DNA from: Planctomycetaceae bacterium
Lineage (GTDB): Bacteria; Planctomycetota; Planctomycetia; Pirellulales; Pirellulaceae
DNA: 43,295 bases
NCBI GenBank assembly: GCA_002724245.1
Contig: PBOG01000144.1
Location: forward strand, 1-43,295
Direction of reading: 5' to 3'
Shown: in pieces, positions 1 to 43,295 of the stretch
Layout of the letters: every line of letters starts with the position of its first letter
Numbering within the stretch: the first letter of the stretch is position 1
Notes under the pieces: generated by a model
The model's database searches: none
What the model was told of the DNA's origin: nothing
The model's input: only the letters and a program-made list of their open reading frames with translations
Position numbers and translations under genes: made by a program

Positions 1-68
1 AGTAGTGCAAGATTCACGACACCCAGTGACAACCTGACACCCTCCGCCAGCAGGGGCGACGGGCGCAC

Positions 69-100
69 AAAAAAACCGCTGCTCCCTAGGAACAGCGGTT
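69..100 (-). terminator. Rho-independent terminator after rpoD
   Basis: Read on the minus strand, a 12-bp stem (positions 89-100 pairing with 74-85, one G-U wobble) closes a 3-nt loop and is followed directly by a run of U (plus-strand A at 69-75). It lies about 60 bp downstream of the rpoD stop codon in the direction of rpoD transcription. Stem, short loop and U-tract together make this the clearest intrinsic terminator in the window. Confidence 0.9.
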
Positions 101-157
101 ACTCGAATCGAATCAAGTGCCCGGCAGCCAAAGCTGGCGGCCGGCCCATTGACTTCG

Positions 158-1816
158 TCAGCCAGCGACACCCTTGAAAAATCCGGCCAACTGTTGGCTC
201 CGGACGGGATGCTGAAGCTTGCGTACGGCTTTCGCTTCAATCTGTCGCACGCGCTCACGCGTGACTTTAAAGATGCGACCCACCTCCTCCAGGGTGTAGG
301 TGTACCCATCACCCAATCCGTACCGCAGGCGAATAATTTCCCGTTCACGGTAGGTAAGGGTCTTGAGCAGCCGTTCAATCTTGTCCCGCAAGATTCCATT
401 ATTCGCAATCTTGACCGGATTTTCCCCGGAATGATCTTCGATAAACTCACCAAAACTGCAATCCTCAGCCTCACCAATCGGTCGATCAAGACTGACCGGA
501 TGACGGCCAATGTCCATCACCCGTTTGACTTCTTCGACCGAAATCGAAGCGCAGCGGGCAATTTCTTCTGTTGTCGGCTCTCGACGCTTCTCTTGCAAGA
601 GCCTCTTTTGGATATTTCTTAGTTTTGACAAGACATCAATCATGTGCACCGGAATCCGAATCGTCCGGGCTTGATCGGCGATGGCGCGGGTAATGGCTTG
701 GCGAATCCACCATGTAGCGTAAGTGGAAAACTTGAATCCACGTCGGTATTCGTATTTGTCAACCGCCCGCATCAGGCCCGTGTTCCCCTCCTGAATGAGG
801 TCGAGAAAACTCATGCCCCGATTCCGGTATTTCTTGGCAATCGACACAACGAGACGGAGATTACCGCTGGACAACTGCCGCTTCACGTGCTCGTACTGTT
901 CAAACCGTACGCGGCACTCGCGACACCGCTGGCGCAAACCACGCGGGCTCTCCTGGGTAACACTCATCAAGTCCTTCAGCTCGCGGCGCAAATTGGTCCG
1001 CTCGCTTTGACTAATCCGGTCCTTGCCAGGGGCGCGCAGTAAAGACCGAATGTGCTCCATGCGGTCGGCGAACGCTTCCAATTGTGCCATTAGCGGTTGG
1101 ATACGTCGTGTCCGCAGACTGAGCTCCTCGACAAGCTGCAGGCACTTGCGTCGCCGGCGAATAAAGTCGCGGCGCAATCCGCGCCGTTCTTTCGCCGTGG
1201 TCGACTTGCGAATCAGTCGTGAGAAATCAAGGCGATTGCTATCGATCAAGGCGTCGAGGGTTTTCAAATTGTGAGGCATCCTGGCCAAGATCTGTTCTTT
1301 GGTCAGTTGCTCTGTCAGAGAAACTTTAATTGTTCGATCAAAGGGAAGTTCCCCCTGGTGAACGCGCCGCAACGTATCCACTGTCGTCCGCAATGCGTAA
1401 TCGCAACCCAGTACGGCGCGGCGAAAACGTTTTCGAGAAACCTCGATTTTCTTGGCCAGTGAGATCTCCTCATCGCGCGTCAGCAGAGGAATCTCTGCCA
1501 TCTGCGAGAGATACATACGGATCGGGTCACTGGTCAATTTGCGTTGCTGTTCGTCCACCCAGATTGAGGCCAGCTCATGTTCATGCTTGTGCTGGACTTC
1601 AGCAGCGGATGGTGCGGGAGTCTGGGGCGTTTCCTCTTTGGGTGCTTCATTGACCAGCTCCACACCCATTTCTTCCAGAGCGATGATCAAATTGTCAAGC
1701 TTCTCTGGACTGACATCTTCGTCGGGGAGATAGGCATTCACCTCGTCATAAGTCAAATACCCTTGTGATTGTCCTTTGACAATCAGTTCGTGGAGATCTT
1801 TTTCGACAGATTCCAT
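158..1816 (-). CDS. rpoD: Primary RNA polymerase sigma factor (sigma-70 family, RpoD)
   Basis: This is the primary sigma factor, which directs core RNA polymerase to housekeeping promoters. From the chosen start (552 aa) the protein shows a region 1.1-like N-terminus (about 1-60), region 1.2 ([10 protein letters not shown], about 97-125), a charged non-conserved stretch of about 190 residues, region 2 ([12 protein letters not shown] to the -10-reading helix [13 protein letters not shown], about 319-393), region 3, and region 4 with the -35-reading helix [13 protein letters not shown] (about 518-530). Both region 1.1 and the non-conserved stretch favour a primary factor over an alternative one. 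An in-frame ATG at 1873 exists, but the ATG at 1816 has AAAGGAG 9 nt upstream, so the later start is preferred. It follows dnaG by 169 bp on the same strand, the classical dnaG-rpoD order. A strong terminator follows it. Confidence 0.95.
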
Positions 1817-1985
1817 GGACTCGGCTCCTTTTGCGCTTTCTTGCGCTATCTGGGAGTCTGGTGGATCGTCCATCCACAGTCACTGGGCGGCGAGATGTAT
1901 CCATCCCAATCGACCTTCGTGTCGATCGTATGGATACCGGCCCTTGACGTGCCTGTGCATGGGTACGACCCCATCGACAAGACTC

Positions 1986-3863
1986 CTACCCATCCGTAGG
2001 TGCGGAGATTCCTTGCCGTTCACGTTGTAGCTGGATCAACTCATCAAGCAGGTCCAGCTCCTGCTCTGCATTCAGTTGCTCTTCCTCCAAGGCTATCAGC
2101 TTGTGACGACTCTCGCGAGTCGTTCGGGTCTGGTCGTAGTCCCGGATCAAACCATTCAATCGATCTGCCGCGTGTTCTTCGGCGTACTCGGCCTTTTGGC
2201 GCCCACGTTCGTCCAGCTCAACCAGAAGATTCTTAATGGCCGGGTCATCAACAACAGTCAACACCCGGTTAAATTCAGGCAATTCACCGTCACGGGTGAA
2301 TTCCTGGTAAATCGCAAGAAGACGTTGTACCAGCGACGAAGACATCAGCGTCGTATCAAGACGCTGCATGGCGTCCGCCGCAAGTTCAGGATGCACTAAC
2401 AAGATTTCAAACAACTCACGTTCCCGCGCCGATAACGCTTCGATCAAACGCTGTGGCTCGGTAGATTCCGCGGTGGCGGGAACATTGCTTGTCTTGCGCA
2501 ATCGCAGCTCGCGCATCCGCGAACGGATTTCAGTTTCCGGCAAACGGAATTGTCGAGCTACGCGAGCCAAAATCTGCTGCTCGCGCAGCCGCATTGACTC
2601 TGTCGTACGCCCTTGCAAACGGGGCGCCTCAGAAACCGTCGCCAGAATATCCTCGAGCGCTTGTGTGGCCCGATGCGTCTCACGCGACAAATCGATTCCC
2701 GAAACCGCCATCCGCACCTTATGCTCGAGCGCATCGGGAGCCTGTTCGACCAGTTGCCGAAATGCGTCGGCCCCCTCGTCACAGACAAAATCACAGGGAT
2801 CAAAACCATCGGGTAACGTCAGAATGCGCAGATCGAGCTGGGCAGCGACAAACAACTTGAGGATCTCCGACGCCCGGCGCTGGCCCGCTTCGTCTCCGTC
2901 GTAGACCAACGTCACGCGATCGACAAACCTCTTCAACAGTTGAATGTGCCGTTCGTTGAGGGCAGTACCCAAGGTGGCCACAATGTCATGGACACCGTGC
3001 TGCTGGGGAATGACCACGTCCGTATATCCCTCGACCACGACCAAGTGGCGCGTCTTGGCAACGATCTGACGCGCTATATTCAATCCGTAGAGTTGACTGC
3101 TCTTAGAAAACAGCAGCGTCTCTGGTGAATTCACGTATTTGGGTGGTGGATTCCCGCGAGATTGCTCGATTTGTTTTGCGACGTCTGGCAGCACACGCCC
3201 ACCAAAAGCAATCGGGCGGTCCATCGTGTCCCGAATCGGAAAAATCACGCGGCCTCGAAAGCGATCACGAAATCTTCCGCTATCGGCATATTGTTGCGTT
3301 AACCCGGCCGCCTCCAGGACAGCTGGAGAAAATCCGGTCGACCGGGCGCGATCCTGTAACCAATGCGAGTTACCGGGAGAAAAGCCAATACGAAACCGCT
3401 CGATCGATGACGATTCAATCGCCCGCTGGTCGAGATAATCACGAGCCACTCCGGCATCGGGAGCCTGGAGCAGACAATCGTGAAACTGCGCTTCGGCCCA
3501 ACGTGTGGCCGCGTAGAGTGTTTTCTTATCGTTCGGGCTGCCGGGTGCCACCTGCGATTTGCGCTGGGGACTCAATTCAATGCCGGATCGCTCCGCCAGC
3601 ATTTCCAGGGCTTGCCGAAAATCCACCCCTTCTTGACGCATCACAAAGCTGAAGACATCGCCCCCCACATCGCAGACCCAACACTTCCAGGACTGGCGAT
3701 TGGGATTCACCTGGAGACTGGGCCGGGTGTCGTCATGCCAGGGGCAGAGTGCCACGTAGCCGGTTCCCTGGCGGCGCAATTCCAGATAGCTACCAACCAG
3801 TTCGACGATCTCCGTCGCCTGGCGAACCTGCTCCTTAGCATCTAGGGCCGTTGCAAAGGACAC
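1986..3863 (-). CDS. dnaG: DNA primase DnaG
   Basis: DnaG makes the RNA primers used by DNA polymerase III at the replication fork. The protein is 625 aa from the chosen start. It has a CHC2 zinc-binding domain (Cys40, His43, Cys61, Cys64), the catalytic core, and a TOPRIM fold with the acidic motifs EGYTD (about 278-282) and DGDEAG (about 322-327), then a helical C-terminal part that would contact DnaB helicase. The frame is open upstream to a TTG at 3884, but a GTG at 3863 has AGGAG 6 nt before it and begins the usual short leader before the zinc finger, so that start is used. rpoD follows 169 bp downstream. The rpsU gene that heads this operon in many bacteria is not here; an ABC ATPase gene lies upstream instead. 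Confidence 0.96.
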   Translation of the reverse strand: MSFATALDAKEQVRQATEIVELVGSYLELRRQGTGYVALCPWHDDTRPSLQVNPNRQSWKCWVCDVGGDVFSFVMRQEGVDFRQALEMLAERSGIELSPQRKSQVAPGSPNDKKTLYAATRWAEAQFHDCLLQAPDAGVARDYLDQRAIESSSIERFRIGFSPGNSHWLQDRARSTGFSPAVLEAAGLTQQYADSGRFRDRFRGRVIFPIRDTMDRPIAFGGRVLPDVAKQIEQSRGNPPPKYVNSPETLLFSKSSQLYGLNIARQIVAKTRHLVVVEGYTDVVIPQQHGVHDIVATLGTALNERHIQLLKRFVDRVTLVYDGDEAGQRRASEILKLFVAAQLDLRILTLPDGFDPCDFVCDEGADAFRQLVEQAPDALEHKVRMAVSGIDLSRETHRATQALEDILATVSEAPRLQGRTTESMRLREQQILARVARQFRLPETEIRSRMRELRLRKTSNVPATAESTEPQRLIEALSARERELFEILLVHPELAADAMQRLDTTLMSSSLVQRLLAIYQEFTRDGELPEFNRVLTVVDDPAIKNLLVELDERGRQKAEYAEEHAADRLNGLIRDYDQTRTTRESRHKLIALEEEQLNAEQELDLLDELIQLQRERQGISAPTDG

Positions 3864-4225
3864 CAACCACTCCTGCGGCAACAAGGGCTGCGGGAGAGGC
3901 CTTCCGCGGCCACAGACGGTATGTCACTTCTTTCGCTCGCGGACCTTTCCAGCGAACAAAACGAAGGTCATTTCCAGAGGCGGCGGGCGATTATAGTCCT
4001 GCCTCTGTAACGGGTCAACATCGCGATTTGGGCACCTGCAGAAGGCATTTCCCGCCTGGGCCAAACTCCACTTCCGGAAAAAAGCTCAGCGGATAATCGC
4101 GTACAGCACAATCTGGCGTAACGCGCTCTGTCACTACGACCTGGGCACTACGACCTGGGCACCCAACTGGCCCGCCGCCAGGCCCCCTGACGCACAGCGC
4201 CAAGTGAACTAATGCCAACCATGGA
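3864..4225. other. Intergenic region upstream of dnaG
   Basis: This 362-bp stretch separates dnaG from the lptB-like gene, both on the minus strand. I see no convincing coding frame or RNA gene; the only open frames are extensions or shadows of the neighbours. It contains the AGGAG ribosome-binding site of dnaG at its left end and a short direct tandem repeat at 4132-4162. A promoter for dnaG-rpoD presumably lies here, but I could not assign -35 and -10 boxes with confidence. Confidence 0.6.
4132..4162. repeat. Short perfect tandem duplication (14 bp, 2.2 copies)
   Basis: The 14-bp unit CACTACGACCTGGG occurs twice head to tail, followed by the first 3 bases of a third copy. The copies are identical. 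It lies in non-coding DNA just downstream of the lptB-like gene. It looks like a simple slippage duplication; no regulatory role can be read from it. Confidence 0.85.
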
Positions 4226-5017
4226 TCATGAAGCCAGTAAACGGGTTGGTGCATCTGGATCTTCCTCGTTCCCCAGCGAAACGGGGGGCTCCTGGGGGGG
4301 ATCCAGTTCACCCAGATAGCGCCGCTGGACCTCAGGGTCGTTCTTGACTTTGTCAGGATTTCCCTGACAAAAAACCTGCCCGCCATCAATGACGTAACAG
4401 CAATCCACAATTTGCAGGATTTCACGGGCCGCATGGTCGGTGATCAAAAACGCAATGTCCTGGTTCCGCAACTTGCGAATGATCGCCTGAATATTCTGCA
4501 CCGTGACCGGATCAATGCCGGCAAAGGGTTCATCAAGCATAATGATCTCAGGATCGGACACCAGGCAACGGGCAATTTCCAACCGCCGGCGTTCCCCACC
4601 GGATAATTTGTCCGCTTTACGATGCCGCAACGAGGCAATTTCAAATTGTTCCAGCAGTTGCGTGCACCGGCGTTTTCGTTCCTTGCGACCAACGCCCAGC
4701 AATTCCATCATCGCCAGCAGGTTTTGTTCGACCGTCAACTTGCGAAAAACGCTCGACTCCTGGGCCAGATATCCCATTCCGCCGTCCGCTGCACGACGGT
4801 GCATCGGCCAACTCGTCACATCCTGGCCGTTGAGGCGCACGCTTCCCTCATCCGGGTCGATCATGCCACAAATCATGCGGAAAGAAGTCGTCTTACCGGC
4901 GCCATTGGGCCCCAGCAAACCAACGATCTCACCACGTTCGACCAACAGGTCGACACCATTGACAACACGGCGGCGACGGTAGGACTTGACGAGCCCCTGT
5001 GCTTCCAGAATGGGCAC
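4226..5017 (-). CDS. lptB: LptB-type ABC transporter ATP-binding protein
   Basis: This is the cytoplasmic ATPase of an ABC transporter, closest in pattern to LptB, which powers lipopolysaccharide extraction from the inner membrane. The 263 residues show Walker A GPNGAGKTT (36-44), the ABC signature LSGGERRR (138-145), Walker B IIMLDEP (158-164) and the switch histidine in ITDHAARE (His195). LptB-like features are the FRKLTVEQNL segment and a tail reading EVQRRYLG. Beyond that there is an acidic, proline-rich extension of about 25 residues. The start is a GTG with AGGGG 7 nt upstream. No lptA, lptC or lptFG gene is adjacent, so the assignment rests on sequence pattern alone; a LivF/LivG-like branched amino-acid ATPase is the main alternative. 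Confidence 0.85.
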   Translation of the reverse strand: MPILEAQGLVKSYRRRRVVNGVDLLVERGEIVGLLGPNGAGKTTSFRMICGMIDPDEGSVRLNGQDVTSWPMHRRAADGGMGYLAQESSVFRKLTVEQNLLAMMELLGVGRKERKRRCTQLLEQFEIASLRHRKADKLSGGERRRLEIARCLVSDPEIIMLDEPFAGIDPVTVQNIQAIIRKLRNQDIAFLITDHAAREILQIVDCCYVIDGGQVFCQGNPDKVKNDPEVQRRYLGELDPPQEPPVSLGNEEDPDAPTRLLAS

Positions 5018-5209
5018 CAGTTTTCCCCTGAGGTGCGCGTAATATACGGTATTCCGTTACCTATACGGTCGCTCAAAGCCGACTTTTCGGAAAGAGCAAT
5101 TTTCCAACCTGTCACGTTGCCGGGTGAATTTCACCGCCACAGTGCCTGCGGCTCGACTACTCCCACACACCCCGGCCGCAACACACCAGTAAACTCCGAG
5201 CATTTCCCC

Positions 5210-7435
5210 CTAACGAATCAAGCCCATCCGCCGCAGGTTTGGAACGGGAAAATGAAATGAGCCAATGGCAAACGAGCTGCGCCAGTTGTGCGGCCAGTAG
5301 ATCAGCAAGGCCTTGCCTAGCAACAGCTCACGATCGACAAATTTAGGGCACGCTTCCCAGAGGCGTCCGTCCAGGCTCTCCGGACTGTTGTCTCCCATCG
5401 GGAAAAACTGATCCTGTGCCAACGGAAACATCACTTCGTCACGGGCTCGAAACAGGTGCGTTTCTGACCATTCAGGCGGCCGCGTCAGCAGGAGAGAAAT
5501 CTGTTCGGCATCAAGCACCGGAAAGCCGACACCACGAAAACGATATTCATGTTGTGTGTTCGGAAAAAAAGTCTGATCTTGTGCGACGTAGTAAACATCG
5601 CGCAAAAGCCGTAACTGCTCAAACTGAAGCTGCAGACCATCAGCTCCGACAGCTACCGGTGCGGCATCTCCCGGGTCCTGCTCGCTCCAGCGTGGTTCGA
5701 CCGAATCGCTGCGATGATACACCGCAGGCGCATCAAAACGGACCGGCTTGCCATTGATCCATAACAACAGTTGATTATCCACATTGGCGAACCGCAGGTG
5801 CTGGAAACGACCCGTGGCCAAGGAAATCTCAGCCCGGCAAAACTTCCTCGCATCCTGGTCAGGTGGGTCCCCAAAAGTGCCCTCGCCTTGATCGATCGAA
5901 AGTGTGGCAACCTGTCTGGCAATATCGATATCACAACCGTAGCGGACCCCGCCCTCCACCAGCATCAACTTTAGTGTTCCCGATCCAGTCACCATGACTT
6001 CGCATTCGACGACCAGGTCTCCGACCCAGTGATACCCAGAGTACTTGCGAACGTCAGTAAAAACGGGCCCAAAACCAGACTGGCGAGGAAGGTGCAAATG
6101 ATACGCATTGTACGCATAGAAATCGGAGACTAACGCACCGTAACGTCGCTGCGGCAAGATCCATCGATGCAACAGCTCGACGAGGGGTTCCACGCCGCCC
6201 TCCAAGGGAACCACGCCGTCCCGCAAGGGGATCGGCCGCTGGTCAGCATCAAACATCTTGTAGAGCACAACATTGGGTTCACCAGATGTACTGGCGATGA
6301 TATCAACCAGAAACGGGACTTCTGCGCGTTTGGCTTCCGCGTGCCGGGCCTGGATGGAACGGGGACCGGAATCGACCGCAACCAGAAATCCCTCCTGTTT
6401 GAGACGCCCTGCCAGTGTGCGGGCAAACTCTCCAAGCTCCGGCACCTGATAGCCAACCCTCAGCTGGTCCGCGCGGCGCGGATCCGAGGGATCCTGCTTC
6501 ATGAAATACATGCCCGGAGGGAGTACCGGCTTCTTGCGCCCCAAATAGTGCCAGTCATCGGGTCGCGGCACAAAATGTCGATAGCGAAGCCACTGCTCTT
6601 CTTGCCGCGCATCCAGGGGAGGGATTTTTCCTTCGGCAGAACAGACCTCCAATACATCGGGCCATCCCTTTTCAGGCGACCATGTTTGCCACCGCGCCGG
6701 CCAACCTGCAGCCGCTAATTTCTTATAGCGCGTATCTGTGTCATGGACGACTTGCATCATCGCTTCCACTTTGTGCGCCGGCTTTCGCTGAATCTGCCAA
6801 GGGGCGGAATTAACTTCGGCAGACAGTTCGGCGGGCCGCCCTGACGCAGCAGACGGTACCAAAGGATCCTCGTCAGCGGGTGCCGAAGCAGCGCCGGCAA
6901 ACGGCCTGGTGTACACGTCGCCGTGGCGGATTTTCAGCTCCTCGTTGGGCAAGCCGACAAGCCGTTTGATGTAGTTTTGTTTGGCATTGGCGGGATACTT
7001 GAAAACAAATACATCCCACCGGCTGGGCTCAGCCAGGTCGTAATCGAATTTACTGACCAGAATACGATCGCCATCGAACGACCGATGATTCGGTTCATGC
7101 TCTTTGTCTAGTACCATGCGAAAGCGGCAAACCGGACAGGTCGTCGCCAACACCTCACCACTGCGCCGATCCGCGTTTTCCGCACTGGCGCCCGTCTGGT
7201 ACCAGTAATCACACTCCGAGCATTGCACATCGTTGTGTCGACCAAAGAGCGTGGTGGCCATCGAACCCGTCGGAATCACAAATGCTTCAGCAACAAAGCC
7301 TCGAAACAAGAACGCCAGGACAATCGCCACCACCAGCGATTCAACCGTTTCTCGCGTTCCCGAGTGGGAAGGGAGCTCCGTGGACTCATCCTGGCCACTG
7401 CTGGCCGATGAAATCGGGTATGCTTTTCGACTCAT
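5210..7435 (-). CDS. lepB: Signal peptidase I with large insertions
   Basis: Signal peptidase I cleaves signal peptides from exported proteins at the outer face of the inner membrane. After an N-terminal membrane segment (VESLVVAIVLAFLF) come the nucleophile motif IPTGSMATTL (Ser58), the general-base motif YIKRLVGLPNEEL (Lys157) and, near the C-terminus, the family motif GDNSPESLDGR (about 681). Two additions are unusual. A CSEC...CPVC zinc-ribbon-like segment lies between the catalytic Ser and Lys. An insertion of about 450 residues separates the Lys motif from the last box, and part of it reads like a beta-sandwich (WINGKPVRF, FQHLRFANVDN). From the ATG at 7435 the protein is 741 aa, against roughly 200-350 for typical members. 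Open frame continues to 7591 with another ATG at 7471; 7435 is preferred for its upstream GAAGAG. Confidence 0.88.
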   Translation of the reverse strand: MSRKAYPISSASSGQDESTELPSHSGTRETVESLVVAIVLAFLFRGFVAEAFVIPTGSMATTLFGRHNDVQCSECDYWYQTGASAENADRRSGEVLATTCPVCRFRMVLDKEHEPNHRSFDGDRILVSKFDYDLAEPSRWDVFVFKYPANAKQNYIKRLVGLPNEELKIRHGDVYTRPFAGAASAPADEDPLVPSAASGRPAELSAEVNSAPWQIQRKPAHKVEAMMQVVHDTDTRYKKLAAAGWPARWQTWSPEKGWPDVLEVCSAEGKIPPLDARQEEQWLRYRHFVPRPDDWHYLGRKKPVLPPGMYFMKQDPSDPRRADQLRVGYQVPELGEFARTLAGRLKQEGFLVAVDSGPRSIQARHAEAKRAEVPFLVDIIASTSGEPNVVLYKMFDADQRPIPLRDGVVPLEGGVEPLVELLHRWILPQRRYGALVSDFYAYNAYHLHLPRQSGFGPVFTDVRKYSGYHWVGDLVVECEVMVTGSGTLKLMLVEGGVRYGCDIDIARQVATLSIDQGEGTFGDPPDQDARKFCRAEISLATGRFQHLRFANVDNQLLLWINGKPVRFDAPAVYHRSDSVEPRWSEQDPGDAAPVAVGADGLQLQFEQLRLLRDVYYVAQDQTFFPNTQHEYRFRGVGFPVLDAEQISLLLTRPPEWSETHLFRARDEVMFPLAQDQFFPMGDNSPESLDGRLWEACPKFVDRELLLGKALLIYWPHNWRSSFAIGSFHFPVPNLRRMGLIR

Positions 7436-7692
7436 GCTGCTCTTCAATTCGTGCTCTGTTTTTTTACTCATCCAGAACGCGGCGCTACCCCTTGTGCTGG
7501 CCGGGGGGCGATCCTGGCCCGCGAACTGGTCGCCGGGCCGCGTCCTGCACAACCCTCCGCTCAGCGGACTGCCGGAACCCGAGGACCGCATCCCTGAGGC
7601 AACGCATCATAGTCCATGCAATACACGGGGGGAAAGGACAAGTCTCGCAACCTGCCCGGGACCACCCTCCTGTATGCCAGCTGGCGTACGGA

Positions 7693-8175
7693 TTACGAAG
7701 CGGTTTGCCTGGGCACGACGGCGAGCGTCTCTAAATCGGTATCAAAACGGACGCCAATCAAGACCCAGTCACGATTCTCTCCGGTGCGACTCGGCCGTCG
7801 GTAAAACGTAAAATGCCAGACCACCGGATAGTTCTCCGCCAGGTAAAGGTATTTCATAAACACCACATTTCTTTCCGCACCCAGCGTGCGTTCCAGGACC
7901 ACCGCGTGTTTTACGTAGGTCCCGTATTTGTCGTCAAAGCCTTCAACTTTCGTCAGCATTTCCTGGATACTTGGATGCCGGGCTAAAGGGCTGCGTCCCA
8001 ACAGGCGTTCAAAGGCCTGCTGGGCATTCTGGTCAATTCCTAACACCGAAAAAAATTCATCCACACTGCGCTTAAGCGAGTCGGTCGAATCTGCATTCTG
8101 ACTGAAGCTCACCGTCGCCAGACCCGCCGCCACCGTGAGCACCAGGGGGATAACCCAAAATCGTAATTGCCACAT
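7693..8175 (-). CDS. Exported protein of unknown function
   Basis: I do not recognise this 160-aa protein. It starts at an ATG with AAAGGA upstream and opens with a signal peptide (MWQLRFWVIPLVLTVAAGLA, then a Ser/Gln/Asn stretch), so it should be periplasmic or surface-located. The mature part has a helical segment (SVDEFFSVLGIDQNAQQAFERLL) and then a predicted beta-rich region (VLIGVRFDTDLETL). It has no cysteine pairs or obvious catalytic motif. The next gene upstream on the same strand, a PQQ-propeller protein, ends 86 bp away, so the two may be co-transcribed. Confidence 0.75.
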   Translation of the reverse strand: MWQLRFWVIPLVLTVAAGLATVSFSQNADSTDSLKRSVDEFFSVLGIDQNAQQAFERLLGRSPLARHPSIQEMLTKVEGFDDKYGTYVKHAVVLERTLGAERNVVFMKYLYLAENYPVVWHFTFYRRPSRTGENRDWVLIGVRFDTDLETLAVVPRQTAS

Positions 8176-8261
8176 GGCAGGGATCCTTTCAAAGAGAAAA
8201 GGCGCCAGCGAGCCGGCTGCGCAGTGGGCCCCCACGACGCGGTATTGCTACTGCTCGGTTG

Positions 8262-9500
8262 CTACTGCTCGATACAGTACAGGTACTTCTTAGTGCGCAG
8301 CAGGATCGCCTTGTCCGTAACGGCCGGCGAACTCATCATCCCTTCATCGAGATGGTTGACGGCCAACCGTTCAAACGTCTCTCCTGCTTTCAGCACCACA
8401 CTCCGACCATCGCGGTCAAAGCAGTAGATACGGCCAGGTGCGTACAAAAGTGAGGCGGTGTATTTCCCTTCCAGCCGCTCTTGCCACTGGACTTCTCCTG
8501 TCCTGGCGTCCAGGCGCGTCGCCACGCCGTCATCATGCACCATATAAATCGCATCCCCTACGAGTAGCTGTGATGGCATCGAAGGAACGCGGCGGCGCAC
8601 ACTCCAGGCAACATGTGTCCCGGTAATGTCACCACGGCCGTCGGGACGAATCGCCAACAACTGGGCCGGGGCAAATCCGGTATTCAGATACAACAGCCCA
8701 CCCCGAAACATGGGGCGAATGGCCACCGAATGCTGTGGGTAACGCAGCTTCCACAAGGCGGTTCCCGTATTCGGGTTGTATGCCAACGTGGCCTTCGCAG
8801 CCGGGCTGATTAACTGTAATTCGCCATTGACTTCAATCACGATCGGGGTGCCGTAGGCTTTCATAACATCCCCGTTGTCACTCCCATAATCGATATCGCG
8901 GTCCACTTTCCAGACAGTTTTCCCGGTGGTCTTGTTGAGCGCTACCACATACTGGTAATCAAATCCGTCGTAGTGCACGATCAGCAGATTCTGAAAGAGG
9001 ATCGGAGATGATCCGGGACGGCGCCAATGATCGCAGGGCAAATCCCGCCGTGACCAGAGTGTGCGACAGTCCGCAGTGTCCAGGCAGGCAGTCCCGTAAC
9101 TGCCAAAGTGCACATAAACCCGGCCCTCCTCAATGACGGGAGTCGGCGAAGCATACGAATTAAAGTCATTGCCAAAGCGTGGCTTTTCATTCTCGTAGAG
9201 CAGGCGATCATGCAGCATGCGCCCCGACTCGCGATCGATGCACAATACGGACATGCGCTTTCCATCAGCACTCGCGGTAGTCACCCAGATCTGGTTTCCC
9301 CAGACGACCGGGGAGGACCAGGCACGTCCGTGAATGGCTGTTTTCCACTTCACATTTTGTTTTTCGCTCCACGTCAGTGGTAACTGCGTGGATTCCGCAT
9401 GGCTATTTGCCGAAGGGCCGTGTAACTGCGGCCAGTTTCGGGCGCCCCACACGGTCTGCGAAATCATGCATACCAGACTGCCAACCAATAGAATTCGCAT
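8262..9500 (-). CDS. Exported PQQ-binding-like beta-propeller protein
   Basis: This 412-aa protein belongs to the PQQ-binding-like (quinoprotein/BamB-like) beta-propeller superfamily. It begins with a signal peptide (MRILLVGSLVCMISQTVWGA), and the start is fixed by CGGGAG about 6 nt upstream of the ATG. The mature part repeats the propeller signature of a small-residue strand followed by G-T/G-W: SSPVVWGNQIWV, ASPTPVIEEGRVYV, LNKTTGKTVWK, YNPNTGTALWKL, LDARTGEVQWQ and SSPAVTDKAILL. The N-terminal WPQLHGPSANS motif is typical of the planctomycete copies, which are usually exported and of unknown substrate. BamB itself is a lipoprotein with eight blades; this protein has no lipobox, so a true BamB role is unlikely. 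Confidence 0.88.
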   Translation of the reverse strand: MRILLVGSLVCMISQTVWGARNWPQLHGPSANSHAESTQLPLTWSEKQNVKWKTAIHGRAWSSPVVWGNQIWVTTASADGKRMSVLCIDRESGRMLHDRLLYENEKPRFGNDFNSYASPTPVIEEGRVYVHFGSYGTACLDTADCRTLWSRRDLPCDHWRRPGSSPILFQNLLIVHYDGFDYQYVVALNKTTGKTVWKVDRDIDYGSDNGDVMKAYGTPIVIEVNGELQLISPAAKATLAYNPNTGTALWKLRYPQHSVAIRPMFRGGLLYLNTGFAPAQLLAIRPDGRGDITGTHVAWSVRRRVPSMPSQLLVGDAIYMVHDDGVATRLDARTGEVQWQERLEGKYTASLLYAPGRIYCFDRDGRSVVLKAGETFERLAVNHLDEGMMSSPAVTDKAILLRTKKYLYCIEQ

Positions 9501-9659
9501 CGAACGCTCCCGAAAGTATGCAGGTTTACAACGCGACCGCGTCAACACAACGTGATAAAACCACGATCAACATACCACAACCAGCATGAACTCGTGGCAA
9601 TCTGGGGCCACAGGCTCTCGCGGGCGCGGCGGCGATAACAGCACCGAAAATCAGGATCG

Positions 9660-9935
9660 CTACTCACCAGCAGTCGTGACAGCGGGTTGTGTGGCGTCAG
9701 CAGTAGTAGCTTCGCGTGCCGCAGCGATCGCCAGGCGACGGCGACGGATAACCAGCATCAGCCCCCAGAACCCCAGAAATAGGGCCACGCACGCGGCAAT
9801 CACAAGTCCCTTCCAAACACGCCAGTCAGGATCTCCGTTCGGGCCGAAAGCCGCACCCCACGTATGAAAACCACCCCAAAGCGTGATTCCCAACATGATG
9901 ATCCACGTAAGACGGGAAGGTCGCAGACGATTCAT
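9660..9935 (-). CDS. Small membrane protein with two transmembrane segments
   Basis: From the ATG at 9935 this is a 91-aa protein with a basic N-terminus (MNRLRPSRL), a first hydrophobic segment (TWIIMLGITLWGGFHTWG), a short loop with DPDWRVWKG, a second hydrophobic segment (LVIAACVALFLGFWGLMLVI) and a basic then Ala/Thr-rich tail. That predicts an inner-membrane hairpin with both ends in the cytoplasm. No family is recognised. The frame stays open to 10004, but the extra residues look non-conserved and the shorter start gives the better positive-inside pattern. It lies between the PQQ-propeller gene and a small conserved gene, all on the minus strand. Confidence 0.65.
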   Translation of the reverse strand: MNRLRPSRLTWIIMLGITLWGGFHTWGAAFGPNGDPDWRVWKGLVIAACVALFLGFWGLMLVIRRRRLAIAAAREATTADATQPAVTTAGE

Positions 9936-10071
9936 AGCACTCACATCCGACAGGCGGGCAAAGGTTTTCCAGCGCGACGCGACAAAAACCAATCGTACCA
10001 GCACGGGCTGCTGGACCGGTCCTGTAAATCATTGCGTGAATAGAGAAACCGTGGCCGCGCCGCACCCCGGA

Positions 10072-10353
10072 TCAGGAAGACTCTCCGGTTAGTTTCTTCA
10101 ATTCGGTGAATTCATCGAGAGTCACAGTCGTTCGCGAACCATCTTCAGCGGACAACACAATCACATCACTAAACACCTTGTCATCTCGATTTCGGTCATG
10201 ATGCAATCCGTGCCGACGACGTTCGGTACGGATCACCGTACCTTGCGTCACCGAAGTCCACTGGCGAAAACCGACTTTGACTTCGTGCGTCAATTCAACA
10301 CGATCGCCGGGCTGCAACTGCTCAAAAATCTGCAAATTGTCGCGCGCTACCAT
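10072..10353 (-). CDS. Small conserved basic/acidic protein of unknown function
   Basis: From the ATG at 10353 this is a 93-aa soluble protein. It is predicted to form a small beta-barrel: GDRVELTHEVKVGFRQW, then TQGTVIRTERRRHGLHH, then DVIVLSAEDG and TTVTLDEFTELKKL. The spacing of short strands and the basic RTERRRHG turn suggest a nucleic-acid or ribosome-associated role, but that is inference. I recall similar short proteins as conserved hypotheticals in planctomycetes, and no function is known to me. The open frame extends to 10503, but the added N-terminal part (Cys-, Ser- and Arg-rich) does not resemble a protein. No clear Shine-Dalgarno sequence is visible before the chosen start. queF lies upstream on the same strand. 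Confidence 0.7.
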   Translation of the reverse strand: MVARDNLQIFEQLQPGDRVELTHEVKVGFRQWTSVTQGTVIRTERRRHGLHHDRNRDDKVFSDVIVLSAEDGSRTTVTLDEFTELKKLTGESS

Positions 10354-10641
10354 AATCGAAACACAAGCTCGCCGAAGGAACGTAACTTTCCACCTGGAAC
10401 ACCGGGAAACTGCACACCGGCCACCCGACGACATAACGCGCGCCGAGCAGATCGACCGTTGACAGCGACCAGACGCCTCGATCAGCGCACTGGCATCGGT
10501 CACCCGTGACCTCTGAATCGTGCGCTAGGATCGACTTGGGATCAAGCTGGGATGCCGCGGAAACGGGTTTTTGGCCACCCGTAGCGGACTCCCACAACGC
10601 GAAAAACATGTTTCTGGCAATACTGCGAGGCACCGCTGGCA

Positions 10642-11001
10642 TCAGCGGGCAACCTCGTGCACCGCCGTCACCGTGGTCGAAATCCCTCCCCGTGGCGTAA
10701 ACGCAGCAATCACTCTCATGCTGCGGGGTGCCAGCAAATCGACCAATTCATCCAGAATACGGTTGGTGACGTGTTCGTAGAAGATCCCTTCATTGCGAAA
10801 TGCCTGCAGATACAACTTCAAGCTTTTCAACTCCACACACAGCACGTCCGGCGTGTAGGCAATGGTCAAGGTCCCGAAGTCAGGCTGGCCCGTCTTGGGA
10901 CAAACCGACGTAAACTCGGGGCAGACGATCTCAATCGTGTAATCACGATGTGGATGCTGGTTCTCAAAAACCTCAAGAACCGACGCGTTTGGCGGCTCCA
11001 T
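10642..11001 (-). CDS. queF: NADPH-dependent 7-cyano-7-deazaguanine reductase (QueF)
   Basis: QueF reduces the nitrile preQ0 to the amine preQ1, the last free-base step of queuosine synthesis. The 119-aa length fits the short, unimodular type. The catalytic motif [15 protein letters not shown] carries the nucleophilic Cys34 and Asp41, and the QueF motif follows as [17 protein letters not shown]. The substrate-binding segment is FYEHVTN with His77. The ATG at 11001 has AAGGAG 6 nt upstream; an in-frame TTG just before it is less likely. queE is transcribed divergently from a 114-bp shared gap. I found no preQ1 riboswitch pattern in that gap. Confidence 0.96.
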
Positions 11002-11115
11002 CAATTACTCCTTAGAATGTCTCCTGTTCACCTCTGGGTGCATTCTGGCAAGATAACGGGGCGGGCAACAGTGGTTATCCCGGACCAACATCCGGCCCTA
11101 CTCTGAAATTGTGCT

Positions 11116-11805
11116 GTGCGTATCGCCGAAATTTATAAATCGATTCAGGGTGAGGGGGTGCTGACTGGTACCACCAGTGGTTTCGTGCGCGTCACAGGGT
11201 GTAATCTCCGCTGTTGGTTTTGCGACACGCCGTACACTTCGTGGGACCCGCAAGGAGAAAACCTGGAAGTCCCGGAAGTCTTCCAGCGCGTGCAGGCACT
11301 GGACTGCCGCCATGTGGTGATTACCGGCGGCGAACCGATGATCTACGCGGACCTGGTGTTACTCTGCGAACGATTGCGGGCCACGGACCACCACATTACC
11401 GTGGAAACTGCGGGGACCCGATTTCTCCCGCTGCACTGCGATCTGATGTCCATCAGTCCGAAACTGGCGAACTCGATTCCCTCATTGGAACGCGCTGCAG
11501 AATGGCGTGATCGTCATGAACAACGGCGACATCGCCCCGCCGTGATGCGCCAATTGATCGATACGTACAGCACCTACCAAATCAAATTTGTGATCGACCA
11601 GCCAACCGACTGTGATGAAGTGGTTCGTTATCTTGCCAACTACCCACAAATTCCACGCAACCGGGTCTTCTTGATGCCCCAGGGAATCGACCAGCCAACC
11701 CTCCTCGCCAAACGCCAGTGGTTGGAACCGTGGTGCCAGCAACACGGCTATCGTTACTGCCCACGCAAACACATCGAATGGTTCGGAAAGATTCCTGCCA
11801 GCTAA
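11116..11805 (+). CDS. queE: 7-carboxy-7-deazaguanine synthase (QueE)
   Basis: QueE is the radical SAM enzyme that contracts 6-carboxy-tetrahydropterin to 7-carboxy-7-deazaguanine in queuosine synthesis. The 229-aa protein has the family's N-terminal IYKSIQGEG motif, the [4Fe-4S] cluster cysteines C29, C33 and C36 in CNLRCWFC, and the SAM-binding VVITGGEPM motif (GGEP 71-74). The start is a GTG giving MRIAEIYKS, which fits the family N-terminus. It diverges from queF, the second queuosine step present; queC and queD are not in the window and must be elsewhere if the pathway is complete. Confidence 0.95.
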   Translation: MRIAEIYKSIQGEGVLTGTTSGFVRVTGCNLRCWFCDTPYTSWDPQGENLEVPEVFQRVQALDCRHVVITGGEPMIYADLVLLCERLRATDHHITVETAGTRFLPLHCDLMSISPKLANSIPSLERAAEWRDRHEQRRHRPAVMRQLIDTYSTYQIKFVIDQPTDCDEVVRYLANYPQIPRNRVFLMPQGIDQPTLLAKRQWLEPWCQQHGYRYCPRKHIEWFGKIPAS

Positions 11806-12006
11806 TGGGGAACGCTGCGGGAACGTTGTACCGACCGGTCCTGACAAGAAATATCTGCCGTCCTCCCGATTCACTCACACTGTCATCGCAGAACGCTATC
11901 ACCAAAAAACCACTGTGACCGGACAAGACCATCCGACTCTGGCCACAGACCTTGCCCTCTTTCCAGCAACCAGACGTTTACCAGAAAACCTTTTGGGAAT
12001 ACTCGC

Positions 12007-12972
12007 ATGACCAAAGTTGCCGTTACTGATTTTACGTTCCCCAACCTGGACCTCGAATCCGCAATCCTCGAACCCCTCGGTTGCCAACTGGCAGCCGGTC
12101 AATGCAAGGACGCTGCGTCGTTAATTGAACTCACTGCCGACGCGGACCACGTAATTACCCAATTCGCACCCCTCGACGCCGAGGTGATCGCTGCCATGCA
12201 GCGGGTAGGGGTCATCGTGCGTTATGGAATCGGGGTCGACAATGTCGACTTGGACGCCGCGCGGACGCGCGGCATTCCGGTCTGCAATGTGCCGGACTAC
12301 TGCATCGAAGAAGTCTCCGATCAAACGCTGGCGTTCATTCTGGGCTGCACACGGCAATTGTCCGCCAACCATCAGAAAGTCGTCAGCGGAGACTGGGGAT
12401 TGGGAGCGCCTCTGGAACAGATGCGCAGCCTCTGCGATCTGGCCGTTGGCGTCGTTGGCTTTGGCCGCATTGGCCGTGCCGTTGCCCGCCGACTGGTTGC
12501 ATTCGGCTGCCGTGTGCAGGTGTTTGATCCCGTGGTCAAATCAAGTGACATCGAGAGTCTTGGTGCCGTGGCGTCCGACTGGGATACCCTCTTGGAAAGC
12601 AGCGATGTGCTGACGCTGCATTGTCCCTCAACCGACCAGACCCGCGGAATCATCAACCGTGAAACACTCAACCGGATGCCAGCCGGCGCCATCCTGATTA
12701 ACGTAGCCCGCGGAGACCTGGTCGACACCACCGCACTGGTCACAGCACTCCAAAGTGGTCATTTGAGTGGCGCCGCCCTGGATGTGTTCGATCCAGAACC
12801 CCTGCCAGCGGATCATCCTTTGACCCAACTGGAAAATGTCCTGCTCTCCTCGCACATTGCATCTGCCAGTGTCAAAGCAGCGAGAAAACTCCGTGAAACG
12901 GTTGCCGGTATTGTCGCTGCACGCGTCCGCGGCGAACGTTTACCCAACATCGTCAACGGTGTCGATGCATAA
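12007..12972 (+). CDS. D-isomer-specific 2-hydroxyacid dehydrogenase (CtBP-like)
   Basis: This 321-aa NAD-dependent oxidoreductase belongs to the D-2-hydroxyacid dehydrogenase family and resembles its CtBP-like branch. The Rossmann motif GFGRIG lies at 151-156. The catalytic triad is visible as Arg235 (NVARGDLVD), Glu264 (FDPEPLP) and His283 (SSHIASAS). The N-terminal substrate-domain motif RYGIGVDNVD is also present. Such enzymes act as dehydrogenases of glycerate, phosphoglycerate, phosphonate or other 2-oxoacid substrates; the sequence does not tell which. No pathway partner is adjacent. A hairpin between this gene and the convergent WD40 gene may end both transcripts. Confidence 0.9.
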   Translation: MTKVAVTDFTFPNLDLESAILEPLGCQLAAGQCKDAASLIELTADADHVITQFAPLDAEVIAAMQRVGVIVRYGIGVDNVDLDAARTRGIPVCNVPDYCIEEVSDQTLAFILGCTRQLSANHQKVVSGDWGLGAPLEQMRSLCDLAVGVVGFGRIGRAVARRLVAFGCRVQVFDPVVKSSDIESLGAVASDWDTLLESSDVLTLHCPSTDQTRGIINRETLNRMPAGAILINVARGDLVDTTALVTALQSGHLSGAALDVFDPEPLPADHPLTQLENVLLSSHIASASVKAARKLRETVAGIVAARVRGERLPNIVNGVDA

Positions 12973-12981
12973 GAGGGTGCT

Positions 12982-13005
12982 CGGATCGGGAGGCACGCCG
13001 ACCCG
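12982..13005. terminator. Putative bidirectional hairpin between convergent genes
   Basis: The arms CGGATCGG (12982-12989) and CCGACCCG (12998-13005) form an 8-bp stem with one mismatch on the plus strand, which becomes a G-U wobble on the minus strand. The loop is 8 nt. It fills the short gap between the stop codons of the dehydrogenase and the convergent WD40 gene. No U-tract follows on either strand, so it is at best a weak terminator or a transcript-end stabiliser. Confidence 0.4.
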
Positions 13006-13890
13006 CTAAGCCAGTTTCCAGACCTTGATCGAACGGTCAAAACTGGCGGTCGCCAGCCATTTGCCGTCAGTGGAAAACGCCACGCTGTAAACCGTGTTGC
13101 GGTGCGCACGAATCGTGCGCACCAACTGCGATGTATTCACATCCCACAACTGCACCACGGAATCATAGCCACCGGAAGCCAGCGTTTTTCCGTCCGGTGA
13201 AAACGCCAGTGACTTGACAAAACGCGTGTGTCCGGCCAGCGCCGTGAGCGGTTTTCCCGTGGTCGCATCCCAGAGTTTGACCAGGCGGTCTTCACCACCA
13301 GACGCCAACAGGGTACCGGTCGCTGGGAGGGCGACGCACTCGACAGATCCCTCGTGGGCGCGAATGGAGCGCAACGCTTTACCCGTCGGGACTTCCCACC
13401 ATTTGAGGGTGCTGTCGTCGCTGCCGGAGACCAATATCTGGTCGTCACCAGAAAAAGCGACCGCTTTCACCGGACCCGTGTGCCCTGCGCCCGGGGCGCC
13501 CACAGTCCCGGCCAACACATCCCAAAACCGAACGAGATTGTCGAAACCACCCGAGGCGGCCAGCGGGGCCGATTTGGCAAGCGCCAGGCAGGTCACATGA
13601 TTCTGATGGCCGCCAGTCAACGTGGCGATCAAAGACCCCGTTTGCGCATCCCAGACTTTCAGTGAACGGTCGATACTGGCGGAAACGACTTTGCTGCCAT
13701 CGCTGGAAAACGCCGCGCTAGAAACACCATCCACATGGCCTGCCAGCCGATGCAGCAAGACACCCGACTCCAGGCTCCATAGCTTGAGCGTATTGTCCAG
13801 ACTGGCCGTGACCAGGGTCTGACCGGCGGGGTCAAACGCCGCCCAGTACACGGCGTTATTGTGTCGGAAGTCAAACTGTGGTTGTTCCAT
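13006..13890 (-). CDS. WD40 repeat protein, single seven-bladed propeller
   Basis: The 294-aa protein is almost entirely seven WD40 repeats of about 42 residues, enough for one closed propeller and nothing else. Repeat ends are LKLWSLESG, LKVWDAQTG, VRFWDVLAG, LKWWEVPTG, VKLWDATTG, VQLWDVNTS and IKVWKLA, each preceded by a GH or AH dipeptide about 30 residues earlier. No signal peptide is visible from the ATG at 13890, so a cytoplasmic scaffold role is likely. The frame continues upstream to a TTG at 13929, and a TTG at 13899 with GGAG 8 nt before it is a third possible start. It lies 201 bp downstream of the DUF1501 gene on the same strand. Confidence 0.88.
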   Translation of the reverse strand: MEQPQFDFRHNNAVYWAAFDPAGQTLVTASLDNTLKLWSLESGVLLHRLAGHVDGVSSAAFSSDGSKVVSASIDRSLKVWDAQTGSLIATLTGGHQNHVTCLALAKSAPLAASGGFDNLVRFWDVLAGTVGAPGAGHTGPVKAVAFSGDDQILVSGSDDSTLKWWEVPTGKALRSIRAHEGSVECVALPATGTLLASGGEDRLVKLWDATTGKPLTALAGHTRFVKSLAFSPDGKTLASGGYDSVVQLWDVNTSQLVRTIRAHRNTVYSVAFSTDGKWLATASFDRSIKVWKLA

Positions 13891-14091
13891 GACAGGCAAC
13901 GTTCCTTCTCCCAGCACCAGGACTCCCAACGCCAGCCCGCAGTCACCGCGGGAGAAACCGCTGACATCCGGTAACTGCTCCCGGCAACTTGAGGCACACC
14001 AGCGCTACCGGAGCCGAAAAACATCCGTAACGCAAACAAGCCAGAGAGCGACAGCAGCTGTTGACTGGAGTCGCTGAACAACCACCGGAAA

Positions 14092-15465
14092 CTAAAACAG
14101 CTCGTGTATCGGTTGGTAGTGGCTATGGTCTACCAGGTACTGGGGACGACCATTGAGATCGTTAATGGTCGCCGTGTTGACATCGATTCCGAGGTTTCGG
14201 TAGAGCGTCGCAAACACATCCTGAAAGTGGACCGGACGATCCGTGGCGTATTCACCCAGTCGATTGGTGGCTCCGATCACCTGACCTGTCTGCATTCCGC
14301 CACCAGCGAGCATGGCGCAGGCGACGCGCGGCCAATGATCACGACCGCCGTTTTTGTTGATCCGCGGCGTGCGGCCAAACTCTCCCCATACCAGGACCGA
14401 CACATCCTGATCCATGCCCCGTTGCTGAAGATCTTCGAGGAGTGCCGTCAAACCTTGATCCAGCATAGGCAGATGGTCGCGGGCATTTTCAAAATTCGTT
14501 CCGTGCGGACGCCCGTGCCAATCCCAACGACCGTAGGCCAATGTGACGACGCGAACCCCCGCTTCGACCAGTCTGCGGGCAGCCAGAAAATGCTGGTTAT
14601 TCAAAGGTCCCGCGTCACCATAGCCGGCTGGTTCATCAGAACCATAACCATAACGATCACGGACGCGTCGGTCTTCATTTTCCAGATCCAGCGCGGCAGC
14701 CAACCGGTCGGAAGTCAGAATACCAAACGCCTGCTGGTAGAAAGCATCCAGCCCTTCGATTTCCCCGTTAGCATCGACTTCGCGACGGAGAAGATCGAGT
14801 TGAGTCACCAGTTGCTGGCGATCCCCCAATTGTTCCGAGGTAATTCCGTTGAGTTGCAAGCTGACGGTCCCGTCGCGATTCGGAGTGAACGGCGCATGCG
14901 CCAACCCGGCATAGCCAGCCTGCCCAGGATCGGACCAGGTGCCCGTCTTCATTTTCGGCGCGAGACTGATAAAGGGAGGCGTGCCGGCATCCACAGCACC
15001 CTGCAACTTGGAAACCGCAGAACCCAGCGCCGGCCATCCGCCCGGTGGTTGACGATTCACGTTGCGACCCGTCAGACACTGGAAAGCCGCATGGCGTCCC
15101 TCGCTACCGACGAGCGAACGGATTACCGAAATCCGGTCCATCATCTGCGACAGTCGGGGCAGATGCTCACAGATCTGCGTACCCGCGACATTGGTCGCGA
15201 TCGGTTGAAATTCACCGCGAATCTCGGCCGGCGCATCCATCTTCAGATCCACCATGTCCTGATGGGGTGGGCCACCGGAAAGAAAGACCATGATCACCGA
15301 CTTGTGGGAACGACCTGCTCCTGCGCGGGCCTCCGCCTCCAAAAGCTGTGGGAGCGACAAACCTCCCATTGCCAGGCCGCCAATTTTCAACAACGACCGT
15401 CGGGAAATCCGATCACAGAATGCCTGCCTGGCATCGACCACCTTGGGACCAAATACATCTAACAC
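14092..15465 (-). CDS. DUF1501 family protein with Tat signal
   Basis: The 457-aa protein belongs to DUF1501, an alkaline-phosphatase-superfamily (sulfatase-like) group abundant in planctomycetes. It starts with a twin-arginine signal ([18 protein letters not shown]), so it should be exported folded. Family motifs include [12 protein letters not shown] near the N-terminus, [42 protein letters not shown] and the C-terminal [16 protein letters not shown]. Several His/Asp/Glu residues in these motifs would bind metal. The function is unknown. In planctomycetes it is normally paired with a DUF1549/DUF1553 cytochrome-type gene; that partner is absent here. The GTG at 15465 is preceded by AAGGAG and a 7-bp hairpin. 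Confidence 0.92.
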
Positions 15466-15783
15466 AGTGATTCGCTCCTTGGCGGCACCTAGCTGTGGTG
15501 CCGACCTGGTTGGAAATAGCAGCAAGGCTGGTTGAAAAATGGCAGCAAGCGAGGATCGCCAGATCCGCCCGCACGCTACCATACTAGCGGAAAAGAAAGA
15601 CCGACGCCATAAAAGGTACTCGCGAACCCCGGCAGGACACCGAGATCCAGCAGGACCCCTGAAAACAAGTCTCCGGAACCGGTTGTTGGGTACAACGGGG
15701 AATCAGAACGACTAAAATACGCCAGCGATCCAGCCCGGCACTGCACTCGCTGGCCATTTTACTCTTATCGGAAGAAATCGATC
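15466..15783. other. Divergent intergenic region between DUF1501 and ThuA-like genes
   Basis: This 318-bp region lies between two divergently transcribed genes for exported proteins and shows no plausible coding frame. Its left edge holds the AAGGAG ribosome-binding site of the DUF1501 gene and a perfect 7-bp stem-loop just before it. A TAAAAT sequence near 15713 could be a -10 box for the ThuA-like gene, but no good -35 is spaced to it. Confidence 0.55.
15483..15503 (-). promoter_or_regulatory. Stem-loop adjacent to the DUF1501 ribosome-binding site
   Basis: The arms CGGCACC (15483-15489) and GGTGCCG (15497-15503) are perfectly complementary with a 7-nt loop. In the DUF1501 transcript the hairpin ends 2 nt before the AAGGAG ribosome-binding site. 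A stable hairpin there could affect translation or mark a protein-binding site; it lacks a U-tract, so it is not a typical terminator. Only the pairing is directly seen. Confidence 0.45.
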
Positions 15784-16800
15784 ATGTCCCGTAACCAACT
15801 CACCTGCTGTTTTCTGGGTTTGGGAGTCCTGTTCGCCATGTCTCCGTTCGCATCTGCCGAAGATTCCTGGGTAGTCTACGAAGGCAACAAAGGGCCGGGC
15901 CAGGGAAAACATATCGTCTTTGTCACCGGCGACGATGAATATCGTTCCGAAGAGGGCATGCCGATGCTGGCCAAAATTCTGGCCGTGCGGCATGGATTCA
16001 AATGCACGGTCCTGTTTGCCATCGATCCCCAGACCAAACAGATCACCCCCAGCTATCAAAACAACATCCCGGGGCTCCACCATCTCGATTCCGCAGACTT
16101 GATGGTTGTCTTTCTGCGCTTTCGCGAATTGCCCGATGCGCAGATGAAGCACTTCGTCAACTACACCAATTCGGGAAAACCAATCGTCGGGCTGCGGACC
16201 TCCACGCACGCATTCAATTACACCAAGAATCGAAAAAGTCCCTACGCAAACTACAGTTACAACAGTCAAGGCTGGACGGGCGGTTTTGGACAACAAGTCC
16301 TCGGAGACACTTGGATCAACCACCACGGACATCATGGTCGGGAAAGCACGCGGGGCATTCTGAACCCGAAATTCAAAACGCACGCTATCTTGACTGGCGT
16401 GCGGGACATTTGGGGACCGACCGACGTATACGGGGTCCGCAACCTGCCCAAGAACGCCCAGGTGCTGGTTCACGGACAGGTCGTGGCCGGCATGCAAGCA
16501 GACGATCCCCCAGTCAAAGGCGCCAAGAACAAGCCGATGATGCCACTCGTCTGGACCAAACTACACACCAGTGAGTCCGGCCAACAGGCGCGCATTGTCT
16601 GTACGACCATGGGAGCCTCGATGGATTTGCAAAGCGCTGGCCTGCGCCGTCTGCTGGTCAACGCCTGTTACTGGGGACTCCGCCTGGAAGACCAGATCAC
16701 CCCCTCCAGTAACGTCGATTACGTGGGACCTTACAAGCCAACTCCGTTTGGCTTCGGTAGCTTTACCAAAGGGGTGCGACCGAGCGACCACGACCTGTAA
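15784..16800 (+). CDS. Exported ThuA-like domain protein
   Basis: This 338-aa protein has a signal peptide (CCFLGLGVLFAMSPFASA, cleavage about residue 25) followed by a ThuA-like, class I glutamine-amidotransferase-like fold. Pattern evidence is the opening strand HIVFVTGDDEYRSEE, the DLMVVFLRFRELPD strand, GKPIVGLRTSTHAF and the late IVCTTMGASMDLQSAG...LLVNACYWGL, all of which I associate with planctomycete ThuA-like proteins. ThuA proteins are linked to trehalose and sugar utilisation in other bacteria, but exported planctomycete versions have no known substrate. It starts at an ATG after TCGGAAGAAATCG. RNase R converges from the other side with only 34 bp between. Confidence 0.85.
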   Translation: MSRNQLTCCFLGLGVLFAMSPFASAEDSWVVYEGNKGPGQGKHIVFVTGDDEYRSEEGMPMLAKILAVRHGFKCTVLFAIDPQTKQITPSYQNNIPGLHHLDSADLMVVFLRFRELPDAQMKHFVNYTNSGKPIVGLRTSTHAFNYTKNRKSPYANYSYNSQGWTGGFGQQVLGDTWINHHGHHGRESTRGILNPKFKTHAILTGVRDIWGPTDVYGVRNLPKNAQVLVHGQVVAGMQADDPPVKGAKNKPMMPLVWTKLHTSESGQQARIVCTTMGASMDLQSAGLRRLLVNACYWGLRLEDQITPSSNVDYVGPYKPTPFGFGSFTKGVRPSDHDL

Positions 16801-16834
16801 ACGTCCGCCGTGGCGGGTGCTGCAGATGCCCACA

Positions 16835-19102
16835 TCAGCGTGTTCGCTTTTTTCCTTTGCGCCGTGATCGGGCACCCCGTGCTGGCTTGCCACCAGCGCG
16901 TGGACGGCCACCGCTTTTCGGACGCGGACGGCGCGGTGAGCCCCGCCGGCCGCCTCCTTCCGCCAGCCGAAAATCGAGTTCGCGGCGATCGACATCGACA
17001 TGGACCACGGAGACCTCAATCCGGTCACCCAGTCGAAATGCATTGCCTTCCCGATAGCCAACCAGGCTGTAGGAGTCTGCATCAAAACGGTAGTGATCAT
17101 CCGCCAGTGTGGCAATTGGAACCAGGCCTTCCGCAGGAAGTGTAAGCCCCTGGACAAACAACCCGACTTTCTCAACACCCGTAATCACGCCCGGCAGCGT
17201 GCTGCCAATCCGGTGACTCAAAAATTCCAGTAATTTGACTTTGGTGTGCTGTCGCTCAGCTGCTTCGGCACGTTGCTCACGATCGCTGCAATGGCCTCCC
17301 AGTTCGGCGAGCTGGGGGAATGTCTGATCCGGTGTCTGGCCAGCGGCCAGCGCGTCGAGCAGCCGGTGTACAACCAGGTCGGGATACCGCCGTATGGGGG
17401 AGGTGAAGTGGGTGTAGTGTCGACTATGTAGTGCGTAATGGCCTTCGTCCTGAGGTCCATACACCGCCTTTTGCATGCTGCGCAATACCGCCATATTGAC
17501 CGGGTGCTGCGCCGGTTGCTGCTGGACACTGGCGATCACCCGCTTGATCTCAAAGCGACTTTCCAGGCTATCGCATTCAATTCCCAGAGACCGCACGAAG
17601 CGCGTCAAGCTATGCAGCTTGCGCGGCGTCGGCGGTGGATGAACCCGCCGCAGGAACAGCCGCTGGTCATCCGCGAGCTGTTCGGCAACGGCCTGATTGG
17701 CGACCAGCATGAACTCCTCAATCAGCTGGTGGCTTTCGGTCTGCCGTAACAGCCGCGCACCGGTCATCTTGCCTTGACGGTCCAGCTCGATCTTGATTTC
17801 CGGCAACGTCAACTCTATCGCACCTTGGTCCAGGCGACGGCGGCGCAACTGCATGCCCAGCTCATGCATCTCACCGAGCAAGCGGTGCACATCCGGCCGG
17901 AGGCGATTCGACCAGATCGCTCGGTCCGCCAGGAAATCATCGACTTCCTCGTAGGTAAACCGGCGATCACTGCAAATCGCAGATCGATGTACCTCACTGG
18001 CTAGGCGGACTCCCTCTGCATCCAGTTCCACAAACACCGTTCGCGCATAGCGGACGCGTTCTGGCTGCAAGCTGGCCAGATTGTTCGAAATGATCTCGGG
18101 CAGCATGGGGACAACACGATCCGTCAGATAGACGCTGGTCCCTCGCAATCGGGCTTCCTGATCCAGCGGCGAATCCACCGGCACAAAATGGGCCACATCC
18201 GCGATGTGAATTCCCAATCGCCAATTCCCACCCGGCAAACGCTCAAGCGAAATCGCATCATCGAAGTCACGGGCATCTGCTGGATCAATGGTCACTACGG
18301 TCAGCTGCGTCAAATCGAGGCGGTCTCCGATCGCCTCGTCAAACCGCTCGGCCTGCTCCCGTGCGGACTCCAGCACCGTTTCCGAAAAGGTTTCATCGAG
18401 ACCAAATTCCCGCAAGATTGACAGCGTCTCGACACCCGGTGCGCCGCGGGGACCCAGAATTTCGACCACCACGCCCTCGCCCGGTTGCCAGTGGGAGGGA
18501 AAACGGACCATCTCGATCACCACTTTATCGCCACCTTGCGCCCCTTTGGCGCCCGGATCACCCACCGGGACAGGATCGGGAAACAGATTCCCATCCACCC
18601 GCACGTGTGCTGATCCCTGGCGTTCGCGGTAGACACCGACAAAGGTGTGGGTCTGGCGCTCCAGGACTTCCAGAATGCGCCCCGTTCTGCGCACCTCACC
18701 ATGCTGGGTCCGCGTGGTCACCGCCACCCGCACCCGGTCGCCACTGGCGGCATCACCCGAACGCCGCAGGGGAACGAAGATATCTAACTCGCGGCCCACC
18801 TCCGGTTTGGCCGCTTGCGGACGGACAAATCCATAGCCCCCCGCGGCGCGGCGGAAAATACCTGTCACCGATGTGCTTTGTTGCGGCGCGGCCTGCACCG
18901 GCAACACCAGATGATCCGGACCGTAGGCGATTTGTCCCTGCTTGACCAGACGCTTGAGGACCCGCTTCAAATCGGCGCGGTGGTCCGCATGCAAACCGAG
19001 TTGCTTCAAGATCACACGCGGTTTGACCGGCCGATAATCGGTCGCCTGAACATGCGCCACCACGCGTTGCTGTAATTCGGCGCGAAATTCACCCCGGTCC
19101 AT
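16835..19102 (-). CDS. rnr: Ribonuclease R
   Basis: RNase R is a processive 3'-5' exoribonuclease that degrades structured RNA. The 755-aa protein has an N-terminal helix-turn-helix-like region (1-65), cold-shock/OB domains (TGIFRRAAGGYGFVRP at about 80 and a second before 225), the RNB catalytic domain with the metal-binding DARDFDDAI (276-284), and a C-terminal S1 domain (LPGVITGVEKVGLFVQG). The last 45 residues are a Gly/Arg/Lys-rich tail ending KGKKRTR, as in other RNase R proteins. HYTHFTSPIRRYPDLVVHRLL is the family's late RNB motif. The ATG at 19102 follows GAGAG. It stands alone, with the MOSC gene divergent upstream. Confidence 0.96.
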   Translation of the reverse strand: MDRGEFRAELQQRVVAHVQATDYRPVKPRVILKQLGLHADHRADLKRVLKRLVKQGQIAYGPDHLVLPVQAAPQQSTSVTGIFRRAAGGYGFVRPQAAKPEVGRELDIFVPLRRSGDAASGDRVRVAVTTRTQHGEVRRTGRILEVLERQTHTFVGVYRERQGSAHVRVDGNLFPDPVPVGDPGAKGAQGGDKVVIEMVRFPSHWQPGEGVVVEILGPRGAPGVETLSILREFGLDETFSETVLESAREQAERFDEAIGDRLDLTQLTVVTIDPADARDFDDAISLERLPGGNWRLGIHIADVAHFVPVDSPLDQEARLRGTSVYLTDRVVPMLPEIISNNLASLQPERVRYARTVFVELDAEGVRLASEVHRSAICSDRRFTYEEVDDFLADRAIWSNRLRPDVHRLLGEMHELGMQLRRRRLDQGAIELTLPEIKIELDRQGKMTGARLLRQTESHQLIEEFMLVANQAVAEQLADDQRLFLRRVHPPPTPRKLHSLTRFVRSLGIECDSLESRFEIKRVIASVQQQPAQHPVNMAVLRSMQKAVYGPQDEGHYALHSRHYTHFTSPIRRYPDLVVHRLLDALAAGQTPDQTFPQLAELGGHCSDREQRAEAAERQHTKVKLLEFLSHRIGSTLPGVITGVEKVGLFVQGLTLPAEGLVPIATLADDHYRFDADSYSLVGYREGNAFRLGDRIEVSVVHVDVDRRELDFRLAEGGGRRGSPRRPRPKSGGRPRAGGKPARGARSRRKGKKRTR

Positions 19103-19258
19103 AAGCTCTCACGAATTGGTTCGTGCCGTTTCTAATGCCGTCAAACGTTACCAGATCACCACTGGATCCAGCGATTCCGGGCGTTCCTGTTTTCAGCCGG
19201 TGCCAGGAGAGATAAGCTCTATTATCCACACACTTGGACTCGCGACGAGGACCCGTTG

Positions 19259-19741
19259 ATGTTTACAGGAAGCTTGCTCGCCATTGGCATCACCACCACG
19301 GGCAGTCAGCCCATGGAAGCCCGGCAGCGGGTCACAGCGATCACGGGCCAGGGACTGGAGGGTGATCGCTATGCGACCGGTCAAGGCACCTTTCAGAAAG
19401 GTCCTGCCAAACCACTAGAACAGGTCACCTTGATTGAACGCGAAGCGCTTCAATCCGCGGCGCGTGATTACTCGGTCAACATCACGCATCTCGATACGCG
19501 GCGGAATCTGTTGACAGCAGACGTACCGCTGAACCACCTCGTCGGCAAGGATTTTTGCGTCGGGGAAGTGATTCTGCGTGGTGTCGAATTATGCGAACCG
19601 TGTGGCCATCTGGAAAAACTGACATACCCGAACATCAAACAGTCACTGCTACACCGTGGGGGACTCCGCGCCGAAGTCGTCCAGGGTGGTCACCTCCAGG
19701 TAGGAGACGAGATTCAGCCGGCCCCCGCGAAGCAGGACTGA
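19259..19741 (+). CDS. MOSC domain protein
   Basis: The 160-aa protein is a single MOSC domain, the C-terminal domain of molybdenum cofactor sulfurase, also found alone in YiiM-like proteins. Visible signatures are the N-terminal GLEGDRYATGQGTF, RRNLLTADVPLNHLVGKDF, and CEPCGHLEKL, with the conserved cysteine expected to carry or bind sulfur or the pterin cofactor. The ATG at 19259 is chosen because GAGGA sits 7 nt before it; a TTG lies one codon earlier. Its role is probably in molybdenum cofactor or sulfur transfer. No molybdenum enzyme gene is nearby. Confidence 0.88.
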   Translation: MFTGSLLAIGITTTGSQPMEARQRVTAITGQGLEGDRYATGQGTFQKGPAKPLEQVTLIEREALQSAARDYSVNITHLDTRRNLLTADVPLNHLVGKDFCVGEVILRGVELCEPCGHLEKLTYPNIKQSLLHRGGLRAEVVQGGHLQVGDEIQPAPAKQD

Positions 19742-19769
19742 TGCGCAGCCGGCGGCGGGCGACCTGACT

Positions 19770-20534
19770 TCAGGAACTGGCTGAAAAAGGTGGCGGCACG
19801 AGGTCAAAATGCTCGTGCTGTGACTTGCCACGGACCAGGATTGGCCGCCATTTCCAGTCGGTACCAAGAGGACCGGCACCCAGTGGCCGCACGTGCGCCG
19901 GAATATAGCGCACCGCCACACCACACCTCCGGCGCTGGGATCGATTAGGAAGCGACCCATGCACCACAGTTCCCTCGTGCAAGGAAATTTCACCCGCCCG
20001 CAATACGCAATCAATGGCTTGCGCTTCATCCTCCGGGGTAACCGCGACTGCTTGATTGACACTCAACAAGTTCCCCGCCTGGTCAGAACGCCCGTGCTCT
20101 AACAGCTGCTGTGGGTGCCGTCCCGGTATCACGCGCATGCAGCCATTTTCAAGGTCGCTATCGTCAATGGCATACCACGCGGTGACCTCCTCAAGGGGTT
20201 CCAGGCCCCAGTACGTCAGATCCTGATGCCAGGCCACGAAATGATCATTGGATCCGTACTTGCAAAACACATGCGTCGACAACACCAACAGGTGCTCGCC
20301 ATAGAGTGCGGCCACACTATCCAGAATGGCCGGATGACTGGCAATCTCCCAGATAAAGGGCTGGTCGAAATGCCGGTCAAAAAGTTGGTTCTGCGCGCGC
20401 TGTACGCCCTCCTCGGACTCCAATCGGTCAAACTCGTTGCGGTAGTACTCGATCTCCTGGGACGAAGCGATCGCAATGGGTGTCGCCACACCCGTATCGT
20501 GATACTCGGTGACCTGGTCGGACGACAGTGGCAT
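19770..20534 (-). CDS. PhyH-family Fe(II)/2-oxoglutarate dioxygenase
   Basis: The 254-aa protein belongs to the phytanoyl-CoA dioxygenase family of non-haem iron, 2-oxoglutarate-dependent oxygenases. The facial triad is visible: His103 and Asp105 in WHQDLTYWG, and the distal His192 in GTVVHGSLPN. An arginine in the following RRRCGVAVRYIP would bind 2-oxoglutarate. The segment VTAWYAIDDSDLENGCMRVIPG is typical of the family. Bacterial members hydroxylate varied small molecules; the substrate here cannot be read from the sequence. The ATG at 20534 has AAGG 8 nt upstream and is preferred to a GTG at 20549. It converges with the MOSC gene. Confidence 0.9.
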   Translation of the reverse strand: MPLSSDQVTEYHDTGVATPIAIASSQEIEYYRNEFDRLESEEGVQRAQNQLFDRHFDQPFIWEIASHPAILDSVAALYGEHLLVLSTHVFCKYGSNDHFVAWHQDLTYWGLEPLEEVTAWYAIDDSDLENGCMRVIPGRHPQQLLEHGRSDQAGNLLSVNQAVAVTPEDEAQAIDCVLRAGEISLHEGTVVHGSLPNRSQRRRCGVAVRYIPAHVRPLGAGPLGTDWKWRPILVRGKSQHEHFDLVPPPFSASS

Positions 20535-20779
20535 GACAACGGCCTTCACAACAGGAGCATCTGATCCACAGGCGGTATTCGGTGCACAGACAGGCTGCAG
20601 GCAACAAAAGCGTCAGGTCGATCCCGCCAATCGAAAACGTGTGCGGCCCGTATGCGCCGCATCGCACCCGCTGACCATGTCACACCAGCGCAACACAACA
20701 TAGCAGTTTTTGCAACACCAGGCGGGCACGCGCCGGGTGCCACGGGGATCCCACACCAAAGCCGTGGACGCCTTGGGCA

Positions 20780-21382
20780 CTAGGGATCAGACGTCTTCCA
20801 GGGTACCGGGTATTCCATATGGGTGGCCGTCTGTTCGGCCGCCTGGCGACCCAACCACTTCCGCACGCCGCAGAGCGACGCATCGAGCCCTGCCGCGATC
20901 CCTGCGCCAACGATGATCTTGCCATTGTCGATGAACCGCTCGCCCGCACAAAGAGTCGCTGCCGGTGCCAGCTGTCGGAGGGCTTCCAGTGACGCGTGAT
21001 GTGTCGTAACGCGGAGACCGTCCAACACGCCCACCGCCGCTAACAACAACGATCCCGTACAAACCGAAATCACCAGTTCCGCGCTCTGGACCGCGGCGGG
21101 CAGCCAGGCCAACAGGTGCCGGTTTTCCAGTTGTTGTCGGGTTCCTCTGCCCCCAGGAATCACCAGGACTTGCGGGGACAGGCAATCTTCATATGGCAAG
21201 TCCGGTAGCACGCGCAGCCCATTGTGGGTCGTCACGACCTCACTGTGTTGGCTCACGGTCTGCACCCCAAACGAGGGCTCTACGTAGCGGGCGGCAACAC
21301 TGAAGACCTCGATGGGACCCGCGAAATCGAGTAACTCGACTCCGTCAAACAACAACACAGAGACCCCACCGCGTGCAGACAT
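20780..21382 (-). CDS. DJ-1/PfpI family protein (isonitrile hydratase/GlxA-like)
   Basis: The 200-aa protein has the DJ-1/PfpI (GATase1-like) fold. It opens SVLLFDGVELLDFAGPIEVFS, the signature of the InhA/GlxA N-terminal branch, and carries the nucleophile elbow ISVCTGSLLLA with Cys108 after VLVIPGG (strand and oxyanion region). There is no AraC-type DNA-binding domain, so it is not a GlxA-type regulator but a stand-alone enzyme, possibly an isonitrile hydratase-like or a glyoxalase III-like protein. The ATG at 21382 is preceded by GAGAAGAA. tRNA-Leu lies about 200 bp upstream on the same strand. Confidence 0.87.
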   Translation of the reverse strand: MSARGGVSVLLFDGVELLDFAGPIEVFSVAARYVEPSFGVQTVSQHSEVVTTHNGLRVLPDLPYEDCLSPQVLVIPGGRGTRQQLENRHLLAWLPAAVQSAELVISVCTGSLLLAAVGVLDGLRVTTHHASLEALRQLAPAATLCAGERFIDNGKIIVGAGIAAGLDASLCGVRKWLGRQAAEQTATHMEYPVPWKTSDP

Positions 21383-21587
21383 GATCGGTTCTTCTCGATA
21401 TTTTCAGCCGGGTCGGCGGCGCGACAGCGGCTGTCAACGCGCGGCTGCCGAACGGGTGGAGCAACCGGTTCGATCCGCTAGCACCTGCCGTGCCAGCATG
21501 CCACTGGCTGCCCGCTGGACCGAGGCTACCGCCCGGAACACGGCGGCGACCGCCAGCACAGGCCACCCGATATCCAATCTACCGAAG

Positions 21588-21671
21588 TACCAGAGGTGGG
21601 AATCGAACCCACACGCCCTTGCGGGCACGGGATTTTGAATCCCGCGCGTCTGCCAATTCCGCCACTCTGGC
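21588..21671 (-). tRNA. tRNA-Leu (CAA anticodon)
   Basis: On the minus strand an 84-nt sequence folds as a class II tRNA with a long variable arm. The acceptor stem is GCCAGAG with CTCTGGT (one G-U), the anticodon arm CGGGA-TTCAAAA-TCCCG gives anticodon CAA (reads UUG), the long arm is TGCCCGCAAGGGCG, and the T arm contains GGTTCGATTCC. The 3' CCA is not encoded and must be added after transcription. The gene is isolated, with no neighbouring tRNA. Confidence 0.96.
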
Positions 21672-21917
21672 TTGGACTGGCCGCGACCTTCACGGTCATG
21701 GCGCCGCACACAGACAGGAACCTGCGGCGGCAGCGGCCCAGAGGCCGCACAGCACACAACTTCTGGCAAATCCGCTCCCTTGTCAACCGCCAGGATCAAC
21801 CAATTCCGTGACAGCGACCGCTAAAGTTCTTCCCACTCTGGACCCGATGGAGTGGCGAGGGGCCGGTTCCCGATCGCGGCCTCCATTTCATCTCCTGAAA
21901 CTGACACCTCGGTCCGT

Positions 21918-22505
21918 ATGCCATCCACCCGCAAACCCAACTCTGTACCCAGCGTCGGATTCCTCACCGTCGTGGACAGCGGTGGCGGTTCGTTCCTGGG
22001 TGGCTATCTGGTTTTGAATGCCAGCGGACGGCCCTTGGAATTCCAATGTACTGCTCCGGTGAAAGCCAACCGGGCCCAGGAAATCCTCTATGGACCGACA
22101 TTGCACCCCTACCTGTGGGGAGAACAAATCGGTGGCGCGCTGATCTCCAAGTCCCGCACGCGCCCCTTGTTTGTCTGCACCGATCAGTCCCACACGCTCG
22201 CCGTGCGCGCGGCCGTCGATCTTCCCGTGATTCAGGTTCTGCCAGCGGCCAAACCGTCCGGCGGCGCGCCCCCGAAACACAACATTACCGCCACATCGAG
22301 CGCCGAGCCTGCGGAGCGGTTGACTTTGGGCCGTTATTCCTGTGCCCTGTCGGGCAGCCACCTGACCGACAGGGCCACCGTCGAACGGGCCTGGAAAACA
22401 CACCTGGACGATTTGCACCTGAGAGAACCTTTTGAGCGCATTCGAGAAGCCATTACCGAAGCTCAGCGAACCGCCGCCGGCCCCGCTTCCGGAGCTGCCG
22501 CCTAG
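21918..22505 (+). CDS. Unknown protein overlapping the SNF2 helicase gene
   Basis: I do not recognise a family for this 195-aa protein. It begins at the ATG at 21918 (MPSTRKPNSVPSVGFLTVVD). An upstream in-frame start at 21852 would add 22 unlikely residues. The N-terminal half reads as a beta-rich domain (GGYLVLNASGRPLEFQCTAPVK, ALISKSRTRPLFVCTDQ), with a mixed C-terminal part ending in a helix (PFERIREAITEAQRTAAG). It has no signal peptide and no membrane segment. Its last 74 bp overlap the start of the helicase gene in another frame, which points to translational coupling and a shared function. A role as a helicase partner is inference only. Confidence 0.75.
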   Translation: MPSTRKPNSVPSVGFLTVVDSGGGSFLGGYLVLNASGRPLEFQCTAPVKANRAQEILYGPTLHPYLWGEQIGGALISKSRTRPLFVCTDQSHTLAVRAAVDLPVIQVLPAAKPSGGAPPKHNITATSSAEPAERLTLGRYSCALSGSHLTDRATVERAWKTHLDDLHLREPFERIREAITEAQRTAAGPASGAAA

Positions 22506-24288
22506 GCCAGCAGCAGCAGCGCTGCCCGCCGCGGATGGGAACGCCCTGTTGGATGGGCTGCCCACTTGCCAGGCAATCAATCTGTCGCTGCCGGCTGAGT
22601 TGTTTCCCAGCGGCTGGCAAACGGCGCTGGCACGGGCGCCGCGGATCGTCCTGAAACCGCTGCCGGTGCAAAACCCGCCGCCAGCCACGATCAATGTCCC
22701 ACTCCGACAGCCCGCAATCCGCACGTTTGGATTCACCTTCCCGGAACTTCCCGCAGCCGATCTGGGAGTGCTCGACACGCAACCCAAGCGACCTTCACAG
22801 CGTGCCGCAGTCGAGGAGAAGTCCAACAACGCCAAGCGAACAACCCGCATTAAGCCACCACAGGACATCATCAAGCTGCAGGATCGATTGTATTACGTCC
22901 TCCAGCCCCCACTGGAGGCCCTTACCGGCGAGCTCCGTTTCCCCTTTCAGCCGTTTCCCTACCAGCTCGAGGGCATCGCCTTCTTGTTTCCGCGGCACGC
23001 CGCCATTCTGGCCGATGAAATGGGACTGGGAAAGACGATGCAAGCAATCACCGCGATTCGCCTGCTACTCCACGCGCGCGAACTACGACGCGTCCTGCTG
23101 ATTTGCCCCAAACCGCTGGTCACCAACTGGAAGCGCGAATTCCAACTCTGGGCGCCCGAAATTCCCGTCGGCGTTATTGAAGGGAATCAAGCGCGACGCA
23201 ACTGGCAATGGCAACAACCGGCCACACCGGTACTGCTGGCAAACTACGAGTTGCTCGTCCGAGACTATCAAATTGCCGTCAACGAGGGGCTACATTTCGA
23301 TCTCGTCCTGCTGGACGAAGCGCAGCGGATCAAGAACCGCCACAGCGCCACCAGCCAGGTGACCCGCTCCATTCGTCGCACTCGCAGTTGGGCACTTACC
23401 GGTACGCCGGTCGAGAACAGCCCCGAAGACCTGGTCGGTATTTTTGAGTTTCTCTCGCCCGGGCATCTCTCGAGCAATATGAAGGCACGGCGTATGGGCC
23501 TGGCTGCGCGCGACTATATCCTCCGCCGGCGGAAAGAGGAAGTCCTGACCGACCTGCCCCCCAAGATGTTCCGCGACGCTGAGCTGGACCTGACACCCGA
23601 ACAATGGATTTCTTATCGTGAAGCAGAAGAACACGGCGTAGTACGTTTGACCCAAATGGGCGACGAACTGACGATTCAACACGTCTTCGAACTGGTGTTA
23701 CGTCTGAAACAAATCTGTAACTTTGACCCCGCTGAGGGCAGCAGCAGCAAACTGGAAAGATTGCGCGCTGACCTCGAAGAAGTTATTGCCAGCGGTCAGA
23801 AGGCGATCGTATTCAGTCAATGGGTTGATTCCCTCAAACGAATCCGCACGGCGCTGCAACCGCTACCGGTCCTGGAGTACCACGGCAAGATTCCTGCCCG
23901 CAAGCGAGACCAGGTGATCGATCAGTTTCGCGACGACCCGTCCTGTCATCTGATGTTAATGAGCTACGGTGCCGGAAGTGTCGGTCTGAACCTGCAATTC
24001 TGTCGCTATGTGTTTCTGTTTGACCGCTGGTGGAATCCGGCCGTCGAAGATCAAGCAATCAACCGCGCCCATCGCATCGGTGCCAGCGGCCCGGTAACCG
24101 TCACTCGCATGATGACGATCAACACCATCGAAGAACACATCGATCAGGTGTTGCAGGAAAAGCGGGAGCTCTTTGAGACCATTTTCTCGGTCGCCGGAAC
24201 CCCTGCTAGCGCGGGTCTTAACCAGGACGAAATCTTCGGCCTGTTCAATCTGCGGATGCCCCCGCGCAAGCCCCGCTCAGCAGCCTAG
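22432..24288 (+). CDS. SNF2-family DEAD/DEAH helicase
   Basis: The 618-aa protein is a SNF2/Rad54-type superfamily 2 ATPase, which translocates on double-stranded DNA to remodel protein-DNA complexes. After an N-terminal region of about 165 residues, proline-rich at its start, come motif I DEMGLGKT (195-202), motif II DEAQ (295-298), motif III ALTGTPVENS, and the second RecA lobe with IVFSQWVDSLKRI, SYGAGSVGLNLQ and motif VI QAINRAHRIG (541-550). The N-terminal part matches no domain I know, and the C-terminus is short. The TTG start at 22432 has GAGAG 6 nt upstream and overlaps the preceding gene by 74 bp. HepA/RapA proteins are longer, so this is not a clear RapA. The nature of its partner gene is unknown. 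Confidence 0.93.
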   Translation: MSAFEKPLPKLSEPPPAPLPELPPRPAAAALPAADGNALLDGLPTCQAINLSLPAELFPSGWQTALARAPRIVLKPLPVQNPPPATINVPLRQPAIRTFGFTFPELPAADLGVLDTQPKRPSQRAAVEEKSNNAKRTTRIKPPQDIIKLQDRLYYVLQPPLEALTGELRFPFQPFPYQLEGIAFLFPRHAAILADEMGLGKTMQAITAIRLLLHARELRRVLLICPKPLVTNWKREFQLWAPEIPVGVIEGNQARRNWQWQQPATPVLLANYELLVRDYQIAVNEGLHFDLVLLDEAQRIKNRHSATSQVTRSIRRTRSWALTGTPVENSPEDLVGIFEFLSPGHLSSNMKARRMGLAARDYILRRRKEEVLTDLPPKMFRDAELDLTPEQWISYREAEEHGVVRLTQMGDELTIQHVFELVLRLKQICNFDPAEGSSSKLERLRADLEEVIASGQKAIVFSQWVDSLKRIRTALQPLPVLEYHGKIPARKRDQVIDQFRDDPSCHLMLMSYGAGSVGLNLQFCRYVFLFDRWWNPAVEDQAINRAHRIGASGPVTVTRMMTINTIEEHIDQVLQEKRELFETIFSVAGTPASAGLNQDEIFGLFNLRMPPRKPRSAA

Positions 24289-24441
24289 AAAATCGGTTCC
24301 AGCACGCCCGGCCTGGCAGTCCGTACCCGCTCTCTGCCACACTGTCTCCCGGCGGTTGCCGATCGCCTACAATGCAGGTTGTTGCTGAGCCGTCCCGAAC
24401 CCGGTTCGACCGTTTGACCAGAAACCACTGGAGGTGATCTC

Positions 24442-25677
24442 GTGACCGATGAACGCGATGTTTCCCGGCGGCGCGTCCTGCAAGCTGGAGCAGGAACTGC
24501 AGTCGGCGGTTTACTCAGCACCTCAACCTCAGAGGCACAAGGGAAAGCGGACGTGCATAGCGACATTTACGCGGAATTGGGCGTCGAGACCCTGATCAAC
24601 GCCGCCGGAACCATTACCACCATGGGCGGCTCTCTGATGCCACCCGAAGTGCAGGCCGCCTGGCAATCCGCTGCCCGGCATTTCGTCGATTTGCTGGCCT
24701 TGCAGGAGCGAGTGGGCCAGGAAATCGCCAAACTCCTGCAGGTGGAAAGCGCGCTGGTCACGACAGGTGCGGCAGGCGGCATTCTGGTCGGCACCGCGGC
24801 CGCCCTGACATGGAAAGACCCGGAACGTGTTGCGCAGCTACCCTTGCACCCCGATCAGGGCATCGAAGTCATCCGGCAAAAGAGTCATCGCGCCTGCTAC
24901 GATCACCTGGTCGAGGCATGTGGAGTGCGACTGGTCGATGTCGAGTCCCGTGAAGATCTGGAACGGGCAATCAATGAACGCACCGCGCTGATGTTCTCCT
25001 ACAACGTCAACGAAGAAGCGGGCCAAATTAGTCGGACCGAGTGGATCCAGGTCGCCCGCAGTCGGAACATTCCCACGCTACTCGACGCGGCGGCAGACAC
25101 ACCTCCCTTGGAGCGGCTTTCGGAATACAACCGTATGGGATTTGATCTGGTCGTCTTCAGCGGCGGCAAGGCGATTCGAGGACCCCAGGATGCCGGCCTG
25201 CTGCTCGGCCGGCGGGAACTGATCGACGCTGCCAAACGAAATACCGCCCCCTATTGCAGCAATATTGGCCGCGGCATGAAAGTCAGTAAAGAAGATATGG
25301 TCGCGATGTGGGCTGCCGTCAAACGGTTTGTCCAGCTCGACCACGACGCCGAGTGGAACTCCTGGCTGGCACGCATCGAGACGATCGCCGCCGCCATCCG
25401 CGATCTGCCGACCCTGACAACCAACACAATCGTCCCGCCGATTGCCAACGCGGTACCCCACCTGTTGATCGACTGGGATCGCGAGCAGATTGACGTGACT
25501 CCCGCGCAGGTCGGCCAGCGACTCGCCGCCGGCAAACCGCCCATCCGTACCGCCCGCGTTCATGGAACAGGTAGTGCAGGGTTCTTGATCTCGGTCTTCA
25601 TGCTCGAACCGGGTGAAGATCAAATCGTAGCCCAGCGCCTGCGCGAGGCACTCACCACTCAGGCCGATGGAAGGTAA
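24442..25677 (+). CDS. Tat-exported SelA-like PLP-dependent enzyme
   Basis: The 411-aa protein belongs to the SelA-like branch of fold-type I PLP enzymes, which also includes D-glucosaminate-6-phosphate ammonia-lyase (DgaE). The PLP lysine is Lys243 in SGGKAIRGPQ, and the cofactor-ring aspartate is Asp215 in LLDAAAD. The N-terminal VETLINAAGTITTMGG is characteristic of the group. Unlike bacterial SelA it carries a twin-arginine signal (DVSRRRVLQAGAGTAVGG), implying export of the folded, cofactor-loaded enzyme. It lacks the N-terminal tRNA-binding domain of SelA, so selenocysteine synthesis is unlikely. The GTG start has GGAGGTGA before it, one of the best ribosome-binding sites here. It heads a co-directional run of exported proteins, and a cytosolic paralogue lies at 33152-34354. 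Confidence 0.9.
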   Translation: MTDERDVSRRRVLQAGAGTAVGGLLSTSTSEAQGKADVHSDIYAELGVETLINAAGTITTMGGSLMPPEVQAAWQSAARHFVDLLALQERVGQEIAKLLQVESALVTTGAAGGILVGTAAALTWKDPERVAQLPLHPDQGIEVIRQKSHRACYDHLVEACGVRLVDVESREDLERAINERTALMFSYNVNEEAGQISRTEWIQVARSRNIPTLLDAAADTPPLERLSEYNRMGFDLVVFSGGKAIRGPQDAGLLLGRRELIDAAKRNTAPYCSNIGRGMKVSKEDMVAMWAAVKRFVQLDHDAEWNSWLARIETIAAAIRDLPTLTTNTIVPPIANAVPHLLIDWDREQIDVTPAQVGQRLAAGKPPIRTARVHGTGSAGFLISVFMLEPGEDQIVAQRLREALTTQADGR

Positions 25678-25722
25678 CGCCCTCACAAACAGCCAGGCCA
25701 GTCGCCGATTGTAACCCGTATC

Positions 25723-25740
25723 CCACGTAGCCGTACGTGG
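25723..25740 (+). terminator. Putative hairpin after the Tat PLP enzyme gene
   Basis: The arms CCACGTA (25723-25729) and TACGTGG (25734-25740) form a perfect 7-bp stem with a GCCG loop, 46 bp past the stop codon. Only a weak CTTGAATT follows, not a U-tract. It could end the first transcript or stabilise a processed 3' end. If it terminates fully, the downstream PPC gene needs its own promoter. Confidence 0.4.
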
Positions 25741-25746
25741 CTTGAA

Positions 25747-25776
25747 TTGAGTTCACCTCTCGATTGCGTGTACACT
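25747..25776 (+). promoter_or_regulatory. Possible promoter for the PPC-domain gene
   Basis: TTGAGT (25747-25752) and TACACT (25771-25776) are separated by 18 bp and resemble -35 and -10 boxes of a sigma-70 promoter. They lie about 98 bp before the start codon of the PPC gene and just past the hairpin at 25723-25740. The boxes are imperfect and no consensus for this organism is known to me. Confidence 0.3.
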
Positions 25777-25873
25777 GGACACGGCGTAGCACGGAAACCC
25801 CGTGTAGAACGAATCCCCCAACCGCGGACGCCAGAGCTGGCCCCCTGGCGCGATCCGCGTCTCCTCTGTCCGG

Positions 25874-28360
25874 ATGACCTGGCTCATGAAACACAGAAGT
25901 TCGATCCCTGCATGGTCCTGGAGTGTCGCACTCGCCGGGTGGCTCCTGCTCTGGCAAAGCGGTCACGGTCAGCTGCCGAACCCGGTACTCAACACCGTTG
26001 CTCCGGCCGGTGGTCGCGCAGGTAGCTCTCTGGAAATCACGGTCAAAGGAAGCGGTCTGGAAGGTCTTCGTGCGTTGCGTTGCACAGCCCCGGGCGTTCA
26101 ATTCGAACCTCTGGGAGATGGCAAGTTCCGCGCTACGATTCCCGCCACAACACCTCCCGGTTTATACGACCTGCGAGCCGTGGGCCAGAACGGACTGAGT
26201 TCCGCACGCACTTTTCAAATCAGCCACCGGACTGAACAACACGAACTGGAACCCAACGACGCACTGACCATGGCCAGTGCGGTGGTGACCGGCAGTGTGG
26301 TCAATGGTGTCATCGCGGCCGGCGGGGACCAGGATTACTTCCAGTTTTCCGCAACCAAAGGCCAGCGGATTGTACTGGAATGCTGGGCGCAGAGAATCGA
26401 TTCGACCTTGCACCCGGTCCTGGAACTGTTCGATGCCAGTGGTAAACAGCTGGTGGCCAGCCGCTCCCACGTCGGTATTGATACGGTCATGGACTTTCAG
26501 GTACCGCAGGATGGACGTTACGTAGCCCGTGTTCACGACGTCGTCTTCTCCGGTAGTGCCAACCACTTTTACCGATTGGACATCGATCACGGGCCGCGCG
26601 TCGCGGTGGCTGTGCCAGCGGTCATTGAAGCCGGTAAAGCTGCCTCCGTGCGCCTGCTGGGCTGGAACCTGAACGACGCGACCTCAACCGGCACCGAGGA
26701 GAACCAAGGCGCCAGCGCGGCGCTCGATCAACGGGTCGTCGAAATTTCGGCCGCACTGGCACAAAGTCAATGGCCGCTCCCACTCGGATTCACGGCGGCG
26801 CAAACGGGAGTCGAAGGATTTGCTTACCAGCTACCCGGCGCACACGCCCCCGTGTTGATCGGGATCAGCGACGTTCCGGTCATCGTCAGCCAGAGCACCA
26901 ATCGCTCCGCGCAGGGCAGTCAGCCGATCGAGTATCCGTGTGAGGTCACAGGCCAGCTCTCCCGGGGAGACGAGCGACACTGGTATCGTTTCAATGCCCG
27001 CCGTGGCGAGGTCCTGTATTTTGAAGGCCTGGGGCAACGGATCGGCTCTCCGGTCGATTTGGCGATTGGTGTGCTGGACGCGGACAACCAGAATGTGTTG
27101 TTTCAATGCCACGACGAAAGCCGCAACGTCGGCGGCAAGACACTCCCAACCAGTCACCACGACCCCTCGGGACGCTGGGTCGTGCCGGCCGACGGACAGT
27201 TCCTGCTGATCGTACGCAATCTGACCGGCGGTGCCCGCGTCGATCCCCGCCGCGTCTACCGTGTAAGTATCCGCCGGGAAGAGCCGCGCCTGGATCTGGC
27301 GGTGATTCCCCACAATGGAGGTCCCGCCGGTTTGAATGTACACCGAGGAGGACGCTCCATGCTGGATATTGTCGCCTTCCGGCGGCGGGGGCTCACCGGT
27401 TCCATCCGCATCGCCGCGCGCGGTCTGCCGAGCGGTGTCTCCTGTCCCGATGTCTGGTTGGGCCCCGGCATGGAACGCGGCCAGGTGGTCGTCTCTGCCG
27501 ATGAGACTGCCGAACCCTATATCGGTGCGCTACAACTGGAAGGATTTGAAGCCAGCGGCCCGCCGCGCCCAGCGCGCGGTGGCGTGGTCGTACGTGGGGG
27601 CACTCCCAATGGCTGGAGTCGCCTGACCGCTGAGCTTCCCCTGGCGGTCGTCGGTGAAGCGCCGCTGCGGATCACTGCCAACGGCCATGAACCCCGCAAA
27701 CACCATCTTTACGGAGAGCTCAGTGTGCGGCATTCACCGGGCGGTATTCTCGATGTGGCAGTGCACGTGGAACGGCGAGATCCTAGCCACCGTGCCGATG
27801 TCCAATTGATCGGTGTCGGTGTCCCCGGCCAGATCGCCAACCAAACAGTCACCATTCCGGCCAATCGAGACAAAGGCTATCTCAGCTTTTATCTCCCGCC
27901 AACCCTGCCCGTGGGAAAATACACACTGGGAATTCAAGCCAGCACAACCATACCTACCGGTGAAGACAAGAAAACCCAGCCGATCACCGTCCACAGTAAC
28001 GCAGTGAATTTCGAGGTCCATCCACCGGCGTTCCAAGTCGCTCTCGACCCCTACGCGCCGCGGGCAATCAAACGGGGTGAGGTGATCCAAGTCAAATACA
28101 CCGTCCGACGTATTAACGGTTTCATCAACAAAATCCACACCGAACTGGCAACGGCCCGCGATGTCACCAGTGTGGGCGGCTTGCTCTGCCGTGGCGTCAC
28201 ATTTGTCGGCCAAACCGAATCGGGAGTGCTGCAGATTGTCGCCAACTCGGACGCGCCTCTGGGAGCGATCCCTTTCCTGCGCTGCTACGCAGTTGGTGTT
28301 GTGGAAGATGAGGCCATCTACCACGGCAGTTGTCTCCTGCCGTTGAAAGTCGTCGAGTGA
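25874..28360 (+). CDS. Exported PPC-domain protein
   Basis: The 828-aa protein opens with a hydrophobic signal sequence (WSWSVALAGWLLLWQSGHG), so it should be periplasmic or surface-exposed. It begins with an IPT/TIG-like fold (LNTVAPAGGRAGSSLEITVKGSGLEGL), followed by pre-peptidase C-terminal (PPC)-like beta domains. The first carries GGDQDYFQFSATKGQRIVLE and the second GDERHWYRFNARRGEVLYFE; both match the PPC pattern 'D-x-D-W/Y-F-x-F'. The remainder is further beta-sandwich repeats. Such proteins are common in planctomycetes and are thought to bind carbohydrate or protein. An alternative ATG at 25886 would only remove four residues. No catalytic motif is visible. The gene is followed 41 bp downstream by the dual hydrolase gene. 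Confidence 0.82.
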   Translation: MTWLMKHRSSIPAWSWSVALAGWLLLWQSGHGQLPNPVLNTVAPAGGRAGSSLEITVKGSGLEGLRALRCTAPGVQFEPLGDGKFRATIPATTPPGLYDLRAVGQNGLSSARTFQISHRTEQHELEPNDALTMASAVVTGSVVNGVIAAGGDQDYFQFSATKGQRIVLECWAQRIDSTLHPVLELFDASGKQLVASRSHVGIDTVMDFQVPQDGRYVARVHDVVFSGSANHFYRLDIDHGPRVAVAVPAVIEAGKAASVRLLGWNLNDATSTGTEENQGASAALDQRVVEISAALAQSQWPLPLGFTAAQTGVEGFAYQLPGAHAPVLIGISDVPVIVSQSTNRSAQGSQPIEYPCEVTGQLSRGDERHWYRFNARRGEVLYFEGLGQRIGSPVDLAIGVLDADNQNVLFQCHDESRNVGGKTLPTSHHDPSGRWVVPADGQFLLIVRNLTGGARVDPRRVYRVSIRREEPRLDLAVIPHNGGPAGLNVHRGGRSMLDIVAFRRRGLTGSIRIAARGLPSGVSCPDVWLGPGMERGQVVVSADETAEPYIGALQLEGFEASGPPRPARGGVVVRGGTPNGWSRLTAELPLAVVGEAPLRITANGHEPRKHHLYGELSVRHSPGGILDVAVHVERRDPSHRADVQLIGVGVPGQIANQTVTIPANRDKGYLSFYLPPTLPVGKYTLGIQASTTIPTGEDKKTQPITVHSNAVNFEVHPPAFQVALDPYAPRAIKRGEVIQVKYTVRRINGFINKIHTELATARDVTSVGGLLCRGVTFVGQTESGVLQIVANSDAPLGAIPFLRCYAVGVVEDEAIYHGSCLLPLKVVE

Positions 28361-28401
28361 CCAATCAATTCCACCACTCCCTGTTTTCTCCAGTACAGAC
28401 C

Positions 28402-30750
28402 ATGTTGCGTAGCGCCACGGGCCCTCTGGGCAAGCTGGGGTTTCTGATCACATTGGGTTTTCTGATCACGCTGGACCGCGCCCCCACCACCGTGCGCGGC
28501 GACGATATCGTACCTTTGCCGGGAACCGCGCCGCTGATCGGGGCAACTGATCTGGCACTGGCAAATCTGCAGGCAGTCGACAGCTATCTCCTCAAGCTGA
28601 TTCAGCAGTCACCCGTGACCCGCAAAACCCACTGGCACCACCAGTATGCCAGTCTGGCCGCCTACCGTGACTCGGTGGCTGCCAATCGCCAGCGACTGGC
28701 GCGGGCCATCGGTGCGGTCGATCCACGCGCAGCTCCGCAGGACCTCCAGCTCTATGGGTCCCTGCAGGAACCCGCCCTGCTCGCTGACAGCGATCAGGTT
28801 CGTATCTGGGCGGTGCGCTGGACCGTCTTCGCAGATGTCTCGATGGAAGGCCTGCTGCTCGAACCACGCCAGGCGCCCCGCGCTGAAATTGTGGCGGTCG
28901 CGGATGCCGACACCACACCCGAGACCTTGGCCGGACTCGATCCTCCGCAACACGGACAATTCGGGATCGCCCTGCAACTAGCCCAGCGTGGTTGTCGCGT
29001 CCTGATCCCCCGACTGGTCAACCGCGACCATCGCTGGTCGGGAAATCCCCGCGTGCGTATGCTCCGCCAGTCGCATCGCGAATTTATCTACCGTCAGGCC
29101 TTTGTCGCGGGACGTCATCTGATTGGTTTGGAGGTGCAAAGTCTGCTGGCCGCTGTCGATTACTTTGAACACGCCAACGCGCAACGGACCGAGCCACTGC
29201 CGATTGGTTGTCTGGGGTTCGGTGAAGGTGGATTACTGGCGCTGTATGCTGCAGCCCTGGATCGACGGATTGAGGGGACACTGGTGAGCGGCTATTTTCA
29301 GCCGCGTGAACGGGTGTTTGAAGAAACGGTCGACCGCAACATTTACGGGCAATTGCGGGAATTCGGCGACGCCGAAATCGCCAGTCTGATCGCCCCGCGC
29401 AGTCTGGTCATCGAAGCCTGTCGTGGACCCGAAGTCACCCAGGGCCAGGGCGACGCCGCCAGGGGAACCCTGCAAACTCCCTCGCTGGATGAAGTCCGCG
29501 CTGAATTCAGTAAAGCGGCCGGTTACTACCGACAGCTCCAGCGCGCCAATCAGCTCGCGCTCGTCGCCAGTGACCAGGGTGCTGGACCGGCCGGCTCCGC
29601 CGCGGCACTCGACCACTTTCTGCAGCGACTGGGAATTTCCCAGGCACGATCCAGCAAACCCAAGCCTCTCCGTGACCACCGTCGAGGCTATGATGCCCAA
29701 GAACGGCAGCGTCAGATGTTTCGCCAGTGGGTCACGCACGTACAGAAACATCTACGACAAAGTCGTTTTCGCCGCCGCGCTTTCTGGTCTGCAGCAGACG
29801 CCACTTCCATCAAGCAGTGGCAAGAGAGTACCAGGCGTTATCGCAAACTGTTCTGGGACGAAGTCATTGGCCGTCTGCCGCCCGCCAGCCTGCCCCCGGC
29901 AGCCCACACGCGGCGGATTTACCAGAACGACCGCTGGGATGGTTTCGAAGTCAAACTGGATGTCTACCCGGGCGTGTTTGCCTGCGGCGTATTGCTGCTT
30001 CCCCACGCCATCCCGCCCGGCGAGCGCCGCCCTGTGGTCGTCGTCCAGCACGGCCGTGGAGGGCGGCCCCAGGACATCTGTTCCCCCGAACAAGACAGCG
30101 CCCCGTACCATTCGCTCGGCGCGCGACTGGCGGACCGAGGTTACATCGTTTTTGCCCCGCAAAATCTCTATCTGGGCGAAGAAAAATACCGGACTTTGCA
30201 ACGCAAAGCATTCGCCCTGGGAATGACCTTTTTTGCGCCGATGGTGCGACAGCATGAACAGATTCTGAAGTGGCTGTCCAGTTTACCCACCGTCGACGCA
30301 CAACGGATCGGGTTTTATGGACTCTCCTATGGCGGCAAATCTGCCATGTTAATCCCGGCTGTCTTGCCCGGTTACGCGTTATCAATCTGCTCGGGAGACT
30401 TCAATGAAGAAGTCTGGAAACATACCAGTATCGACGATGGTTTCAGTTTCATGTTCACCCTGGAACACGAACACACCGAATTCGACTTCGCCGATCGGTT
30501 CAACTACGCCGAAATCGCCTGGTTGATCGCGCCACGGCCGTTTATGGTCGAACGCGGTCACCAGGACGGCGTCGGACTCGACGAATGGGTGGCTTACGAA
30601 TACGCCCGCGTCCGCCGCCGCTACGTGGAACTGGGCCTTGCGGACCGGACACGGATCGAATTTTTCGACGGCCGCCACGAAATCCACGCTGTCGGCACGA
30701 TCGAGTTTCTCGATGCCCACCTGCGGGCAACGCTCCAGTCCCCCCCCTGA
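28402..30750 (+). CDS. Exported protein with two alpha/beta-hydrolase domains, the first degenerate
   Basis: The 782-aa protein has a signal peptide whose hydrophobic core contains a tandem GFLITL repeat. Two alpha/beta-hydrolase-like halves follow. The C-terminal half has the nucleophile elbow GFYGLSYGGKS (Ser642), the IAPRPFMVERGHQDG region likely carrying the acid, and the late histidine in DGRHEIHA. In the N-terminal half the matching elbow reads GCLGFGEGGLL, with Gly in place of Ser, while the IAPRSLVIEA strand is kept. It may be an acetyl-xylan-esterase- or dienelactone-hydrolase-like enzyme with an inactive first domain; the substrate is unknown. The start is chosen at the first ATG before the signal peptide. 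A GTG at 28357 overlapping the previous stop codon is an alternative. Confidence 0.85.
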   Translation: MLRSATGPLGKLGFLITLGFLITLDRAPTTVRGDDIVPLPGTAPLIGATDLALANLQAVDSYLLKLIQQSPVTRKTHWHHQYASLAAYRDSVAANRQRLARAIGAVDPRAAPQDLQLYGSLQEPALLADSDQVRIWAVRWTVFADVSMEGLLLEPRQAPRAEIVAVADADTTPETLAGLDPPQHGQFGIALQLAQRGCRVLIPRLVNRDHRWSGNPRVRMLRQSHREFIYRQAFVAGRHLIGLEVQSLLAAVDYFEHANAQRTEPLPIGCLGFGEGGLLALYAAALDRRIEGTLVSGYFQPRERVFEETVDRNIYGQLREFGDAEIASLIAPRSLVIEACRGPEVTQGQGDAARGTLQTPSLDEVRAEFSKAAGYYRQLQRANQLALVASDQGAGPAGSAAALDHFLQRLGISQARSSKPKPLRDHRRGYDAQERQRQMFRQWVTHVQKHLRQSRFRRRAFWSAADATSIKQWQESTRRYRKLFWDEVIGRLPPASLPPAAHTRRIYQNDRWDGFEVKLDVYPGVFACGVLLLPHAIPPGERRPVVVVQHGRGGRPQDICSPEQDSAPYHSLGARLADRGYIVFAPQNLYLGEEKYRTLQRKAFALGMTFFAPMVRQHEQILKWLSSLPTVDAQRIGFYGLSYGGKSAMLIPAVLPGYALSICSGDFNEEVWKHTSIDDGFSFMFTLEHEHTEFDFADRFNYAEIAWLIAPRPFMVERGHQDGVGLDEWVAYEYARVRRRYVELGLADRTRIEFFDGRHEIHAVGTIEFLDAHLRATLQSPP

Positions 30751-30762
30751 CCGGCCGTCGCG

Positions 30763-31266
30763 TCAACGCAGCGGTGACTTCCCCAGTTGGCGACGCAGCA
30801 AACCAATCTGGCCGGCGTGCAACATCTCGTGATGCGAGCAAAACCAGAGGGCCCCCCATTTATCGGCGGAAACCGCGTAGGGTTCGTCGATCGGTTCGGC
30901 GAGCATTTGTTCGGTGTACGCTGGCAACTCGGCGAGCGCTTGGGCATGGACGCGATGAAACACGTCGCGCACCTCCTGGACCGATGACTGGCCGTCCTGT
31001 GACGGTGTCGTGCCACGGCTAAAACGCTTGCGAAACCGCGATGACATCAGGTCTAAATCGACTTCCCGGCGGCCGCGAATACGAAACAAACACAGCCCGT
31101 ACTGGGCCATGGCCAGGTGACCCACCTGCCAGGCAATGTGGCTGACAGCGCCGCTGGGTTGCCACAACCACTCCTCGTCGGTCAGGTCTACCAGCAGACT
31201 CTCTGTATACTGCCGGGCAAATTCGATCTGTCGAATTGCCATTTCCAGCCGGCTGCCTTGATCCAT
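30763..31266 (-). CDS. DinB family protein
   Basis: The 167-aa protein is a DinB/YfiT-like four-helix bundle, a fold related to bacillithiol or mycothiol S-transferases and metal-dependent hydrolases. The conserved motifs are HIAWQVGHLA and HHEMLHAGQIGLLRR, whose histidines bind metal in this family. It has no signal peptide. The ATG at 31266 follows GGGAGGGGGG and is preferred to the upstream in-frame start at 31305. It is flanked by a convergent hydrolase gene (12-bp gap) and a divergent fhcA. Its substrate is not evident. Confidence 0.85.
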   Translation of the reverse strand: MDQGSRLEMAIRQIEFARQYTESLLVDLTDEEWLWQPSGAVSHIAWQVGHLAMAQYGLCLFRIRGRREVDLDLMSSRFRKRFSRGTTPSQDGQSSVQEVRDVFHRVHAQALAELPAYTEQMLAEPIDEPYAVSADKWGALWFCSHHEMLHAGQIGLLRRQLGKSPLR

Positions 31267-31453
31267 CCCCCCCTCCCGGTTGTCGGGTTGCCTGTTTCCC
31301 TCCATGATAGGAGCCAGTAGCCGTACGGGCTAGAACGACCTGGGAATCGCCCCGCGCCACCGCCAACGGTACAGCGCTCCTGCGACACCCTCCGGTTTCC
31401 GCGGCTCCTCGAATCTGCTGGCTCCCTGTTTCCCTGTTCGCAGCGGCGACCGT

Positions 31454-33130
31454 ATGTCTGAATCACTGTTGAAAATCACTGGTGGCTATGTGTACGACCC
31501 GGCCAACGGCCTTGACGGTCAAGTGCACGATATCTGGATCCAGGACGGCAAGGTGATCGAGCCGCCCACCGATCCGCAGATCCGGCCCAGTCACAACTTG
31601 GATGCGGCTGGGCTGGTCGTCATGCCCGGTGGGATCGATATGCACTGCCATATCGCCGGCCCCAAAGTCAATGTGGCCCGAAAAATGCGACCCGAGGAAA
31701 AGCGGGTCGCCGAACCCATTCGGCGCACCGACATCACCCACAGTGGCACAATGGGGAGTGTGCCGAGTACGTTTGCCACGGGCTACAAATACGCAGGACT
31801 GGGGTACACCACCGCTTTCGATGCGGCGGTCCCGCCGCTTTCGGCACGGCACGCACACGAAGAGTTCGCCGACACCCCTTGCCTCGACAAGGGCTTCTAC
31901 GTCCTGATGGGTAACAACCACTACGTGATGAAGGCGATCCAGGAGAACGAACCGGAGCGTCTCAAGGCGTTTGTCGGCTGGCTACTGGGTGCGGCCAAAG
32001 GCTATGCGACGAAGCTGGTCAATCCCGGTGGCGTTGAAGTCTGGAAGCAACAACAGGCGGGAAACGTCAATCGGATCGATCAGGTAGTCGACTTTTTTGA
32101 CGTCACTCCGCGGCAAATCATTCGCGAAATGTCGCGTACCGTCGACGAACTCTGTCTGCCGCACTCCGTCCACATCCACGCCAACAACCTGGGACTACCC
32201 GGTAACTGGGAAACCACCCTGGAAACAATGAAAGCCCTGGAAGGGCATCGCGGCCACATCACCCACATCCAGTTCCACAGCTACGGTGGCGGCGAAGGGG
32301 ACGAAACCACCTTCTGTTCCCGAGTCGAACCGCTCGCCGAATACGTCAATGCGCATCCCAATATTACGGTCGACGTCGGGCAGGTTCTGTTCGGGGAAAC
32401 GACCAGCATGACGGGCGACGGCCCCCTCGGGTATTTCCTGCAGAACATCTACGGCACCAAGTGGTTCAGCTCCGACACGGAAATGGAATCCGGCTGCGGG
32501 ATCGCCCCGATCAAATACCGCAACAAAAGCATGGTGCACGCACTGCAATGGGCTATCGGGTTGGAATGGTACTTGATGGTGGACGATCCCTGGCGCGTCG
32601 TGATGAGCACCGACCACCCCAACGGCGGGTCGTTCCTGGCCTATCCCCAGATTATCCGTTTGCTGATGGACCGCACCTATCGGCAGGACGTGATCAAAAC
32701 GGTGCACCCGGCCGTTCGTCAGCATTCGCAACTGGCCGACCTGGACCGTGAGTACACGATGAACGAAATCGCCATCATCACCCGGGCCGGTCCCGCCCGC
32801 ATTCTAGGGCTGACCCACAAGGGTCACCTGGGCCCCGGTGCAGATGCCGATGTGACCATCTACACTCCGCACGAAAACCAACAGGTGATGTTCGAATTGC
32901 CGCGCTACGTAATCAAGTCCGGACGCATCCTGGTGGAACAAGGTGACATCCGCGAAGACTTCCAGGGCAAGACCCTGCACGTGGCACCCGACTACGCCCG
33001 CGACATCGAAACCAATATTTCGGAGTGGTTCGAACAGTACTACTCAGTGCGGTTCCGCAATTACCCGGTCGACTACCACTACCTGCCCTTTGCCGAGCAA
33101 GTGCCCTGTAACCTCCGCGAACCGGATTGA
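31454..33130 (+). CDS. fhcA: Formyltransferase/hydrolase complex subunit A (FmdA/FwdA-like)
   Basis: The 558-aa protein is the amidohydrolase-type subunit of formylmethanofuran dehydrogenase, called FhcA in bacteria, where the Fhc complex converts formyl-H4MPT to formate via a methanofuran-like carrier. It opens MSESLLKITGGYVYDPANG and has the metal-binding His64 and His66 in GGIDMHCHIAGP, a candidate carboxylated lysine (Lys187 in YATKLVNPGG), HIHANNLGLPGN, HIQFHSYGG and the late metal-binding aspartate in MSTDHPNGG. The length matches the family. The fhcB, fhcC and fhcD genes and the rest of the H4MPT genes are absent from the window. No strong ribosome-binding site precedes the ATG. Confidence 0.92.
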   Translation: MSESLLKITGGYVYDPANGLDGQVHDIWIQDGKVIEPPTDPQIRPSHNLDAAGLVVMPGGIDMHCHIAGPKVNVARKMRPEEKRVAEPIRRTDITHSGTMGSVPSTFATGYKYAGLGYTTAFDAAVPPLSARHAHEEFADTPCLDKGFYVLMGNNHYVMKAIQENEPERLKAFVGWLLGAAKGYATKLVNPGGVEVWKQQQAGNVNRIDQVVDFFDVTPRQIIREMSRTVDELCLPHSVHIHANNLGLPGNWETTLETMKALEGHRGHITHIQFHSYGGGEGDETTFCSRVEPLAEYVNAHPNITVDVGQVLFGETTSMTGDGPLGYFLQNIYGTKWFSSDTEMESGCGIAPIKYRNKSMVHALQWAIGLEWYLMVDDPWRVVMSTDHPNGGSFLAYPQIIRLLMDRTYRQDVIKTVHPAVRQHSQLADLDREYTMNEIAIITRAGPARILGLTHKGHLGPGADADVTIYTPHENQQVMFELPRYVIKSGRILVEQGDIREDFQGKTLHVAPDYARDIETNISEWFEQYYSVRFRNYPVDYHYLPFAEQVPCNLREPD

Positions 33131-33151
33131 GCCGGAACCGGCTGGCGTCTG

Positions 33152-34354
33152 CTACGACTGGGGATGCTCGAGTTCTTCGCGCAAACGCGTCCCCAGGGTC
33201 GCGGCCATCGTATCGTCCAGGCAAATCGGATGAATCACCAGTTTGCCATCGGCCAATTCACCGTGACTGACGTAGATCGGCGGTGCCCCGAGCCGCAAGC
33301 GGCGGCAGACTTCAAACGCATCCTGCCCGGTCTGCGTCAGGTCGACTTCCAGCAGCGGCGGACGCTCTGGTGAACCGGGCGTGCGCACGGTACAGACCGC
33401 AGCGGTGTCCGCGACCGCCCCGGCGATCTGCTCCAGCAGTTCACGCTGGTGGGTCAACTCGCCGAGATAATCCCCTGCAGCAAAGAGATCAAGCGCCACC
33501 AGCAGCGCCACGATCTCCTCTTTGGAGACTTTCAAGCCGCGGCCGATGCCATGCCGGGGAATGCCCGCCAGCTGGCTGCGGTCGATCAGTTCCGGAGGTG
33601 GATCCCAGAGCTGCTCGTGATCGTCCATATCCAGCATTTGCAGCGCCGCTGAGGTGATCCAGTGCCGACGGCCGCAGAGAATCCCGGTCGACTGGGGTCC
33701 ACGAATCGATTTTCCACCGCTATAGGCAACCAGGTCGGCACCCGAAGTCTCCGCCAGCTTGAGATTGGCGCGGGGGGGAAGCTCCCCCGCGGCATCCACC
33801 AGGACGGGAAGCTGGTGCCGCTGCGCCCGCTGGACCACTTCGTTGAGTGTCGGCGCCGCCGCAGACGAAAAGACGTACAAGACACCCGCAGTCCGCTCCG
33901 AAAAGGCGGCTTCGTATTCCCAGCCTTCTGCCCGTCGCACTCCGGCGCCAGCGACCACTTCGTTGAAACCAACTTCCACCAGCCGCGCACCGGCGGCGCG
34001 GACCGCGTGGTCGTAACCGCTGCGATGTTCGCGGGCCACCACGATCTCATGGGGAAACCCGCGACAGTGAGGCAACCGCTCCATTCGTCCCAAATCGTGA
34101 CCTGCCAGCAGCGCAGCGGTACCCAACGTGAGTGCCGCCGCGGAACCCGCCGTCACCAGCCCCGCCTCCGCTCCCGTCACGGCAGCAATCCGCCGCGATG
34201 CGGCAGCTTGCAACTGTTCCAAGGGAACCCACTGTTCGGCCGCAGCCGCCAAAGCGGCCACCACGGCAGGCGGCATGGGAGCGCCACCCAACCGTGTCAC
34301 CGTTCCCGAAGCATTGATGATCGGCGCCAAACCCAGCTCTTCATAAACACCCAT
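33152..34354 (-). CDS. SelA-like PLP-dependent enzyme, cytosolic paralogue
   Basis: This 400-aa protein is a SelA-like fold-type I PLP enzyme and a paralogue of the Tat-exported one at 24442-25677. Matching motifs are LAPIINASGTVTRLGGAPMPP (against LINAAGTITTMGGSLMPP), VLVDAAGELPP, the PLP lysine Lys215 in SGGKSIRGPQ, and GIGRGLKVSKEEIVAL. It has no signal peptide from the ATG at 34354 (MGVYEELGLAP), where homology with the other copy begins; the frame continues to a GTG at 34426. The C-terminal part differs most. It lies 90 bp downstream of fba on the same strand and converges with fhcA (21-bp gap). A lyase or racemase role like that of DgaE is possible, unproven. Confidence 0.87.
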   Translation of the reverse strand: MGVYEELGLAPIINASGTVTRLGGAPMPPAVVAALAAAAEQWVPLEQLQAAASRRIAAVTGAEAGLVTAGSAAALTLGTAALLAGHDLGRMERLPHCRGFPHEIVVAREHRSGYDHAVRAAGARLVEVGFNEVVAGAGVRRAEGWEYEAAFSERTAGVLYVFSSAAAPTLNEVVQRAQRHQLPVLVDAAGELPPRANLKLAETSGADLVAYSGGKSIRGPQSTGILCGRRHWITSAALQMLDMDDHEQLWDPPPELIDRSQLAGIPRHGIGRGLKVSKEEIVALLVALDLFAAGDYLGELTHQRELLEQIAGAVADTAAVCTVRTPGSPERPPLLEVDLTQTGQDAFEVCRRLRLGAPPIYVSHGELADGKLVIHPICLDDTMAATLGTRLREELEHPQS

Positions 34355-34444
34355 CACAGTACCCAGCTCGTCACGAGAAATAGCTTGTCCCGAAACCCAA
34401 TCACCTGGCCCGGAGGTTTGTTTCACCCACCATCACGGCGGACA

Positions 34445-35461
34445 CTACGTGGCTGAGACGGCCGCCACCTGGCCCGCGTGACCCGCCTGGCCGAAAGCCA
34501 CCATCCGATCGACGCAGACTTGTTTCATCGCGGCCCGCGCCGGTTTGAGGTAGTCACGGGGGTCAAACTTGTCCGGGCTCTCCATCAAGACCTTACGGAT
34601 CGCCCCGGTGATCGCCAGCCGATTGTCCGTGTCCACGTTGATCTTCCGCACCCCATGCTGGATACCGCGTTGGATCTCCGCCACCGGGACACCCCAGGTT
34701 TGCTTGATAGCACCTCCGTACTGGTTGATGATGTCCTGCAATTCCTGAGGCACCGATGAACTGCCATGCATTACCAGGTGCGTATTCGGCAAGCGCTGAT
34801 GGATCTGTTCGATGCGGTCCATCGCCAACACATCGCCATCGGGCTGTCGCGTGAACTTGTAGGCGCCGTGACTGGTACCGATGGCCACCGCCAGCGCATC
34901 GACGCCGGTGGCGTCAACAAACTGGGCCGCTTCCTCCGGATCGGTCAATAACTGGTCATGCGAGAGCACGCCTTCGGCACCGTGACCGTCCTCCTTGTCG
35001 CCTTGACCGGTCTCCAGCGACCCCAGGCAACCCAATTCACCTTCCACCGAAACACCCCGGGCATGGGCCAGGTCAACCACTTCACGGGTAACCTGCGCAT
35101 TGTATTCAAAGCTGGCCGGAGTCTTGCCATCAGCCTCCAGTGATCCGTCCATCATCACCGATGTAAAGCCGTTGTCCATCGCGCTGACGCAGGTCGCGGG
35201 GCTGTTGCCATGGTCCTGGTGCATCACCACTGGAATCTGCGGGTACAGCTCGACAGCAGCCAGCATCAGGTGCCGCAAGTAGGCGTCCTGGGAGTAAGCC
35301 CGCGCCCCGCGCGAAGCTTGCACGATCACAGGAGATTCCGTCTCTTCGGCCGCCTCCATGATGGACTGAATTTGCTCCATGTTGTTCACGTTAAAGGCGG
35401 CCACGCCGTAGTTGTTCTCCGCCGCATGATCCAGTACGACTCGTAGCGGAACCAATGTCAT
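34445..35461 (-). CDS. fba: Class II fructose-bisphosphate aldolase
   Basis: The enzyme splits or forms fructose 1,6-bisphosphate using a zinc ion. The 338-aa protein shows the class II signatures: MHQDHGNSP with Asp83 and metal-binding His84, [21 protein letters not shown] with a zinc histidine, MHGSSSVP, and [11 protein letters not shown] with the phosphate-binding and Schiff-region Asn/Asp. The pattern is that of the tagatose/fructose-bisphosphate aldolase group with the longer form. The ATG at 35461 has GAGGAGA about 9 nt upstream; the frame continues to 35551 with a non-conserved, basic/Cys-containing extension, which I reject. The SelA-like gene follows by 90 bp and may share its transcript. 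Confidence 0.95.
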
Positions 35462-35640
35462 CAGACCATCTCCTCTGTGCTGGCATCTCTCGTCCACTAC
35501 CACGCGACCCCGGCAACCGGCAGCGGGAATCATCACTTCCCGGCTGGGCACAAGCCGAGCCTGCTGTAGTAGCGCGCACCGGGAAACATCCCCGGATGAC
35601 GAACAGCCTTCACCTTAGCGGACATCGGTCAAACACTGGA

Positions 35641-35649
35641 GGGGGGGGG
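35641..35649. repeat. Nine-base G homopolymer
   Basis: An uninterrupted run of nine G lies in the gap between fba and the lipoprotein gene, about 180 bp before the start of fba. Such runs are slippage-prone. It lies outside any coding frame, so any effect would be on transcription. Confidence 0.85.
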
Positions 35650-35700
35650 ATCCCACGCAATTCCCGGGAGCCGGGCCACCATGCACCGCAACGGGTCGCT

Positions 35701-36597
35701 TCATTCCGGGTGGCTGACCAGCGGTTCGACGATTTGTCGCTCACGAAAGACGCCGTCTAGCTGCGTTTGCGCCAGCCTGATCAGTAGCAGATTGCGTTTT
35801 TTTCCGTCGATCAGCGTGCGTGTAAAGAAGTGGTGCCCCAACTCCTCACCGGACCCGTCACAGCTGACCAGCAGCGTCTGGCCGGGGCCCAGAGTGGCCG
35901 ACATCACCAGATCACGCAACACCTCCCGCTCCTGTTCACTGAGCCACTGCCAGCGCCCCTGCACGTGGTCACCACGCCAGCGCGGTCGCGCTGAACCATG
36001 CTGGATTTCCGGCGTCAATTCGATCCGCACAGCACCGTCGGGTTGCAAGTAACCGCGAATCGCCAGCAGGCCACGGGCCTGCTGCAGACTCAGCTGACGG
36101 GGAGGTTCTTCGTGCAGCTCCAACTGGAGCTCGGGCAGCGGGTCGCCTGGCATGACAATTTCGCGCCGCTGCTCATGCCGCAGTTGCATCCGTCTTTGCC
36201 GATGGACCAGGTTCTCAAACGGCACCACGGCGGAACCGGCCGGCACGTCCATCGACTGGCGGCTGCGCTGGTAAAGCGCGACCAGCGCCTCGGGAGGCCG
36301 CGCGCCAACCAGGCCGCAGCGCAGTCCGTGCAGCGCCAATTGACGCCGGCGGGCAGTCGGGATGATTTGCTCATCCGCCTGCTGCCACAACTCCTGCTCC
36401 AAGTCAGCTGCAGCGGGATCGATACTGACAAAGACGATTTCCACCACGACAGCACCAGGTGCCATCAGCGGCAGCGGCAGCTGATCGGGGGCGGCCGAGT
36501 CAGGCTGACGCAAGACGCAGCCGGCACAGACCAGACCCCACAGGACCGGCAGCAAAACGCGTGAGCGGGAACAGAAAGACCGGGAACAGGCAGACAT
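35701..36597 (-). CDS. Putative lipoprotein of unknown function
   Basis: I do not recognise this 298-aa protein. From the ATG at 36597, which has AGAGG upstream, it opens with a basic n-region and a hydrophobic stretch ending in LVCAGC, a possible though imperfect lipobox (Cys at -3). The mature part starts with VVEIVFVSIDPAAADLEQELWQQADEQ and is followed by charged helical segments, then a beta-rich end with TLLVSCDGSGEELG and LLLIRLAQTQLDG. The upstream start at 36642 adds 15 unlikely residues. It is on the same strand as fba but about 240 bp upstream of it. An envelope or assembly role is possible, but nothing shows it. Confidence 0.7.
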   Translation of the reverse strand: MSACSRSFCSRSRVLLPVLWGLVCAGCVLRQPDSAAPDQLPLPLMAPGAVVVEIVFVSIDPAAADLEQELWQQADEQIIPTARRRQLALHGLRCGLVGARPPEALVALYQRSRQSMDVPAGSAVVPFENLVHRQRRMQLRHEQRREIVMPGDPLPELQLELHEEPPRQLSLQQARGLLAIRGYLQPDGAVRIELTPEIQHGSARPRWRGDHVQGRWQWLSEQEREVLRDLVMSATLGPGQTLLVSCDGSGEELGHHFFTRTLIDGKKRNLLLIRLAQTQLDGVFRERQIVEPLVSHPE

Positions 36598-36887
36598 AGA
36601 TCCTCTCACCCGCTCCGCCAAGGACGGAGACAGGACCGACAACGAAACCGTGCGGACAGGACTGGTTCCCAGTGCGGGCCACTCGGGTAGCTTTCCAGTG
36701 CGGGCCTGGCGGCTACCACAGGGGGCTATAGTCGACCAGCCGCCGCAGCGTCAATGCGAACTTGCTTCGCTTGCGGTGCCCCACGCAGGCGGTCATACTT
36801 GCTCGGACTTCCCCAGAGAGGGCATGGCGGTGACGTCACCACAGGCGGTGGTTCCCTTTTTCACACCGGTTTCTCGGAGACTTCGCG

Positions 36888-39866
36888 ATGCGTTTGGCTC
36901 GCACATTGCTAGCACTTTTCCTGTTGGGCACCGGTCCCGCTGGTTTACCAGCGCAGCAGCCGCAGGCCCGTCAGCTCACCGGCCGCAAATGGATCGACAT
37001 GGAGTACGGTCCCTACATGACCCACTCCTTCCAGGCCAGTGTTCCGGAAGGCAACATCGCCTACAAGGGCATCCGCATCCAGCTGGGCGAAGAGGGAGAA
37101 GCGGTCCTGTTCGACAGCGACCTGTTACGTTTCGCGGCGGGTTGGACGCGCAGTCAGCTGGATTGGCGGAGCGTGGTCTACGACGGATCCCACGGCACAC
37201 ACCCACGGGTGCTGGGCGCTCCATTGTTCTCCAATCCACGGATTCCCGGCTGGGCACAAGACGAGTCGTTTGCCGATCCGCGCAGTTTGCCCTATGGACC
37301 CCTGCCGCGGAAATGGGCGCACTACAAAGGACTCTACCTGAACGGTGACCAGGTCATTCTCCAGTACACTGTGGCCGGGACCGAGATCCGCGAAACCCCT
37401 TCACTGGAATCCCGGCCCACACCTGCCGGACCAACCCGGGTCCTGGTTCGCACGCTCGAAATTGGCAAATCCACCGGCGACCTACTCCTGCAGGTCTGCA
37501 GTGACGCCGCGGGCGGCGCCACGCTGATCTCCGCCAACACACTCCAACCGGCGACCAACGACCCCCAAGGCCTGGCCGCCTTCGGTCTCCAGGCACCCGC
37601 GCCGGCCGCCGCAAACGCCGACGCACGTTTGCGGCAAGGACTGCAGGCACACTGGAAATTCAATGAACCCACAGGCCCCCTGGCGCAGAACACCCAGGGA
37701 AAACAATTCGTCGGTACGCTCCAGGGCGCCCGCCGTGCGGACGGACAGCAAGCCAGCGGACTCTCCTTTGACGGCAAAGCGTTCGTCTCAATCGCGGATT
37801 CCCCGGCCATCGATCTGGGCACTGCAGATTTCAGCGTCACCGCCTGGATCAAGACGCGCGGTGCTGGCACGATCTTGGCGCGCGGCCCCGCCCAAGGCAA
37901 ATGGCAACCCAAAGGAAAGACGTTTTTTGTCCGCGAGGGGCGGGTGTGTTATGACGTCGGTTGGTTGGGCGTGGTCGAGTCCAAACGCCGCGTCAACGAT
38001 GGGCGCTGGCATCATGTGGCCGTCACTTACGGTCACCGCGACGGGTTGACCCAGCTCTACATCGATGGCCAGCCGGACAACCGCCGACCGCTCAAATCGC
38101 CCGACGATCCGGCGCACGTGGTCCGGATCGGTTACACGGCAACCGACTTTGTGCCCCCCTTCTCTGGCCTGCTGGATGAAATCCGGTTGTACCGTCGCGC
38201 CCTACCAGGAGCGGAAGTCGCCTTCCTCGCCGGTCGCGCCGTGGCGCCACCGCAGGTGACCGCGGTCGCCTGCCGGCACGCTCCAGACACCGTACGTCTG
38301 GAACTCCGCGACGCCGAGCATATCCGCTTGCGGATCCCGGCAGCGGCGACACCGACCCGCTTCAAAGTGCTCTTGTGGAATGGCGATCGGACGCAACTGG
38401 GCGACTTTGCCGAGCTCGCCAAGACGACTCCGGCACCAACCCCGCTGGCTAACCGACTGCGAGGTGGCCAGAGCCGTTTTCCCGAACGGGTGACGACTCA
38501 GGGCGTCCTGGGAAAAGGCGACCAGCCGTTTCTCACCGATACCCTCACCTTGCCCGATGACAATCCCTGGCGCAGCTGGATGCGCCTGGGAGGATTCGAT
38601 TTCTTCGCCGACGCGCGGCGAGCAGCAGTCTGCACCTGGAATGGCGATGTGTGGCTAGTAGAGGGCATCGAAGGAGATCTGTCCAAACTGACGTGGCAAC
38701 GGATCGCGACAGGCCTCTTTCAGCCGCTGGGACTTCGGATCGTCGACGAACAGATCTACGTCTGTTGCCGCGATCAGATTACCCGGCTGCACGACTTCAA
38801 CGGGGATGGTGAAACCGACTACTACGAAAGTTTTAACAACGACCACCAGGTGACCGAGCACTTCCACGAATTCGCCATGGACCTGCAGACCGACGAACAG
38901 GGCAACTTCTACTACGCCAAATCGGCGCGGCACGCGCTAGACTCGGTCGTCCCGCACCATGGTACCCTGATCAAGGTTTCCGCCGACGGCAGCCACTCGG
39001 AAATCGTCTGCAACGGATTTCGGGCCGCCAACGGCGTTGGCATCGGCCCCCAGGGAGAGCTGATCACCAGCGACCAGGAAGGGCACTGGACACCCGCCAA
39101 TCGCATTAATCTGGTGAAACCGGGCGGTTTCTACGGCAACATGTACTCCTTTCATCGCGGCGACCGGCCCCAGACGTACGAACCGCCGCTGGTCTGGCTG
39201 CCCAAGAACGTCGACCGTTCACCGGCCGCCCAGCTGTGGGTCACAGGCTCAGGCTGGTCCCCGCTGCAAGGCCGCATCTTGTCGACTTCATACGGCACCG
39301 GCCAGATGTGGCTGGTACTCCGTCAGCAGGTGGGCAACGTGCAACAAGGGGGTGTCGTTCGCTTGCCGCTGCAATTTCCCACGGGTGTGATGCGCGGCCG
39401 TTTTCATCCCGACAATGGCCAGCTGTACGTCTGCGGGCTGGTCGGCTGGAGCAGCAACACCGCCACTGCGGGGGGGTTTTTCCGGGTCCGCTACACCGAC
39501 CGGCCGCTGCACATGCCGGTCGCCATGCATGTCGGAGAATCCACCATTCAGCTCCAGTTCAGTGAACCACTGGACCGGGCCGCCGCAGAAGACATCGACA
39601 ACTACAACGTCGAACAGTGGAACTACCGCTGGACTGCCAATTACGGCTCACCCCACTTCAGCGTGGCCAACCCCAAACGACGCGGCCAGGACGAGGTGGA
39701 AGTCCTGGAAGCCGTGCTATCGGCCGACGGCAAATCGCTGTCGCTGGAAATCGAAGACCTGCAGCCTGTCATGCAGATGCAGATCGGTTACACGCTCAAG
39801 TCGGCCGCCGGCCGCGCCTTCCGTGACAACCTCTGGCTGACCATCAACCAGCTAGGAGAAGATTGA
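36888..39866 (+). CDS. DUF6797/LamG/propeller exported protein
   Basis: The 992-aa protein has a signal peptide (ARTLLALFLLGTGPAGLPA). It then shows a DUF6797-like N-terminal module (RKWIDMEYGPYMTHSF, IAYKGIRIQLGE, WAHYKGLYLNGDQVILQYTV), a LamG/concanavalin-like jelly roll at about 255-440 (LQAHWKFNEPTGP, FSVTAWIKTRGAGTILARG, WHHVAVTYGHRDGLTQLYIDGQ, GLLDEIRLYRRAL), and a C-terminal sugar-dehydrogenase-like beta-propeller (LGLRIVDEQIYVCCRDQITRL, VGIGPQGELITSDQEGHW, GGFYGNMYSFH). In planctomycetes such proteins often end in a cytochrome c domain; no CxxCH is present here. It may bind or degrade polysaccharide, with an unknown substrate. The ATG follows ACTTCGCG. Confidence 0.85.
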   Translation: MRLARTLLALFLLGTGPAGLPAQQPQARQLTGRKWIDMEYGPYMTHSFQASVPEGNIAYKGIRIQLGEEGEAVLFDSDLLRFAAGWTRSQLDWRSVVYDGSHGTHPRVLGAPLFSNPRIPGWAQDESFADPRSLPYGPLPRKWAHYKGLYLNGDQVILQYTVAGTEIRETPSLESRPTPAGPTRVLVRTLEIGKSTGDLLLQVCSDAAGGATLISANTLQPATNDPQGLAAFGLQAPAPAAANADARLRQGLQAHWKFNEPTGPLAQNTQGKQFVGTLQGARRADGQQASGLSFDGKAFVSIADSPAIDLGTADFSVTAWIKTRGAGTILARGPAQGKWQPKGKTFFVREGRVCYDVGWLGVVESKRRVNDGRWHHVAVTYGHRDGLTQLYIDGQPDNRRPLKSPDDPAHVVRIGYTATDFVPPFSGLLDEIRLYRRALPGAEVAFLAGRAVAPPQVTAVACRHAPDTVRLELRDAEHIRLRIPAAATPTRFKVLLWNGDRTQLGDFAELAKTTPAPTPLANRLRGGQSRFPERVTTQGVLGKGDQPFLTDTLTLPDDNPWRSWMRLGGFDFFADARRAAVCTWNGDVWLVEGIEGDLSKLTWQRIATGLFQPLGLRIVDEQIYVCCRDQITRLHDFNGDGETDYYESFNNDHQVTEHFHEFAMDLQTDEQGNFYYAKSARHALDSVVPHHGTLIKVSADGSHSEIVCNGFRAANGVGIGPQGELITSDQEGHWTPANRINLVKPGGFYGNMYSFHRGDRPQTYEPPLVWLPKNVDRSPAAQLWVTGSGWSPLQGRILSTSYGTGQMWLVLRQQVGNVQQGGVVRLPLQFPTGVMRGRFHPDNGQLYVCGLVGWSSNTATAGGFFRVRYTDRPLHMPVAMHVGESTIQLQFSEPLDRAAAEDIDNYNVEQWNYRWTANYGSPHFSVANPKRRGQDEVEVLEAVLSADGKSLSLEIEDLQPVMQMQIGYTLKSAAGRAFRDNLWLTINQLGED

Positions 39867-39882
39867 CCGCCCGCCGGGTCAA
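39863..39882. terminator. Hairpin spanning both stop codons of convergent genes
   Basis: TTGACC (39863-39868) and GGTCAA (39877-39882) form a perfect 6-bp stem with an 8-nt GC-rich loop. It overlaps the TGA of the DUF6797 gene and the stop codon of the convergent PqaA-like gene, so both transcripts would contain it. No U-tract follows. It could be a weak bidirectional terminator or a 3'-end stabiliser. Confidence 0.4.
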
Positions 39883-41258
39883 GGCGTCTGGGACGCGTCC
39901 TGCTGCGCCGCCACGATCTCGACATTGGTGGAAAAAAAGCTGGGTACCGCGTCGCCGTTGTAAAGGGCTTCACCAAACAGCGCCAGGTAGCCCTCGGCGG
40001 GGCGGGGTCGCTGGTACCGGTACGCATCCCCTGTGCGCTGCAGCGTGACCGACCGAAAGCGGGCTTCACGGAAATCGCGGGTGGGGGAGGTGGCCACCCA
40101 GGCCTGGACCTGGTCCGGCCGGATATCCGAACGCAGCTCCAGCTGCACCCCGCGGGCATCCGGCTCCAGCTTCCAGGTCAACTGCGGCAGTGGCTGCCCG
40201 TCGACCGCGTGCCGATGCAGGGCGCGCAGACTGCCAAACACGCGCCCCAGATCCTTCAGCCCATGGCGGTTATTGGGGACGTAGAGGATGTACTTCGGCC
40301 CCTGCAAATCCTGCCAGTAGAGGTTGAGGGCATCCAGTGGCCAGTAATGGTCATTGGTCCCGATGATGATCAACTTCGGCTGCTTCAGCCGCTGGCGATA
40401 ACTGTACGGGTCGACGATACTCCGCAGCGCTTTGCCGGCGGGGCTCTCCAGCTGGGCGATCAGGTTGCGGTCGCTGTAGTCCGAAATCTTGTAGGACAGC
40501 TTGCCCCAGGCGCGGCGCTGGTGCTCCATCTGGGGGCTCATGTTAAGCACGTCGATGACCATCGGCGCCAGCGCGGTCACGCGGCGATCGACGGCCGCCG
40601 TCAGCCAGGTCGTCCAGCCGCGTTTGGAGGCACCCGTCACCGTGAAGGACTTTAACGACAACGACCATTCCTGGCCGCAGAATTCCTCGGTCGCGTCCAT
40701 CCCGCGGACCGCACTTTTCACCATCGGCAACAACAGCGGCCACTGCGGGTCACCCGTTTTGAGGAACTGCTCGAATGTGTAGGAAATCGCCTGGTCTTCA
40801 AACTGACCGTCAAAGATTGGTTGATGGGGCACCTGCAGCAGCACGGCCACCGGCGTTTTCAACGTTTCCGCCAAATTCGCAAACAGGGTCGCATCGTCCG
40901 GCAGCCGTTCGTCCGCCGCAGCGGGCTGGGCGTACTCGTCTTTCCAGCTGCCGCCCACGATACAGAGCATGGCATGGGACGCGGTGGCCGGCATGGTGGA
41001 CGGTTTGACCAGGAACAACTGGTGCTTCCAGGCGATATCGCGCCAGGTCTGTGAATGCAGTGTCAACTCGACGTATTCGCTGCGCGACACCTGGCCACGG
41101 CGACGCACCTGCCAGGCATAGCTGGCATCCGGCTGTGCCACGTAACGGGCCAGTGGTCCGGCCGGAGGCGGCGGCTCGGCCGCCGCAGCAATTCCGCGCT
41201 CGACGCACAGCCACACCAGGAACAACCACATCAGGTCTTGCCAACGGATACCTTGCAC
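39879..41258 (-). CDS. PhoPQ-activated pathogenicity-related protein (PqaA-like)
   Basis: This protein belongs to the PhoPQ-activated pathogenicity-related family, an alpha/beta-hydrolase-like group named after Salmonella PqaA. Typical signatures are AWQVRRRGQVSRSEYVELTLHSQTW, FLVKPS, the nucleophile elbow VTGASKRGWTTW, LAPMVIDVLNMSPQMEHQ, LIIIGTNDHYWPLDA with the acid, and PNNRHGLKDLG with the histidine. From a GTG at 41258 the length is 459 aa, and the N-terminus contains a signal-like hydrophobic stretch (MWLFLVWLCVERGIAAAAEP). Other possible starts are ATG 41231 and ATG 41339, and the frame stays open further into the glycosyltransferase gene. Related proteins are abundant in planctomycetes, with unknown substrates. 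It converges with the DUF6797 gene at a 12-bp gap. Confidence 0.88.
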   Translation of the reverse strand: MQGIRWQDLMWLFLVWLCVERGIAAAAEPPPPAGPLARYVAQPDASYAWQVRRRGQVSRSEYVELTLHSQTWRDIAWKHQLFLVKPSTMPATASHAMLCIVGGSWKDEYAQPAAADERLPDDATLFANLAETLKTPVAVLLQVPHQPIFDGQFEDQAISYTFEQFLKTGDPQWPLLLPMVKSAVRGMDATEEFCGQEWSLSLKSFTVTGASKRGWTTWLTAAVDRRVTALAPMVIDVLNMSPQMEHQRRAWGKLSYKISDYSDRNLIAQLESPAGKALRSIVDPYSYRQRLKQPKLIIIGTNDHYWPLDALNLYWQDLQGPKYILYVPNNRHGLKDLGRVFGSLRALHRHAVDGQPLPQLTWKLEPDARGVQLELRSDIRPDQVQAWVATSPTRDFREARFRSVTLQRTGDAYRYQRPRPAEGYLALFGEALYNGDAVPSFFSTNVEIVAAQQDASQTP

Positions 41259-41403
41259 AGCCCAGATCCCCTGTTCAATGCGCGCCCACAGAGAATGAAT
41301 CAGTGCTGGCCCCGCGGGCAGGCAGGCCGACAGCACCATCCAGACAACACCCTGATTGTACGATCCGCCGCCCGGTTTCGATAGAAAACCGCGCTGATAA
41401 AGA

Positions 41404-42123
41404 TCACCGCTCAAGGCGGGTCGGTGGCACAGCCGGCCGATCGTGGCGGGGGTAAAACTGGGCCAGCCGCGCCGGCGAGACGCCCAGACGAAAAGCGGCC
41501 AACAGCAGCCAGTTACGCAGGGTCTGGCGAACCAGGCCTGCCTGTTGCCAGCGTCGCGCATCGACCTCGAGCGGTCCGGGCAGAAATGCCAAACGGCCCT
41601 GCCGCCGCAACGCACGCATCAATACCACATCCTCCATCAATGGAACCGGCGCGAAGCCCCCCACCGCATCAAACACGCTGCGGCGGACAAACAGGCCCTG
41701 GTCACCGTACGGCATCCCCAGCCAGCGGGCCCGCCACCCGTTCCCCCACTCCAACAGGCGAAAGCGGGCACCCCGAGCGGAGATCGCCTGGCGGAAGGAA
41801 CCACCAACCGTGGTCGGATCTTGCAGGGCCTCACAAATCTGGGCCAGCCCCGTCTCCGGCAGGCAGTTGTCCGCATGCAAAAAGAGCAGGACATCACCCG
41901 TAGCCACCGCGGCACCCGCGTTCTGCTGGTGCGCTCGGCCGGCGGCCGCCGTCACCAGGCGGCACTGCAGCGCTGCGGCAATCCGGGGCGTCTCGTCCTG
42001 GCTGCCCCCATCCGCCACGATGACCTCGGTCGCGGTCGCCTGCCAGGCACTGGCAATGGCTCGGCCCAGGACGGCCTGTTCGTTGATCGCGGGAATGACG
42101 ACACTGACGTTCACAACAGGCAT
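41404..42123 (-). CDS. Family 2 glycosyltransferase, TIGR04283-type
   Basis: The 239-aa protein is a GT-A fold glycosyltransferase. It opens VVNVSVVIPAINEQAVL, then shows DGGSQDETP, the nucleotide-metal segment LLFLHADNCLPE (HAD in place of DxD), GRAHQQNAGA, and the acceptor region MPYGDQGLFVRRSVFDAVGG with PLMEDVVLMRAL. These match the TIGR04283 family, first linked to arsenosugar synthesis in some bacteria. No arsenic genes are nearby, so the acceptor is unknown. The frame extends upstream to 42468, but the ATG at 42123 starts exactly at the family N-terminus. It lies upstream of the PqaA-like gene on the same strand and diverges from the dockerin gene. Confidence 0.9.
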   Translation of the reverse strand: MPVVNVSVVIPAINEQAVLGRAIASAWQATATEVIVADGGSQDETPRIAAALQCRLVTAAAGRAHQQNAGAAVATGDVLLFLHADNCLPETGLAQICEALQDPTTVGGSFRQAISARGARFRLLEWGNGWRARWLGMPYGDQGLFVRRSVFDAVGGFAPVPLMEDVVLMRALRRQGRLAFLPGPLEVDARRWQQAGLVRQTLRNWLLLAAFRLGVSPARLAQFYPRHDRPAVPPTRLER

Positions 42124-42208
42124 GCTACGGCACTCGGCCAGCGCTCCGCGACCCCCTCCATCGAGGGGCACACAAGCCGATACCCGCCCCAGAAAAACCG
42201 AGGAAAAC

Positions 42209-42237
42209 TTGCCCTGTTCGTCGATGTATTTTATGAT
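42209..42237 (+). promoter_or_regulatory. Sigma-70-type promoter of the dockerin gene
   Basis: TTGCCC (42209-42214) and TATGAT (42232-42237) are spaced by exactly 17 bp, matching five of six bases of the -10 consensus and four of six of the -35. They point toward the dockerin-type gene, whose start codon is at 42299, giving a leader of about 55 nt. This is the best promoter-like pair I found. No experimental data support it. Confidence 0.5.
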
Positions 42238-42298
42238 CAGCGGTGACTCTCTATTTTGTGTGACAGCTCTCGTCATTCGCAACGGAAGGAAGTCTGCT

Positions 42299-43295
42299 AT
42301 GGCCACCCGATCACGTCGTCGTTCGTTGGGTATCGAATCGCTGGAAACGCGGATCGTGTTAGACGGTGCCGGTTGGTTGACCTGGGACGGCAGTCCCTGG
42401 CAGAACTCGTTCAATCCGTTCGATGCCAACGGTGATGGATCCGTGTCGGCGGGTGACGCCATCGTCATTCAAAACGCCATCAACTCGATGTCGCCCGGCA
42501 ACCTGGCTGGTATGGTGGCCCCCCCGTCACTGCAAGGTCTGGTTGGCAGTGAAGCCGCCAGCGCCTTCCTGGATACCAACGGCGACGGTGCCCTCTCGGC
42601 CGTGGACGCAATTTCCATTGTCAATCACATGAACACGGGCCGCATGCCCAGCGACCTGTTTCCACCCGAAGCCATCCAGCAGGGCATGATCAACATGGGT
42701 GACATCGGCGCGGAGCTGCCCGAATTCGGGACGGGCGGTTTCGGTTCGGTGATTGGTAGCCTGGACCAACCGGGCGATACCGACAGCATCCAGATCGTCG
42801 CCAGTCATGATCGACTTTCCATTACGGGCCTGAACCTGGGTGACGTCGATGTGGCCATCCAGGTCTACAACGATCAGCTGGAACTGGTCGCCGACACCAA
42901 CACCGACGCATTTGATTTTCCCATCAACGGAAACACTTCGGCCTGGCAGGACCGCCTGGACTTGCCTGTCGAACCGGGTCAACAGTACTCGGTCGTGATT
43001 CAGAGCGGTGACCAGAGCGATACCGGCGAGTATGTCCTCGACCTGCTGAATTACGACTTCGACCAGTGGTCGGATGCAGACGCACCGCAACCGGGCAGCC
43101 AAGCGGCCATCGATCCGAGTGCCGGTGCGCCCGACGGAATTAACACGGGTGATCTCGACGACACCCATCTGACCGACGCTGGCGATCCCACGCCCACCTT
43201 TGATGGTGGCATCGACGACACTCATCTGACCGACGCTGGCGATCCCACGCCCACCTTTGATGGTGGCATCGACGACACTCATCTGACCGACGCTG
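42299..43295 (+). CDS. Dockerin/PPC-like surface protein, 3' end outside the window
   Basis: The frame runs from the ATG at 42299, with GGAAGGA 9 nt upstream, to the window edge without a stop (332 codons seen), so the gene is partial. The N-terminus is basic (MATRSRRRSLGIESLETRIVLDG) and resembles the planctomycete 'LEPR/LESR...LL' leader. Two dockerin type I-like calcium-binding repeats follow: DANGDGSVSAGDAIVIQNAIN (about 42-62) and DTNGDGALSAVDAISIVNHMN (about 92-112). A PPC-like beta domain follows (DTDSIQIVASHDRL, GEYVLDLL, about 150-260), then a hydrophilic linker and a tandem repeat of 19 residues. Proteins of this kind are usually large and cell-surface or secreted. The total length cannot be known. 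Confidence 0.85.
   Translation, partial: MATRSRRRSLGIESLETRIVLDGAGWLTWDGSPWQNSFNPFDANGDGSVSAGDAIVIQNAINSMSPGNLAGMVAPPSLQGLVGSEAASAFLDTNGDGALSAVDAISIVNHMNTGRMPSDLFPPEAIQQGMINMGDIGAELPEFGTGGFGSVIGSLDQPGDTDSIQIVASHDRLSITGLNLGDVDVAIQVYNDQLELVADTNTDAFDFPINGNTSAWQDRLDLPVEPGQQYSVVIQSGDQSDTGEYVLDLLNYDFDQWSDADAPQPGSQAAIDPSAGAPDGINTGDLDDTHLTDAGDPTPTFDGGIDDTHLTDAGDPTPTFDGGIDDTHLTDA
43154..43295 (+). repeat. 57-bp in-frame tandem repeat
   Basis: A 57-bp unit (19 codons) begins at 43154, 43211 and 43268, the last cut by the window edge, so 2.5 copies are visible. The first copy differs from the second only in two codons (CTC for ATC, ACC for ACT); the partial third copy is identical to the second over its 28 bp. 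The encoded unit is IDDTHLTDAGDPTPTFDGG, acidic and proline-containing, in the dockerin protein. It probably continues beyond the window. Confidence 0.95.

Follow-up and report, generated by a model that had tools for sequence, protein, structure and literature searches.

A planctomycete type I signal peptidase with a lectin-like beta-sandwich and, in one genus, a predicted anticodon-binding-type domain in the place of domain II

The stretch of DNA analysed here (the window: 43,295 nucleotides of a Planctomycetaceae bacterium, GenBank assembly GCA_002724245.1, contig PBOG01000144.1) carries on its minus strand a gene whose product is, by motifs, family profiles and predicted fold, a genuine type I signal peptidase with a domain II enlarged by two different domains. 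The first, a lectin-like beta-sandwich cap, is ordinary for planctomycetes, and the second, an anticodon-binding-type module by profile and predicted fold, is limited to a single genus. We favour, with a probability of about 0.7, a reading in which the protein is an active signal peptidase that cleaves as LepB does, and in which the enlarged cap with its genus-added module acts as a docking surface. The features of the gene, in window coordinates and in the order of the protein, are the following:

5210..7435, minus strand: type I signal peptidase (S26) gene, 741 aa plus stop, recognised by profiles and fold
7292..7360, minus strand: single N-terminal helix, residues 26–48, a likely membrane anchor (predicted helix, hydrophobic by reading)
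7262..7264, minus strand: catalytic Ser58 in IPTGSM, invariant in 40/40 aligned rows
7127..7222, minus strand: zinc-ribbon-like loop C72-x2-C75 ... C100-x2-C103, from the cysteine pattern in aligned rows
6965..6967, minus strand: catalytic Lys157 in YIKR, invariant in 40/40 aligned rows
6536..6799, minus strand: first part of domain II, residues 213–300 (RKP...VHD...P.RW...WLRYRH), shared by homologues across the order
6140..6529, minus strand: nested anticodon-binding-type domain, residues 303–432, from PF03129 and the predicted fold
5576..6139, minus strand: galectin/CBM66-like beta-sandwich, residues 433–620, from the predicted model and fold search
5363..5395, minus strand: box E, GDNSPESLDGR, residues 681–691, with G681, D682, N683, S687, D689 and R691 invariant in 40/40 aligned rows

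Across 5210–7435 the plus strand is broken by 11 stops. On the minus strand the ATG at 7435 opens the frame of 741 residues, and an upstream ATG would lengthen it by 52 residues to 793. The start at 7435 corresponds to the matching Met in two same-genus homologues, the starts of which were picked by hand at that residue, and all three proteins begin with MSR-. The full-length protein is also found in two other genomes of the genus, and dN/dS against genome G002 is 0.05–0.25 for all nine segments measured (synonymous changes against the more distant G001 being near saturation). Structure prediction from an input of 40 aligned homologues gives good confidence over the entire length of the protein (mean pLDDT 80.8, pTM 0.82). 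The preliminary description of this DNA had considered that the gene might prove to be a misassembled fusion with a frame not conserved in relatives; the frame is conserved at 81% and 69% identity, and both misassembly and a chance frame are ruled out by the whole protein in two more genomes of the genus together with the dN/dS values. The same description had delimited a real frame without naming its strand.

Whole-protein scans of Pfam and NCBIfam return the S26 families, namely PF10502 (E 6.3e-27, 95 bits, cut-off 22.9) and TIGR02227 (86.8 bits, cut-off 47), and a weak PF03129 match, and nothing else. The predicted fold superimposes on E. coli LepB (1t7d_B) with a Z of 13.2 and an rmsd of 3.5 over 182 aligned residues at 31% identity, and a sequence search of the PDB recovers E. 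coli LepB in three collinear pieces that align the IPTGSM motif, the YIKR box and the GDN box, only the middle piece, with the Lys box, being strong by itself. The invariant catalytic and box E residues were read from an alignment, A1, of 40 rows that represent 38 genomes (counting that of the window), in which G025 and G037 have two rows each and from which the partial frames L040 (G005) and L059 (G024) were left out; they stand exactly where the preliminary description had placed Ser58, Lys157 and GDNSPESLDGR. Its identification of the gene as a signal peptidase is therefore correct, given the family profiles, the LepB fold and the invariant motifs. By analogy with the LepB family, from which the topology is taken, the protein would be active in signal-peptide cleavage and its catalytic domain would lie outside the membrane.

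The first departure from the E. coli enzyme lies between Ser and Lys, in the segment CSEC...CPVC that had been called zinc-ribbon-like from the window alone. Alignment of the long homologues, proposed at the time as a check, places the cysteines as described (C72, C75, C100 and C103) and finds all four in 37 of 40 proteins, none in three and a partial set in none. Such an all-or-none distribution is easier to reconcile with one metal site than with cysteines unrelated to each other, and the loop may be seen as a zinc-ribbon-like candidate metal site. Matches to zinc-ribbon families of Pfam are weak and occur in some relatives (best listed E 0.022). A second set comprised 30 class-level loci, 29 of them readable, and partly overlaps A1 (at least three loci repeat A1 proteins); by a simple pattern, two CxxC occur in 23 of the 29 and none in six, from which it follows that the putative metal site is dispensable and the loop not essential. 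Two of the three Cys-free rows of A1 are sisters and the third belongs to another family, so that two losses of the cysteines are likely on the tree: two changes are needed, one of them forced by strongly supported branches (the counts of tree labels left out 34 rows of no group). Two further observations concern this loop. At L055 and L057 (genomes G020 and G022), long copies that have lost the full set of four cysteines have a nearby short paralogue that keeps two CxxC. At L132, L134, L136 and L145, from distant members of the phylum, four to six CxxC lie between Ser and Lys, which suggests two or three tandem zinc-ribbon-like knuckles.

The second and larger departure is the insertion that separates the Lys box from box E. 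It occupies the position of domain II in LepB, the exact boundaries of which in the E. coli protein we take to be as commonly drawn. The Ser/Lys dyad, the boxes, the core fold and the place of the insert are held in common with E. coli LepB, whereas the present protein has 523 residues from Lys157 to box E, with lectin-like and anticodon-binding-type domains, besides the zinc-ribbon-like loop and, in the model, one N-terminal helix. The insert had been presented as one huge feature with beta-sandwich-like stretches. Its length is real and the stretches are borne out by modelling, but it is not a single unit: the fold search that had been recommended resolves it into a galectin/CBM66-like sandwich and an anticodon-binding-type domain.

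Modelled alone, residues 433–620 form a beta-sandwich (pLDDT 85.5, pTM 0.83). The nearest fold is that of the GRIFIN galectin 5nlh (Z 11.2, rmsd 2.9, 122 aligned), with inulinase, levanase and galactocerebrosidase domains and CBM66 (Z 9.8) close behind, and Foldseek likewise returns galectin-11 (3.6e-5) and CBM66 (5.6e-5). With neighbours such as galectins, CBM66, levanases and galactocerebrosidase lectin domains, the enlarged cap might be read as a sugar-binding lectin for an envelope or exopolysaccharide glycan, which either positions the peptidase or recognises glycan-linked substrates. We consider this unlikely, since the fold is a very common one and, although it is shared with galectins and CBM66 at a Z of about 10–11 in the predicted model, identity is 4–15% in the best 50 rows and no Pfam lectin family is matched: the segment finds no Pfam family at E up to 5, and a profile search of the PDB sequences, again at E up to 5, turns up no lectin. 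Lectin folds often occur without sugar binding. The one PDB sequence match to the beta-sandwich, a transcription factor at E 0.87, was dropped. Separately, PA14 and GLEYA profiles weakly match 4 of the 40 homologues (best E 0.0055 and 0.0019, respectively).

The beta-sandwich is far from peculiar to this gene. Its profile matches at least 145 of 244 genomes across the phylum, a lower bound because scoring was limited to 13 candidates per genome (all genomes being at least 90% complete): 40/40 in the same class and at least 105/204 in other classes, many of them weakly. The context of a signal peptidase gene was checked in 20 distant and 30 class-level loci only. In the 20 distant ones, hand-picked from the phylum profile matches at one per genome, box E is in frame with the beta-sandwich hit in every case, a Ser-Met pattern lies upstream in 16 (one doubtful), and CxxC occurs in 6 of the 11 that are readable. 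With matches in all sampled genomes of the class and in many others of the phylum, the beta-sandwich part is a form that domain II takes in planctomycetes and no peculiarity of a single gene, and an insert unique to this gene is ruled out by its being common across the order and widespread in the phylum. The preliminary description had taken the insert as unusual in length unless most LepB proteins proved to have a similar one. Within the group they do, since the distance from Lys to box E is 320–493 residues in the 37 same-order rows without the nested piece (493–523 in the three same-genus rows). Across the wider family they do not, and many S26 frames of about 180–300 aa are found among the matches listed for other phylum members.

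The same picture emerges within the genome itself. A count of lepB copies, also suggested beforehand, yields three S26 matches that amount to two genes, both with the beta-sandwich insert: the window gene and a gene on contig 139, a frame of 474 residues with the Ser-Met motif, Lys and two CxxC. By that S26 family search no plain LepB of 200–350 residues was found in the genome, which is 98.8% complete. Short paralogue frames of the order are divided in this respect: when all 25 were compared with the beta-sandwich profile (17 of them are in the tree), 13 had a single-domain E of 1e-3 or better and 12 fell short of it. Two paralogues may be recorded in passing: a very diverged S26 copy at L077:1342-3006 (G020), which has Ser at the Lys position (SRLIGMP), in which no CxxC was found and which is possibly inactive; and two long signal peptidase copies in tandem at L073:1537-6480 (G037), with a short paralogue just upstream.

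The really unusual piece of the insert had been overlooked. Residues 303–432, nested between the first part of domain II and the beta-sandwich, are modelled with the pattern beta-alpha-beta-alpha-beta and are predicted to have the anticodon-binding fold of class II aminoacyl-tRNA synthetases. The predicted domain matches HisRS 1h4v with a Z of 13.8 and an rmsd of 1.6 over 94 aligned residues, and ThrRS with a Z of about 12; among the best 50 fold rows for the protein, 39 belong to tRNA synthetases (HisRS, ThrRS, GlyRS or one further such enzyme). PF03129 (HGTP_anticodon) reaches 24.2 bits on the window domain alone and 24.3 in a six-frame search, above its cut-off of 21, and falls below that cut-off in the whole protein (20.3) and in the two relatives (20.4 and 15.6); an NCBIfam scan of the nested domain gave no match. 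A PDB search match to DcuS at residues 339–398 (E 0.78) was dropped.

By sequence, the nearest relatives of the nested domain appear to be the C-termini of planctomycete ThrRS. A profile of the domain scores 13.7–28.2 bits on eight ThrRS frames, the C-termini of which can be aligned with the three nested sequences over their length (L111, from this genome, and L120, a hit of the search in the family, being confirmed as thrS by NCBIfam and the other six by alignment). HisRS and ProRS were set aside as nearest relative: the own-genome frame taken as HisRS, an assignment made without a family scan, scores 2.3 bits, and the ProRS frame is not among the matches listed. As seven of the eight ThrRS frames had been picked by the same similarity, a profile scan of 296 genomes of the order is the fairer test. 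Among the matches listed, it recovers the nested domain in the window's signal peptidase but neither of the other two genomes of the genus. Of the 100 other hits listed, 92 are in frames 557–827 aa long, mostly in the stretch that the profile covers in confirmed ThrRS; hits were judged ThrRS-like by frame length, and eight fall in shorter or longer frames. A 41-residue frame at G000:C21:30441-30554 also matches PF03129 (31.9 bits); it may be the remnant of a synthetase gene that is broken or frameshifted, or an artefact of assembly.

Among the signal peptidases examined, the nested domain is seen in one genus only. The segment 297–432 is 125–136 residues long in the three same-genus rows and 11–39 in the other 37; PF03129 is detected at E up to 1 in 3 of the 40 aligned proteins, namely the same three, and these form one clade with 100/100 support. 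The nearest row to them in the tree (89/85, a fork that is not strong) has only 15 residues in the segment. Other long planctomycete LepB proteins, for example L038 of G003, share the loop, the first part of domain II, the beta-sandwich and box E, but L038 has 15 residues where the window protein has 136. In 199 genomes of the family, strong matches to the nested domain are confined to the three that belong to the genus, and the next six hits (E 0.001–0.002, 22–26% identity) lie in frames of 677–792 residues.

The similarity to ThrRS C-termini might in principle betray part of an aminoacyl-tRNA synthetase gene that was joined on by a chance fusion or by an error of assembly. This is extremely improbable, for the domain has an identical position in each of the three genomes found for the genus, which are separate assemblies, the best ThrRS-like hits of the family are only 22–27% identical to it, and it is under purifying selection. 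That selection is apparent from a dN/dS of about 0.19 against G002, where the N-terminal catalytic part has 0.05 and the beta-sandwich 0.15. The domain is constrained while changing faster than its folded neighbours; with 70% of its residues shared with one relative and 50% with the other, it is the fastest-changing piece apart from the loose linker 177–212.

Such rapid change is also what one would expect of an insertion that is tolerated and little used, and both inserts might be structural ballast, domain II varying freely and the nested domain being carried without a task of its own. Insert length does vary much among relatives, and domain II is described in PMC4049620 as variable in size and without conserved motifs. 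Against ballast stand nine columns of the beta-sandwich that are invariant over the 40 homologues, a profile widespread in the phylum, and, for the nested domain, the constraint noted above on a well-predicted compact fold; we regard this explanation as possible and on balance improbable.

If the nested domain is retained for a purpose, that purpose is unlikely to be tRNA binding. The predicted fold is that of the ThrRS C-terminal domain (PF03129) and the sequence match is weak, but there is no synthetase core here, and of 32 columns invariant in the eight ThrRS frames six are kept in all three nested sequences, seven in some and 19 in none, the lost sites including the RDR stretch and a glycine that follows strand three. 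This loss of most invariant positions, and a presumed place outside the cytoplasm, which also sets the domain apart from ThrRS, both speak against binding. We take TolB to be a periplasmic precedent for the anticodon-binding fold; a literature search found no such precedent.

These patterns may be assembled into the docking reading preferred above as follows. One N-terminal helix would anchor the enzyme in the membrane with Ser58 and Lys157 on its outer face, where signal peptides would be cut as by LepB. The domain II cap would be the lectin-like beta-sandwich of many planctomycetes, accompanied by a zinc-ribbon-like hairpin between Ser and Lys, and on the branch to the genus a second module with the anticodon-binding fold would have been added into it. 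Having lost most of the ThrRS-invariant residues, the nested domain would no longer bind tRNA and would form, together with the beta-sandwich, a surface for docking, by which the enzyme is kept close to proteins in translocation, to partners in the envelope or to glycan. For the nested domain, a role in docking or recognition is the most probable, and recognition of a substrate or the cell surface by the insert, as the preliminary description had proposed, is possible. In a bolder variant, which we hold to be very doubtful, the exported module would sense a ligand (RNA, a nucleotide or a specific peptide) and thereby gate or direct signal-peptide cleavage.

Most work regards signal peptidase I as simple housekeeping, and we know of no agreed task for its domain II. 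In the planctomycetes, a phylum with an unusual cell envelope, many members have a lectin-like module in the place of this domain, and one genus adds to it a fold of the translation machinery. A literature search on signal peptidase with planctomycetes, anticodon-binding domain, zinc ribbon or lectin/domain II found no such protein in titles and the openings of abstracts, most subscription journals being outside its scope. Were the sensor variant true, this would be a signal peptidase with its own sensor domain. The natural series of plain enzymes, those with the beta-sandwich, and those with the beta-sandwich and an anticodon-type domain offers a way to ask what the task of domain II is.
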